Assembly: GCA_035540975.1 (NCBI GenBank)
Contig: DATLFN010000038.1
Location: 1-48,320, forward strand
From: Acidimicrobiales bacterium
GTDB taxonomy: Bacteria > Actinomycetota > Acidimicrobiia > Acidimicrobiales > GCA-2861595
DNA: 48,320 nt
Direction: 5' to 3'
This document shows, piece after piece, positions 1-48,320 of this stretch (the stretch's first letter is position 1; each line of letters begins with the position of its first letter). The notes beneath the pieces were generated by a model. It made no database searches. It saw only the letters and a list, made by a program, of their open reading frames with translations, and was not told the DNA's origin. Made by a program: the position numbers and the translations under genes.

Positions 1-5
1 TGCGG

Positions 6-77
6 TGCGCCCCCTGGGATTCGAACCCAGAACCTGCGGATTAAGAGTCCGTTGCTCTGCCGTTGAGCTAGAGGCGC
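6..77 (-). tRNA. tRNA-Lys(CTT)
   Basis: Read on the minus strand, the acceptor 5' arm gcgcctc (71-77) pairs over 7 bp, one of them G-U, with ggggcgc (7-13). The anticodon loop is ctCTTaa, giving anticodon CTT (Lys, AAG codons), and a normal ttcgaat T-loop is present. Position 6 gives discriminator A, and the encoded 3' end reads ACC rather than a full CCA. It is followed 25 nt upstream on the same strand by tRNA-His, so the two may be cotranscribed. Confidence 0.95.
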
Positions 78-102
78 GTGCGGTGAACTGTACGGCGGGG
101 AG

Positions 103-176
103 GGTGGCTAAGGGGACTCGAACCCCCGACCTCCTGGACCACAACCAGGCGCTCTAACCAACTGAGCTATAGCCAC
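103..176 (-). tRNA. tRNA-His(GTG)
   Basis: On the minus strand the acceptor stem gtggcta/tagccac is perfect. The anticodon loop is ttGTGgt, giving His. The discriminator is C (complement of 103), as expected of histidine tRNAs, and the base that would be G-1 is encoded as G (complement of 177). The T-loop ttcgagt is normal. Confidence 0.95.
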
Positions 177-285
177 CGAGCCCGGACAGCATAGGCCCGG
201 TGGCCGCCGGCCCCCCCGCAGTCGCATGACGGTGGCGCCGTTCGACTGGGCGAGAACCACATCTTCGGGAGGTTGACGAGTTGGC

Positions 286-301
286 CTTAGGTCACCCTAA
301 G
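286..301. promoter_or_regulatory. Palindrome resembling a partial DtxR/IdeR box
   Basis: CTTAGG-TCAC-CCTAAG is a perfect 6-bp inverted repeat about 50 bp before the start of the cupredoxin lipoprotein gene. TTAGGTcAcCCTAA matches 12 of 14 positions of the left two thirds of the DtxR/IdeR/MntR-type 19-bp box (TTAGGTTAGCCTAACCTAA); the third arm is missing. Metal-dependent repression of the downstream gene is an inference. Confidence 0.4.
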
Positions 302-349
302 ATCGCTGTCGCCAGGCCGTCGCAGGTGGTTCCCGGACAGGAGGCCCCG

Positions 350-835
350 GTGAGACGGACGTTCGCTGTGTTGCTGGCCGCGACGGCGGTCGTGTCCGCC
401 TGTGGTGGCGACGACGGAGGCTCCGAGGAGGCGACCGAGGCGCCCGCCTGCGATCCCGTCGGCGAGGGTGGGGGCCGGCCCGTGGCGGTCACCCTGAGAG
501 AGTTCACCGTCAGCCCCGAGCCGGCGTCGGTGGCTGCCGGCGAGGTGACGTTCGACCTCCGCAACGAGGGAGCCGAGCCGCACGAGCTGGTCGTGGTACG
601 AGCGGCATCGCCGGCGGAGCTGGCCGTCGTCGACGGTCGGGTCGACGAGGACGCGTTGCCGGCCGGGGCCTTCATCGGCGAGGTGGAGTCGTTCGCCGCC
701 GGGGAGACGTGCGAGGGGACTTTCGAGCTCACCGCCGGCAGGTACGTGCTGTTCTGCAACCTGGTGGAGGAGGAGGACGGCGACGCGGAGAGCCACTTCT
801 TGGAGGGGATGGCCGCCACCTTCGAGGCGACGTGA
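350..835 (+). CDS. Cupredoxin-like lipoprotein
   Basis: The 161-aa product begins with a short lipoprotein signal (VRRTFAVLLAATAVVSAC), with the lipobox VSAC placing the lipidated Cys near residue 18, followed by an acidic linker. The rest is one small beta domain. It carries the type-1 copper ligand order His (PHEL), Cys (FCNL), His (SHFL) and Met (GMAA), as in plastocyanin-like proteins. This suggests a membrane-anchored electron carrier or copper-binding protein on the outer face of the membrane. The GTG at 350 was chosen because aggagg lies 6-11 nt upstream and it opens the signal peptide; an in-frame TTG at 281 would add 23 non-signal residues and overlap the upstream palindrome. Flanked by tRNA genes, it is probably monocistronic. 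Copper occupancy is inferred from ligands only. Confidence 0.85.
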   Translation: MRRTFAVLLAATAVVSACGGDDGGSEEATEAPACDPVGEGGGRPVAVTLREFTVSPEPASVAAGEVTFDLRNEGAEPHELVVVRAASPAELAVVDGRVDEDALPAGAFIGEVESFAAGETCEGTFELTAGRYVLFCNLVEEEDGDAESHFLEGMAATFEAT

Positions 836-926
836 GCGGCGCGCCACGTCGGTGCGGGCGGCGCGGCGATCGTCCCCTACGCTGGTCGCGGGCGCCGGGC
901 GGAGGTCGCCGTCCTCACGGCGCCGT

Positions 927-1001
927 GCCCCTGTAGCTCAGCATGGATAGAGCGGCTGCCTTCTAAGCAGCGGGTCGCAGGTTCGAGTCCTGCCGGGGGC
1001 G
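927..1001 (+). tRNA. tRNA-Arg(TCT)
   Basis: The acceptor arm gcccctg (927-933) pairs with cgggggc (994-1000). The anticodon stem gctgc/gcagc encloses ctTCTaa, anticodon TCT (Arg, AGA). The T-arm gcagg-ttcgagt-cctgc is perfect. The discriminator is G and CCA is not encoded. Confidence 0.95.
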
Positions 1002-1023
1002 CCGGAACGGCGGGTCACTGCCG

Positions 1024-1042
1024 CCGCTGGCCGCGGCCGGGC
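1024..1042 (+). repeat. 19-bp direct repeat, copy 1
   Basis: ccgctggccgcggccgggc occurs here, 22 bp after tRNA-Arg, and again exactly at 1541-1559 inside the broken toxin gene. The two copies bracket the DUF433 gene. Confidence 0.8.
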
Positions 1043-1269
1043 GGCGGCGACGGGCTGCTTCGGGCGGCACCCGCGACGTTCGCCACGAACGCCGAGGCAA
1101 TCCGCTGGTTGCGGCGATGATCACCGAACAGGGCGCAGGGACGGTGGGTGGACCCGCGTCCCAAGGCGACGCTGCGGGAGCTCGCCGGCCAGTTGCTCGA
1201 GGGAAGGGCGGAGTTGACGGGCCGGCCGGCGCCGCCGACGCCCTACCCTTTGACGAGGAGGAGGGACCC

Positions 1270-1500
1270 ATGGCCTTCGAGCGGATCACCGTGGAGCAGG
1301 AGAGGATGGGCGGCGTGCCGTGCATTCGCGGGCTGCGCATCCCTGTTGCCACGGTGGTGGGGATGGTCGCCGAGGGCATGACCGCGGACGAGATCCTCGA
1401 GGCGTACCCGTACCTCGAGCGCGAGGACATCCGTGAGGCCCTTGCGTACGCCGCGGCCGCCGTGCGTGAGCGCCAGCTCCCGCTCCTTCGGGGCGCTTGA
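1270..1500 (+). CDS. DUF433 family protein (putative antitoxin)
   Basis: The 76-aa protein has the DUF433 pattern: an RI..E...GG.PCIRG.RIPV start, then the motif EGMTADEILEAYPYLEREDIREAL, an HTH-like helical unit. DUF433 proteins usually sit directly before a DUF5615 PIN-like toxin and are thought to act as its antitoxin. Here the following reading frame begins with such a toxin but is broken, so this may be an orphan antitoxin. The ATG at 1270 is preceded by a strong gaggaggaggga ribosome site. A tacccttt box at 1243 could be its -10 element. The stop overlaps the TTG start of the toxin remnant (TTGA). Confidence 0.85.
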   Translation: MAFERITVEQERMGGVPCIRGLRIPVATVVGMVAEGMTADEILEAYPYLEREDIREALAYAAAAVRERQLPLLRGA

Positions 1501-1640
1501 GGTTCCTGCTCGACGAATGCGTCTCCCGCTCGTTGCGCCACCGCTGGCCGCGGCCGGGCACAACGTGGTGCACGCCCGTGACCTAGGCCTCACCGGCCAG
1601 ACCGACGCTGCGGGGAACTCCGACGCCGACGGTCGACGAC
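1497..1640 (+). pseudogene. Frameshifted DUF5615-type (PIN-like) toxin remnant
   Basis: Starting at TTG 1497, which overlaps the antitoxin stop, the translation begins LRFLLDECVSRSLRHRW, the typical RFLLDE opening of DUF5615 PIN-like nucleases. That frame stops at 1584. A second frame, entered near 1541-1555, carries the next family motif AAAGHNVVHARDLGLTGQTD. A single-base indel therefore separates the two halves, and family-like sequence fades after about 1610, so the C-terminal half is also missing. The shift falls inside the second copy of a 19-bp direct repeat. The toxin is probably inactive. A sequencing error would explain the frameshift but not the missing end. Confidence 0.7.
1541..1559 (+). 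repeat. 19-bp direct repeat, copy 2
   Basis: Exact second copy of the repeat at 1024-1042, coinciding with the reading-frame break in the toxin gene. Confidence 0.8.
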
Positions 1641-1719
1641 GCCTCGATGGGTCCCCGCGCGCCGGGGCGCCACACGGCTGTCCGTTCGCCCCCGGTCGGA
1701 TCGCCGTGGGTGCCGTCTC

Positions 1720-1725
1720 TACACT
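1720..1725 (+). promoter_or_regulatory. -10 box of a leaderless small gene
   Basis: TACACT lies 6 nt before GTG 1732 with no Shine-Dalgarno sequence between them, the same geometry as the other leaderless starts in this window. Confidence 0.45.
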
Positions 1726-1731
1726 CGTCTC

Positions 1732-1887
1732 GTGTCGACGGCGCCCCCGCAGCCGGTAGGCCACCTCGAGTTGCCGGCAGCCGAACAGCTGGCCCGGGCC
1801 CGCCAGTGGGACCCTGCTCCTGAGCCGGTGCTCGACGACCTGACCGGAGACGAGGAAGCCGACTTCGTGACCGCCATCCACTGCTGA
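1732..1887 (+). CDS. Small hypothetical protein (51 aa)
   Basis: I do not recognise a family. The product is acidic toward its end (LDDLTGDEEADFVTAIHC) and has a short helical stretch (LPAAEQLARARQWD). Support for translation is the TACACT box exactly 6 nt before the GTG, the same spacing as at confirmed core genes in this window. It lies between the toxin-antitoxin remnant and the SARP regulator. A small regulatory protein or an unrelated antitoxin is possible, but it could also be a chance frame in GC-rich DNA. Confidence 0.4.
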   Translation: MSTAPPQPVGHLELPAAEQLARARQWDPAPEPVLDDLTGDEEADFVTAIHC

Positions 1888-2102
1888 GGTTGCACGCCCG
1901 CCGGTCGTCGTGACACGAACTGTGCGGCGCCGACCTCGTCCGGTCCACACACCGGCTCCTGGTGCTTTCCCCGGACCGTCCCCACCCCGGCTCCGGAGTC
2001 CACGGACGCGGAGCACGACCCTCCCGAGCCCTCGCAGGGCCGCACCGCGTGCCACTTCGGCGGACGGGCGTCACAAAGAGGGCTGTCGATGGACAATGGA
2101 TC

Positions 2103-5100
2103 GTGCGCGTCCGGCTGCTGGGGTCGTTCGAGGTCGAGGGAGTCCCGGAGCGCCAGCTCGGCAGCCGGAAGGGGCGGACCGTCCTGAAGCTCCTGGCGCT
2201 GGCACGCGGCGCGCCGGTGCCCGTCGACCGCATCGCCGACGTCCTCTGGGGCGACGATCAGCCGTCCCGCCCCGCGGACCAGGTCGGCGTGCTGGTCTCG
2301 CGGCTCCGGGGCGTCCTGGGCGCCGAGCGCATCGCCCGATCGGACGCCGGGTACGCGCTGGTCGCCGACTGGATCGACGTCGAGGAGGTCGTCGCCCTCG
2401 GGGCGGCGTCGGCGGAGGCGCTGGCCGCCGGGCGCCTCGGAGCGGCGCGTGCGGCGGCGGATGCCGCCCTCGCCCTCGTGCGCGGCCCGTTGCTGCCCGA
2501 CGAGGACGGGCCGTGGGCGGAGACCGAGCGGCGGGCCGTGCAGGCCGCCGTCACACGCATCCTGCGACTGGCCGTCGACGCGGCTGTCGCCGCCGGTGAC
2601 CACGGTGCCGCGGCGGCGCTGGCCGAGCAGGGACTGCTCGGTGATCCCTACGACGAGGCGGTGCTCCGCGCCCTGATGGAGGCGCACCTGGCGGCGGGGC
2701 GGCCGGCGTCGGCGCTGGCCGCCTACGCCCGTGCCCGCAACCGGCTGGCCGACGACCTCGGGGTACCCCCGACGGACGACACGGAGGCCGTGTACCTCCG
2801 GGCGCTGGTTGCCGCCGACGGCGACAAGGCCCCCGTCCCCTCGCGCCGGGTGGCGCCGCTGGATCTCGTCGGGCGCGGGGACGAGCTGGCATCGCTCGAT
2901 GCGGCGTTCGCGCAGGCCGGGGCCGGGGGGGTGGCGCTCGTTTTGGTCGAGGGACACGCCGGGATCGGCAAGACGACCCTGGTGAACGCCTGGCAGCGGG
3001 CGGTCCAGGGCGAGGCGGTGGTACTGCGGGGCCAGTGCGACGAGCTGGGCCGCGACCTGCCCCTGCAGCCGGTGACCGACGCCGTGGCGGACCACCTCCG
3101 CATGATGGGCGCCGACCGGGTGGCCACCGTCGTCGGTGAGGCCGACGCGTCGCTCGGCCCGGCGCTGGGCCCTGCGATCCGGTCGTCGGCGACGGTGCTG
3201 ACCGACACCGACGCCGCCCGGGCCCGCCTCTTCGCCGCCCTCGTGGACGTGCTCGACCGTACCCGGGACGGCCGGCCGCTCGTGCTCGTGATCGAGGACC
3301 TCCACCTCGCCGGCGGCGGCACCCTGGCGTGGCTCGCCTTTGCGCGGCGGCGCTGCCGGCACACCCTCCTTCTGGTGACCACCCGGCCCGGCGGCGCCGA
3401 GGGCCTCGATCCCACCCACCGCATCGAGCTGGGCCCGCTGGGGCGGGACGCCGTCACCGAGCTGGTGGGTGACCGGCGTGCCGGCGTCCTCTACGAGCGC
3501 AGCGGCGGACACCCGCTGCTCCTCGCCGCTCTCGCCGCGGCCGACGGCGACGAGCTGCCCTCCAGCCTGCCGGATGCGGTGGCCTCCCGCGTCGACTCGC
3601 TGGGGAAGCAGGCCGGTCTCACGCTGCGCGCGGCGGCCGTGCTCGGGCCGGAGTGCGACCTCGAGCTGGTGGCCCAGGTCGTCGGCGCTCCCGCCGTGGA
3701 GGTTCTCGGTCACCTGGAGGCGGCGTCGCGTGCCGGGCTCATCACCGAGCGCGGGAACCGCTTCGCCTTTCGCCATCAGCTCATCCGCGAGGCGCTGGAG
3801 GCGGCCACCGGCGCCGCCCGGCGCGCCCTGGTCCACCAGCAGGCGGCCCGGTCCCTTGCCGCCCGGCCGCGGCCGGACCCACTGGCCGTCGCCGTCCACG
3901 CCCGGGCGGGAGGCGACAACCGGCTGGCGTCGTCGTCGTTCGTGGCCGCCGCCGTCGCGGCCGCCGCGCGCTTCGACCTCGACGCCGCCGAGGAGCACCT
4001 GGAGGCCGCTCTCGACCTCGACGACAGCGCCGACGCTTACACGGTGCGGGCCCGCGTGCGGATGAGCCGGATGGCGCTCGAGCCGGCGGCGGCGGACGCC
4101 GAGCGAGCGGTGGCGCTCGGCGGCGGAGCGGCGGCCCTCGAGGTGGCCGGATGGGTCGCCTACTACCGCCGCCGCTACGACGACGCCCGCGCCTACGCCG
4201 ACCAGGCACGCGCCCGCGCCGGCGACGGGGCGGTGCGGGTGAGCGCCCTGGCCCTCGCCGGGCGCGTCCGCCACGGTGAAGGGGACCTGGCCGGCGCCGC
4301 TGCCCTCCTCGGCGAGGTCGGCGACGCGCCGCCGCCCGTGCGAGGCGTCGCCGACGTCTGGCTCGCCCAGGCCCGGGCCCACCAGGGCCGTCCGCTCGAC
4401 GCGCTCGAGGCGCTGGCCCGCCCCATGGTGGACCCCGACTCCCTCGCCCACCCGTGGGCTCCGCTGCACCTGCGGTTCACCCGCGTCATCGCCCTCGGCC
4501 AGCTGGGCCGGGTGTCGGACGCCCTGCGCGTGGCCTACGAGCTCGATGCCGTCGTCCAGCGCGAGGGCCCGGTCGGCGCCCGCTTCGCAGCACCGGCGGC
4601 GAACGCCGGGGCTTGGGTGCTGCGCTGGTCGGGGCGAGGCGACGAGGCCGACGAGCGGAACGCGGCCGCCCTCGACGCCACCGGGGGGGCGACCGGGCCG
4701 TCCGGCGGCGCCTTCGCCGAGGGTCACTACGCGGCGCTGCTCGACCTGGCCGACGGCTGCCTCCTCCGCCGGGAATGGCCGGAGGCGGCGGCGCTCGCCA
4801 CCCGCCTCGGCCCGGTCGACACGTGGCGGGGGACGATGGCCTGGCACCAGCGCCACCGGCTCGGTCTCCTTCGGGCCCGCCTGGCGCTCGCTGCCGGCGA
4901 CGCCGGGATGGCCGCCCACCTGGCGTCCAGCGTCGCCGAGGACGCCGCCGGGCGGGGTGCCCGGCGCTACGAGCTGCTGGCGCGCGCCGTCGCCGGCCTC
5001 GCCGATCCCGGTGTCCCCGACGAGGAGCTCGAGGCCGTGGTCGAGGGGCTGGGCCGGTGCGCGGTGCTGGACGGGTGGCCCCTCGTCGCCGCCCTCGCCG

Positions 5101-5222
5101 CCGCACGCCGCCGCGACGGGTGGCGGGCCGCCGCCGAAGGCAGCGCAGCCCTGGTGGTGGACGAGGCAGGTGACCGGGCCGGCGCGGCGAGGAGCTTCGT
5201 CGAGCGCGTGCTCACGGGCTGA
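2103..5222 (+). CDS. SARP-family regulator with BTAD and AAA/NB-ARC-type ATPase (AfsR-like)
   Basis: The product is about 1039 aa. Residues 1-85 form an OmpR-like winged helix (VRLLGSFEVEG, GSRKGRTVLKLLALARG). Residues ~95-235 are a bacterial transcriptional activation (BTAD) domain, ending AYARARNRLADDLGVPP. A P-loop ATPase follows, with Walker A GHAGIGKTTL near residue 285 and Walker B-like LVLVIEDLH near 395. The remainder is a long alanine-rich helical TPR-like tail. Such large SARPs activate secondary-metabolite or stress genes, with ATP binding controlling activity. GTG 2103 fits the usual family start (V/MR.RLLG); no good ribosome site is visible and an upstream GTG at 2049 is possible. 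Its 3' end overlaps the convergent methyltransferase gene by 11 nt. The target genes cannot be told from context. Confidence 0.9.
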   Translation: MRVRLLGSFEVEGVPERQLGSRKGRTVLKLLALARGAPVPVDRIADVLWGDDQPSRPADQVGVLVSRLRGVLGAERIARSDAGYALVADWIDVEEVVALGAASAEALAAGRLGAARAAADAALALVRGPLLPDEDGPWAETERRAVQAAVTRILRLAVDAAVAAGDHGAAAALAEQGLLGDPYDEAVLRALMEAHLAAGRPASALAAYARARNRLADDLGVPPTDDTEAVYLRALVAADGDKAPVPSRRVAPLDLVGRGDELASLDAAFAQAGAGGVALVLVEGHAGIGKTTLVNAWQRAVQGEAVVLRGQCDELGRDLPLQPVTDAVADHLRMMGADRVATVVGEADASLGPALGPAIRSSATVLTDTDAARARLFAALVDVLDRTRDGRPLVLVIEDLHLAGGGTLAWLAFARRRCRHTLLLVTTRPGGAEGLDPTHRIELGPLGRDAVTELVGDRRAGVLYERSGGHPLLLAALAAADGDELPSSLPDAVASRVDSLGKQAGLTLRAAAVLGPECDLELVAQVVGAPAVEVLGHLEAASRAGLITERGNRFAFRHQLIREALEAATGAARRALVHQQAARSLAARPRPDPLAVAVHARAGGDNRLASSSFVAAAVAAAARFDLDAAEEHLEAALDLDDSADAYTVRARVRMSRMALEPAAADAERAVALGGGAAALEVAGWVAYYRRRYDDARAYADQARARAGDGAVRVSALALAGRVRHGEGDLAGAAALLGEVGDAPPPVRGVADVWLAQARAHQGRPLDALEALARPMVDPDSLAHPWAPLHLRFTRVIALGQLGRVSDALRVAYELDAVVQREGPVGARFAAPAANAGAWVLRWSGRGDEADERNAAALDATGGATGPSGGAFAEGHYAALLDLADGCLLRREWPEAAALATRLGPVDTWRGTMAWHQRHRLGLLRARLALAAGDAGMAAHLASSVAEDAAGRGARRYELLARAVAGLADPGVPDEELEAVVEGLGRCAVLDGWPLVAALAAARRRDGWRAAAEGSAALVVDEAGDRAGAARSFVERVLTG

Positions 5223-6006
5223 CCGCCCGCATCACGAGGACGGAGCGCACGAGGGGCGGCGGGCGGTCGCCCAGCCGGCGGACGGACTCTGCCGCGACGG
5301 CGTCGCGTTCGCTGGGCGAGAGCCGGGCGACGAACGGCGCGTGCTGCGCCAGACCGAGTCGCCAGGCGACGAGGTCGTACGGGCCGAGGTCGGGGAACGG
5401 CACCCTGGTCACCTCGGCGGACGCGTCCAGCCCGGCGCCGAGCGCGGCAGCCGTGGCGTGTTCGACCGTCGCCAGCGCGGCGGTGGCGTTGGTCCGCATC
5501 GTCAGGTACCACGGCTCGGGTTCCCATCCCCGGGTGGTGAGAGCCGCCTCGACGGCCGGCTTCACGGGATGGGCGTCGTCGGCGGCGTACGAGGCGGCGA
5601 GAAGGGGGCCGCCCCGTCGCGTGACCCGCGCCATCTCGCGCAGGCCCGCAGCCGGTTCGGTGAGGTGGTTCAGCGAGAAGGCGGCCACCGCCGCATCGAA
5701 GGCATCATCGGCGAAGGGCAGGGCGAGCAGGTCGCCGACGGCTGCCGGCGGCCGCTCGCCGGCGCGATTGGCGAGCATCCCGAAGGCGGCGTCCATGGCC
5801 ACGACCGCACCGGCGCCGGCGGCGAGCGCGGCGCGGGAGACCGCCCCCGTTCCCGCTCCGACGTCGAGCACCCGGGCTCCCTCCAACGACACCGGGGAAG
5901 CGGCCACGAGGACCCGGGCCAGCCGGTCGTAGATGCGATCAGGGCCCCGGTGCCACGCCTCGCCGGTCGCCGAGTACGCGGCGGCGACGGCTAGGGTCAG
6001 AGCCAT
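5212..6006 (-). CDS. Class I SAM-dependent methyltransferase
   Basis: The 264-aa protein has methyltransferase motif I VLDVGAGTGAVS (about residues 46-57), motif II VVAMDAAF, and the acidic motif GDLLALPFADDAFDAAVAAF typical of UbiE/Methyltransf_11 enzymes. The substrate is not evident. It is the last gene of a three-gene minus-strand operon; its start overlaps the stop of the phosphotransferase gene by 10 nt, implying translational coupling. Its end overlaps the convergent SARP gene. Confidence 0.9.
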   Translation of the reverse strand: MALTLAVAAAYSATGEAWHRGPDRIYDRLARVLVAASPVSLEGARVLDVGAGTGAVSRAALAAGAGAVVAMDAAFGMLANRAGERPPAAVGDLLALPFADDAFDAAVAAFSLNHLTEPAAGLREMARVTRRGGPLLAASYAADDAHPVKPAVEAALTTRGWEPEPWYLTMRTNATAALATVEHATAAALGAGLDASAEVTRVPFPDLGPYDLVAWRLGLAQHAPFVARLSPSERDAVAAESVRRLGDRPPPLVRSVLVMRAVSP

Positions 6007-7013
6007 GCCGCGCCGGCGGACGCGGCGTCACACCACCACGCCAGCTCGTCGTCGGGGCCCAGTGCCTTCTCCCAGCCGAACTGGACGACCGCTCCCAGGA
6101 GGCACAGACCCAGCTGGCGGTCCCACCACGACCCGGTCTCCACGCCGTGGCGCTCGAGGGCACGGCGGAAGGCGCCGGCGGCGGCCTCCTTCGAGACCGG
6201 CAGTCGGGACCGGTCGAGGGCGAGGTGCCAGGCCAGCTCGTGGCAGGCCGGGCCCTCGCCGACGTAGGCCCAGTCGATCAGCACGGTGCGGCCGTCGGGG
6301 GCGACGCCGGTGTTCGACGCCTTGACGTCACCGTGCAGGAAGCACGACGGCGTCTCGCGCAGCGCGTCGGCCAACGGCGCGGCGTCGTGGCGGAGGTCGT
6401 CGACGAGGCGGACGAGAGGGGCGGGCGCCCGGTCGGCGAAGCGCTGCCATCCCTCGGCCGCCAGGCGGGGCACCCGCTCGGGCCAGCCGAGCGCCCGCTC
6501 GCCGTCGACGGCGGCGTGCCCGAACCAGGCCCACCGGGCCGCGTACGGCAGCAGGCCCGGACCGGACCCGGGGTCGTCCCGCCAGCCCCAGGTGGCAGCG
6601 CAGAACCCGGCCAGATGGTCGAGGAAGGCGGCGTGCCGCTCCAGGCCGATCGGCTCGTCCCCGGGTGGGAACAGCTCGCCCGAGACGTCGCGCATCAGCA
6701 CCGCTGCGCCCCACCCGTTCCGGCCGTGCCCGGCCGCCGCACCGACGATGGCGTGGTCGACGAGGTCGGGTGCGGCGTCGAGGAGGCCGGCCGCCCAGGC
6801 GCGGACCGTGCGGCAGCCGAGATCGCCCGACACGCGCAGCGCGAAGTCCTGGTCCGGGTGGACGTACTTCACGACGTGGGGCGAGCCGGCGATCCACACC
6901 CTCTCGAAGGCGGCCGACGAGCGGCCGTCGGGATTGACGAACGGCTCACGCCGCTCGGCGCCGGCCAGGAGCTCGTCGACCGATCGGGCCGGGACCCGCA
7001 CGTCAACCACCAT
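5997..7013 (-). CDS. Aminoglycoside phosphotransferase-like kinase (APH family)
   Basis: The 338-aa protein has the Brenner-type catalytic loop HGDVKASN (His near residue 227) and, about 15 residues on, the metal-binding LIDWAYVG, the hallmarks of the APH/choline kinase fold. The N-lobe contains VVKYVHPDQDF with a candidate ATP-lysine. The substrate is unknown; drug, sugar, choline or homoserine kinases all share this fold. The ATG at 7013 (MVVDVRV) was preferred over an upstream in-frame start that would overlap far into the previous gene. It overlaps the upstream SnoaL-like gene by 11 nt and the downstream methyltransferase by 10 nt, so the three are one operon. Confidence 0.88.
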   Translation of the reverse strand: MVVDVRVPARSVDELLAGAERREPFVNPDGRSSAAFERVWIAGSPHVVKYVHPDQDFALRVSGDLGCRTVRAWAAGLLDAAPDLVDHAIVGAAAGHGRNGWGAAVLMRDVSGELFPPGDEPIGLERHAAFLDHLAGFCAATWGWRDDPGSGPGLLPYAARWAWFGHAAVDGERALGWPERVPRLAAEGWQRFADRAPAPLVRLVDDLRHDAAPLADALRETPSCFLHGDVKASNTGVAPDGRTVLIDWAYVGEGPACHELAWHLALDRSRLPVSKEAAAGAFRRALERHGVETGSWWDRQLGLCLLGAVVQFGWEKALGPDDELAWWCDAASAGAAWL

Positions 7014-7431
7014 CGCCGGCCTCCGCCATCCTGGCCAGCAACCCTGCGTCCCACCGGCCGCCGCAGAAGAACCGGTCGCCGGCAATGCACCCGGAGGTGT
7101 CGAGCCGCAGGACATGGCAGTGGTGGGCGGCGTGGGGAACGCCCCGCTCGGACCACGTCAGGAGGTAGGTCAGCACCTCGCCGCCGTCGACGGGCAGCCG
7201 CTCGAGCTCCTCGAACACCGCCGGGTGCGCGAACCAGCCGCTGTACTGGCCGGCGAGTGCGGCGCCACCGCGGACGGCGAAGCGCCACCCGGGGACGGTG
7301 GCGTCGAGGTGGGCGTCAGCCGAGAACAGGTCGGCCGGCACGCCGTCGCCGCTGGTGATGGCGGCGAGGAAGCGGTCCACGGTCGACAGGCGGCGGACGG
7401 CGGCGCCGGTCGGAGGGCTGCTCGTGGTCAT
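7003..7431 (-). CDS. SnoaL-like / NTF2-like protein
   Basis: The 142-aa single-domain protein shows the NTF2-like pattern: an N-terminal helix (TVDRFLAAITSGD), ADLFSADAHLDATVPGWRFAVRGGAALAGQYSGWF, then strands ending HAAHHCHVLRLD. Family members are small cone-shaped dimers serving as polyketide cyclases, isomerases or ligand binders. It is the first gene of the operon with the kinase and methyltransferase. ATG 7431 fits the family start; the upstream extension is low-complexity and lies over the palindromic promoter region. The divergent AhpD-like gene starts 200 bp away. Confidence 0.8.
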   Translation of the reverse strand: MTTSSPPTGAAVRRLSTVDRFLAAITSGDGVPADLFSADAHLDATVPGWRFAVRGGAALAGQYSGWFAHPAVFEELERLPVDGGEVLTYLLTWSERGVPHAAHHCHVLRLDTSGCIAGDRFFCGGRWDAGLLARMAEAGDGG

Positions 7432-7455
7432 GGCGGGATCGTGGGGCCGGCCTCC

Positions 7456-7470
7456 TGCAGGACGCCTGCA
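7456..7470. promoter_or_regulatory. Palindrome TGCAGG-N3-CCTGCA (possible operator)
   Basis: Perfect 6-bp inverted repeat in the 199-bp region between the divergent SnoaL-like and AhpD-like genes. It shares the TGCAG half-site with the palindrome at 7540-7556. Confidence 0.45.
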
Positions 7471-7539
7471 ACACCATCGTGCCGCAGCCGCAGGTGCCCG
7501 TCCCGCCGGCGTCCTCCCGCCTCCGGATGCGGCGTCTGC

Positions 7540-7556
7540 TTGCAGGGAGTCTGCAA
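7540..7556. promoter_or_regulatory. Palindrome TTGCAG-N5-CTGCAA (possible operator)
   Basis: Perfect 6-bp inverted repeat 75 bp before the AhpD-like gene start. With the site at 7456-7470 it forms a pair whose centres are 85 bp apart, about eight helical turns, which would suit one dimeric regulator binding both. Confidence 0.45.
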
Positions 7557-7630
7557 AGGGCGGTCCGTACCTTCTCGATCGGGCCCCCACGAGGGGCGGC
7601 CCGGACCACCGGAACCTGGAGGGATGCGGA

Positions 7631-8017
7631 ATGGCGAGGACGGATGTCCAGCGGGAGATGAAGGAGATGTTCGGCGAGGTGATCGGCTTCGTCGACCTGA
7701 TCCCGGATGAGTTCATCGATGCCGAGTGGGACCTCATCAAGCGGGTCCAGTTCGGCGAGAGCCTCATCCCGAACAAGTACAAGGAGCTCATCGGGCTCGC
7801 CGTCGCGGCCGCGACGCGGTGCCGCTACTGCGCGCTGTTCCACACCGAAGCGGCCAAGCTCTTCGGTGCGACCGACGCCGAGGTCGAGGAGGCCATGCAC
7901 TACACGAAGCTCGTCGTCGGCTGGAGCACCTACATCAACGGGATGCAGGTCGACTACGACGAGTTCAAGGCGCAGGTCGATCGCGTCGTGGACCACGTCA
8001 AGGCGACGGCGGCCTGA
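7631..8017 (+). CDS. AhpD-like / carboxymuconolactone decarboxylase family protein
   Basis: The 128-aa all-helical protein carries the AhpD active-site motif ATRCRYCALFHTEAA, i.e. CxxC followed by a His three residues on, flanked by KYKELIGLAVAAA and the EVEEAMHYTKLVVG helix. AhpD-type proteins are thiol peroxidases or alkylhydroperoxidase partners; carboxymuconolactone decarboxylases share the fold but lack CxxC. A redox role is therefore more likely. The ATG at 7631 has ggaggg about 8 nt upstream. The short frame at 8019 begins one base after the stop. Confidence 0.9.
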   Translation: MARTDVQREMKEMFGEVIGFVDLIPDEFIDAEWDLIKRVQFGESLIPNKYKELIGLAVAAATRCRYCALFHTEAAKLFGATDAEVEEAMHYTKLVVGWSTYINGMQVDYDEFKAQVDRVVDHVKATAA

Positions 8018-8942
8018 CATGCGTCTCGGTTGGGACCGACCCGGGGTCGTCCGGGCGACGCTGAAGGTCGAGGAGCTCGCCGCCCTCGTGGCCGGCGCCC
8101 GGATGGCGGCCGCCGCTCTGGCGAGCCGGTCGGCCGAGCAGGCCGAGGAGCTGGAGCGGGTGCTCGCCGGCTTCGACCGGGCGGTCACCCACCTCGGGCC
8201 GGTTCCCGGCCCGTCCCGCTGAACGCGGGCGGGCCGCCGAGCGCCTCGGCGGCGTCGGTGCGGCGAACCGCAGGTGCGGCTGCTGCATCGTCGGTGCCGA
8301 GGCGTCTCGGGTCGCCGCCGCCTCGCGGAGGTGGGCGGCGATGATGATGCTCGTCACGGCGGCCCAGGCGCACCAGAGCGACGCCAGAGCCTCGGTGTAG
8401 AGCAGCGCCAGAGCCGGCAGCGCGATGAGGTTCGCCTTGCCGAAGGCCACGACACGGGGGTGGCTCGACGAGAGGAGTGCACCCACGGTCGCCAACATGT
8501 ACAGCCCGGCGACCAGGCCGCCGTGGCCGAGGCCGGTGTGGTAGGCGATCCGGTTTCCGTCCACGACGGCGCTGACGGGGCCGCCGAGCATGGCCTGGAG
8601 GTACAGCAGGGCAACGACGGCGCCGACCGCCCCGAAGCGCGCCACGACGCGGCGACGGAACGCGTCCGGCTCGGCCCAGAGCACGACCATGGGAACGAGC
8701 ACGGGAAGCACCACGTAGGCGAAGGCCATGTAGACCCACACGGCCGTCCGCGCCGTCGAGGGGGCGACGAGGCCGCTGTCTCCCCACCAGACGAACGCCT
8801 CGGTCAGCTGGTGAGCCCCGAAGAGCACGGGCAGCATGCCGAGCGCCAGTTCCGGCGGGCGGCGCGCATGGCGCAGCCCGTGCACGCCGATCGCCCCGAC
8901 GGCCAACCCGGCCGCCACGTCCATCTCCGCCGAGAAGCACAC
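7998..8942 (-). CDS. DUF6629-like multi-pass membrane protein
   Basis: The start VCFSAEMDVAAGLAVGAIGV followed by GAHQLTEAFVWWG resembles the DUF6629 family of unknown function. About six hydrophobic helices follow (e.g. AVWVYMAFAYVVLPVLVPMVV, VGAVVALLYLQAML, LYMLATVGALLSS, ASLWCAWAAVTSIIIAA). GTG 8942 was chosen because the family opens with M/VCFSAE. Hydrophobic, family-like sequence ends near 8290; the last ~95 residues are Arg/Pro/Gly-rich and antisense to the 8019-8222 frame, so either this tail or the opposite-strand gene is not real. The tail also overlaps the end of the AhpD-like gene by 20 nt. Confidence 0.75.
   Translation of the reverse strand: MCFSAEMDVAAGLAVGAIGVHGLRHARRPPELALGMLPVLFGAHQLTEAFVWWGDSGLVAPSTARTAVWVYMAFAYVVLPVLVPMVVLWAEPDAFRRRVVARFGAVGAVVALLYLQAMLGGPVSAVVDGNRIAYHTGLGHGGLVAGLYMLATVGALLSSSHPRVVAFGKANLIALPALALLYTEALASLWCAWAAVTSIIIAAHLREAAATRDASAPTMQQPHLRFAAPTPPRRSAARPRSAGRAGNRPEVGDRPVEAGEHPLQLLGLLGRPARQSGGRHPGAGHEGGELLDLQRRPDDPGSVPTETHVRPPSP
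8019..8222 (+). CDS. Small hypothetical protein (67 aa)
   Basis: ATG 8019 lies one base after the stop of the AhpD-like gene, an arrangement typical of translational coupling. The product is mostly one predicted amphipathic helix (VEELAALVAGARMAAAALAS, SAEQAEELERVLAGFDRAV) with no family I recognise. It is antisense to the atypical C-terminal tail of the membrane protein gene, so only one of the two frames is likely to be real over this stretch. The codon pattern and coupling favour this one. Confidence 0.45.
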   Translation: MRLGWDRPGVVRATLKVEELAALVAGARMAAAALASRSAEQAEELERVLAGFDRAVTHLGPVPGPSR

Positions 8943-9579
8943 GGCCGCGCCCCCGAACAGTCCTTTCCCCCCGGCCACGTTCGCTGTTGAGGGCCGGCAC
9001 GATCCTCGCCTCAGGGAAACGGGCACGGGGCCGCCGTCATTCCCATGTGGGTGGATCCGTCCCGGTTCTCGGTCCGAGGGCCGTCCCTCGTCGGTGGCTG
9101 GCCTCCCTGCGGCGGGCGGAGCCGGACGAGCGGGCACCGAACGAGGGTCGGTCCGGTCCGGTCGGACTTGGGGGGGAAAGTGGTCCCAGGAGTATTGACT
9201 TCTCGGTGGTTCGGCCTACCGGCGGGCACGAGTCCGACACCATCGCGAAGTCGAGCTCGTCGACGAGTTTCACGGGCAAGTCGTACCAGCCGGCGGGCCG
9301 GATGGGGACGAGGCCCCACGCACCGCCCATCGGGAACGGGTAGGTGGCCGTCGACTGGTCGGCTGTCGGCGCGGGTCATCTTCTGCGCGTAGTCGCGGGG
9401 TGACGTTCGCCGGCGGCACCGAGCCAGCCGGAGGATCCTGCTCCGGACAACCGCCTATCCCACAGGGGAAACCCAGTTCCCCCCGCCCCGCAGGTCCGAT
9501 CCGGTGGGGCCGCCACGCCGCTGTACAACCGGCCGGCACCCGGCCGATGGGGGTACCCTGCACCGACCGAGGGGGGCCG
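8943..9579. other. Gene-poor region with a possible decayed minus-strand fragment
   Basis: No intact gene is convincing here. On the minus strand, roughly 9370 to 9215, the translation MGGAWGLVPIRPAGWYDLPVK and then LVDELDFAMVSDS looks protein-like but has no plausible start, family or continuation, and neighbouring frames read RDYAQKMTRADS just upstream. I read it as a possible frameshifted remnant. A TACCCT box at 9553-9558 probably belongs to the small gene at 9580. Confidence 0.4.
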
Positions 9580-9693
9580 ATGCCCGACAAGTCTCCACAG
9601 AAACCGAACGCCAAGAAGCCCGGCAAGTCGCTGAAGGAGAAGCGGGAGTCGAAGAAGGTGAAGAAGGCCGGGAGCAAGTTCTCCGGCGGCTGA
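9580..9693 (+). CDS. Small lysine-rich basic protein (37 aa)
   Basis: MPDKSPQKPNAKKPGKSLKE and the following residues are extremely basic, with about a third Lys plus Arg, and lack hydrophobic segments. Short proteins of this type (SP..K..GKSLKEKR) recur as hypothetical genes in actinobacteria; the function is unknown and nucleic-acid binding is only a guess from charge. The ATG has a purine-rich gaggggggcc site 2-10 nt upstream and a TACCCT -10-like box 21 nt before it. Composition is sharply AAG-rich compared with its neighbours. Confidence 0.7.
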   Translation: MPDKSPQKPNAKKPGKSLKEKRESKKVKKAGSKFSGG

Positions 9694-9849
9694 GCCTCGG
9701 TGGCTGGCCGTTGCGCCACGACGGCCCGGCGGCACTCCGGCGGCACCGATCGTTCGCACCGCTGTGATCGTTCACCGCGTCCAGCCGGGTTCGACCGTCA
9801 CCAGGTGGCCCCGCGAACCGGGCGGCGATCCGACGCAGCGACGGCGCCA

Positions 9850-10390
9850 GGCCGCGGCGCGCGCCGCCTATCGCCACCTCCACCGGCGCTACCCCGGGTT
9901 CTGGCGGCGCCTTCAGACGAAGGTGGCGTCCGAGATGGCCAGCGCCCTGCGGAGCTCGGCCCGGTCCTGCGGATCGTGCCGGCCTCCGCCCTCCACCACC
10001 GCACCGGGTCCGAGCTCCGCCTCCGGACCGAGCACTACCCCCAGCTCTCGGTGGGCGACCTGGTGGCCAGGTGCCTACACGATGGGACAACACGCACGGC
10101 CTCGTCGTCGGCGGCGGAGCGATCGTCTTCGGCGACGGTCGGGTCGACGCCGGCAGCACCAGGGAGCTCGAGCTGGCGGCCGTCGGAGCCGGGATCGACG
10201 ACATCGAGGCGCCTGCGCGCTGGGCCGAACCGGGCGCGTCGAGCCCGGCGAGCCGCTCTACGAGGAGGTCCGGGAGGCGACCGGCGCCTCGTCCGGTGAC
10301 TTCCGCGCCGAAGCCAGGATCCCCAGGCCGGCGGAGAGCAACCCGGCGCAGAACTGGCGAGCCGACGATGTCGAGCCCTGTGGGCGGCGC
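9850..10390 (+). pseudogene. Possible frameshifted coding remnant
   Basis: Coding-like stretches appear in three successive frames: ELGPVLRIVPASALHHRTGS and SVGDLVARCLHDG (about 9954-10085), then HGLVVGGGAIVFGDGRVDAG and ELELAAVGAGIDDIE (about 10095-10215), then EPGEPLYEEVREATGASSG (about 10240-10300). None continues into a full gene and I recognise no family. The pattern fits a decayed gene with at least two frameshifts, but chance coding character in GC-rich DNA cannot be excluded. Confidence 0.3.
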
Positions 10391-10545
10391 CCATGGTCGG
10401 GAGCAGGGGGGCGACCGTGGGGCAGGCGCTGGCCGCCATGCTCGACCCCGACGGAGGGTTCGTCCGCCGGCTCGAGGCCCTCGGCCACGGGCTCGCCGGT
10501 ACCCGCACCCGGCGACGAGAGGCTCCGCCCGGTGGGCCGGGTCGG

Positions 10546-10551
10546 TATTCT
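10546..10551 (+). promoter_or_regulatory. -10 box of a leaderless gene
   Basis: TATTCT lies 7 nt before GTG 10559 with no Shine-Dalgarno sequence. Confidence 0.5.
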
Positions 10552-10558
10552 CGTCGGT

Positions 10559-10828
10559 GTGCGCTCCGGGGCGTCATGGGCCGCCGCCGTGGCCAGGGCG
10601 CTCGGCTTCGTGCTGCTGGTCCCCGTGGGGCTGCTCTACCTGGTGAGCGGCCTCGTCGTCCCGCTGCCGTGGACGGCCGTGCTCTGGGTGCTGTGGCTGG
10701 GCGCCGCCGCCTTCGCGGTGGCCTCCCGCCGGCGGCCCGGCGTCGTCCTCGCCGTCCCGCTGGTCGCCGTCGTCGCCTGGGTTGCCTTCGTCAGCGCCGG
10801 TTCGGCCCTGTTCGACTGGACCGCGTAG
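10559..10828 (+). CDS. Small multi-pass membrane protein (89 aa)
   Basis: The protein has three hydrophobic segments (AVARALGFVLLVPVGLLYLV, WTAVLWVLWLGAAAFAVA, GVVLAVPLVAVVAWVAFVSA) separated by short basic or polar loops (SRRRP). I do not recognise a family; it looks like a small integral membrane protein of unknown role. GTG 10559 was chosen because a TATTCT box sits 7 nt upstream and the hydrophobic pattern begins just after. It is convergent with the stress-protein remnant, only 7 nt from its stop. Confidence 0.65.
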   Translation: MRSGASWAAAVARALGFVLLVPVGLLYLVSGLVVPLPWTAVLWVLWLGAAAFAVASRRRPGVVLAVPLVAVVAWVAFVSAGSALFDWTA

Positions 10829-10835
10829 CCCGGGC

Positions 10836-11991
10836 TCAACGGACGTCGACCACGGCCACCGGGCACGGGGCGTGGTTGATGACGTAGTCGATGCGATGCC
10901 CGAAGAAGGCGCGGCTGGTGACCGGCGCCCGCCCGCTGGCCAGGACGACCAGGTCGGCGCGCTCGTCGGCCCGTTCCACGATCGCCTGCTCGGGATGGTC
11001 GGCGACGAGGACGTCCGTGTTGACCTTGACCCCCATGGCCTCGCCCATGGCGCCGGCCTTGGCGACGATGTCCTCGCCGATGCGGACGGCGTCGAGGAGC
11101 GCCTCGTCACCGCCCATGCGCAGGGTGTGCTGCGGCCCGCTCACCACGTGCACCAGGTCGACCTGGCTGTCCCGCTCGGCGGCCATGGCGAAGCCCACCT
11201 CGGCGGCGTACCTGTCGACGTCGCTCCCCGAGAGGGGGACGAGGATGCGGCCCTCGGTCAGCCGCTCGGCCCGGCGCGCCGGGTCGTCGTCCGCCGGTGT
11301 GCTCAGCACCAGCAGGGAGCAGGGCGAGTCCTGGATCACCTCCTCGGTGAGGTCGTCGAAGAGCTGCCCCGAGCCGTTGCCGCGGTGCTCGGTGGCGCCG
11401 AGGACGAGGAGGTCGTAGCCCCGCCCCGCCTCGGCCAGGATCTTCTGCGACGGCTCGTCCTCCGAGGGGCGGGCGATGCTCCGGGCGCCCTCCAGCTCGT
11501 CCCGCACCGGCGTGCGCGGCCGCTTCTTCCCGTCGTGACCGTCCTCGTGGAGCGTCAGGCTGGTGACCTCGACGTCCTCCTTCTCGGTGATCAGGCGTAC
11601 GACCTTGGCGGCCAGGGCCGCCTGCTCGGCGTTGCCCCGGACCGGGGCCAGGACCCGCTTCAGGTTGCCGACGAAGCTCTCCGTCCGCCGCTCCTCGGCC
11701 TCGAGCCGCTGGCGCTCCTCCTCGCTCGGCTCGACGTGCGACAGCGTCCAGCGCAGGATCGGCGGGGCCATCAGGCAGGTGACGACCGCCACCATGAGGA
11801 TGATCGAGTACATGTCGGCGGTGAGGATGCCGCGGCTGAACCCGGCGGCTGGCGAGCACGCCGAGAACGCGTGCCGTGACGAGGAGCAGGGCGAACTGGA
11901 GGAGGAACAGGAGCAGCTCGTGCTCGCCCAGCGCTTGACGCGTCCATCCGGTGCGCTCCTCGAGACAGGCCTTGCGGGCGCGTCGCCCCAC
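10836..11991 (-). pseudogene. Cation/proton antiporter (CPA2-type) with universal-stress-protein tail, core deleted
   Basis: On the minus strand the 5' part (about 11960-11865) encodes GEHELLLFLLQFALLLVTAR and VLGVLA, the first transmembrane helix of a CPA2 antiporter. Near 11850-11865 the frame changes and the sequence jumps to GILTADMYSIILMVAVVTCL then MAPPILRW, the last helix of the same family. The roughly ten intervening helices are absent. Two universal-stress-protein domains follow (RVLAPVRGNAEQAALAAKVV; GRILVPLSGSDVDRYAAEVG), the second ending APCPVAVVDVR. The antiporter cannot function. A shorter product starting at ATG 11813 (one membrane helix plus the stress domains) could still be made. 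Confidence 0.7.
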
Positions 11992-12134
11992 GCGGCGAGG
12001 GCCGCGACGGCCCGGCCGCCGGTCCCGACGGCCACCCGTGGGACGCCCCTACCCGTCGCGGCGCCGGTCGAAAAGCCGCTCGTCGGCGCCGTCGCCGCCG
12101 TGGTCGCAGACCAGTACATGCCCCCCTCCGGGGG

Positions 12135-12140
12135 TAGCGT
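12135..12140 (+). promoter_or_regulatory. -10 box of leaderless AIM24-like gene
   Basis: TAGCGT lies 7 nt before ATG 12148; no Shine-Dalgarno sequence is present. Confidence 0.5.
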
Positions 12141-12147
12141 CCGCGCC

Positions 12148-12873
12148 ATGAACGTCGACGTCCGCCACGACCCCTCCTTCGCCGTCGCCCGGGTCACCCT
12201 CGAACCGGGCGAGCAGCTGCGGGCCGAGTCGGGCGCCATGATGGCGATGTCCGCCGGAGTCACCATCCAGGCCAGCACCCAGGGCGGCATGCTCAAGGGG
12301 CTGAAGCGGTCGTTCCTCGGCGGCGAGAGCTTGTTCGTGACGACCTACACGGCGCCGCCCTCGGGCGGCTGGGTGGACGTCGCCCACCACCTGGCGGGCG
12401 CCATCGCCGTGCTGGCGGTGACGCCGTCGGAGCCGCTGTCGATCACCAAGGGGTGCTGGCTGGCGTCGTCGGCGGGCGTCGACCTCGACACCAGGTGGGG
12501 CGGCTTCAAGAACCTGTTCGGCGGCGAGGGCGGGTTCCTCGTCCACGCCACCGGCACCGGCACCGCCCTGTTGGCCAGCTACGGCGCCATCGACCGCATG
12601 GAGCTGGGCGCGGGGGAGGCGGTGGCGGTCGACAGCGGCCACGTGGTGGCGTTCGGCGGCGGCGTGACCAGCCAGCTCCGCAAGGTGGCGGGCGGCATCG
12701 TCCAGACGCTGAAGTCCGGCGAGGGCCTGGTGTTCGACTTCGCCGGGCCCGGCTGGGTCATGACCCAGAGCCGGAACCCGGCGGCGCTCGAGGCGTGGAT
12801 CCGCCAGATCATGCCGGGCCAGACGGGCGGCGCCGGTGGCGGCGCCCTGGGCGGCCTCCTCGGAGGGCGCTGA
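12148..12873 (+). CDS. AIM24 / TIGR00266 family protein
   Basis: The 241-aa protein matches the TIGR00266/AIM24 family: VTLEPGEQLRAESGAMMAMS, GGMLKGLKRSFLGGESLFVT, GFLVHATGTGTALLASYGAI, then the conserved AVDSGHVVAFGGGV. The family forms a double-stranded beta-helix and often trimers; its function in bacteria is unknown. The tail is Gly-rich (GGAGGGALGGLLGGR). ATG 12148 is supported by a TAGCGT box at leaderless spacing and by the family's N-terminus. It is convergent with hsp20. Confidence 0.88.
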   Translation: MNVDVRHDPSFAVARVTLEPGEQLRAESGAMMAMSAGVTIQASTQGGMLKGLKRSFLGGESLFVTTYTAPPSGGWVDVAHHLAGAIAVLAVTPSEPLSITKGCWLASSAGVDLDTRWGGFKNLFGGEGGFLVHATGTGTALLASYGAIDRMELGAGEAVAVDSGHVVAFGGGVTSQLRKVAGGIVQTLKSGEGLVFDFAGPGWVMTQSRNPAALEAWIRQIMPGQTGGAGGGALGGLLGGR

Positions 12874-12891
12874 CCCGTCCCGCCCGATTCG

Positions 12892-13341
12892 TCAGGCGGT
12901 GGACGAGGTGGCGTCGATCGGCGTGGCCCCCGCCGACCCGTTGGTGATGGCGACTTTCCGGGGCTTGGCCTGCTCGGCGACGGGGATGGTGACGGTGAGC
13001 ACGCCCTGGTCGTAGGACGCCTCGATGCGTTCGGGGTCGAGGCCCTCGCCGAGGAAGAGCTGGCGGGTGAACGAGCCCTGGGGGCGCTCGGACACGACCA
13101 CCTCGTCGTCCTCCTGGCGGCGCCACGTGCGCTCGGCCCGGACCTGGAGGACGTTCTTCTCGACGGTGAGCTCGACCGACTGCGGGTCGACGCCGGGCAG
13201 GTCGAAGTGGACCAGGAAGCGGTCGCCGCGCCGGTAGGCGTCGATGGGCATCACCGCCGGTGGACGGGACTGGGCCGACGACCAGGGGGACTGCTGGGCC
13301 AGCCGGTCCAGCTCACGGAAGGGATCGAACCGCATCAGCAT
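12892..13341 (-). CDS. Hsp20/alpha-crystallin small heat-shock protein
   Basis: The 149-aa protein has an N-terminal MLMRFDPFRELDRLAQQ, typical of bacterial Hsp20. The alpha-crystallin domain is complete, from MPIDAYRRGDRFLVHFDLPG through GSFTRQLFLGEGLDPERIEA to the GVLTVTIPVAEQAKPRKVAI strand, which includes the conserved GVLT motif. Such proteins are ATP-independent holdases that bind unfolding proteins. Reading minus, ATG 13341 follows a gaggagg ribosome site. A strong consensus-like promoter with a palindrome at its start site lies about 40-75 nt upstream, suggesting dedicated regulation. There is no HspR-type motif that I can see. Confidence 0.95.
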   Translation of the reverse strand: MLMRFDPFRELDRLAQQSPWSSAQSRPPAVMPIDAYRRGDRFLVHFDLPGVDPQSVELTVEKNVLQVRAERTWRRQEDDEVVVSERPQGSFTRQLFLGEGLDPERIEASYDQGVLTVTIPVAEQAKPRKVAITNGSAGATPIDATSSTA

Positions 13342-13371
13342 CGTGGACCTCCTCTGCCGGTGTCGGACGAG

Positions 13372-13384
13372 CGACGTTTCGTCG
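13372..13384. promoter_or_regulatory. Palindrome CGACG-TTT-CGTCG at the hsp20 transcription start
   Basis: A perfect 5-bp inverted repeat located where transcription from the hsp20 promoter should begin. It may be an operator or a 5'-UTR hairpin. Confidence 0.4.
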
Positions 13385-13386
13385 TC

Positions 13387-13416
13387 AGTATACGGGAGCG
13401 CCGCCGAACCTGACAA
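13387..13416 (-). promoter_or_regulatory. Sigma70-type promoter of hsp20
   Basis: On the minus strand TTGTCA (13411-13416) and TATACT (13387-13392) are separated by 18 bp, the most consensus-like promoter I noticed in the window. It lies 46 bp before the hsp20 ATG. Confidence 0.65.
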
Positions 13417-13451
13417 CTGCGCCAGCAGCTTTCCTCTTGGCATGACGCGCG

Positions 13452-14564
13452 TCAGGGGGCCAGGGCGACCCGTTCGACCGACACGGTCGCCCGGCGGAGG
13501 GCGCCGGCGTCCACGTCGGCGCCGATCCCCGGGCGGTCGGGCACGGCCAGACGGCCGTCCCGGGCGACGGGCGGCGCCACCAGGTCGGCGGCCAGGTACC
13601 GCGACGGGGGCGAGACGTCTCCCGGCAGGGTGAAGCCGGGGAGGGCGGCGAGGGCCAGGTTGGCGGAGCGGGCCAGGCCGGACTCGAACATCCCGCCGCA
13701 CCACACGCCGACACCCGCCGCTCGGCACACGTCGTGCACCCGGACCGCCTCCAGGTACCCGCCCACCCGGCCGGGCTTGACGTTGACGACCGACGCCGCA
13801 CCCAGGGCCACGGCGGTGGCCGCCGAGTCCGCCGACGTCACCGATTCGTCGAGGCACACGGGCGTGCGGACCCGCCGGCCCAGTTCGGCGTGGCCCACCA
13901 GGTCGCCGGGCGGAAGGGGCTGCTCCAGCAGGGCGAGATGGAAGGGGTCGAGGGCCGCCAGCGCGGCGGCGTCGTCGAGGCGGTAGGCGCCGTTGGCGTC
14001 GGCCTGGAGGAGCACGCCGTCGCCGAACCGCTCCCGCACCGCCCGCACGGGCTCCACATCCCAGCCCGGGGCGATCTTCAGCTTCACCCGCCGGTAGCCC
14101 TCGTCCAGGGCGGCGCCCACGTCGTCCAGCAGCTCGGCGACCGAAGTCGGGATGCCGACGGCCACGCCCGCCTCCACCCAGGTGCGGGTGGCACCCAAAC
14201 GGGCGGCCAGCGAGCGGCCCTCCGCCCGGAGCTCGGCGTCCAGCACCGCCATCTCCAGCGCCGCCTTCGCCATCCGGTGCCCGCGGATGCCGGCCAGCGC
14301 AGGGGCGACGCCGGTCGCCGACGGCGGACCGGCCCTCGCCAGCAGGGGGACGAGGTGCGAGCGCAGGACGGCCGCCGCCCCGTCCACGTACTCCGAGGTG
14401 TAGTCGGGGTGGGACAGTGCCGCGCACTCACCCCACCCCTCACCCGCGTCGGTGACGACCCGCACGAGCACCACCTCGCGCACCGACGTCTCGGCCAGGG
14501 CGGACCGGAAGGGGACGTGGAACGGCAGCCGCACCCGCCGGAGCTCGACGGCCTCCAACCGCAC
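13452..14564 (-). CDS. menC: o-Succinylbenzoate synthase / enolase-superfamily enzyme (MenC-like)
   Basis: The 370-aa protein is of the enolase superfamily, MLE subgroup. It has the catalytic KLKIAPGWD lysine motif (KxK), metal ligands in LLQADANGAYRLDD, LALLEQP and VCLDESVTS, and the second catalytic lysine in VVNVKPGRVGG. The C-terminal FESGLARSANLALAALPGFT matches MenC/N-succinylamino acid racemase enzymes. MenC dehydrates SHCHC to o-succinylbenzoate in menaquinone synthesis; a related racemase activity is the alternative. GTG 14564 lies 16 nt after the stop of the upstream exported-protein gene, suggesting it is the last gene of the cpaB-cpaE transcription unit. No other menaquinone gene is in the window. 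Confidence 0.85.
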   Translation of the reverse strand: MRLEAVELRRVRLPFHVPFRSALAETSVREVVLVRVVTDAGEGWGECAALSHPDYTSEYVDGAAAVLRSHLVPLLARAGPPSATGVAPALAGIRGHRMAKAALEMAVLDAELRAEGRSLAARLGATRTWVEAGVAVGIPTSVAELLDDVGAALDEGYRRVKLKIAPGWDVEPVRAVRERFGDGVLLQADANGAYRLDDAAALAALDPFHLALLEQPLPPGDLVGHAELGRRVRTPVCLDESVTSADSAATAVALGAASVVNVKPGRVGGYLEAVRVHDVCRAAGVGVWCGGMFESGLARSANLALAALPGFTLPGDVSPPSRYLAADLVAPPVARDGRLAVPDRPGIGADVDAGALRRATVSVERVALAP

Positions 14565-14580
14565 GGCGGGCGCTCCGCGG

Positions 14581-15033
14581 TCAGGCGTGGGAGCCGGCCC
14601 GCCGGCGGGCGGCGGCCGCCAGCCCGCCGAGGGCCAGCAGGGCCAGGCCGGGACCGGCGGTGCCCGGTGCGGGGCCGCTGGCCGGGAGGGGCTCGCGGGG
14701 CTCGGCCGTCCCGACGCCCACCTGGCCGGGGAGCGTCGTCGTCGGGAACATGGTGGTCGTCGTGGTGGCGGACCCGCCGACCGCCGGGCCCGTGGCGGTC
14801 GTGGTGGTGGTGGCCGCCGACGTCGTGGTGGTGGCGGCCGCGGGGATGGTGTCGTCGTCCTCGTCGTGCAGCACCACGCCGACGACGCCGCCGACCAGCA
14901 GGAGGCCGACGAGCAGGAGCAGGGCGCCGGTGCGGGCGGGCGAGTTCACGCGCCGGTGGGCCCGGCGGGTCCGGCGGCGACGACGGGCGATGCCGAGGGC
15001 ACGGTCCATCCTCGCACCCCGTGCGCCGTCCAT
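14581..15033 (-). CDS. Exported or membrane-anchored protein with Thr-rich linker and LPxxG-type tail
   Basis: The product is up to 150 aa. After a very basic N-terminus (RRRRRTRRAHRR) comes one hydrophobic helix (TGALLLLVGLLLVGGVVGVV), then a Thr-rich low-complexity stretch with TTTT runs. It ends in LPASGPAPG, a hydrophobic segment (GLALLALGGLAAAA) and a short basic tail (RRRAGSHA). That tripartite end resembles a sortase sorting signal, although LPASG is not canonical LPXTG; a second membrane anchor is the alternative. It begins 24 nt after cpaE and ends 16 nt before menC. ATG 15009 is an alternative start. Confidence 0.65.
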   Translation of the reverse strand: MDGARGARMDRALGIARRRRRTRRAHRRVNSPARTGALLLLVGLLLVGGVVGVVLHDEDDDTIPAAATTTTSAATTTTTATGPAVGGSATTTTTMFPTTTLPGQVGVGTAEPREPLPASGPAPGTAGPGLALLALGGLAAAARRRAGSHA

Positions 15034-15057
15034 CCGGGATGGTCGCGGCGCCGCCGG

Positions 15058-16368
15058 TCAGCCCAGCGCCGCCTCCTCGGCCTCGCCGTCGTCGGACCAC
15101 GAGCCGAGCGAGCCGGGGCGCACCCGCCTCGCCCCCACGGGGCCGTCACCGGACGCCTCCCCGTCTCCTGCGTCCACCACGGCGGCGAAGGCGCCGGCCA
15201 GCGGGCGGGTCATCGAGGCGTGGAGGCGGGCGCCGTCGACCAGCGCCTCCTCGACCCGACGGTCGGGGAGGAACACGGGCGAGGCGAACGGGACGACGCC
15301 GGCACCGGTGAGGCCGGCCAGGGTGGCGGCCAGCTCGGCCCGGGCCCGGCCGCCCTTGGGCGCCCGGTTGAGGACCGGGACCACCTTGGCCGGCGCCACG
15401 CCGGCGGCCCGGAGGTCGGTGAGCACGCGCGCCAGGGCGTGCGTGCCCTTGAGGCCGGGCAGCCCCACGGCGAAGACGACGTCGGCGCCCAGCACGGCGG
15501 TGCGGCTCATGACGTGGCGCTCCTCCACGTCGAGCGAGCCGCACTCGTCCTCGCCCTCGACGTCGGCGTCGGTGTCGCAGACCACGACCCGGTGCGCGGC
15601 GCGCAACGACTCGAAGGCGGCGCTGAACGCCCGCGGCCGGAGCGACGCCCAGAACCGGGCCCGGCGCAGGCCGAGCAGGAGGTGGTAGCCGCGCTCGTTC
15701 ACGTCGAAGGTGAGGGCGCGGACCTCCTCGGGCGAGAGGCGGCGGCTGCGGTGCTGCTCCACCAGCTCCTGGACGCCGGGCACCACGTCGCGCGCGTCAT
15801 GGAGCATCGCCTGGTCGGCGTGCAGCGCCAGGTCGGCGAGGAGGACGGCGTGACCCAGGCGGGGGTCGTCGGCCAGGCCCTGGGCGAGGGCGACGGCCAC
15901 CGTCGACGAGCCGGTCCCGCCCGGCCCGCACACCGCTGCCACGGTCCCCCGCCACGCCGCCACCGGCTCGGGCACGGCGTCGCCCGGGACGGCGTCGCCG
16001 CGGCGGATCGGCCGGGCATGGGCGGCCAGCGCGTCGAGGAGGGACTTGGGGTCGAAGAAGTCGGGGAGCACGGCCGCCACCCCGACCGCCGCCCAGTCGC
16101 GCGGCCCGCGGCGGTCGTCCACGGCGATGGTGGGGCACCCGGCGTCGCGGGCGGCGTCCACCAGGTCGCGGTCGAGGGCGGGCAGGGCGCCGTCCACCAC
16201 CAGCGCCGAGAACGGCCGTCCCGACGCCAGGCGGGCCCGTACCTCCTCGCCGGAGACGCACTTCACGAACTCGGCGGGGATGGTGCCCGCGTTGGCCCAC
16301 TGGGCGACGGCCCGGAACCAGCCCGAGCGAGCCCCGGCGAGCCCGAGGACGACGAAACGCTCGGCCAC
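15058..16368 (-). CDS. cpaE: CpaE/TadZ-like MinD-type ATPase
   Basis: The 436-aa protein has an N-terminal receiver-like domain (residues ~1-125, with SALVVDGALPALDRD) and a ParA/MinD fold, the layout of CpaE/TadZ, which localises Flp/Tad pilus machinery. The nucleotide loop reads CGPGGTGSSTVAVALAQGLA, so both lysines of the MinD-type KGGxGKT loop are replaced. DADVEGEDECGSLDVEE and ADVVFAVGLPGLKGTHALAR follow in the expected order. The protein may bind nucleotide weakly or not at all, as in some atypical TadZ proteins. It starts 2 nt after cpaB ends. The pilus ATPase, platform and pilin genes are not adjacent. Confidence 0.75.
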   Translation of the reverse strand: MAERFVVLGLAGARSGWFRAVAQWANAGTIPAEFVKCVSGEEVRARLASGRPFSALVVDGALPALDRDLVDAARDAGCPTIAVDDRRGPRDWAAVGVAAVLPDFFDPKSLLDALAAHARPIRRGDAVPGDAVPEPVAAWRGTVAAVCGPGGTGSSTVAVALAQGLADDPRLGHAVLLADLALHADQAMLHDARDVVPGVQELVEQHRSRRLSPEEVRALTFDVNERGYHLLLGLRRARFWASLRPRAFSAAFESLRAAHRVVVCDTDADVEGEDECGSLDVEERHVMSRTAVLGADVVFAVGLPGLKGTHALARVLTDLRAAGVAPAKVVPVLNRAPKGGRARAELAATLAGLTGAGVVPFASPVFLPDRRVEEALVDGARLHASMTRPLAGAFAAVVDAGDGEASGDGPVGARRVRPGSLGSWSDDGEAEEAALG

Positions 16369-16370
16369 CC

Positions 16371-17126
16371 TCAGCCGCCGAGGGGGACGGTGGGCCGGGC
16401 AGCCCGGGGGGCCGAGTAGGCGGCGGCCGGCGTCGGGTCCGTCGGGGTGCCAGCCGTCCGCACCAGGGTGACCTCGCCGGCGTTCACGGCATGGGCGACG
16501 GCCAGGGCGTCGGCCGACGCCGGCAGGGCGAGGGTGACGACCTCGTCCCCCCGGTCGGACAGCGACGCGGCCGACGTGGTGCGGTCGGCGACCCGGGCGC
16601 CGGCCACCACCACGACCGTGTAGGCGTCGCCACCGGTGCCGTACGTGGCCAGGACGTCCACCAGCTCGCCGCGCCGCAGCTGGCCGTTGACGGCGCGGGC
16701 CGATTCCACGGGGAACGAGATCTGCCGCCCCGCTGGCGCCTCGCCGCCGGCGAGCACGTCGCTGGACTGCACCAGCTCGCCCTTGCCGACGGGCCCGACG
16801 ACGACGGCGCCGGCGAGCTGCGACGCCGACCGGTAGGAGCGGGAGGACAGCTCCCCGGGCAGGTCGAGGGCGACGGGCTCCAGGTCGGCCTCGGCCACGC
16901 GGTGGCCGAGGGGCAGGTCCCGGCGGGCGACGAGGTACCGCACGTCCGGCCCCGACGTGGCGTCGGTGTACCCGGCGAAGATGCCGACGGCGGCCAGGGC
17001 GACCAGGAACCCGCCGGCGACGGCCCGCCCGCCGGGCAGCGCCCGGCGTCGCCGGAGCGGCCGGGCGCCCGCCGCCGCCTCGCCGCGGTAGGCCTCCGGG
17101 CGGGCGGTCACGGCGGCGTCACCCAT
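16371..17126 (-). CDS. cpaB: CpaB/RcpC-like SAF-domain protein
   Basis: The 251-aa protein has a basic cytoplasmic start, one membrane helix (RAVAGGFLVALAAVGIFAGY), and then an SAF domain (RYLVARRDLPLGHRVAEADL, GAVVVGPVGKGELVQSSDVL). A RcpC-like domain follows (RQISFPVESARAVNGQLRRG, ELVDVLATYG). CpaB/RcpC proteins are periplasmic or cell-wall components of Flp/Tad pili. ATG 17126 was chosen because TACCGT lies exactly 7 nt upstream, and longer starts add no domain. It is the first gene of the cpaB-cpaE-exported protein-menC run. Confidence 0.8.
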   Translation of the reverse strand: MGDAAVTARPEAYRGEAAAGARPLRRRRALPGGRAVAGGFLVALAAVGIFAGYTDATSGPDVRYLVARRDLPLGHRVAEADLEPVALDLPGELSSRSYRSASQLAGAVVVGPVGKGELVQSSDVLAGGEAPAGRQISFPVESARAVNGQLRRGELVDVLATYGTGGDAYTVVVVAGARVADRTTSAASLSDRGDEVVTLALPASADALAVAHAVNAGEVTLVRTAGTPTDPTPAAAYSAPRAARPTVPLGG

Positions 17127-17133
17127 GGCCGAC

Positions 17134-17139
17134 ACGGTA
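17134..17139 (-). promoter_or_regulatory. -10 box of the leaderless cpaB operon
   Basis: On the minus strand TACCGT lies 7 nt before ATG 17126 with no Shine-Dalgarno sequence. Confidence 0.5.
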
Positions 17140-17234
17140 CGCAAACCGCCGGAAACCCGCTCCGTCCCCTCGCACGGGCGTGAGCATGGTTCTCGGGGCA
17201 TTTCGTGTCAAGCGGTTCCGTGGTGCCGGGCCGA

Positions 17235-17357
17235 GGAGACTGGTGTCAAACGGGTCGGCCGCTGACGCGGCCGAACGGCTCGGGTGGCCTGGCCAGCGGT
17301 TTCTCGGCTGCCCCGTCACCCGCCCGGCAGGAGGAGCCGGGTTCGACACCAGTCTCC
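17235..17357. repeat. 17-bp inverted repeat enclosing a nested GC-rich hairpin
   Basis: ggagactggtgtcaaac (17235-17251) and gttcgacaccagtctcc (17341-17357) are complementary at 16 of 17 positions, 89 bp apart. Inside is cggccgc-tga-cgcggccg-like dyad DNA, and tgtcaagcgg near 17208 echoes the arm. It occupies most of the 249-bp gap between the metallopeptidase stop and cpaB. It may be a terminator-like fold for the minus-strand metallopeptidase gene or a small non-autonomous repeat. Confidence 0.6.
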
Positions 17358-17375
17358 GAGAACGCCTCCCGGCGC

Positions 17376-18959
17376 TCAGCGGCTGAGCGCCCGGGCGGTG
17401 GCGACGTCGGGCGCCAGCCCCAGGCGGACGTCCCGGCCGTCGCAGCGCAGGACGGCGTCCTGCCCGGCACCGTCGGCCACCAGCGCCTCGCCGGGCTCGG
17501 CGGCGGCGGGCCGGGCGTCGGGGAAGGCACTGCGGTACCACGCCGTCACCGTGGCGCAGAGCGGCGCCGGGGCCCCGTCCCGCTCGACCAGGACCAGGGC
17601 GGCCGCCGTACGGCCACCGTCGCTCCACTGGTGCAGCTCACCTCCCGCCCACGCCCGGGCCCGGCCGGTGGCGTCGTCGAGGGCCCGGCCGGCGTCGCCG
17701 CCGGGGGCCTCCAGCAGCCACACCAGCTCGGCCGCCCCCACGGCCCGCCTCGGCTCCGCCCGCCAGGTCCGGCCCGGCGCCGCCGGGTCCCGCGGGTCGA
17801 CGGCCGCCTCGCGCTCGTCGTAGCGCTCCGGGAACAGGACCTGGGCGGTGGTCGTGGGGGGCTCGTCGTACGCCCGGTCGACCGCCTTCCAGCCGCCGCC
17901 GGCGTGGAGGCGGCAGACGAACGCCAGGCCCTGGAGGTACGGGAAGGTCAGGGTGCTGCGCAGGTGGTGGGGGAGCGCGGTCAGCTGCTGCTGAGCGCCG
18001 GCCGCGCTGCCCAGGCCGCTCAGCTGCTCGAGCAGGCCGACGTGACGCAGGGCGTAGAGCTGCATGGCCAGCGTGGCGTCGCCCTCGATGAGCGCCAGCT
18101 GGGCGAGGGCGGTGTCCTCCGCCCCCGGGGCGGGGCGCTCGGGGGCCAGCGGGAGGTCCAGCACCTGGTCGGTGAGGGCGTGGTCCAGCTCATGGGCCAG
18201 GATCATCCGCGTGGCACCGTCGAGCGGCCCCGTGGTTGCCCGCCCGACCACCATCTCTCCCGTCTCGGGATCGTAGAACCCGGCGACCTGGTCGCCCACG
18301 GCCCGCAGCGTGAGCTCCCTGAGGTCGGAGCCGGGCGGGAGGGCGCCGAGGGCCACGAGGCCGCGCGCCTGGCGGGCGGCGACCTCGTCGGTCAGCTCCT
18401 CGGCCACCTCGGCCCGGACCCGGTCGCGCAGCTGCTCGCGGGGGAGGAACACGGGGTCGGGGAGCCGGCGGAACTCGAGGTCGCGGATCGCCTCGAGGTC
18501 CTCGGCGACGGCGCGCATCTGCCCCGCCGCGTCACCGGCCTGCCCGCCGCTCGCACCGCTCCCGCCCCCGACCAGCCCGCCCAGCCCGCCGGACGCCCCG
18601 GACACGGCGCCGAAGGCGGTGGCGCACTGCTCGAGCGCGGACGAGGAGAACAGGCCCGAGCCGGGGCCGAGGACGCCCTCGAGGAGGCGGCCCACCAGGC
18701 CCTCGGGCCCCTCGTCCTCCTCCGCCGGCGCGTCCTCCCCACGCTCGCGCCGCTCGCTCTGCGCCGCGGCGCGCTCCTCGGCGCGGCGCCGCTCCTCGAG
18801 GCGGGCCACCCGCTCCTCCAGGGAGGTCCGCCGTTGGCGCTCCACCACGGCCACGCCCGCCGCCACCAGGGCGACGGCGAGCGCGACGCCGAGCGCTACT
18901 CGCAACCGACCGCTCGGCACGGGCGCCTCCGACGTGCGACTCGGGGAACGAGACGCCAT
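17376..18959 (-). CDS. Membrane-anchored putative zinc metallopeptidase
   Basis: The 527-aa protein has an N-terminal membrane helix (RLRVALGVALAVALVAAGVA) followed by a charged coiled coil (LEERVARLEERRRAEERAAA) and a Gly/Ser-rich linker. The catalytic core shows MILAHELDHALTDQ, an HExxH-type zinc motif with His256, Glu257 and His260, and a downstream LALIEGDATLAMQLY that can supply the third ligand. GFYDPETGEMVVG lies before it, as in uncharacterised gluzincin-like families. The catalytic domain should lie outside the membrane. The substrate is unknown. The start abuts the divergent excisionase-like gene; the stop is followed by a large inverted repeat. Confidence 0.75.
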   Translation of the reverse strand: MASRSPSRTSEAPVPSGRLRVALGVALAVALVAAGVAVVERQRRTSLEERVARLEERRRAEERAAAQSERRERGEDAPAEEDEGPEGLVGRLLEGVLGPGSGLFSSSALEQCATAFGAVSGASGGLGGLVGGGSGASGGQAGDAAGQMRAVAEDLEAIRDLEFRRLPDPVFLPREQLRDRVRAEVAEELTDEVAARQARGLVALGALPPGSDLRELTLRAVGDQVAGFYDPETGEMVVGRATTGPLDGATRMILAHELDHALTDQVLDLPLAPERPAPGAEDTALAQLALIEGDATLAMQLYALRHVGLLEQLSGLGSAAGAQQQLTALPHHLRSTLTFPYLQGLAFVCRLHAGGGWKAVDRAYDEPPTTTAQVLFPERYDEREAAVDPRDPAAPGRTWRAEPRRAVGAAELVWLLEAPGGDAGRALDDATGRARAWAGGELHQWSDGGRTAAALVLVERDGAPAPLCATVTAWYRSAFPDARPAAAEPGEALVADGAGQDAVLRCDGRDVRLGLAPDVATARALSR

Positions 18960-18988
18960 GAGGGTAGCCAGAAAGCGCTCGCCGAGGT

Positions 18989-18994
18989 TACATT
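18989..18994 (+). promoter_or_regulatory. -10 box of leaderless HTH gene
   Basis: TACATT lies 6 nt before ATG 19001; no Shine-Dalgarno sequence. Confidence 0.5.
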
Positions 18995-19000
18995 TCGCCC

Positions 19001-19231
19001 ATGCCCGACCCGATCACCTGGATGAGCACGCGGGAGACGTCCGAGCGCCTCGGCGTGACGTTGCGGACCCTGTACCGGTTCATCGACGAGGGCCAGATCC
19101 CCGCCTACAAGCTCGGCCGCGTGATCCGGCTCAAGGAGAGCGACGTGGAGGCGTTCATCGAGGCGTCGCGCATCCCGCCCGGCACCCTCGATCACCTCTA
19201 TCCCGAGCCCCGCAGGGAAGCCGCCCGTTAG
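19001..19231 (+). CDS. Excisionase/MerR-like helix-turn-helix DNA-binding protein
   Basis: The 76-aa protein is a single winged-helix unit of the excisionase (HTH_17/BldC-like) type: MSTRETSERLGVTLRTLYRF, then IDEGQIPAYKLGRVIRLKES and DVEAFIEASRI. The GQIPAYKLGRVIRL wing is highly characteristic. No integrase or recombinase is nearby, so a chromosomal transcription factor role is more likely than excision. The tail IPPGTLDHLYPEP is polar. The gene has its own leaderless promoter and is divergent from the metallopeptidase, so regulation of that gene is possible but unproven. Confidence 0.88.
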   Translation: MPDPITWMSTRETSERLGVTLRTLYRFIDEGQIPAYKLGRVIRLKESDVEAFIEASRIPPGTLDHLYPEPRREAAR

Positions 19232-19242
19232 CTCCGCCCGGC

Positions 19243-19797
19243 TCAGCCGAGCAGGGTCAGCTCCCGCACCGCCGCCAGCGGGAGGTACAGCGGGGAGTCG
19301 GTCCCGCCGTCGAGGCGCAGCGTCACCACGTCGGCGCCGACCGACCGCAGCTCGCCCGCCACCGCGTCGCCGCCGGCGTCGAGCACGACCCGCACCCGGG
19401 GCCGATCGCCGGCCAGCCCGGCCAGCGCCTCGACCAGGGTGGCCGCCACCGGGGCGGCCCGCCCGGACGCCGCTTCGCCGGCGCGGGAACCCGGCTCGGG
19501 ACGCACGGTGGCCACCGCCGAGAACGCCAGCAACGTCGCCATGCCGGCGTGGCGCACGACGCAGAAGTCCTTCGCCACGGCCACGACCTGCCCGTGGACG
19601 GTCCGCCCGCCCGTCGTCCGCACCGCCACCCCGGCGCCCGCCTCCGACAGGTCCAGCAGCACCCCGGCGAAGCGGGCGTCCTCCTCGGCCTGCCGGCGCA
19701 ACCACCGCTCGCGCATGCGGGAGCGGGCCGCCTCGTCCGCCCGCTCCTCCCCCGTCCATCGTGCGAGGTCGGCCAGCATCGCCTCCACGGCTGCCAC
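19243..19797 (-). CDS. Hypothetical protein (184 aa)
   Basis: I do not recognise a named family. The N-terminal third is helical and charged (MLADLARWTGEERADEAARS, RMRERWLRRQAEEDARFAGV). The rest is beta-rich with two similar-looking strands (GRTVHGQVVAVAKDFCVVRH, AVAGELRSVGADVVTLRLDG), suggesting a tandem small-barrel or LSm/PRC-like fold. GTG 19797 was chosen because TAGCGT lies exactly 7 nt upstream; ATG 19779 is an alternative with ggagg too close to it. It is divergent from the HIT gene through overlapping -10 elements and convergent with the HTH gene. Confidence 0.7.
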   Translation of the reverse strand: MAAVEAMLADLARWTGEERADEAARSRMRERWLRRQAEEDARFAGVLLDLSEAGAGVAVRTTGGRTVHGQVVAVAKDFCVVRHAGMATLLAFSAVATVRPEPGSRAGEAASGRAAPVAATLVEALAGLAGDRPRVRVVLDAGGDAVAGELRSVGADVVTLRLDGGTDSPLYLPLAAVRELTLLG

Positions 19798-19804
19798 CGG
19801 TGCG

Positions 19805-19814
19805 ACGCTAGTTT
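19805..19814. promoter_or_regulatory. Overlapping divergent -10 elements
   Basis: On the plus strand TAGTTT (19809-19814) is 7 nt before the HIT-gene GTG. On the minus strand TAGCGT (complement of 19805-19810) is 7 nt before GTG 19797. The two boxes share two base pairs, so each promoter's -35 region lies within the other gene's start. Confidence 0.5.
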
Positions 19815-19821
19815 CTCGACG

Positions 19822-20166
19822 GTGGCCGACTGCCTTTTCTGCAGGATCGTGGCGGGCGAGATCCCGTCCCGGCAGGTGGCGTCCACCGCCGGCACGTACG
19901 CCTTCCGCGACATCGACCCCGTGGCCCCCACCCACGTCCTGGTGGTGCCCCGCCGCCACATCGCGGACGCCTCGGCCGTCACCGCCGAGGACGGCGACGT
20001 GGTGGCCGAGATGCTCACCACCGCCCAGCAGGTGGCGGCCTCCGAGGGCGTCGACGCGTCGGGCTACCGCCTGGTGTTCAACGTGGGGGAGGACGCCGCG
20101 AACTCCGTTCCCCACCTCCACCTGCACGTGATCGGCGGCCGGCGTCTCGGGTGGCCTCCGGGCTGA
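19822..20166 (+). CDS. HIT-family protein (HinT-like purine nucleoside phosphoramidase)
   Basis: The 114-aa protein starts ADCLFCRIVAGEIPSRQV, contains FRDIDPVAPTHVLVVPRRHI, and ends with the histidine triad NSVPHLHLHVIGGRRLGWPP, in which the central HxHxH carries the nucleophilic His. HinT enzymes hydrolyse AMP-lysine and other nucleoside phosphoramidates. Length and motifs are normal for the family. GTG 19822 is set by the DCLFC start and by the leaderless -10 box. It lies just upstream of phoH, as in many actinobacteria. Confidence 0.95.
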   Translation: MADCLFCRIVAGEIPSRQVASTAGTYAFRDIDPVAPTHVLVVPRRHIADASAVTAEDGDVVAEMLTTAQQVAASEGVDASGYRLVFNVGEDAANSVPHLHLHVIGGRRLGWPPG

Positions 20167-20190
20167 CGGTACGCTGAGCCCCGAGCTCCT

Positions 20191-21135
20191 TTGTCATCCA
20201 CCTCCGTCAAGATCCTCGTCCCCGGGAACCATCTCATGGTTGGCCTGCTCGGCCAGCGCGACGAGTTGCTGCGCCTCGTGGAGGAGTCCTTCGGGGGCAC
20301 CACGATCCACGCGCGCGGGAACGAGATCAGCATCGAGGGGGAGGACGCCGAGCGCGTCGGAAAGCTGTTCGAGGAGCTGCTCGTCCTCCTCGAGCAGGGC
20401 CAGTTCCTCGACGTGGTGAACGTGGCCCGCACCATCGACATGGTGAAGGCCGACGAGCGGCCCTCCGAGGTGCTCACGGCGGAGGTCCTCCGCTCGAGCC
20501 GCGGGCGCACCGTGCGCCCGAAGACGGCGGGCCAGAAGTCGTACGCCGACGCCATCGCCGCCAACGTCATCACCTTCGGCATCGGGCCGGCGGGGACGGG
20601 CAAGTCGTACCTCGCCGTGGCCCTCGCCGTGCAGGCGCTGCAGGCCAAGCAGGTCGAGCGCATCATCCTCACCCGGCCGGCGGTGGAGGCGGGCGAGCGC
20701 CTGGGGTTCCTACCTGGCACGCTTATGGAGAAGGTCGACCCCTACCTGCGGCCGTTGTACGACGCCCTCTTCGACATGCTCGGCACCGACGCCATGCCCC
20801 GCCTCCTCGACAAGGGGGCCATCGAGGTGGCGCCCCTCGCCTTCATGCGGGGGCGGACGCTCAACCGGAGCTTCATCATCCTCGACGAGGCGCAGAACAC
20901 CACCCCCGAGCAGATGAAGATGTTCCTGACCCGCATCGGCTTCGGATCGAAGGCGGTGATCACGGGCGACGTGACCCAGGTCGACGTCGCCGGGGGGAAA
21001 TCGGGCCTGTTCGGGCTGGAGGAGATCCTGGGCGGGATCGACGGGCTGGCGTTCGTCCGCCTCACCCGCCGTGACGTGGTGCGCCACCGGATCGTGCAGG
21101 ACATCGTCACGGCCTACGAGCGGGCCGAGGGCTGA
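20191..21135 (+). CDS. phoH: PhoH-family ATPase
   Basis: The 314-aa protein has the PhoH layout: an N-terminal KH-like domain (residues ~7-75, TIHARGNEISIEGEDAERV), RTVRPKTAGQKSYADAI, Walker A GPAGTGKS (132-139), and IILTRPAVEAGERLGFLPG. Walker B is SFIILDEAQNTTPEQMKMFL, with a sensor motif ITGDVTQVD. PhoH proteins are SF1-type ATPases linked to RNA metabolism and often sit before ybeY. The start is TTG 20191, needed to include the conserved VKILVPGNHLMVGLLG; no good ribosome site is visible. It runs 7 nt into the ybeY start region, forming an operon. Confidence 0.93.
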   Translation: MSSTSVKILVPGNHLMVGLLGQRDELLRLVEESFGGTTIHARGNEISIEGEDAERVGKLFEELLVLLEQGQFLDVVNVARTIDMVKADERPSEVLTAEVLRSSRGRTVRPKTAGQKSYADAIAANVITFGIGPAGTGKSYLAVALAVQALQAKQVERIILTRPAVEAGERLGFLPGTLMEKVDPYLRPLYDALFDMLGTDAMPRLLDKGAIEVAPLAFMRGRTLNRSFIILDEAQNTTPEQMKMFLTRIGFGSKAVITGDVTQVDVAGGKSGLFGLEEILGGIDGLAFVRLTRRDVVRHRIVQDIVTAYERAEG

Positions 21136-21142
21136 CGGCGCC

Positions 21143-21664
21143 GTGACCGTCGAGGTCTTCGCCGCGGACGAGCAGTCGACCCATCCCGTCGACACCCTGC
21201 GCTGGGTGCGCCTGGCCCGGTCGGTGCTCGAGGCCGAGGGCGTGAAGGGCGAGGCCGAGCTGTCCCTTCTCTTCGTCGACGAGCAGGCCATGTCGGACCT
21301 GAACAAGCGCTTCGCCGGCAAGGACGGCCCCACCGACGTCCTCGCCTTCCCCATCGACGAGGAGCCGGCCGAGGGCGGCCGCTCGCCCGACTCGGGCGGG
21401 AGCGGTCCCGGGTGGGTGCCGGTCGAGGCGTCCGAGCTGCCCACCCTGCTCGGGGACGTGGTGATCTGCCCGTCGGTGGCCCTGCGCCACGCCACCGAGT
21501 CCCAGTCGTCGTACGAGGACGAGCTGGCGCTGCTGACGGTCCACGGGATCCTCCACCTGATGGGCATGGACCACGTCGACGACGAGGAGGCCCAGGTGAT
21601 GGAGAAGCGCGAGCAGGAGTTGCTCGACCGCTTCCACCGCTCCTCGGCGGGAGGGGCGACGTGA
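21143..21664 (+). CDS. ybeY: Endoribonuclease YbeY (rRNA maturation)
   Basis: The 173-aa protein ends with the YbeY metal site HGILHLMGMDH (His134, His138, His144), which binds zinc, after ELSLLFVDEQAMSDLNKRFA and GPTDVLAFPID. YbeY processes 16S rRNA and takes part in ribosome quality control. A Gly/Pro/Ser-rich insert of about 20 residues (EGGRSPDSGGSGPGWV) separates the DVLAFP strand from GDVVICP, a common place for length variation. GTG 21143 follows phoH by 7 nt, and the stop overlaps the next gene's start (GTGA). Confidence 0.93.
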   Translation: MTVEVFAADEQSTHPVDTLRWVRLARSVLEAEGVKGEAELSLLFVDEQAMSDLNKRFAGKDGPTDVLAFPIDEEPAEGGRSPDSGGSGPGWVPVEASELPTLLGDVVICPSVALRHATESQSSYEDELALLTVHGILHLMGMDHVDDEEAQVMEKREQELLDRFHRSSAGGAT

Positions 21665-22932
21665 CACCGACCGAGCTCGTGCTCCTCGGCGTGATCTGCG
21701 CTCTGATCCTCCTGGCGGGGTTCTTCGCCATGGCCGAGACGAGCCTCACCAGGATCTCCCGCATCAAGGCCATCACCCTCGAGGAGGAGGGCCGCAGGGG
21801 GGCGAAGAAGCTGGCCCGGCTGGTGGAGCACCCCGAGCACTTCCTCAATCCGGTGCTGCTGCTCGTGCTCATGTGCCACGTGGTGGCGTCGATCCTGGTG
21901 GGCCTGGTCTTCGACCGCTTCGGTGCCCTCGTCGTGACGGTCGCCACCGTGGCCGAGATCGCCATCATCTTCGTGCTGGCGGAGGCGGCTCCGAAGACGT
22001 GGGCCGTCCAGCACGCCGAGCGAGCGGCGCTGCTGGCCGCCCCCGCGGTGTCGGCCATCTCCAACCTGCTCCCGATCCGGCTCCTGGCCCGGGCCCTCAT
22101 CGGGTTGTCCAACTGGATCCTGCCCGGGAAGGGCCTCAAGCAGGGACCGTTCGTGTCGGAGGAGGAGCTCCTCGCCACGGTGGACGTGGCCACCGAGGAC
22201 GAGGTCATCGAGCACGACGAGCGCCGCCTCATCCACTCGATCATCGAGTTCGGCGACACCGTCGTGCGCGAGGTGATGGTGCCGCGGCCCGACATGGTGG
22301 CCGTCGAGGGGCGGGACAAGGTCAGCGACGTGATCGAGGTGGCCATCGCCGCCGGGTTCTCCCGCATCCCCGTCTACGACCAGGGCATCGACGACATCGT
22401 CGGCATCATCTTCATCAAGGACCTCATGCGGGCCGAGCGGGAGGGCAAGGCGGCCGAGGAGGTCCGCAACCTGGTGCGGGAGGCGCACTTCGTCCCCGAG
22501 ACCAAGCGCGTCACCGAGCTCCTCCGCGAGATGCAGCGGGACAAGTTCCACATCGCCGTGGTGGTCGACGAGTACGGCGGCACGGCGGGTCTGGTCACCC
22601 TGGAGGACCTCATCGAGGAGCTGGTCGGCGAGATCGTCGACGAGTTCGACGTGGAGGAGCCGGGTGTCGAGGAGCTCGGCAACGGCGACGTCCGTGTGAA
22701 CGCCCGCATGCCGATCGACGAGGTCAACGACCTGTTGAAGGCCGATCTGCCCACCGGCGACTGGGACAGCGTGGGCGGCCTGGTGTTCAACCTCCTCGGC
22801 CACGTGCCGACCGAGGGTGAGGCGGTCGAGGTCGACGGTCACCGCCTCGTCGCCGAGAAGGTCCAGGGGCGTCGTATCGGCCGGGTCCGCATCACCAAGG
22901 CCGAGTCGCCGGCGCCGGCCGCGGCCGAGTAG
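21661..22932 (+). CDS. CNNM/CorC-type membrane protein with CBS pair
   Basis: The 423-aa protein has an N-terminal CNNM (DUF21) membrane domain with about four helices (ELVLLGVICALILLAGFFAM, VLLLVLMCHVVASILVGLVF). A CBS-domain pair follows (MVPRPDMVAVEGRDKVSDVI, FSRIPVYDQGIDDIVGIIFI, FHIAVVVDEYGGTAGLVTLE), and then a CorC_HlyC domain (DWDSVGGLVFNLLGHVPTEG). Relatives are implicated in magnesium/cobalt efflux or membrane integrity and are often misnamed hemolysins. It overlaps ybeY by 4 nt and precedes era by 23 nt, the standard actinobacterial order. Confidence 0.92.
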   Translation: MTPTELVLLGVICALILLAGFFAMAETSLTRISRIKAITLEEEGRRGAKKLARLVEHPEHFLNPVLLLVLMCHVVASILVGLVFDRFGALVVTVATVAEIAIIFVLAEAAPKTWAVQHAERAALLAAPAVSAISNLLPIRLLARALIGLSNWILPGKGLKQGPFVSEEELLATVDVATEDEVIEHDERRLIHSIIEFGDTVVREVMVPRPDMVAVEGRDKVSDVIEVAIAAGFSRIPVYDQGIDDIVGIIFIKDLMRAEREGKAAEEVRNLVREAHFVPETKRVTELLREMQRDKFHIAVVVDEYGGTAGLVTLEDLIEELVGEIVDEFDVEEPGVEELGNGDVRVNARMPIDEVNDLLKADLPTGDWDSVGGLVFNLLGHVPTEGEAVEVDGHRLVAEKVQGRRIGRVRITKAESPAPAAAE

Positions 22933-22955
22933 CCGGCACGGCGGGGGCCGGTCCG

Positions 22956-23792
22956 GTGCGCTCGGGCTTCGTGGCGGTGGTCGGTCGACCGAACGTGGGG
23001 AAGTCCACGTTGGTCAACCGCATCCTCGGCACCAAGGTGTCGATCGTCTCCGACAAGCCCCAGACGACGCGCAACCAGGTGCGCGGCGTGCTCAACCGGC
23101 CCGACGCCCAGGTCGTGTTCGTCGACACCCCCGGCGTGCACAAGCCCCGTACCCTCCTCGGCACCCGCTTGAACGACACGGCCGTGTCGGCGGTGGGCGA
23201 CGTGGACGTGGTCGTGCTGGTGATCGACGCCACCGCGCCGCTCGGGCGAGGGGACCGGTTCGTGGCTGCCCGGGTGCCCGGCGACGCCGTCGTCGTCGTC
23301 AACAAGGTCGATGCGGCCTCGCGCGCCCAGGTGCTGGCCCAGCTGGCGGCGGCCGGCCAGCTCGAGCGGGCCGAGTACTTCCCGGTGTCGGCGGTGACGG
23401 GCGAGGGCGTGGACGCGCTGGTGGACGCCCTCGTCGCCCGCCTGCCCGAAGGACCGGCGTACTACCCCGACGACATGGTGACGGACGTGCCCGAGGCGTT
23501 CTGGGTGGCCGAGCTGGTGCGCGAGCAGCTCCTGGCCGTCACCCGCGACGAGCTGCCGCACTCGATCGCCTGCCTGGTGACGGAGTGGGAGTGGCCCCGC
23601 ATCCGCTGCGAGATCCTCGTCGAGCGGGACTCCCAGAAGGGGATCGTCATCGGCAGGCGGGGCGCCGTGCTCAAGGAGGTCGGCACCCGCGTCCGCCACC
23701 AGCTGCCGCCCGGGGCCTTCCTCGAGCTGTTCGTCAAGGTCGACAAGGACTGGCAGCGCCACGCCAAGGCCCTGGAGCGGCTGGGGTACTGA
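22956..23792 (+). CDS. era: GTPase Era
   Basis: The 278-aa protein has G1 GRPNVGKST (10-18), the effector region with PQTTRN, G3 DTPG, G4 NKVD and G5 SAVTGEG. It then has the C-terminal KH domain with VERDSQKGIVIGRRGAVLKE, the diagnostic Era signature. Era binds the 3' end of 16S rRNA during 30S assembly and works with YbeY, which is encoded two genes upstream. The length is slightly short of typical (about 295-300). GTG 22956 gives the expected SGFVAVVGRPNVGKS start. Confidence 0.96.
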   Translation: MRSGFVAVVGRPNVGKSTLVNRILGTKVSIVSDKPQTTRNQVRGVLNRPDAQVVFVDTPGVHKPRTLLGTRLNDTAVSAVGDVDVVVLVIDATAPLGRGDRFVAARVPGDAVVVVNKVDAASRAQVLAQLAAAGQLERAEYFPVSAVTGEGVDALVDALVARLPEGPAYYPDDMVTDVPEAFWVAELVREQLLAVTRDELPHSIACLVTEWEWPRIRCEILVERDSQKGIVIGRRGAVLKEVGTRVRHQLPPGAFLELFVKVDKDWQRHAKALERLGY

Positions 23793-23805
23793 AGGTTTCG
23801 CCGTC

Positions 23806-23937
23806 GCAAGCGGAGCTTGCTCGGCGAGTTCGATCGTGCTCCGGCCCGGCGGCTGAGCCGCCGGGCCTCCGCTCGACGTTTTCGCCGCCGGCTCCGCCGG
23901 CGGGTGGCGTCCAGCCATCGGGGCGGCCTGCGGCCGC
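23806..23937. repeat. Triloop-hairpin intergenic repeat, copy 1
   Basis: Between the convergent era and dinG-like genes four perfect short palindromes with 3-nt loops follow one another: gcaagc-gga-gcttgc (23806-23820), an 11-bp stem with loop tga (23843-23867), ccgccggc-tcc-gccggcgg (23885-23903) and gcggcc-tgc-ggccgc (23923-23937). The block cgatcgtgctccggc (23831-23845) and, 20 bp on, gcctccgctc (23865-23874) recur with the same spacing at 33276-33320. Confidence 0.75.
23843..23867. terminator. Bidirectional terminator-like hairpin
   Basis: An 11-bp perfect stem (ggcccggcggc) with loop TGA lies about 50 bp after era; gttttc follows about 10 bp later. It may terminate era and, in reverse, the dinG-like gene. 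Confidence 0.5.
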
Positions 23938-24010
23938 GCGCGTGGCCGCACGCCCTGGCGACACACCCACCGCGCACGGCCGCACACGCGCCTCTGGCGA
24001 CCGTCTGGGT

Positions 24011-25879
24011 TCAGGTGGCGAGGGCTTCGGCCAGGAAGGCCTCGACCTCGGCGCGGTGGCGGGTGCGGCGCATGGGGGGGAGGGCGCGGACGAGGTCCCA
24101 GCGGTAGCCGGCGGTGGCCAGCCGGGGGTCGAGGACGGCGACGACGCCGCGGTCGGTGGCCGACCGCACGAGACGGCCGGCGCCCTGGGCGAGGAGGGTG
24201 GCGGCGCGGGGGAGGTCGACGAGCCGGAAGGCACCCGGCCCCGCCCGCTCCCGCCGGGCCTGGACCAGCGGCTCGTCCGGGCGCGGGAACGGGACGCGGT
24301 CGATGGTGACGAGGGACAGCGACGGGCCGGGCACGTCGATGCCCTGCCAGTACCCCATGGTGGCGAACAGGCACGACCGCTCGTCGGATGCGAACGCCTC
24401 CACCAGCGCCGGCTTGGGCAGGTCACCCTGGGCGAGGACCGTCCACGGGAGGCGGGGCCGCAGGACCTCGACGGCCGCCTGCATCGCCCGCCAGCTCGTG
24501 AACAGGGCGAGGGTCCTCCCGCCCGCCGCCTTGACCAGTGCCTCCATCTCGGCATGCATGGCGTCGGCGTACCCCGGGCTGCGGGGGTCCGGGAGGTGGG
24601 CGGCGCAGTAGAGGACGGCGTGGTCGGCGTGGGGGAAAGGGCTCCCCACGTCCAGCTCGTCGCACCGCTCGCGCTCGATGCCGACGCGGGCAGCCAGGAG
24701 GGGCGGGACGGTGGCGCTGGTGAGCACCGCCGTGACCTCGCTCCAGAGCCGGCTGGCCAGGAGGCCGCCCACGTCGATCGGCACCATGCGCAGCACCGCG
24801 CCGCCGGTGCGGCCCTCCACCCACGCCACGTACCCGTCCGGGACCGATGCCGCCAGCTGGAGGTCGCCCGCCAGGTGACCGGCGGCCTGGAGCGCCCGGG
24901 CCTTGCGGGCCGAGTCGCCCTCCCCGGAGCGGACGGCGCTCGTCACCCGCTGGAGCCGCTGGGCGGTCAGCTCGACGGCGGCGCCCAGCTCGGTGCCGAG
25001 GTCGGGCGGCACGCGCCGGTCGCGCCACGGTGCGCCGGCTTCCTCCAGCCGGACGGCGGCCGACTCGAGGTCGTCGACCGCTCCGGCGTCGTCGGACGCC
25101 ACCAGCCCACGCGCCGACCGGGCGACCGCCCGTACCCGCCCGGCGCCCAGCTCCAGGCCCAGGCTCTCGGCGGCGACGTCCTCCAGGGCGTGCGCCTCGT
25201 CGAACACCACCACGTCGTGCTCGGGCAGCACGTGACCGCCGCTCGCCAGGTGGGCGCCGTACAGGTGGGTGTTGACGACGACCACGTCGGCCGCCTCCGC
25301 CCGCTGGCGTGCCGCCTCGGCGAAGCACGTCTCGCCGCTCGGGCACTTCGCCGCCCCGGGGCACTCGGTGGCGCTGACGCTGACCGCCGCCCACGCCCGC
25401 GGGCGGGGCTCGAAGTCGAGGTCCGACCGGTCGCCCGTCTCCGTGGTGCGGCCCCACTCGACGAGGCGCAGGACGTCGCGCCCGAGCGGCCCGACGTCGG
25501 CGTCGTCTTCCAGGGTGAGCTGGTCGCCGCCGCCCGTCACCTCGTCGGCCCGCTGGCGGCACAGGTAGTTGGAGCGACCCTTCACCACGGCGAAGTCGAA
25601 CGGCACGCCGAGGTGACGGGCCAGGAACGGGAGGTCCTTGGCGGCGAGCTGGTCCTGGAGCGCCTTGGTGGCCGTCGCCACCACGACCCGCCTGCCCGAG
25701 AGGATGGCGGGCACGAGGTAGCCGACGCTCTTGCCGGTGCCCGTCCCCGCCTGGACCACGAGGTGGCGCCCGGTGGTGACGGCGCGAGCCACCGCCTCCG
25801 CCATCGCCACCTGGCCGGGCCGCTCCTCGCCGGCCGGCAGCGCGGCGCGCACGCGGTCCAGCGCCGCCTTCACGTCCAC
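24011..25879 (-). CDS. dinG: DinG-family ATP-dependent helicase (XPD-like)
   Basis: The 622-aa SF2 helicase starts RPGQVAMAEAVARAVTTGRH with Walker A AGTGTGKS (about 44-51), motif Ia VVVATATKALQDQL, and DEAH-box VVFDEAHALED. Cysteines placed for a 4Fe-4S cluster occur at SNYLCRQ, and in TECPGAAKCPSGETCF. The C-terminal lobe has LALFTSWRAMQAAVEVLRPR, FATMGYWQGIDVPG and QGAGRLVRS. The family unwinds D-loops, R-loops and forked DNA. GTG 25879 has a TACGGT box 6 nt upstream. It is convergent with era. Confidence 0.92.
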   Translation of the reverse strand: MDVKAALDRVRAALPAGEERPGQVAMAEAVARAVTTGRHLVVQAGTGTGKSVGYLVPAILSGRRVVVATATKALQDQLAAKDLPFLARHLGVPFDFAVVKGRSNYLCRQRADEVTGGGDQLTLEDDADVGPLGRDVLRLVEWGRTTETGDRSDLDFEPRPRAWAAVSVSATECPGAAKCPSGETCFAEAARQRAEAADVVVVNTHLYGAHLASGGHVLPEHDVVVFDEAHALEDVAAESLGLELGAGRVRAVARSARGLVASDDAGAVDDLESAAVRLEEAGAPWRDRRVPPDLGTELGAAVELTAQRLQRVTSAVRSGEGDSARKARALQAAGHLAGDLQLAASVPDGYVAWVEGRTGGAVLRMVPIDVGGLLASRLWSEVTAVLTSATVPPLLAARVGIERERCDELDVGSPFPHADHAVLYCAAHLPDPRSPGYADAMHAEMEALVKAAGGRTLALFTSWRAMQAAVEVLRPRLPWTVLAQGDLPKPALVEAFASDERSCLFATMGYWQGIDVPGPSLSLVTIDRVPFPRPDEPLVQARRERAGPGAFRLVDLPRAATLLAQGAGRLVRSATDRGVVAVLDPRLATAGYRWDLVRALPPMRRTRHRAEVEAFLAEALAT

Positions 25880-25885
25880 GCGACG

Positions 25886-25891
25886 ACCGTA
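25886..25891 (-). promoter_or_regulatory. -10 box of leaderless dinG-like gene
   Basis: TACGGT on the minus strand, 6 nt before GTG 25879; no Shine-Dalgarno sequence. Confidence 0.5.
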
Positions 25892-25986
25892 CCGGCCGAC
25901 CGGCGCTCACGGGTCGTGACGACCATCCCCGATTCCGGGAGCGCACCCCGGTACGTTCGCGACGACCGGGATTCCAGGAGGGAACG

Positions 25987-26289
25987 ATGCCAGGCAAATT
26001 CGTCGTCAAGAAGGGCACGACGGGGAAGTTCCGTTTCTCGCTGCTGTCCACCAACGGCCAGGTCGTGGCCACCAGCGAGGCGTACAACAGCAAGGCCTCG
26101 GCCATGAACGGGATCAAGGCCGTCCGCAACCTGGCCGGCGGGGCCGAGGTGGAGGACCAGACCACCAAGGCATGGGCCGCGGGCGAGGCCGACCGCAAGG
26201 CCGCCGCCACCGCCAAGAAGGCCGCCGCCAAGAAGCGGGCCGCCAAGAAGGCCGCTCCCCGCAAGGCCGCCGCCTCCTCGGGCAGCTGA
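25987..26289 (+). CDS. DUF1508 (YegP-like) protein with H1-like Lys/Ala tail
   Basis: The 100-aa protein has one DUF1508 repeat in residues 1-57 (KFVVKKGTTGKFRFSLLSTN, VVATSEAYNSKASAMNGIKA), a small beta fold of unknown function. Residues ~67-97 are a basic Lys/Ala repeat (KAAATAKKAAAKKRAAKKAA) like histone H1 or actinobacterial HupB and Lsr2-associated tails. The combination suggests DNA or RNA association, as inference. ATG 25987 follows aggaggga. A TACGTT box about 35 nt upstream may be its -10. Confidence 0.85.
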   Translation: MPGKFVVKKGTTGKFRFSLLSTNGQVVATSEAYNSKASAMNGIKAVRNLAGGAEVEDQTTKAWAAGEADRKAAATAKKAAAKKRAAKKAAPRKAAASSGS

Positions 26290-26354
26290 GCCGGGCGCCG
26301 GCGGAACGGCCCGCCGGCTTCGCGAACAACGCCGGGGCGGCCGTGGACGGGCGG

Positions 26355-26360
26355 TACGCT
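26355..26360 (+). promoter_or_regulatory. -10-like box before yceH leader
   Basis: TACGCT, 8 nt before GTG 26369. This is slightly longer than the 6-7 nt seen at the other leaderless starts. Confidence 0.35.
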
Positions 26361-26368
26361 CGCCGGCC

Positions 26369-26419
26369 GTGGCCGGTGAACGAGCAGGGGTGGCGGGCGT
26401 GAAGGGCGGGGCGCCGTGA
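26369..26419 (+). CDS. Possible 16-aa leader peptide coupled to yceH
   Basis: GTG 26369, 8 nt after a TACGCT box, opens a frame encoding VAGERAGVAGVKGGAP. Its TGA overlaps the yceH start codon (GTGA). The geometry suggests a leaderless short peptide whose translation delivers ribosomes to yceH. It is very short, so this is tentative. Confidence 0.3.
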   Translation: MAGERAGVAGVKGGAP

Positions 26420-27132
26420 TCTCCCTCGACCCTGTGGAGGCCCGCTTGATCGGCGCGCTGGTCGAGAAGCAGATGACGACGCCACAGCAGTACCCGCTGA
26501 CCCTGAACGCGCTGGTGGCGGCGTGCAACCAGACGTCGAGCCGCAACCCGGTCGTCTCCTACGACGACCGCACCGTCGATTCGGCCCTCACCCGGCTCAA
26601 GGAGAAGCGCCTGTTGCGCTTCGTGTTCCCGTCGCACGGCCGGTCCGTCACCCGCTACCGCCAGGTGCTCGAGGAGGTCCTGCCCCTCGAGCGGCGCCAG
26701 CTGGCGCTCCTGGCCGTGCTCCTGCTGCGGGGCCCGCAGACGCTGGGCGAGCTGCGCAGCCGCACCGAGCGCATGGCCGAGTTCGCCTCGCTGGACGAGA
26801 TCGACGACGAGCTCGACGACCTGGCGTCGAGGGAGGAGCCGCTGGTCGCCCGCCTGCCTCGCGAGCCCGGCCGCAAGGAGACGCGCTACGCCCAGCTGCT
26901 GGCGGCCGACACGGGTGCCGTCGCCGTCGCCTCGACCGAGGCGTACGCGGCGGCGCCGGCGCCACGACCGGAGGCGTACGCGGCGGCGCCGCCGGCACCA
27001 CGGCCGGTCGACGCCGGGCACCACGACGCCGGCCACGGGTCCCTCGCCTCGCAGGTCGCCGTGCTGCGGGCCGAGGTGGCGGCCCTGCGCCGCGACCTCG
27101 ACGAGGTCGTCGCCAGGCTCGGCGGTCGCTAG
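26416..27132 (+). CDS. YceH family protein (DUF480)
   Basis: The 238-aa protein matches the YceH/DUF480 family: LDPVEARLIGALVEKQMTTP, YPLTLNALVAACNQTSSRNP, then GPQTLGELRSRTERMAEFAS. The family has two winged-helix domains and an unknown role. Between the second winged helix and a C-terminal coiled coil (SQVAVLRAEVAALRRDLDEV) is an Ala/Pro linker with a near-perfect internal repeat (EAYAAAPAPRP twice, residues ~174-198). GTG 26416 fits the family start and may be translationally coupled to a short upstream peptide. Confidence 0.88.
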   Translation: MISLDPVEARLIGALVEKQMTTPQQYPLTLNALVAACNQTSSRNPVVSYDDRTVDSALTRLKEKRLLRFVFPSHGRSVTRYRQVLEEVLPLERRQLALLAVLLLRGPQTLGELRSRTERMAEFASLDEIDDELDDLASREEPLVARLPREPGRKETRYAQLLAADTGAVAVASTEAYAAAPAPRPEAYAAAPPAPRPVDAGHHDAGHGSLASQVAVLRAEVAALRRDLDEVVARLGGR

Positions 27133-27172
27133 CCGGGCCCCGTCGCGCGGGCGGCAGCCGGCCGGCGTCCCG

Positions 27173-28147
27173 TCAGCGTGCCCAGTACGGGTGGGAGAAC
27201 GGGTCGGTGGGGGTCGTCAGGATGTCGGCGCCGTCGTCGGTGACGACGAGGGTGTGCTCGAACTGGGCGGCGCGGCGTCCGTCGGCCGTCACCGCCGTCC
27301 AGCCGTCGGGCCACATGCGGGCCTGCCACCCGCCCATGGTGATCATCGGCTCGATTGTGAAGGTCATCCCCGGCTCCAGCGGCTCGCGGCGGGCAGGATC
27401 GTGGTAGTGGGGGACGCAGAACCCGCTGTGGAACATCTCGCCGACGCCGTGCCCCACGAACTGGCGCACCACCCCGAACCCGGCCGCCTCGGCGTGCTCC
27501 TGGATGGCCCTGCCGATGAGGTTGAGCGGCCGCCCCGGCGCCACCACCTCGACGGCCCGCTCCAGGCACTCGCGCGTCACCCGTATGAGCCGGCCGGAGG
27601 CGGCGTCCACGTTGCCCACCGGGACGGTGACGCACGTGTCCCCGTGCACGCCGTCGAGGAACAGGGTGACGTCGAGGCTGACGATGTCGCCGTCGACCAG
27701 GGCCCGGTCGTCCGGGATGCCGTGGCAGATGACCTCGTTGACCGACGTGCAGAGGGACTTGGGGAACGGCTGCACCGATCCCTCGTAGTTGAGCGGGCTC
27801 GGGTAGGCGCCCCCCTCCAGGACCAGGCGGTGGCACAGGGCGTCGAGGTCGTCCGTCGTGGCGCCCGGGACGGCGGCGGCGGCCACGGCGGCCAGCACGT
27901 CCGCCGCCGCCCGGCCTGCCCGGCGCATGCGCCCGATCACGTCCGGCGACTTGACGATGGGCTCGGGCCAGCGGTCGACGACGCCGGTGTCGGCGTAGGA
28001 CGGCCTGGCGATCCCCTCGGGGACCGTGCGCCGGTCGCCGATGCGGCCCGCCCGAACCGGCTCGTACGCCGCCCGGTGGCAGCGCTTGAACTTGCGCCCG
28101 CTGCCGCACCAGCAAGGGTCGTTCGACTTCACCACCGTGTGGGTCAC
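27173..28147 (-). CDS. map: Type I methionine aminopeptidase with SEC-C zinc motif
   Basis: The 324-aa protein begins with a SEC-C zinc knuckle ([16 protein letters not shown], CxC-x8-CH), and the catalytic pita-bread domain follows. Its metal ligands are visible in [15 protein letters not shown] and HGDTCVTVP (two Asp), GHGVGEMFH (His), TFTIEPM (Glu) and QFEHTLVVT (Glu). It removes the initiator Met from nascent proteins; the SEC-C extension may aid ribosome association. GTG 28147 overlaps the aroC stop (GTGA), so the two are translationally coupled. Confidence 0.95.
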
Positions 28148-29244
28148 GGGGCCCCGCCGAGCACGTCCACCGCCCGCTGGCGCAGCCAGTGGTCGGCGAG
28201 GACCAGGCACGCCATGGCCTCCACGATGGGGACGGCCCGGGGGAGGACGCACGGGTCGTGCCTTCCCTTGGCCGCCAGGGTGACCTCGTTGCCGGCGCGG
28301 TCCACCGTCTGCTGCGGCCGGGCGATGGTGGCGGTGGGCTTGAAGGCCACGCGGAGCAGCACGGGGGCGCCGTTGGTGATGCCGCCCTGCACGCCGCCCG
28401 AGCGGTTGGTGGCCGTCACCGGCCGCCCGTCGGCGCCGGGCAGGAACGGGTCGTTGTGGGCCAGGCCGGTGAGGCGGGCCCCGCCGAAGCCGCTGCCCAC
28501 CTCGAAGCCCTTGGCGGCCGGGAGCGACAGCATGGCCTTGGCCAGGTCGGCCTCCAGCTTGTCGAACACCGGCTCGCCGAGGCCGGCGGGCACGTGGCGG
28601 GCCACGCACGCCACCACGCCGCCCAGCGAGTCGCCGCGGCGGCGGGCGTCGTCGATGGCGGCCGCCATGGCGTCGGCCGCCGCCGGGTCGGGGCAGCGCA
28701 CCGCGTTCGCCTCGACGGCCTCGCTCGTGACCACCGTCTCGTCCACCTTGGCGTCGATCTCGTGCACCGACTCGACCCAGGCCAGGACCTCCACGCCGGC
28801 CACCGTGCGCAGCAGCTTGCGGGCGACGGCACCGGCCGCCACCCGACCCGTGGTCTCCCGGGCGCTGGCCCGCCCCCCGCCCCGCCAGTCCCGGACGCCG
28901 TACTTCGCCTCGGTGGTGAAATCGGCGTGGGACGGGCGGTACACGTCCTTCATCTCCTCGTAGGCCCCGCTGCGGGCGTCGGTGTTGCGGACCACCACGG
29001 TGATGGGCGTCCCCAGGGTGACGCCGTCGAAGACGCCCGAGAGGAGCTCGGCGCGGTCACCCTCCTTGCGCTGGGTGGTGAGGCGGCTCTGGCCGGGGCG
29101 CCGGCGGTCGAGGTCGGCCTGGACCTCGTCGACGGACAGCGGCAGCCGGGGCGGGCAACCGTCCACCACGACGCCCACCGCGGCGCCGTGCGACTCGCCG
29201 AAGGTCGTCACGCGGAACGCCCGGCCGAAGGTGCTTCCGCCCAT
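28144..29244 (-). CDS. aroC: Chorismate synthase
   Basis: The 366-aa enzyme has the conserved [17 protein letters not shown] near the N-terminus, [20 protein letters not shown] (residue ~105) and [20 protein letters not shown] with the FMN-binding arginines. It ends with [20 protein letters not shown] and [17 protein letters not shown]. It converts EPSP to chorismate using reduced FMN. Length is typical. ATG 29244 has TAGCCT 6 nt upstream. No other shikimate gene is in the window; the coupled partner downstream is map. Confidence 0.97.
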
Positions 29245-29250
29245 GCACGA

Positions 29251-29256
29251 AGGCTA
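29251..29256 (-). promoter_or_regulatory. -10 box of leaderless aroC-map operon
   Basis: TAGCCT on the minus strand, 6 nt before ATG 29244. Confidence 0.55.
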
Positions 29257-29286
29257 CGGGATCGGCCGCCGGACGACGGGGCGTGC

Positions 29287-30276
29287 TCAGGCGTGGGCGG
29301 CTGCCTGCCGGGGCTGCGCCTCGCCGGCCCGGGAGGCGCTCACCGGGACGTCGCCGGGCACCCGGGGGACCTCGATCTCCGCCGTGACCGTGCCGTGGTC
29401 CTCCTCCCACCGCACGACGTTCAGCGTGGCGGCGTACACCACGAGCCGCCCGAAGAACAGGAGCCAGGCGAGGATGGCGAACACCACCCCGATGGACCCG
29501 TAGAGGGCCGACGTCGAGCTGACGACACGCGGGACGTAGATGCCACCGACGGTCTGGAGCACCTGCAGCCCGACGGCGCCCAGGACGGCACCGGGGAGCA
29601 GCGGCTTCCACCCCACGTTGCGGTTGGTGAGCGCCTTGAACGTCCACAACCACAGCGCGATGCCGACGGCCAGGTTGCCGACGAGGGCGGCCGGCCACGC
29701 CGGGCCGGGGAGCTGGCGCAGGACGAAGGTGAGCCCGAAGGAGGCGAGGAAGATGACGGGGGCGCCGGCCAGCCACATGAGGCCGAACAGCTTGTCCCGG
29801 AGGCCGCGGCCGGTCGCCTGCCAGACGGAGTCGAAGGCGAACTGAAAGGCGGCCACCAGGCCCAGGCCGGACCACAGGAGGCCGGCGATGCCGATGGCCG
29901 AGGCCGCCTTGCCGCTCGACTCGGCCTGCTCGAACGCCCGCCGCAGCACCGTGGTGGTGGTGGGGTCGGTGATGCCGAGGTTCCCGATGACGGTCCCCGG
30001 CAAATCGGCGGCGTTGCGGGAGACGAGTCCGACGACGCCCACCACGGCGAGCAGCAGCGGGAACAGCGAGAGGAAGGCGGTGAGGGTGACGGCGGCGCCG
30101 AGGTAGTTGCCGTGCACCTCCTCGAACCGCTTCTGGACGCGCAGCGCGGTCTCCACCCAAGCCCAGCGCCTGGCCAGGGGGCAGAGCACCCGCTCGATCA
30201 CGAGGTCGCTGTACCCCCCGAGGGCACTGCCGTAATCCGTCCGGGTCCGCGCTGGCCCGGCGGGGCGCGGGGCCAC
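29287..30276 (-). CDS. YihY/BrkB-family membrane protein
   Basis: The 329-aa protein has about six transmembrane helices and the family motifs YLGAAVTLTAFLSLFPLLLA (helix 1), GIAGLLWSGLGLVAAFQFAF followed by DSVWQ, and TFKALTNRNVGWKPLLPGAV. It ends with GSIGVVFAILAWLLFFGRLV and VYAATLNVV. The role of the family is not settled (it was once called ribonuclease BN in error). GTG 30276 overlaps nothing but sits only 20 bp from uppS, which is divergent; a start further in is possible. The C-terminal tail is polar and low complexity. Confidence 0.88.
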   Translation of the reverse strand: MAPRPAGPARTRTDYGSALGGYSDLVIERVLCPLARRWAWVETALRVQKRFEEVHGNYLGAAVTLTAFLSLFPLLLAVVGVVGLVSRNAADLPGTVIGNLGITDPTTTTVLRRAFEQAESSGKAASAIGIAGLLWSGLGLVAAFQFAFDSVWQATGRGLRDKLFGLMWLAGAPVIFLASFGLTFVLRQLPGPAWPAALVGNLAVGIALWLWTFKALTNRNVGWKPLLPGAVLGAVGLQVLQTVGGIYVPRVVSSTSALYGSIGVVFAILAWLLFFGRLVVYAATLNVVRWEEDHGTVTAEIEVPRVPGDVPVSASRAGEAQPRQAAAHA

Positions 30277-30284
30277 CGGCGCGG

Positions 30285-30290
30285 TACCGT
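30285..30290 (+). promoter_or_regulatory. -10 box of leaderless uppS
   Basis: TACCGT, 6 nt before GTG 30297. Confidence 0.55.
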
Positions 30291-30296
30291 CGCTCC

Positions 30297-31016
30297 GTGG
30301 ACCTCGACGGCATCGACCCGACGCGGGTGCCGGCCCACATCGGCTGCGTCATGGACGGCAACGGCCGCTGGGCCAAGAAGCGCGGCCTGCCCCGCACCGA
30401 GGGCCACGGCGCCGGGGAGGAGGCCCTGTTCGACGCCGTCGAGGGCGCCCTCGAGCTGGGCGTGAAGTGGCTCACCGTGTACGCCTTCTCCACCGAGAAC
30501 TGGAAGCGCCCGGCCGACGAGGTCCGGTACCTCATGCGGTTCAACGAGTCGCTCCTCCTCCGCCGCCGGGACGAGCTGAACGAACGCGGCGTCCGCATCC
30601 GCTTCGCCGGCCGGCGGGACTGGCGGGTGCCCCGGCGCCTCCTGCGACGGATGGACGAGGCCCTGGAGCTGACGTCGGGCAACCGGGTGATGACCCTCAC
30701 CATCGCCTTCAACTATGGCGGCCGGGCCGAGATCGTGGACGCCGTGCGGGCTCTGGTGGCGTCGGGCGTGAGCCCCGACCGCATCGACGAGAAGGCCATC
30801 CGGGCCCACCTCTACCTGCCGGACATGCCCGACCCGGACCTGGTGATCCGCACGTCCGGGGAGTTCCGCATCTCCAACTTCCTGCTGTGGGAGCTGGCGT
30901 ACAGCGAGCTGGTGTTCACCGACGTGCTGTGGCCCGACTTCCGGCGGGAGAACCTGTTCGAGGCCGTGCGGGAGTTCCAGCGCCGCGACCGTCGCTTCGG
31001 CGGCCTGGACGTGTGA
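30297..31016 (+). CDS. uppS: cis-Prenyltransferase (undecaprenyl/decaprenyl diphosphate synthase family)
   Basis: The 239-aa protein opens with PAHIGCVMDGNGRWAKKRGL, including the catalytic Asp of MDGNGRWA, then GHGAGEEALFDAVEGA. It contains LTVYAFSTENWKRP and ends with DPDLVIRTSGEFRISNFLLW and ELVFTDVLWPDF. The family makes the C50/C55 lipid carrier for peptidoglycan and other wall glycans from FPP and IPP. Chain length cannot be told from sequence here. recO begins one base after the stop, as in many actinobacteria. Confidence 0.95.
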   Translation: MDLDGIDPTRVPAHIGCVMDGNGRWAKKRGLPRTEGHGAGEEALFDAVEGALELGVKWLTVYAFSTENWKRPADEVRYLMRFNESLLLRRRDELNERGVRIRFAGRRDWRVPRRLLRRMDEALELTSGNRVMTLTIAFNYGGRAEIVDAVRALVASGVSPDRIDEKAIRAHLYLPDMPDPDLVIRTSGEFRISNFLLWELAYSELVFTDVLWPDFRRENLFEAVREFQRRDRRFGGLDV

Positions 31017-31017
31017 G

Positions 31018-31731
31018 GTGGGCCTCTACCGGGACGAGGGCGTGGTGCTGCGCACCATCCGCCTCGGCGAGGCCGATCGCATCGTCACCCTCGTCACCCG
31101 GGCGCACGGCAAGGTGCGGGCCGTCGCCAAGGGGGTGCGGAAGACCAAGAGCCGCTTCGGCGCCCGGCTGGAGCCGCTGAGCCACGTCAGCCTGCTCCTC
31201 TACGAGGGCAGGGAGCTCGACATCGTCACCCAGGCCGAGAGCCTCGACCACTTCCGCGCCATCCGGGACGACCTCGACCGGCTGGCCCGGGCGTCGTCGA
31301 TGCTCGAGGTGGTGGACCAGGTGGCGCAGGAGCGCGAGCCCAGCCCCCGCCTGTACCAGCTCCTGGTGGGCGGGCTGCGGGCGCTGGCCGCCTCCGACAA
31401 CCCGCTGGTCGGCGCCGCCTTCTTCTGGAGGCTCCTGTCGCTGGAGGGGGCGCACCCGCTGCTCGACCAGTGCGCGGCGTGCGGGTCGGTGGAGGACCTG
31501 GTCGCCTTCGACCTGGCCGAGGGCGGGGCCCTGTGCCGGCGGTGCCGGCGCGGCGTGCCGGTGAGCCCGGACGCGCTCGCCCTGCTGCGGAGGGTGCTGG
31601 GCGGGGGCCTGGCCGACGCCCTCAACGAAGCCCCCGGGCCCCCGGCCACCGAGTTGGAGCACCTGGCGAACCGCTCGATGGAGCACCACCTCGAGCGCCG
31701 GCTGCGCTCGCTCCACGTGCTCGACGGCTGA
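31018..31731 (+). CDS. recO: DNA repair protein RecO
   Basis: The 237-aa protein has an N-terminal OB fold (LYRDEGVVLRTIRLGEADRI, VRAVAKGVRKTKSRFGARLE) and a helical C-domain with a four-cysteine zinc site (CAACG at ~160 and CRRC at ~185). RecO anneals strands and loads RecA with RecR in gap repair. It is translationally linked to uppS (1-nt spacing). GTG 31018 gives the standard MGLYRDEGVVL start. Confidence 0.95.
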   Translation: MGLYRDEGVVLRTIRLGEADRIVTLVTRAHGKVRAVAKGVRKTKSRFGARLEPLSHVSLLLYEGRELDIVTQAESLDHFRAIRDDLDRLARASSMLEVVDQVAQEREPSPRLYQLLVGGLRALAASDNPLVGAAFFWRLLSLEGAHPLLDQCAACGSVEDLVAFDLAEGGALCRRCRRGVPVSPDALALLRRVLGGGLADALNEAPGPPATELEHLANRSMEHHLERRLRSLHVLDG

Positions 31732-31744
31732 GCACCTGTATCAC

Positions 31745-31909
31745 GTGCCCCTGCCCGTGCATCCGATGGGCATGCTGGTCATCTCGCCCGAGGGTGCCTA
31801 CGAGCTGGAGCGGGACGCCGGCGGAGCGACGGTCGAGCGCCCGTGCCGGGTCAGCCGGCCGTTCGCGGCGTCGACAATGGCCGAGAGGCGGGCGACGGGG
31901 AGGCCGTAA
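31745..31909 (+). CDS. Possible small protein (54 aa)
   Basis: GTG 31745 begins a frame reading VPLPVHPMGMLVISPEGAYE, ending at the TAA that overlaps the glyS -10 box. I recognise no family, and no clear ribosome site or -10 box precedes it. It fills most of the 187-bp recO-glyS gap. It could be a short coupled protein or a remnant. Confidence 0.25.
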   Translation: MPLPVHPMGMLVISPEGAYELERDAGGATVERPCRVSRPFAASTMAERRATGRP

Positions 31910-31912
31910 CCT
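31907..31912 (+). promoter_or_regulatory. -10 box of leaderless glyS
   Basis: TAACCT, 6 nt before ATG 31919. Confidence 0.55.
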
Positions 31913-31918
31913 CTCGGC

Positions 31919-33232
31919 ATGCCCGAACCCGGCCCGGAGCTCATGGAGACCATCGTCAACCTGTGCAAGCGGCGGGGGTTCGTCTTCCCGTCCAGCGAGA
32001 TCTACGGCGGGTTCCGGTCCACGTACGACTACGGCCCCCTCGGCGTGCTGATGCTGCGCAACGTCAAGGACGCGTGGTGGCGCACGATGGTGCAGCTCCG
32101 CGACGACGTGGTCGGCATCGACGCCGCGATCCTCTCCAGCCCCCGGGTCTGGGAGGCGTCGGGCCACCTGGCCAACTTCACCGATCCGCTGGTCGACTGC
32201 CGCAACTGCAAGGAGCGCTGGCGGGCCGACCACATCGAGGGCACGTGCCCGAACTGCGGCTCCACCGACCTCACCGAGGCGCGGGCGTTCAACATGATGT
32301 TCCAGACGTTCGTCGGCCCCGTGCAGGAGGGCGCCAACGTCGCCTACTTCCGCCCCGAGACGGCCCAGGGCATGTTCGTGAACTTCCTGAACGTCATGAC
32401 GACGGCGCGCAAGAAGCCGCCGTTCGGCATCGCCCAGACGGGAAAGTCGTTCCGCAACGAGATCACGCCCGGAAACTTCGTCTTCCGTACCCGGGAGTTC
32501 GAGCAGATGGAGCTCGAGTACTTCGTCCCGCCCGACGAGGCGGGCAAGTGGTTCGAGTACTGGACCGCCGAGCGCCTGGCCTGGTACCGGGACCTGGGCA
32601 TCCCCGACGACCTCCTGCGCCTGCGGGCCCACGACCCCGAGGAGCTGTCGCACTACTCCTCGCAGACCTCCGACGTGGAGTTCCGCTACCCGTGGGGCTG
32701 GGGCGAGCTGGAGGGCATCGCCAACCGGGGCGACTTCGACCTGTCGGCGCACGCCGCCGCCTCGGGCGAGAAGCTCGAGTACTTCGACCAGGCGACCGGC
32801 GAGCGCTACGTCCCTCACGTGATCGAGCCGGCCGCCGGCGCCACCCGGGCCATGATGGCGTTCCTCCTGGCCGCCTACGACACCGACGTGGTCAACGACG
32901 AGACGCGCACGGTCCTGCGCCTGGACCACCGGCTCGCTCCCTACAAGGTGGCCGTACTGCCGCTGTCCAAGAAGGAGACGCTGACGCCGACGTCGCGCGA
33001 GGTGCTGTCGCTGCTCCAGCGCCACTGGATGGTCGACTACGACGAGACCCAGGCCATCGGCCGCCGCTACCGGCGCCAGGACGAGATCGGTACGCCCTTC
33101 TGCGTGACCATCGACTTCGACACGCTGGACGACCGGGCCGTCACCATCCGCGAGCGCGACAGCCTCCAGCAGGTCCGCGTGCCGATCGACCGCCTGGTCG
33201 ACGAGCTCCGCTCCCGTCTCGCCCTCGGATAG
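31919..33232 (+). CDS. glyS: Glycyl-tRNA synthetase, single-chain (alpha2) type
   Basis: The 437-aa class II synthetase has an N-terminal [20 protein letters not shown] with YDYGPLG, and a zinc site formed by CRNC and CPNCG (residues ~95-120). Motif 2 lies in [17 protein letters not shown] and [20 protein letters not shown]. Motif 3 is the [15 protein letters not shown] segment, and the C-terminal anticodon-binding domain begins at [13 protein letters not shown]. It charges tRNA-Gly. This alpha2 form is normal in actinobacteria, in contrast to the alpha2beta2 form. It is followed by the hairpin-repeat copy 2 and a convergent flavoprotein gene. Confidence 0.97.
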
Positions 33233-33242
33233 CTACTTCGAC

Positions 33243-33365
33243 CTCATTCGCTCGCTTCGCTCACTCGGTCGAGTCCGATCGTGCTCCGGCGGGCGAGCAG
33301 AGCTCGCGCCGCCTCCGCTCTGTCCTTTCTCGGTGTCCGCAGCCGAAGAGGCCGCCTGCGGCGGC
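33243..33365. repeat. Triloop-hairpin intergenic repeat, copy 2
   Basis: Between the convergent glyS and flavoprotein genes, cgatcgtgctccggc (33276-33290) and gcctccgctc (33311-33320) repeat the blocks at 23831 and 23865 with 20 rather than 19 bp between them. The intervening hairpin differs in sequence but keeps a triloop: gcgagc-aga-gctcgc (33293-33307). A later gccgcc-tgc-ggcggc (33351-33365) has the same TGC loop as the last hairpin of copy 1. The left end is a cgctcgcttcgctcactcg run. Confidence 0.75.
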
Positions 33366-33427
33366 GAGTGCGGCCACGGCACAGCCGTTCCCGGACCCTC
33401 GGCGGGTCTCCGGCGGTCGGCCAGGGG

Positions 33428-34582
33428 TCAGCCGCCCGGTCCTCCGGGGCTCCACTCCCGACCGAACCAACGACGGGCGCGGCTGGACCCGAACCGGACC
33501 TTCTCGGCGGCGAGGGCCTCCGAGGGGGAGACGAAGGTCCCGGTCGGGGGGTGGCCGCTCACGAACGTCACCTCGACACGAGCCACCTCGCGGTCGCCGA
33601 ACTCGAGGTAGCACATGCCCCGGCCGTCGTACTCCGCCGAACCCGCCCGCCCTCGGATGACATCGGCAATGCGATCGGCGGCGACCGCTCCCTGTCGCTC
33701 GGAGAACACGCCGGCCTTCGGCGTGCCGACGCTCGTGACGTCCCCGATCGCGTACACCCCGGGGAACGACGTCTCCAGCGTCAGGGGGTTTACCGGGACC
33801 CACCCGTCGACGGTCAGACCGGCTTCGGCGACGACCGCCGGTGCCCGGTGGACCGGGACGGCGAGGACCAGCTCGTAGGGCATCTCGCTGCCGTCGTCGA
33901 GGACGGCAACGCGCTGCGCCGGGTCGAGCTCGCTCAACCGGCGGTTCGGGTGCCAGTCGATGCCGCGCTCGGCGAACGCCTCCAGCAGTGCCCGTGAGGC
34001 CTCGGGCGACGGTGGGATGGGCACCGGCAACGGCATCACCAGGTGGATACGGGAGGTGTCGCGGACGCCGTTCCGCACGAGGTGGTCGTGCATCAGCAGG
34101 GCCGTCTCGCTGGGAGCGGGCGGGCACTTGAACGGCGTCGAGGTGACCCCGATGATGACCCGGCCGCCCTCGAAGTCGGCCAGGACCCGGCGCAGGGCGA
34201 AGGCGCCCGCCTCGGTGTAGAACTCGTGGCCCCCCTCGACCAGCCCCGGCGTGGCCTCGGGGTGGACGTCGGCGCCCAGCGCGACCACCAGGACGTCGCC
34301 GGCGAACGCACCGGCGTCCGTCTCCACCTCCCTGGTCGTCGGGTCGATGGCGGTCACCTTCGCCTGCACGAACTGCACGCCGGCCTTGGCGAGCTCCCGG
34401 TAGGGATGGTGCACGGCGGCGTCCGTCGTGCGACCGAACATGACGTCGAGCTTCGAGAACCCGAACACGAACCCGTCACGCTGGTCGACGAGCACGACGT
34501 CGACCCCGTCGCCGAACTCCTCGGACAACCGGGTGGCGAGCTCGAGGCCCCCGAACCCGGCGCCGAGGACGATCACCCGCAT
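33428..34582 (-). CDS. NAD(P)/FAD-dependent oxidoreductase (sulfide:quinone oxidoreductase-like)
   Basis: The 384-aa flavoprotein has an N-terminal FAD-binding VIVLGAGFGGLELATRL (GxGxxG), a second domain with LVVALGADVHPEATPGL, and the C-terminal FAD motif TSFPGVYAIGDVTSVGTPKA. The overall pattern (VFGFSKLDVMFGRTT, STPFKCPPAPSETALLMHDH with one Cys) resembles type-III-like SQR and NDH-2-type quinone oxidoreductases. Only a few of the SQR active-site cysteines are visible, so sulfide oxidation is uncertain. ATG 34582 has TACGAT 6 nt upstream. It is divergent from ppdK and convergent with glyS. Confidence 0.85.
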   Translation of the reverse strand: MRVIVLGAGFGGLELATRLSEEFGDGVDVVLVDQRDGFVFGFSKLDVMFGRTTDAAVHHPYRELAKAGVQFVQAKVTAIDPTTREVETDAGAFAGDVLVVALGADVHPEATPGLVEGGHEFYTEAGAFALRRVLADFEGGRVIIGVTSTPFKCPPAPSETALLMHDHLVRNGVRDTSRIHLVMPLPVPIPPSPEASRALLEAFAERGIDWHPNRRLSELDPAQRVAVLDDGSEMPYELVLAVPVHRAPAVVAEAGLTVDGWVPVNPLTLETSFPGVYAIGDVTSVGTPKAGVFSERQGAVAADRIADVIRGRAGSAEYDGRGMCYLEFGDREVARVEVTFVSGHPPTGTFVSPSEALAAEKVRFGSSRARRWFGREWSPGGPGG

Positions 34583-34588
34583 GGCCGG

Positions 34589-34594
34589 ATCGTA
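34589..34594 (-). promoter_or_regulatory. -10 box of leaderless flavoprotein gene
   Basis: TACGAT on the minus strand, 6 nt before ATG 34582. Confidence 0.5.
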
Positions 34595-34696
34595 GGTCGG
34601 GCGGCCGACGGGGCGCCGGCGGCGGGGGCACCGGAGCGCCCGTTTCGGGCCCACGTGGGGTGAGCGCGGGCCTGGGGGCCGGGAAGGGCCGAACGG

Positions 34697-34702
34697 TAGG
34701 CT
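34697..34702 (+). promoter_or_regulatory. -10 box of leaderless ppdK
   Basis: TAGGCT, 6 nt before ATG 34709. Confidence 0.55.
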
Positions 34703-34708
34703 CGCCGC

Positions 34709-37342
34709 ATGGCTCTCGTCTTCGCGTTCGACCACAAGCACCGCACCTCCCCCATGGGCCTGAAGGACCTCCTCGGGGGCAAGGGGGCGAACCTGGCCGA
34801 GATGACCTCGGTGCTCGAGCTGCCCGTTCCCCCCGGCTTCACCATCACCACCGACGCCTGCCGGGCCTACATGGACGGGGGCTGGCCGGACGGCCTCACC
34901 GGCGAGGTCGAGAAGCAGGTCAAGCGGCTGCAGAAGGCGATGGGGAAGAAGCTGGGCGACCCCGAGGACCCGCTGCTGGTGAGCGTGCGATCGGGGGCGA
35001 AGTTCTCCATGCCCGGCATGATGGACACCGTCCTCAACCTGGGGCTGAACGACGAGTCCGTGGAGGGCCTGGCCGTCCAGACCGACGAGCGCTTCGCCTA
35101 CGACTCGTACCGCCGTTTCGTGGCGATGTACGGCCGCATCGTCCAGGGCATCGAGGGGTCCGAGTTCGACTCGCTGCTCGACGCCGCCAAGGAGGCGGAC
35201 GGCGTCACCGCCGACTCCGAGATCACGCCCGGCACCCTGCGCAAGCTCGTCGAGCAGGAGAAGGACGTCGTCGTCCGCCACACCGGCAAGCCGTTCCCGC
35301 AGGCCCCCGCCGAGCAGCTCCGGGGCGCCATCGAGGCGGTCTTCGCCTCGTGGAACGGGCCGCGTGCGGTGGCCTACCGGGTGCGCGAGCGGATCGCCCA
35401 CGACCTGGGCACGGCCGTGAACGTGCAGGCCATGGTCTTCGGCAACCGGGACGACAACTCGGGCACGGGCGTGGGCTTCACCCGCGACCCCGCCACCGGC
35501 GAGGCCGGCGCCTACGGCGACTTCCTGGTCAACGCCCAGGGCGAGGACGTGGTGGCGGGCATCCGCAACACCGAGCCCCTGTCGGCCATGAAGACCCGCT
35601 TCCCCGAGATCCACAAGGAGCTGCTCGGGATCTTCGAGCGCCTCGAGGCGCACTACCGCGACATGTGCGACACGGAGTTCACCATCGAGCAGGGCAGGCT
35701 GTGGATGCTCCAGACCCGGGTGGGCAAGCGCACCGGTCGGGCCGCCCTGCGCATGGCCGTCGACATGACCAAGGGCCGCAAGTGGAGGATCACCCGCGAG
35801 GAGGCGCTCCTGCGGGTCACGGCCGAGCACCTGGACCAGGTGCTCCATCCTCAGTTCTCGGGCAAGGACATGACGGTCATCGCCAAGGGCCTGGCCGCCT
35901 CTCCCGGCGCGGCCGTCGGCAGGGCCTACTTCACGGCCGACGACGCGGCGGCGGCCGGCGAGCGGGGTGAGCGGGTGATCCTCGTGCGCACGGAGACGTC
36001 GCCCGAGGACGTCCACGGCATGATCGCCGCCCAGGGCATACTCACCTCGCGCGGCGGCCTGGTGAGCCACGCCGCCGTGGTGGCCCGGGGCTGGGGGAAG
36101 CCCGCCGTCGTGGGCGCCGAGTCGGTGCGGATCAAGGGGAAGTCCTTCAGCGCGGGCGCCGTCACCGTGAACGAGGGCGACGTCATCGCCGTCGACGGCA
36201 CCAGCGGCGTCGTCGTGCTGGGCGAGGTCGAGCTGTCGATGGGCGAGCCCCCCAAGGAGTTCGCCACGATCCTGGGCTGGGCCGACAAGGTCCGCAAGGG
36301 CAGGATGGCGGTGCGGGCCAACGCCGACAACGGCCCGGACGCCGCCAACGCCCGGAACTTCGGCGCCGAGGGCATCGGCCTGTGCCGGACGGAGCACATG
36401 TTCCTCGGCGACGACCGGCTCCCGGTCGTGCGGGCCATGATCATGGCCGACACGCCCGACGAGGAAGCGGCCGCCCTGGAGAAGCTGCTGGCCGTCCAGC
36501 GGGCCGACTTCGAGGAGATCCTCGAGGCCATGGACGGGCTCCCCGTGACCGTGCGCCTGCTCGACCCCCCGCTGCACGAGTTCCTGCCGTCGACCGAGGA
36601 GATGGCCGTCAAGAAGGCGACCGAGGGGCTGAGCGAGGAGGAGGAGCAGCTCTACGCGGCGGCCAAGCACTGGGAGGAGTTCAACCCGATGCTGGGCACC
36701 CGGGGCGTCCGCCTCGGCGTGCTCAAGCCGGGGCTGTACGCCATGCAGGTGCGCGCCCTGATGGAGGCGGCCGCGGCCCGGGCCGCCGCCAAGGGCAAGC
36801 CGGTCGTCGAGATCATGATCCCGCTCACGGTCACCCGCCAGGAGCTGGGCCTCGCCCGCCAGTGGGTGGAGGAGGCGGTCGCCGCCGCCACCGCCGGCGT
36901 CAGGCGGCCCATCGCCGTGTCGATCGGCACCATGGTGGAGACGCCCCGGGCCGCTCTGCGGGCCGACGAGCTGGCCGAGGAGGCGGACTTCTTCTCGTTC
37001 GGCACCAACGACCTCACCCAGATGGTGTTCGGGTTCAGCCGGGACGACATCGAGGGCCGCATGATGAGCACGTACCTGGAGCAGGGGCTGCTCAAGCGCA
37101 ACCCGTTCGAGACGATCGATCCGGGTGGCGTCGGCGAGCTGGTGAAGATCGCCGCCGAGCGGGGCCGGGCCGCCAAGCCCGGGCTCAAGCTGGGCGTCTG
37201 CGGCGAGCACGGCGGCGACCCCGAGTCGATCGCCCTGTTCGCCGAGGCGGGGCTGGACTACGTCAGCTGCTCGCCGTTCCGGGTGCCCATCGCCCGCCTG
37301 GCCTCCGCCCAGGCGATCCTGCGCTCCGCCGGGGTCGCCTGA
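34709..37342 (+). CDS. ppdK: Pyruvate, phosphate dikinase
   Basis: The 877-aa enzyme has the nucleotide-binding domain GGKGANLAEM through FSMPGMMDTVLNLGLNDESV. The phosphohistidine domain is GILTSRGGLVSHAAVVARGW, with the swivelling His near residue 454. The TIM-barrel PEP/pyruvate domain carries GLCRTEHMF, LGTRGVRLG, SFGTNDLTQMVFGFSRDD and the catalytic Cys in GVCGEHGGDPESI (about 830). It interconverts pyruvate + ATP + Pi and PEP + AMP + PPi, serving glycolysis or gluconeogenesis. Length is normal (870-890). It lies between glyS and dnaG with its own leaderless promoter. Confidence 0.97.
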   Translation: MALVFAFDHKHRTSPMGLKDLLGGKGANLAEMTSVLELPVPPGFTITTDACRAYMDGGWPDGLTGEVEKQVKRLQKAMGKKLGDPEDPLLVSVRSGAKFSMPGMMDTVLNLGLNDESVEGLAVQTDERFAYDSYRRFVAMYGRIVQGIEGSEFDSLLDAAKEADGVTADSEITPGTLRKLVEQEKDVVVRHTGKPFPQAPAEQLRGAIEAVFASWNGPRAVAYRVRERIAHDLGTAVNVQAMVFGNRDDNSGTGVGFTRDPATGEAGAYGDFLVNAQGEDVVAGIRNTEPLSAMKTRFPEIHKELLGIFERLEAHYRDMCDTEFTIEQGRLWMLQTRVGKRTGRAALRMAVDMTKGRKWRITREEALLRVTAEHLDQVLHPQFSGKDMTVIAKGLAASPGAAVGRAYFTADDAAAAGERGERVILVRTETSPEDVHGMIAAQGILTSRGGLVSHAAVVARGWGKPAVVGAESVRIKGKSFSAGAVTVNEGDVIAVDGTSGVVVLGEVELSMGEPPKEFATILGWADKVRKGRMAVRANADNGPDAANARNFGAEGIGLCRTEHMFLGDDRLPVVRAMIMADTPDEEAAALEKLLAVQRADFEEILEAMDGLPVTVRLLDPPLHEFLPSTEEMAVKKATEGLSEEEEQLYAAAKHWEEFNPMLGTRGVRLGVLKPGLYAMQVRALMEAAAARAAAKGKPVVEIMIPLTVTRQELGLARQWVEEAVAAATAGVRRPIAVSIGTMVETPRAALRADELAEEADFFSFGTNDLTQMVFGFSRDDIEGRMMSTYLEQGLLKRNPFETIDPGGVGELVKIAAERGRAAKPGLKLGVCGEHGGDPESIALFAEAGLDYVSCSPFRVPIARLASAQAILRSAGVA

Positions 37343-37400
37343 GCGGGACCCACCGCCTGAGCACCGCCGGGCCCCGGCGGTGGCGCGTGGGCCGAAGCGG

Positions 37401-37406
37401 TACCGT
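37401..37406 (+). promoter_or_regulatory. -10 box of leaderless dnaG-rpoD operon
   Basis: TACCGT, 7 nt before GTG 37414. Confidence 0.55.
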
Positions 37407-37413
37407 CCTCGGC

Positions 37414-39159
37414 GTGGGCATCGTCGAGGAGGACGTCGCCCGTGTGCGGGCCGCCACGGACTTCGTCGAGGTGGCGTCCGAGCACCTGGCCCTCAAGCGG
37501 GTGGGGCGCCGGTGGGTCGGCCTGTGCCCGTTCCACGCCGAGAAGACCGCCTCGTTCTCGATCAACGCCGAGCTCGGGCTCTACCACTGCTTCGGCTGCC
37601 AGGCCAAGGGCGACGTGATCACCTTCGTCCGCGAGGTGGAGCACCTCGACTTCGTCGAGGCGGTGGAGCGGCTGGCGGCCAAGGCCGGCATCGAGCTGCG
37701 CTACGACGAGGCCCGCGAGGGCAGGGGCCGCCAGCGCCGCACCCGGCTGATCGAGGCCGTCGAGGCAGCGGCCGAGTGGTACCACCAGCGCCTGCTGACG
37801 GCCGCCGACGCCGCCCCGGCCCGGGCCTACCTGCGCTCGCGCGGCTACGACGGCGACGTCGTACGGGCCTTCCGCCTGGGGTGGGCGCCGACGGACTGGG
37901 ACGCGTTGGCCCGGGCACTGCGTCTCCCCGACGACGTGCTGCGCGACACCGGGCTCGGCATCGTCAACCGGCGAGGCCGCCAGCAGGACAACTTCCGGGG
38001 CCGGGTGATGTTCCCGATCTTCGACGCCGCCGGCAAGGCGGTGGCGTTCGGGGGCCGGGCCCTGCCGGGCGCCGACGGGCCGAAGTACAAGAACTCCCCG
38101 GAGACCCCGCTGTACTCCAAGAGCCGTACGCTCTACGGCCTCAACTGGGCCAAGAGCGAGGTGGTGAGCACGGGCGAGGTCGTCGTGTGCGAGGGCTACA
38201 CCGACGTGATCGGGTTGGCGGCCGTGGGCGTGCACCGCGCCGTCGCCACGTGCGGCACCGCCCTGGCCGACGAGCACTTCCGGATGCTCAAGAACTTCGC
38301 CCGCCGCATCGTGCTCGCCTACGACGCCGATGCCGCCGGCCAGGCCGCCGCCGAGCGCTTCTACGACTGGGAGCGCCGCTACGAGATCGACCTGTTCGTG
38401 GCCGCCCTGCCCTCCGGCTCCGATCCCGGGGAGCTGGCCCGTCGGGACCCAGACCGGCTCACGGCGGCCGTCACGGAGGCCGAGCCGTTCCTCCGCTTCC
38501 GCGTCGAGCGGGTGCTGGGAGCGGCCGACCTGCGCTCGCCCGAGGGACGGGCGCGAGCGGCCGAGGCCGCCATGGCGGCCATCAGCGAGCACCCCAGCGA
38601 CCTCGTGCGCGACCAGTACCTGATGGAGGTCGCCGACCGCTGCCGGATCGACGCCGAGCGCCTGCGGCGAGGGGTGGGGCCCCACGGCCGGGCCGCCCGC
38701 CGGCCGGCGGCCACGGCGACGCCTCGGCGGGACTCCGGCGGCCCCGAGCTCGAGGCGCTGCGCCTGGCCGTCCACCGGCGCGACGAGGTCGTCGGCCGCC
38801 TGCACCCGGCGCTCTTCGCCGACGAGCGCCACGGCGCCGTGTTCGAGACGATCGCCCGGGCGCCCACCGTCCACGACGCCATCGCCGCCGCCGACCCGGG
38901 TACCGCCGACCTGCTCCAGCGCCTGGCCGTGGAGGAGGCGACGGCTGACGTGGACGACGTGCTGTCGCAGCTCCTCCGGCGGGCCGTGGCGCGGGCTGTC
39001 TCCACCTTGGAGGCCGACGCCCGTGCCGCGCCGGAGCAGGCGCTGGCCCTGTCCGCCGCCGTCGGCTGGCTGAAGGTCACGGTCGAGGACCTCCCCGATC
39101 CTGACGCGGCCGACCGGTTGGTAGATTGGCTGGTGCGCTGGTCCGAGGAGGGGGGGTGA
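37414..39159 (+). CDS. dnaG: DNA primase DnaG
   Basis: The 581-aa primase has an N-terminal CHC2 zinc ribbon (Cys38, His41, Cys59, Cys62 in GLCPFHAEK and [11 protein letters not shown]). The RNA-polymerase domain includes [20 protein letters not shown] and [20 protein letters not shown], and the Toprim core is [12 protein letters not shown] and [13 protein letters not shown]-type sequence. A C-terminal helicase-interaction helical region follows after an Arg/Pro linker (~440). It synthesises replication primers. GTG 37414 is set by the leaderless -10 box. Its stop overlaps rpoD (GTGA), giving the macromolecular-synthesis operon order without rpsU. Confidence 0.96.
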
Positions 39160-40505
39160 CCTACCCCGTGCCGGAGGGCGTCCCCGAGGAGGCGTTCTCC
39201 CGGTTGCTCGACACCGGTCGCCGGCGCGGCAGCGTGAACGCCGACGACCTGATGACGGTGCTCGACGGCGTGGAGCTGAGCGCCGACCTCATCAACTCGG
39301 TCGTGGCCCGCGTCCGCGCCGAGGGCATCCACTACGACGACGCCGAGGACGTGTTCGTCACCGCCGACGAGCCGGTCGAGGACGACCTGGCGCCGGTCGA
39401 CCTGGTCGACCCCGACGCGACCGCCCCGGGGGGCCTGGTCGACGAACCCGTGGTGGAGGTGCTCGCACCCTCGGCACCCGCCCGGCCCGCGCCCCCCGGT
39501 CGCCCCCCGGCGGCGGCGCCGGCCGGCGCCGCGCCTGCGCCCGAGTTCTCCGAGGCGGAGGGCGTGGGCGGGATCGGCGAGGACCCGGTCCGCATGTACC
39601 TCAAGGAGATCGGCAAGGTCCCGCTGCTGACGGCGGCCCAGGAGGTGTTCCTGGCCCAGCGCATCGAACGCGGCCTGCACGCCGCCGAGCAGCTCACCGA
39701 GCTCGAACGGGAGTACGGGGGGCGCCACCTCGTCCCCACCGACCTGCGGCGGCCGCTCGAGCGGGCGGAGGGCGACGGCCGGGTCGCCACCCAGCAGCTC
39801 ATCAACGCCAACCTGCGGCTGGTCGTGTCCATCGCCAAGCGCTACCGGAACCGGGGGATGCTGTTCCTCGACCTGATCCAGGAGGGCAACCTCGGGCTGA
39901 TGCGGGCGGTCGACAAGTTCGACTACACCAAGGGCTTCAAGTTCTCCACCTACGCCACGTGGTGGATCCGCCAGGCCATCACCCGGGCCATCGCCGATCA
40001 GGCCCGGACCATCCGCATCCCGGTGCACATGGTGGAGACCATCAACAAGGTCGGGCGCATCCAGCGCCAGCTCGTGCAGGAGAACGGCCGCGAACCCACG
40101 CTCGAGGAGCTGTCGGCCCGGGCGGAGATGTCGCCCGCCCGGGTCCGCGAGGTCCTGCGCATCGGCCAGGACACCGTGTCGCTCGAGCAGCCCATGGGCG
40201 ACGAGGACTTCAGCCTGGGCGACGTCATCGAGGACCAGTCGGCCATCGTGCCCGCCGACGCCGCGGCCAAGGCGATGCTGATCGAGGCGGTCAAGCAGGC
40301 CCTGGCCGAGCTGTCCGATCGCGAGCAGCTGGTGGTGCGGCTGCGCTTCGGGCTCGACGACGGGCAGGTGCGCACCCTGGAGGAGGTCGGCAGGGAGTTC
40401 GGCGTGACCCGCGAGCGGATCCGCCAGATCGAGTCGAAGGTGCTGGCCAAGCTGCGCCACCCCATCCGCAGCCAGCGCCTCCGCGACTACCTCGACGAGG
40501 AGTAG
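39156..40505 (+). CDS. rpoD: Primary RNA polymerase sigma factor
   Basis: The 449-aa sigma-70 protein has a region 1.1-like start ([20 protein letters not shown]) and an acidic/Pro-Ala linker. Region 1.2 is [20 protein letters not shown]. Regions 2.1-2.4 include [40 protein letters not shown] and [15 protein letters not shown]. Region 3 is present, and region 4.2 is [20 protein letters not shown]. Region 2.4 is that of a housekeeping sigma factor. GTG 39156 overlaps the dnaG stop and follows a purine-rich gaggaggggggg site, so it is translationally coupled. It presumably reads the TANNNT promoters seen throughout this window. Confidence 0.95.
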
Positions 40506-40535
40506 CGGGGCGGCGGGCCGCGTCTGGGCCGCGGG

Positions 40536-40811
40536 CTACACCGCCGGTGGCTCGGTGCGGAAGTAGGGATCGGTCGTCGTCGGTGCCGACGGCTCGGCCC
40601 CGTTGGTGCGGGCCGAGTCGATCAGGTCGGTGGCCTTGTCCACGCCGGCGTCCACCACCTCGCGCGCCCGCTCGGTGGCGACCTCGTACGCCTCCGACCG
40701 CTTCAGCTTGCGGATGGCCGAGTTGATCTGCTCGTAGCGCTCCCGGCCGGCCATGGAGCCGAGGTAGTAGCCGGAGGTGAAGCCGATGGCCAGTCCCAGT
40801 CGGAATCTCAT
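40536..40811 (-). CDS. Small YtxH-like membrane-associated protein
   Basis: The 91-aa protein has an N-terminal Gly-rich hydrophobic segment (RLGLAIGFTSGYYLGSMAGR) followed by a charged helix (RERYEQINSAIRKLKRSEAY, EVATERAREVVDAGVDKATD) and a polar tail. This is the plan of YtxH-like stress-related membrane proteins and of short actinobacterial hypotheticals beginning MRFRLGLAIGF. The function is unknown. It is convergent with rpoD, 30 nt apart. Confidence 0.8.
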   Translation of the reverse strand: MRFRLGLAIGFTSGYYLGSMAGRERYEQINSAIRKLKRSEAYEVATERAREVVDAGVDKATDLIDSARTNGAEPSAPTTTDPYFRTEPPAV

Positions 40812-40901
40812 GGCCCGTTCCTACCCCGGCCAGGGGATCCCGACAACCGGGTCGTCCCCCCCGGCGTCGTCGAAGCCCTTCTCCCGAGGGCCCCGGCGCT
40901 C

Positions 40902-40907
40902 TACTCT
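40902..40907 (+). promoter_or_regulatory. -10-like box of the propeller gene
   Basis: TACTCT, 33 nt before ATG 40941; unlike the leaderless genes, this one has a gaggggg ribosome site between box and start. Confidence 0.4.
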
Positions 40908-40940
40908 TCGTTCCGGGAGGCGAGCGAGGGGGGACGAGCG

Positions 40941-42287
40941 ATGGCGTCGCGATCGGGGATCGCCGGGTTGGTTGCAGCGGTGGCGTCGGCGGCGAGCCTG
41001 GCTCCGGGCGTCGTGGCTGCCGATGCCGGCGGCCGCGCCAACGGCCGGTACGAGGTCTGGGCGATCGACCAGTCGAACTCGCCCGGCCGCACCTACGGGG
41101 GCACCCTCTACGTGTGGGACGGCGAGAAGCTGGCGAACGGGTCGTCGGTGGACGCCCCCGAGACCGTCGACCTCGGCGGGCCGGCGGCGGCGGCCTGCCT
41201 GGCGGCCACCGGGGCGAACCCCGTGCGACCGCACATGGTGGCCTTCAACGCCGAGCACACCCATGCGGTGGTGTCGTTCGTGGCGTCGGGCCACGTGCTC
41301 CTCCTCGACGCGGCGACGCGGGAGGCGCGGGCGTGCGTCCGGACCTCGCCCGGCGCCGGCGGCGCCCGCCAGGCCCACTTCGCGGCTCCGTCGCCGGATG
41401 GCGCCTATGTGGTCGTCGCCAACCAGAACGGCAAGCTGCTCGAGCGGGTGGACGTCGACTACGCGGCGAACACCTTCGCCCTGAACCCGGCGGCGACCAT
41501 CGACCTCGCCTCGTGCACCACACCGAACGGCGCAGCCTGTCAGGACGCCGCCCTCCGCCCGGACAACGCTCCCATCTGCCCGGTGGTCGAGGCGACCAGC
41601 CGTCACACCTTCGTGACCCTGCGGGGCGGCGGGATGTTCGTCGTCGACAGCGCCGCCACACCCATGCGCATCGTCGCCGAGTACGACCGGGCGACCGTCC
41701 ACCCCAACGGCTGCGGGGGTGCCGAGGTGCCCGCCAGGCGGCACGGGCCGGGGAAGATGTACGTGAACTCGGGCGGCGGGACGGGGCCCAACCTGTTCGA
41801 GGCCGACCTGTACGCCTTCCCGGTCACCGGCTTCTCGGCCGCCAACCCGCCCAACACGCCGGCGCCGTCGGTGGTCCTCAGTGAGGACGTCGAGGGGGCC
41901 GATGCCCACGGCGTCGTGCTCACCAAGCACGGCCGGGAGCTGTGGATGGCCGATCGTGGGCGGAACCTGCTGTGGGTCGTGGACACGGCCACCGACCAGC
42001 TCGTCGACCGCCTGCCGCTGGCCGGCGACGTGTCGGCCGACCCCACGCCCGACATCCTGGCCGTGGCGCCGCCGGGCAACCACGTGTTCGCCTCCCTCCG
42101 CGGCCCCAACCCGCTCACCGCCGACCCGCACGTGAGCACGGGCTCCACGCCCGGCGTCGGGGTCCTGCGGGTCGTGAAGGGCGGGCACGGCGCACAGTTC
42201 GAGCTCGTGGCGCGCGTCTCCAACGTGGACGCGGGCGGGGTCGAGCGGGCCGACGTCCACGCGCTCGCGGTGCGATCGACGGGGTGA
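40941..42287 (+). CDS. Secreted beta-propeller protein (YncE/lactonase-like)
   Basis: The 448-aa protein starts with a Sec-type signal peptide (MASRSGIAGLVAAVASAASL) with a likely cut after GVVA. The mature part is built of propeller-type repeats: HTHAVVSFVASGHVLLLDAA, DGAYVVVANQNGKLLERVDV, GRELWMADRGRNLLWVVDTA with TDQLVDRLPL, and GNHVFASLRGPNPLT. Several Cys are spaced for disulfides (SCTTPNGAACQD, PICPV). Such proteins bind ligands or act as lactonases; no catalytic metal set is clear. It has a ribosome site (gaggggg) before ATG 40941. It precedes the molybdoenzyme gene by about 100 bp on the same strand, with a hairpin between. Confidence 0.8.
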   Translation: MASRSGIAGLVAAVASAASLAPGVVAADAGGRANGRYEVWAIDQSNSPGRTYGGTLYVWDGEKLANGSSVDAPETVDLGGPAAAACLAATGANPVRPHMVAFNAEHTHAVVSFVASGHVLLLDAATREARACVRTSPGAGGARQAHFAAPSPDGAYVVVANQNGKLLERVDVDYAANTFALNPAATIDLASCTTPNGAACQDAALRPDNAPICPVVEATSRHTFVTLRGGGMFVVDSAATPMRIVAEYDRATVHPNGCGGAEVPARRHGPGKMYVNSGGGTGPNLFEADLYAFPVTGFSAANPPNTPAPSVVLSEDVEGADAHGVVLTKHGRELWMADRGRNLLWVVDTATDQLVDRLPLAGDVSADPTPDILAVAPPGNHVFASLRGPNPLTADPHVSTGSTPGVGVLRVVKGGHGAQFELVARVSNVDAGGVERADVHALAVRSTG

Positions 42288-42348
42288 CACCTCCGTGGCC
42301 GTCGGGCATTCGCCGAGCGCAGCAGGGACGTCTGTGCGGGTCCCGGAA

Positions 42349-42367
42349 CGAAGGGAGCAGCCCTTCG
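42349..42367 (+). terminator. Hairpin between propeller and molybdoenzyme genes
   Basis: cgaaggg-agcag-cccttcg is a perfect 7-bp stem just before the preferred start of the molybdoenzyme gene and 62 bp after the propeller stop. It lacks a U tract and may be a weak terminator, a processing site or a translational control hairpin. Confidence 0.4.
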
Positions 42368-42384
42368 GTGAGTTGGAGCACGTC

Positions 42385-44865
42385 GTGACCGGAGCACCGA
42401 CGGCGGCGGAGGTGGCGACGTACTGCCCGTTGTGCGTCTCGCGGTGCGGCGCACGAGCGACCGTGGCGAACGGGACCTTCACGCTCGGCCGAGACCCGTC
42501 CCACCCGACCGGGAAGGCGCTGTGCGTCAAGGGAAAGGCGGCGCCCGAGATCACCGCCCATCCCGACCGGCTGCGGTACCCGATGAAGCGCACGGCACCC
42601 AGGGGCGCGCCGGACCCGGGCTGGCAGCGGATCACCTGGGACGAGGCGCTGGACACGGTCGCCGAGCGGCTGCGCGGGCTGGCCCGTGACCACGGCCCCG
42701 AGTCGGTCGTGTTCAGCTCGGTGTCGCCGTCGACCTCGGCGATCGTCGACTGCGTCGACTGGATCCAGCGGCTCCAGCGCGCCTATGGAAGCCCGAACCT
42801 CGTCACCTCGATGGAGCTGTGCGGCTGGGGACGCTACCTCGCCTCGCTCTACACCTACGGAGCGTCGGTACCCGGCGAGTACATGCCCGACCTCGACCGG
42901 GCCGGGTGCATCCTGTTCTGGGGCTACAACCCCGTCGTGTCGCGGTTGGCCCACGCCACCGCGACCAGGGCGGCTCTGCGCCGGGGAGCGAAGCTCGTCG
43001 TCGTCGACCCACGGCGGGCCGGCCTGGCCGCCAAGGCGGATCCTTGGCTGCGCGTACGCCCCGGCACCGACGCCGCCCTGGCGTTGGCGATCACCAACGT
43101 GATGATCGAGCGGGGCTGGTACGACGAGCCGTTCGTCCGCCGCTGGACCAACGGCCCACTCCTGGTCCGGACCGACACGGGGCGTCTGCTCCGCGCCGGC
43201 GACCTCGCTACCGCCGGCGACCCGGGCCACCACGTCGCCTGGGACGAGGTCGCGGGGCAGCCGGTCGTCCTCGACCCGACCGCGCGCGGCTCGGACGTGG
43301 ACGACCACAGCCGTCTGGCGTGCACCGGGACCATCGAGGTCCCGACCGTCGACGGAGCGGTGGCCTGCCGGCCGGCGTTCGACCTGGTGGCCGAGGAGTG
43401 CCGGAGCGTGTCGCCGGCGGTCGCCGAGGAGGTCACCGGCGTCCCCGCCGCGGACATCGAGCGCACCGCCCGGATGCTGTGGGAGCACCGCCCCGTGGCG
43501 TTCTACACCTGGAGCGGCCTGGAGCAGCACAGCGGGACGACCCAGATCATCCGAGCGGTGAACCTGCTCTACGCGCTGACCGGGTGCCTCGACGTGCCCG
43601 GCGGCAACGTCCTCTTCACGCCCGTACCGACGAAGCCGGTCGCCGGTTCAGAACTGCTCGACCCGTCGCAGCGAGCCAAGGCGATCGGCGTGGGCGACCG
43701 CCCCCTCGGGCCGGCCCGGTTCGAGTTCGTCACCGGCGAGGACTTCTACACCGCGGCGCTGGACGGCCGCCCCTACCGGGCCCGCGGACTGGTGAGCTTC
43801 GGCTCGAACCTGCTCCTGGCCCACGGCGACAGCGCGCGCGGGCGTGAGGCGCTCCGGGCGCTCGAGTTCCACGTGCACCTCGACCTGTTCCCGACCCCGA
43901 CCGCCGAATCGGCCGACATCGTCCTTCCGGTGACCGCCGCCTTCGAGGCCGAGGGCCTGAAGGTCGGCTTCGAGGTCTCGCAGGAGGCCCAGTCGCTGGT
44001 GCAGTTGCGCGCCCCGCTCGTCGCGCCCGTGGGCGAGGCCCGCTCCGACATCGAGATCATCTTCGACCTGGCCACCCGGCTCGGCCTCGGCGAGCAGTTC
44101 TTCGACGGCGACGTCGAAGCGGGGTTGGCGCACCACCTGGAGCCGAGCGGGGTGTCGCTGCGGCAGTTGCGCGACGACCCGGCGGGGGTCCGCCTGCCGC
44201 TCGAGACCCGCCACCGGAAGTACGCCGTCGCCGATGAGGACGGCGTACCGGCGGGGTTCGACACGCCGACGGGGCGGATCGAGCTGTACGTCGAGGACTT
44301 CCTCGAGGTCGCCCAGCCGCCCGTCCCCACCTTCACGGAGCCCCTCCTGAGCCCCCGGTCGCGCCCCGACCTCGCCGGTGAGTTCCCACTCGTGCTCACC
44401 TGCGCGAAGGCGTTGCCCTTCTGCGAGACCCAACACCGCCAGGTCGCCGCCCTGCGTCGCCACGCGCCCGACCCCCAGGTCGAGTTGCACCCCGACACCG
44501 CCGACCGGCGGGGCATCGCCGAGGGCGACTGGGTCGAGATCGCGACGCCGAGGGGGAGCGTCCGTGCCCGCGCCAGGCTGAACGACACGCTCGCGGCCGG
44601 CGTCGTGTGCGGCCAGCACGGCTGGTTCGAACCGTGCGAGGAACTGGGGCTCCCTGGTCATCCGCCGTTCGGTCCCGGCAGTGCCAACCTCAACCTGGTG
44701 CTCAGCCAGACGCCGAGCGACCCGATCAGCGGCAGCTCGCCCCTCCGGGCCCAGGTCTGCGAGGTCAAGCGCCTGACCGGGGATCAGGCACCACCTGGTG
44801 AGGGTGGCGACGGGCGGGTCAGCGTCCCCAGCCGCACAGGTGCCCCAGCTCCCGCAATCCGTTGA
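42385..44865 (+). CDS. Molybdopterin oxidoreductase, DMSO-reductase family
   Basis: The 826-aa protein has an N-terminal 4Fe-4S site (Cys14, 17, 21, 47; YCPLCVSRCG and GKALCVKG), then the MGD-binding domains. The expected metal-ligand position reads SMELCGWGRYLAS, i.e. Cys146, as in formate dehydrogenase-like, Nap and polysulfide/thiosulfate reductase enzymes. The C-terminal dinucleotide-binding domain includes LTCAKALPFCETQHRQVAAL and GDWVEIATPRGSVRARARLN. The substrate is unknown. There is no twin-arginine signal, FeS subunit or membrane subunit nearby, so it looks cytoplasmic and orphan. GTG 42385 was chosen (ggag upstream, after the hairpin); GTG 42295 or TTG 42373 are alternatives. An IS21 element lies 37 bp downstream. 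Confidence 0.9.
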   Translation: MTGAPTAAEVATYCPLCVSRCGARATVANGTFTLGRDPSHPTGKALCVKGKAAPEITAHPDRLRYPMKRTAPRGAPDPGWQRITWDEALDTVAERLRGLARDHGPESVVFSSVSPSTSAIVDCVDWIQRLQRAYGSPNLVTSMELCGWGRYLASLYTYGASVPGEYMPDLDRAGCILFWGYNPVVSRLAHATATRAALRRGAKLVVVDPRRAGLAAKADPWLRVRPGTDAALALAITNVMIERGWYDEPFVRRWTNGPLLVRTDTGRLLRAGDLATAGDPGHHVAWDEVAGQPVVLDPTARGSDVDDHSRLACTGTIEVPTVDGAVACRPAFDLVAEECRSVSPAVAEEVTGVPAADIERTARMLWEHRPVAFYTWSGLEQHSGTTQIIRAVNLLYALTGCLDVPGGNVLFTPVPTKPVAGSELLDPSQRAKAIGVGDRPLGPARFEFVTGEDFYTAALDGRPYRARGLVSFGSNLLLAHGDSARGREALRALEFHVHLDLFPTPTAESADIVLPVTAAFEAEGLKVGFEVSQEAQSLVQLRAPLVAPVGEARSDIEIIFDLATRLGLGEQFFDGDVEAGLAHHLEPSGVSLRQLRDDPAGVRLPLETRHRKYAVADEDGVPAGFDTPTGRIELYVEDFLEVAQPPVPTFTEPLLSPRSRPDLAGEFPLVLTCAKALPFCETQHRQVAALRRHAPDPQVELHPDTADRRGIAEGDWVEIATPRGSVRARARLNDTLAAGVVCGQHGWFEPCEELGLPGHPPFGPGSANLNLVLSQTPSDPISGSSPLRAQVCEVKRLTGDQAPPGEGGDGRVSVPSRTGAPAPAIR

Positions 44866-44896
44866 CGGCCGACCCGGTGTTGGCCCGGGTGGCTGC

Positions 44897-44902
44897 ACGA
44901 CG
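44897..44902 (+). repeat. Target-site duplication of the IS21 element, left copy
   Basis: acgacg immediately before the left end TGTC; the identical hexamer follows the right end at 47649-47654. Confidence 0.85.
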
Positions 44903-44993
44903 TGTCGGCGGCCATGAGAACCTGACCGGAGACGGCCAAAGAACTGAACGCTGGCGGCCACGAGAACTGCGCGGTGGCGGCCACCAGATCTGC
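44903..44993 (+). repeat. Left IS21 end with tandem IstA-type repeats
   Basis: Units of the form ggcggccaNgagaac begin near 44907, 44931 (degenerate, gacggccaaagaac) and 44953; the innermost, ggcggccaccagatctgc (44976-44993), is matched exactly by the right end. Confidence 0.85.
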
Positions 44994-45090
44994 TTTTCCG
45001 ATTGACCGTTGCTCCGGTGGGTCCACCACCTGAGCGCTCCTCCCCGGTGTGCTGAGCGTGCTCAAGCACCCAGCCACCGAGGAGGAGCAC

Positions 45091-46574
45091 GTGAAGTCTG
45101 ACGAGGAGATCATGGAGATTCTTGAAGCGTTCGACCTGACCCGCAGTTTCCGGGATGCCGGCGAGCTCGCCGCCTGCTCACCCAACACCGTCGCCCACTG
45201 GGTGGCGGCCCGCGATACCGGCGCCCTGGACGTGCCGGCACGGCGTGACCACCTGATCGACCCGTTCCTGGCCAAGGTCGAGGAGTGGGTGGAGGCGTCC
45301 AACGCCAAGATCCGCGCCGACATCGCCCACGACAGTTGGTGGCCCTCGGCTACACCGGATCGGAGCGCACCACCCGCCGTGCGGTGGCCGCAGCCAAGAA
45401 GGCCCACATCGCCGGGCACCGGCGCATCTACCGGCCGTGGGTGCCCGAGCCGGGCATGTGGTTCCAGTTCGACTACGGCGACGGCCCGGTGGTGGCCGGG
45501 AGGCGCACGTGGCTGTTCTGCGCCTGGCTGTCGTGGTCGAGGTTCCGGGTGGTGATCCCCATCCTCGACAAGACGCTTCCGAGCGTCATCGCCTGCATCG
45601 ACGCCGCCCTGCGCCGCTTCGGCGGGGTGCCCACCTACGCATTGACCGATAACGAAAAGACGGTGACGACCGCCCACGTGGCCCGCATCCCCATCCGCAA
45701 CCCCGAGATGGTCTCCGCTGCCCGCCACTACGGCCTGACGGTCGCCACCTGCGTGGTGGCCGACCCCGAGTCCAAGGGCGGCTCGGAGGCGACGGTGCGC
45801 ATCGCCAAGGCCGATCTGGTGCCGACCGAGGCCAACCTGTTGCCCGCCTACCCGAGCTTCGCCGCCATGGAGCAGGCGTGCGAGGCGTTCTGCCACGACG
45901 TCAACGACCGGGTCCACCGCTCGACCCGCCGGGTTCCCGCCGAAATGGTGGCCGAGGAGCGCCGCCGGCTCCATCGCCTGCCCACGACGCCCTACACCGC
46001 CACCTTCGGGGTGACCCGCACCGTCGGGATCACCACTCCGGTGATCGCCCACGAAGGCGGTGAGTACTCGGTGCCGCACCGCCTGCGCGGCGAGGTGGTG
46101 TGGGTCCGGGCCCACGGCGACGACATCGTGGTCACCCACGTGGGACCGGCCGGCGCCGTCGAGGTGGCCCGCCACGAACGGACCACGCCCGGCAACCCCC
46201 GTCACGTCGATGAGCACTTCGGGCCGACACCGGAGGGGCCGCTCAACCGCACCCCCAGGGCAAGAAGTGCTGCGGAGGCTGCGTTCCTGGCCATCGGGGC
46301 GGGGGCATCGTTGTGGCTCACCGAGGCGGGTGCTGCCGGGGTGGCCCGGCCCCGGCCGAAGATGGCCGACGCCGTTGCTCTCGCCGCCCTGCACGGCACC
46401 GAGGCGGTGGACTGGGCCCTCGGCCATGCCGCGGTCATGGGCCGCTTCGCCGAGAGCGACCTGGCGGCGATCATCGCCCACCACGCCGCCGCCGGCCCCG
46501 GCGACGTGCTGCGAGCAGGCGAGGACCACACCCTCCAGCCCGGCACCTCCGCCTGGGAAGGCTTCGGGAGATGA
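45091..46574 (+). pseudogene. istA: istA transposase, frameshifted
   Basis: GTG 45091 follows gaggaggagc and begins VKSDEEIMEILEAFDLTRSF, with an HTH (GELAACSPNTVAHWVAARD). Near 45334 the frame breaks: gcccacgacagttggtggcc lacks one base relative to the expected HD-K-LVALG, and the +1 frame continues LVALGYTGSERTTRRAVAAA to the stop at 46574. The DDE residues lie after the break: Asp in FQFDYGDG, Asp in ALTDNEKT and Glu in KGGSEATVR. Otherwise about 495 aa would be intact, so the lesion is recent or a sequence error. Confidence 0.88.
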
Positions 46575-46780
46575 CGGCGCCGGCGCGCTTCGACGATCAG
46601 CTCCTCGCCGCCGAGCTGGCCGACCTGCTCGACTTCGTGGCCGACTTCCTGGCCAAGGCCGAGGGTCCGCTCCTGCGGATGGACTTCGCCGACTTCACCT
46701 CCAGTGGCTATGACCTCGACGAGCTGCGCGCTGCTCTGCGCCGCTTCGCCGGCTGGCTCGCCGGCGAGGGTTTCGCATGA
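46571..46780 (+). CDS. Small IS21 accessory protein (69 aa)
   Basis: This gene starts at ATG 46571, overlapping the istA stop (ATGA), and its stop overlaps the istB start (ATGA), so it is part of the transposon operon. The acidic, leucine-rich product (LLAAELADLLDFVADFLAKA, DLDELRAALRRFAGWLAGEG) is probably helical. I know of no assigned function; two-gene IS21 elements lack it. A partner of IstA or IstB is plausible. Confidence 0.75.
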   Translation: MTAPARFDDQLLAAELADLLDFVADFLAKAEGPLLRMDFADFTSSGYDLDELRAALRRFAGWLAGEGFA

Positions 46781-47550
46781 GGACGCCGGAGCCGCCGCCG
46801 TTGGCCGACGACCTCGAGGCGTTGTTGCGCCGCCTGCGCCTGCCGCACATCCGACGCGCTGCCCCCGAGGTCATCGCCACCGCCCGGGCGCAACGCTGGG
46901 AACCAGCCGAGGTGCTCAAGGTCCTCTTCGGCGAGGAGCTGGCCGGAAGGGAGCGCTCCTCGCTCGCCACCCGGCGGGCGGCCGCCACCTTTCCGACCGG
47001 AAAGACCTTCGAGGCGTGGGAGCCGGCGGCGTCGTCCATTCCCGCCCCGACCCAGTCCGCCCTTCGCACCCTGGAGTGGGTCCGCCGGCGGGAGAACCTG
47101 GTGGTGTGCGGGCCGTCCGGCACGGGCAAGACGATGTTCCTCGAGGCGCTGGGGCAGCTGGCCGTCGAGGCCGGCATGAAAGTGGCCTGGTTCGCCCTGG
47201 AGGACCTCGGCGCCCTGGTGCGCCGCCACCGGGCCGACGACACCGTCACCCGGGCCGTGGCCCGCATCCTGCGCTCGGAGATGGTCGTGGTTGACGACAT
47301 AGGACTCTTGCCGGTGAGTCCCGACGCGGCCGAGGGTCTCTACCGCCTGGTCGATGCCGCCTACGAGAAGCGCAGCGTGGCTGTCAGCTCCAACCTGCAC
47401 CCCTCAGGCTTCGACGAGCTGATGCCCAAGACCCTCGCCGGCGCCACGGTCGACCGGCTCCTGCACCACGCCCACGTCTGCGTCACCACCGGCGACAGCG
47501 TGCGCCTTCAGCAGGCCACGACCGGCAAGGGGGTGGTGCCTCTCGGATGA
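46777..47550 (+). CDS. istB: IstB-like ATP-binding transposition helper
   Basis: The 257-aa AAA+ protein has a helical N-domain (LADDLEALLRRLRLPHIRRA), Walker A VCGPSGTGKTMFLEALGQLA, Walker B EMVVVDDIGLLPVS, and sensor-like VAVSSNLHPSGFDELMPKTL with a closing VDRLLHHAHV arginine-finger region. IstB delivers target DNA to the IstA transposase, as MuB/DnaC-like ATPases do. The reading frame is intact. Length is normal for the family. Confidence 0.93.
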   Translation: MRTPEPPPLADDLEALLRRLRLPHIRRAAPEVIATARAQRWEPAEVLKVLFGEELAGRERSSLATRRAAATFPTGKTFEAWEPAASSIPAPTQSALRTLEWVRRRENLVVCGPSGTGKTMFLEALGQLAVEAGMKVAWFALEDLGALVRRHRADDTVTRAVARILRSEMVVVDDIGLLPVSPDAAEGLYRLVDAAYEKRSVAVSSNLHPSGFDELMPKTLAGATVDRLLHHAHVCVTTGDSVRLQQATTGKGVVPLG

Positions 47551-47556
47551 GCACGC

Positions 47557-47648
47557 GCAGATCTGGTGGCCGCCAGCGCGCGGTTCTCATGGCCGCCAGC
47601 GCGCGGTTCTCCTGTCCGCCTCCGCGCGGGTTCTCGTGGCCATTGACA
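47557..47648 (-). repeat. Right IS21 end with tandem IstA-type repeats
   Basis: Read in reverse, the terminal unit tggccacgagaac, then ggcggacaggagaac, ggcggccatgagaac and the innermost ggcggccaccagatctgc follow at about 23-bp intervals, mirroring the left end. Confidence 0.85.
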
Positions 47649-47654
47649 ACGACG
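47649..47654 (+). repeat. Target-site duplication of the IS21 element, right copy
   Basis: acgacg directly after the right end; matches 44897-44902. Confidence 0.85.
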
Positions 47655-47848
47655 AGCCACGACGCGCAGCAGGGAGCGCTCCCAGCGAGGGATGAGATCG
47701 CCCGAGATGGCCTATCGTGGCTTCCGTGACCTTCCGCATGGCATCTTCCGGCTCGTGAGAGGGCCGAACGCCATCCTCTGTGGCACCGCTGGGCAAGCGT
47801 TCGGAGCGGCGCCGATGCGGTAAACCCGCAGGTCACAGGCCGGTTCCT

Positions 47849-47886
47849 TCCGGGGTAGCTCAATTGGCAGAGCATCTGACTGTTAA
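47849..47886 (+). pseudogene. 5' half of tRNA-Asn(GTT)
   Basis: tccgggg-ta-gctc-aattggca-gagc-a-tctga-ctGTTaa gives a correct acceptor 5' strand, D arm, anticodon 5' strand and a full anticodon loop with GTT (Asn). The expected 3' anticodon strand tcaga, T-arm and ccccgga acceptor are absent, and none occurs before the window ends at 48320. The break falls exactly at the end of the anticodon loop, a classic tyrosine-integrase crossover point. This should not yield a working tRNA unless a 3' part is supplied in an unknown way. Confidence 0.8.
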
Positions 47887-48010
47887 GCGAAAAGCCGTAA
47901 ACGGTGTGCTGACCTGCGGTTTTGCCTCAAAATCGGGTCCGAAATCGGCTCAGTTATCCGCTGTAACGGGGTCTGTCAGCGGCGTTTACGGCGGCCTGAT
48001 TCCCGCTAGC
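47887..48010. other. Palindrome-rich, less GC-rich segment: putative attachment-site region
   Basis: Several inverted repeats interlock here: gccgtaaacg (47894-47903) with cgtttacggc (47983-47992); tgacctgcgg (47910-47919) with ccgcaggtca (47826-47835) on the other side of the tRNA half; and ccgctg (47958-47963) with cagcgg (47977-47982). A gtaaac core occurs three times (47820, 47896 and inverted at 47984). This resembles integrase arm sites at a tRNA-borne att site. The base composition is distinctly less GC-rich than the surroundings. No gene is convincing from 47655 to 48183; a 38-codon frame at 47707-47823 is probably chance. Confidence 0.4.
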
Positions 48011-48112
48011 CCGGGGGGACGGGCGCCGGCCAGGGCGGTCAAGGCCGGCCGTCAGGCCGCCCGCAGGGGAAGCCTTGACGGCCCGGTGTCCGGCCCGCCG
48101 GCACACTGGGAG

Positions 48113-48134
48113 AGGAAGCCCGCCAGGGCTTCCT
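48113..48134. terminator. Hairpin aggaagccc-N4-gggcttcct
   Basis: A perfect 9-bp stem with a 4-nt loop lies about 50 bp before the toxin-like gene. It has no U tract. It may terminate read-through or control the next gene; gtcaaggc (48038) / gccttgac (48072) forms a second, weaker dyad just upstream. Confidence 0.45.
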
Positions 48135-48183
48135 GGTCGCCCCTGCCGGTCCGGCGTCGCGTCGAAGGAGCGCTCAGCTGACG

Positions 48184-48320
48184 GTGGACCGGCCGGCGGT
48201 CCGGAGGCGCTGGCGCTTCTACCGCACCGCCGGCGGCTCGACGCCGGTGCGTGACTTCCTCACGGGCGCCACCCTCCCCACCGACGACCGAGACGAGATC
48301 CTCGCCGCCATGAAGGACGT
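48184..48320 (+). CDS. Phage-derived Gp49-like / RelE-type toxin, 5' part only
   Basis: GTG 48184 follows gaaggag by 13 nt and opens VDRPAVRRRWRFYRTAGGST, then PVRDFLTGATLPTDDRDEIL and AAMKDV, running off the window end. W.FYR...G..PV..FL followed by a helix with D...I..AMK is the start of the Gp49-like (HigB/RelE superfamily) mRNA-interferase toxins. The partner antitoxin would usually lie immediately downstream, outside the window. Its position next to a disrupted tRNA fits a mobile-island cargo or stabilisation module. Confidence 0.75.
   Translation, partial: MDRPAVRRRWRFYRTAGGSTPVRDFLTGATLPTDDRDEILAAMKD

Follow-up and report, generated by a model that had tools for sequence, protein, structure and literature searches.

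The right-hand end of the window (the whole stretch of 48,320 nucleotides analyzed here) is interpreted as the native tRNA-Asn locus of this bacterium into which related, putatively mobilizable elements have integrated site-specifically at least twice, a reading to which we assign a probability of about 0.85. Judged from sequence comparison, a tRNA-Asn 5' half lies there in a predicted attP-like junction, flanked on one side by what is left of a decayed element and on the other by the left end of a later one. The observations that carry this reading are the homology of the two flanks, the native locus, elements with two recognizable ends in G002 and three further cases, and mixed tRNA polarity across the integrase clade.

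The tRNA-Asn half and its chromosomal setting

The 38-bp sequence TCCGGGGTAGCTCAATTGGCAGAGCATCTGACTGTTAA is the 5' half of tRNA-Asn(GTT) and matches the corresponding half of an intact tRNA-Asn at 38 of 38 positions in G002, an Actinomycetes metagenome-assembled genome (public record JAHFUS01); an earlier note had recognized this half, ending at ctGTTaa, correctly. Its last seven bases, CTGTTAA, are the anticodon loop, which is the predicted crossover zone. Neither ARAGORN nor Rfam called a tRNA at this position. The genome to which the window belongs (G000) comprises 3.45 Mb in 171 contigs and is 96.9% complete. A whole-assembly search allowing up to 3 mismatches found the 5' half in a single copy. 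The 3' half, which the earlier note had suggested seeking, was not found in the assembled genome with two search patterns, and no tRNA-Asn was present among the 43 tRNAs with identified anticodons (covariance-model search and ARAGORN). Since the Leu-CAG, Ser-GGA, and Ala-TGC tRNAs are missing from the assembly too, an assembly gap is sufficient to explain this, and the intact tRNA-Asn may simply lie inside one.

In G001 and G005, dnaG-rpoD is followed within about 1 kb by an intact tRNA-Asn, and the same gene pair is present in the window (Table 1). These relatives, a comparison that the earlier note had called for, place the half at the native tRNA-Asn locus, with element DNA on both its left and right sides; that on the left had gone unnoticed in the earlier note. 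The molybdopterin oxidoreductase gene between rpoD and the element remnant probably either came in as cargo with the first element or was moved up to it by a deletion. A supporting parallel is found in G003, in which dnaG-rpoD lies upstream of a similar integrase remnant and a tRNA-Asn 5' half at a contig end. This contig (L072; C92, position 7719) ends exactly at the last base of the half, as would be expected if the sampled population contained both an occupied and an empty site, each with its own continuation of the half. To the right of the half in the window, the lower GC content remarked on earlier is real (58% at positions 47887 to 48006, against 74% for the whole window), and this segment belongs to the lowest 0.2% of 120-bp stretches.

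Table 1. Features of the window around the tRNA-Asn half; assignments to a first and a second element are predictions
Feature	Position	Strand	Evidence or remark
dnaG-type primase frame, then rpoD (primary sigma factor); chromosomal anchor	36382-40505	+	rpoD, Pfam sigma-70 regions; dnaG, translation
Small gene adjoining rpoD	40536-40811	-	Homologous stretch (L070, 6255-6563) directly before the chromosomal tRNA-Asn half of G002 (at 6587)
Molybdopterin oxidoreductase	42295-44865	+	Pfam Molybdopterin
IS21-type insertion inside the integrase remnant	44903-47648	+	TGTC...GACA ends; 6-bp target duplication ACGACG
istA-like gene of the IS21-type insertion	45285-46574		
istB of the IS21-type insertion	46777-47550		
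Broken, frame-shifted integrase start, first element (start codon 47739-47737)	47655-47739	-	Translation; DNA alignment with G002
R-end (integrase end) of first element, from integrase start to tRNA half	47740-47848		Aligned to the R-ends of G002 and G003
Arm repeat CCGCAGGTCA, R side	47826-47835	+	
tRNA-Asn(GTT) 5' half	47849-47886	+	
L-end (left end) of second element	47887-48183		84% to G002 L-end
Conserved far-end arm CCGCAGGTCAGCACACCGTT, reverse complement here	47900-47919	-	Exact in G002
G+C-rich inverted repeat, arms 92% complementary	48033-48084		Related copies at four other G000 contig ends
Start of Gp49 (RelE/HigB-like) toxin gene, second element, cut by contig end	48184-48320	+	Homologous to a G002 gene called Gp49 by Pfam

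A two-ended relative and the predicted double junction

Of six genomes of the family, G002 contains the same tRNA-Asn half followed by the same right flank. At a distance of 8.5 kb it also has, in the same orientation, an intact tRNA-Asn that is preceded by DNA resembling the left flank of the window. Between them lie a Gp49-type toxin gene with an HTH gene, a methyltransferase gene, a MOBF relaxase-helicase gene, and a gene for a 304-residue tyrosine integrase with a Pfam Phage_integrase match. The relaxase-helicase is of the MobF/TrwC type; this is the one element whose main reading frames were scanned. The duplicated block is 38 bp long and consists of the tRNA-Asn 5' half including the anticodon loop. 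The element thus splits tRNA-Asn in the loop and the gene is restored at the integrase end, where the identity block lies about 112 bp from the start of the integrase gene, which itself stays intact. The order of 5' half, left end, integrase end, 5' half, and 3' half indicates that the element carries the 5' half; the chromosomal 5' half is the stub at the left end, and the element's own copy completes the tRNA. The earlier note had considered an element of this uncommon polarity whose end meets the tRNA in the anticodon loop; both points are borne out by the G002 element.

The right flank of the window is 84% identical to the G002 left end over 500 bp that include the half and the toxin start; the HTH gene comes next in G002, and the Gp49-like toxin noticed previously is corroborated by this homology. 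The left flank shows 79% DNA identity over 226 bp to the G002 integrase end, and its integrase start, read backwards from position 47739, is MRKVTEATIGHL... compared with MAQVTDATIGHL... in G002. Because the two flanks match opposite ends of the G002 element, they indicate a double junction. The island edge proposed earlier was therefore right in that an element ends at the tRNA, but two elements meet there and the edge is not a simple one. The recombinase gene thought worth seeking is represented by the broken integrase start left of the half.

Such a junction could arise as follows. A compact Xer-like tyrosine recombinase would exchange strands at the anticodon loop, acting on an attP made up of the integrase-end arm, an identity block that copies the tRNA 5' half, the loop, and the left-end arm. 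Integration would join the chromosomal 5' half to the left end of the element, leaving a stub, and would supply the chromosomal 3' half with the 5' half borne by the element, restoring the tRNA beside the integrase gene. The first element would have restored tRNA-Asn in this way and then decayed to its integrase end, with the integrase broken and an IS21-type insertion inside it. The second would have inserted into the restored tRNA, leaving the 5' half between integrase end 1 and left end 2. By this account, the working tRNA-Asn should be found where this second element ends, past the contig end, and would be transcribed from element DNA. The contig terminates at position 48320, so that 434 bp of the second element are visible, and the assembled G000 contains no close relative of the integrase (best, 31% identity) or the relaxase (40%); for these reasons, neither the far end nor a working tRNA-Asn was seen. 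Also in favor of the reading, the tRNA-Arg(ACG) site is empty in G000 and filled in G003.

Four other explanations were weighed. The one that survives best, unlikely as it is, regards the right side as a dead fragment too, with no second element left. The decay of the left element and the lack of an integrase for the second one in G000 agree with a complete relic, but the left end and toxin start are well preserved (84%), with a long near-identical stretch. Somewhat less likely still is the attP of a single excised, circular element, since the order of integrase end, 5' half, and left end is exactly that of attP and would be found in a circle as well; against this, the left flank runs on through the integrase remnant, the IS21-type insertion with its target duplication, and the molybdopterin gene to rpoD-dnaG, and the left-side integrase copy is broken. 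Moreover, G000 contig ends share overlaps of exactly 141 bp, from which an assembly k-mer of 141 can be deduced, and a 141-mer assembly implies that the left chromosomal flank was joined to the left end through the half in one molecule. The same k-mer, far longer than the 38-bp repeat, makes it very unlikely that integrase-end and left-end junctions were fused by misassembly, even though the half is repeated in all att sites and the genome is in 171 contigs. The weakest reading, hardly credible and rejected here, is a truly interrupted or split tRNA-Asn with an anticodon-loop intron or trans-joined halves, an option raised in the earlier note that has become unnecessary: the break is exactly at the loop and a 97% complete assembly has no intact tRNA-Asn, but the 3' half is nowhere in it, relatives have an intact tRNA-Asn, an element end that includes a toxin gene follows downstream, Rfam gave no match, and three other tRNAs are missing as well.

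The sole match in a plasmid collection was the tRNA-Asn of Arthrobacter, and an exact-pattern scan of GTDB contigs for the junction found none. A scan of IMG/VR with the integrase yielded distant relatives only (best, 30% identity over the full length) and hence no sign of a phage.

Arm repeats at the element ends

The nested inverted repeats described in the earlier note do exist, but only the GCAGGTCA pair is conserved. It belongs to a 20-nucleotide inverted repeat (47816 to 47835 and 47910 to 47929; 85%) that spans the tRNA half and contains CCGCAGGTCA and TGACCTGCGG. Related elements have its GCAGGTCA arms too: when a single mismatch is allowed, the TGACCTGC/GCAGGTCA core is present in 21 of 42 integrase-side arms, against ~2 expected (about 1 in 20 in shuffled sequences). 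The left-end arm CCGCAGGTCAGCACACCGTT also occurs in three 3'-type elements as an 18-base core with one mismatch, and the exact 18-base arm signature, searched in 395 genomes, was confined to its own family (3 genomes). In the main palindrome, two element arm repeats face each other as an inverted pair; they presumably bind the integrase or an excision factor. In G003, a tRNA-Thr 3' half is bordered by a near-identical left end, and the 51-bp partner of that half adjoins an integrase on another contig.

The inverted repeat at 47894 to 47903 and 47983 to 47992 and the "gtaaac" cores, to which the earlier note had drawn attention, are not conserved in the G002 left end, where GTAAAC is GTTAAC or lost; an integron attC reading of these cores was rejected on this account. 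No Rfam RNA matched the palindrome array up to E = 5.

Other sequences in G000 carry arms of this kind. A degenerate tRNA-Ile(GAT)-like sequence (L055; C131, 9060 to 9123), rejected by ARAGORN, is flanked by two GCAGGTCA-type arms and has an integrase-like gene close by; it is possibly another att scar of the same element family. A second integrase remnant, with similarity to the N terminus only (L116; C19, 2350 to 2484; 51% over residues 9 to 53), lies beside a GCAGGTCA arm. In addition, the G+C-rich hairpin of ~56 bp in the left end (48032 to 48088) has 95% relatives within a repeat that ends four G000 contigs (C92 end, C88 end, C25 start, and C18 end; L009 to L012). These contigs form two pairs sharing exactly 141 bp, next to GTCGACTGATGTGGAACGGCTTGTCAAG; the repeat is perhaps the end of another repeated element.

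The integrase clade and its tRNA polarity

The G002 integrase is XerC/XerD-like, with XerD as its best solved relative. Pfam recognized in it a SAM-like core-binding domain and a catalytic domain only, from residue 16 on, and no arm-binding domain of the lambda type. Relatives at E <= 1e-50, here termed the clade, are present in 19 of 395 genomes of the class and in 28 of 396 of the phylum, and also in Chloroflexota and Actinomadura. Among 48 tRNAs adjoining the start of a clade integrase, 25 face it with their 5' end and 23 with their 3' end; the 25 include four near-identical Chloroflexota/Limnocylindrales copies and two Actinomadura copies, one of which (L088) was deduced from a contig starting with a tRNA-Ala half. 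This contig has no terminal overlap, and a circular form is unsupported. Adjacency is a proxy for polarity only, and both element ends were therefore sought. They were found on one contig for four 5'-type elements (duplicated halves of tRNA-Asn in G002, 38 bp; tRNA-Met in G083, 40 bp; tRNA-Met at L080, 40 bp at 97.5%; and tRNA-Arg in G534, 39 bp) and seven 3'-type elements (tRNA-Thr in G089, L084, and G472; tRNA-Met in G007, G623, and G633; and tRNA-Val in G599). In all of these, an intact tRNA and the matching fragment occupy opposite ends; the integrase side holds the identity block, which extends into the anticodon loop or beyond it. The window itself displays the middle junction only.

By adjacency, tRNAs Thr-CGT, Thr-TGT, Val-TAC, Ala-TGC, Pro-TGG, Asn, and Met are used in both polarities, and for Met this is proven by two-ended elements. 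A tree of 35 integrases requires at least four polarity changes, and its well-supported branches force at least three per label, many deep branches being unresolved. In the Islander survey, 3760 islands had left a 3' fragment, against 159 with a 5' one (~4% of 3919; PMC4383910). Compared with these numbers, 25 of 48 gives a Fisher P value of ~1e-21 when relatedness is ignored, and the two-ended set alone (4 of 11) gives ~7e-4. The use of both polarities by one integrase clade is the notable point, the carriage of a 5' half being known but rare; a literature search with partial coverage found no report of a bacterial integrase clade with both polarities.

The Asn element is similar to the tRNA islands of the Islander survey in several ways: crossover is in the anticodon loop, the identity block is part of the tRNA, a restored tRNA and a fragment mark the two ends, tandem arrays are known (PMC4383910), and a tyrosine integrase lies beside attP in G002, with the broken start of the same gene in the window. 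It differs in carrying the 5' half, as about half of its clade does, whereas the usual though not obligatory part is the 3' one; since ~4% of Islander islands share the 5' polarity, this marks a variant and not an exclusion. The archaeal pTN3-like integrases are described as unique among archaea in using the tRNA 5' half (PMC8371274, PMC5495485), and a similar situation is said to be seldom met in bacteria (PMC8371274). As in the Asn element, their attB is a tRNA 5' half, ~41 bp are shared, and the restored tRNA is parted from its original promoter. However, their attP lies inside the integrase gene, whereas the window's clade is bacterial, with Xer-like integrases of 300 residues, a gene unsplit by integration (intact in G002), and both polarities. 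AICEs (PMC3218068) are likewise found in Actinomycetota, with tyrosine integrases, tRNA targets, and known tandem integrations, but the great majority of AICEs that have a tyrosine integrase integrate at the tRNA 3' end (PMC3218068), in contrast to the 5' half and MOBF relaxase-helicase of the G002 element. In tRNA-dependent lysogeny (PMC10865867), too, whatever is broken by integration into a tRNA gene has to be provided by the element. In that system, the broken tRNA stays broken and a complete phage tRNA takes its place, while here the tRNA is rebuilt from the element-borne 5' half.

With near-symmetric stems on either side of a 7-bp spacer, the anticodon stem-loop is laid out like a simple recombinase core (PMC8371274). 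A recombinase guided mainly by the symmetric stem could bring attP and attB together regardless of which tRNA half the element has taken up. We consider it an evenly balanced proposal that this Xer-like clade of Actinomycetota and Chloroflexota takes the anticodon stem-loop as an orientation-free target, adopts either half of many tRNAs, and has switched polarity several times, with the 5'-carried end unlosable and kept as a scar where further elements pile up, the window being one such case. If the orientation-free reading is true, the host tRNA of a 5'-type element comes under element DNA, so that this end cannot be lost. A recombinant bacterial tRNA gene keeps its own promoter with very few exceptions (PMC8371274, citing Williams 2002), but an element that carries the 5' half cuts the host tRNA off from its own upstream control DNA. 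In 5'-type elements, the restored tRNA is downstream of element DNA, mostly 55 to 140 bp from the divergent integrase gene, a geometry that would allow promoter capture. A scan of integrase ends for sigma-70-like promoters gave similar values for the two polarities (mean z, 0.18 for 5' and 0.15 for 3'). Since sister elements use the same tRNAs in opposite ways, how an integrase chooses its tRNA polarity becomes testable, as do the expression and selection of an essential tRNA once a mobile element owns its upstream DNA. In practice, such loci will be overlooked or misinterpreted by island finders that look for 3' fragments, and likewise in tRNA inventories made from draft genomes.

Three further loci of the clade depart from the simple arrangement. 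In G203 (C2; L170), a clade integrase is flanked by two copies, 13 kb apart, of a 143-bp stretch that holds an entire tRNA-Val(TAC) with its upstream DNA; this case was left out of the two-ended counts for both types. In G437 (C150, 20335 to 22409; L190/L210), two divergent clade integrases lie within 2.1 kb beside one tRNA-Ala(TGC). In the 3'-type element of G633 (C30; L225), the integrase-side copy of tRNA-Met is a lone 3' half without a 5' half, the mirror image of the structure in the window.
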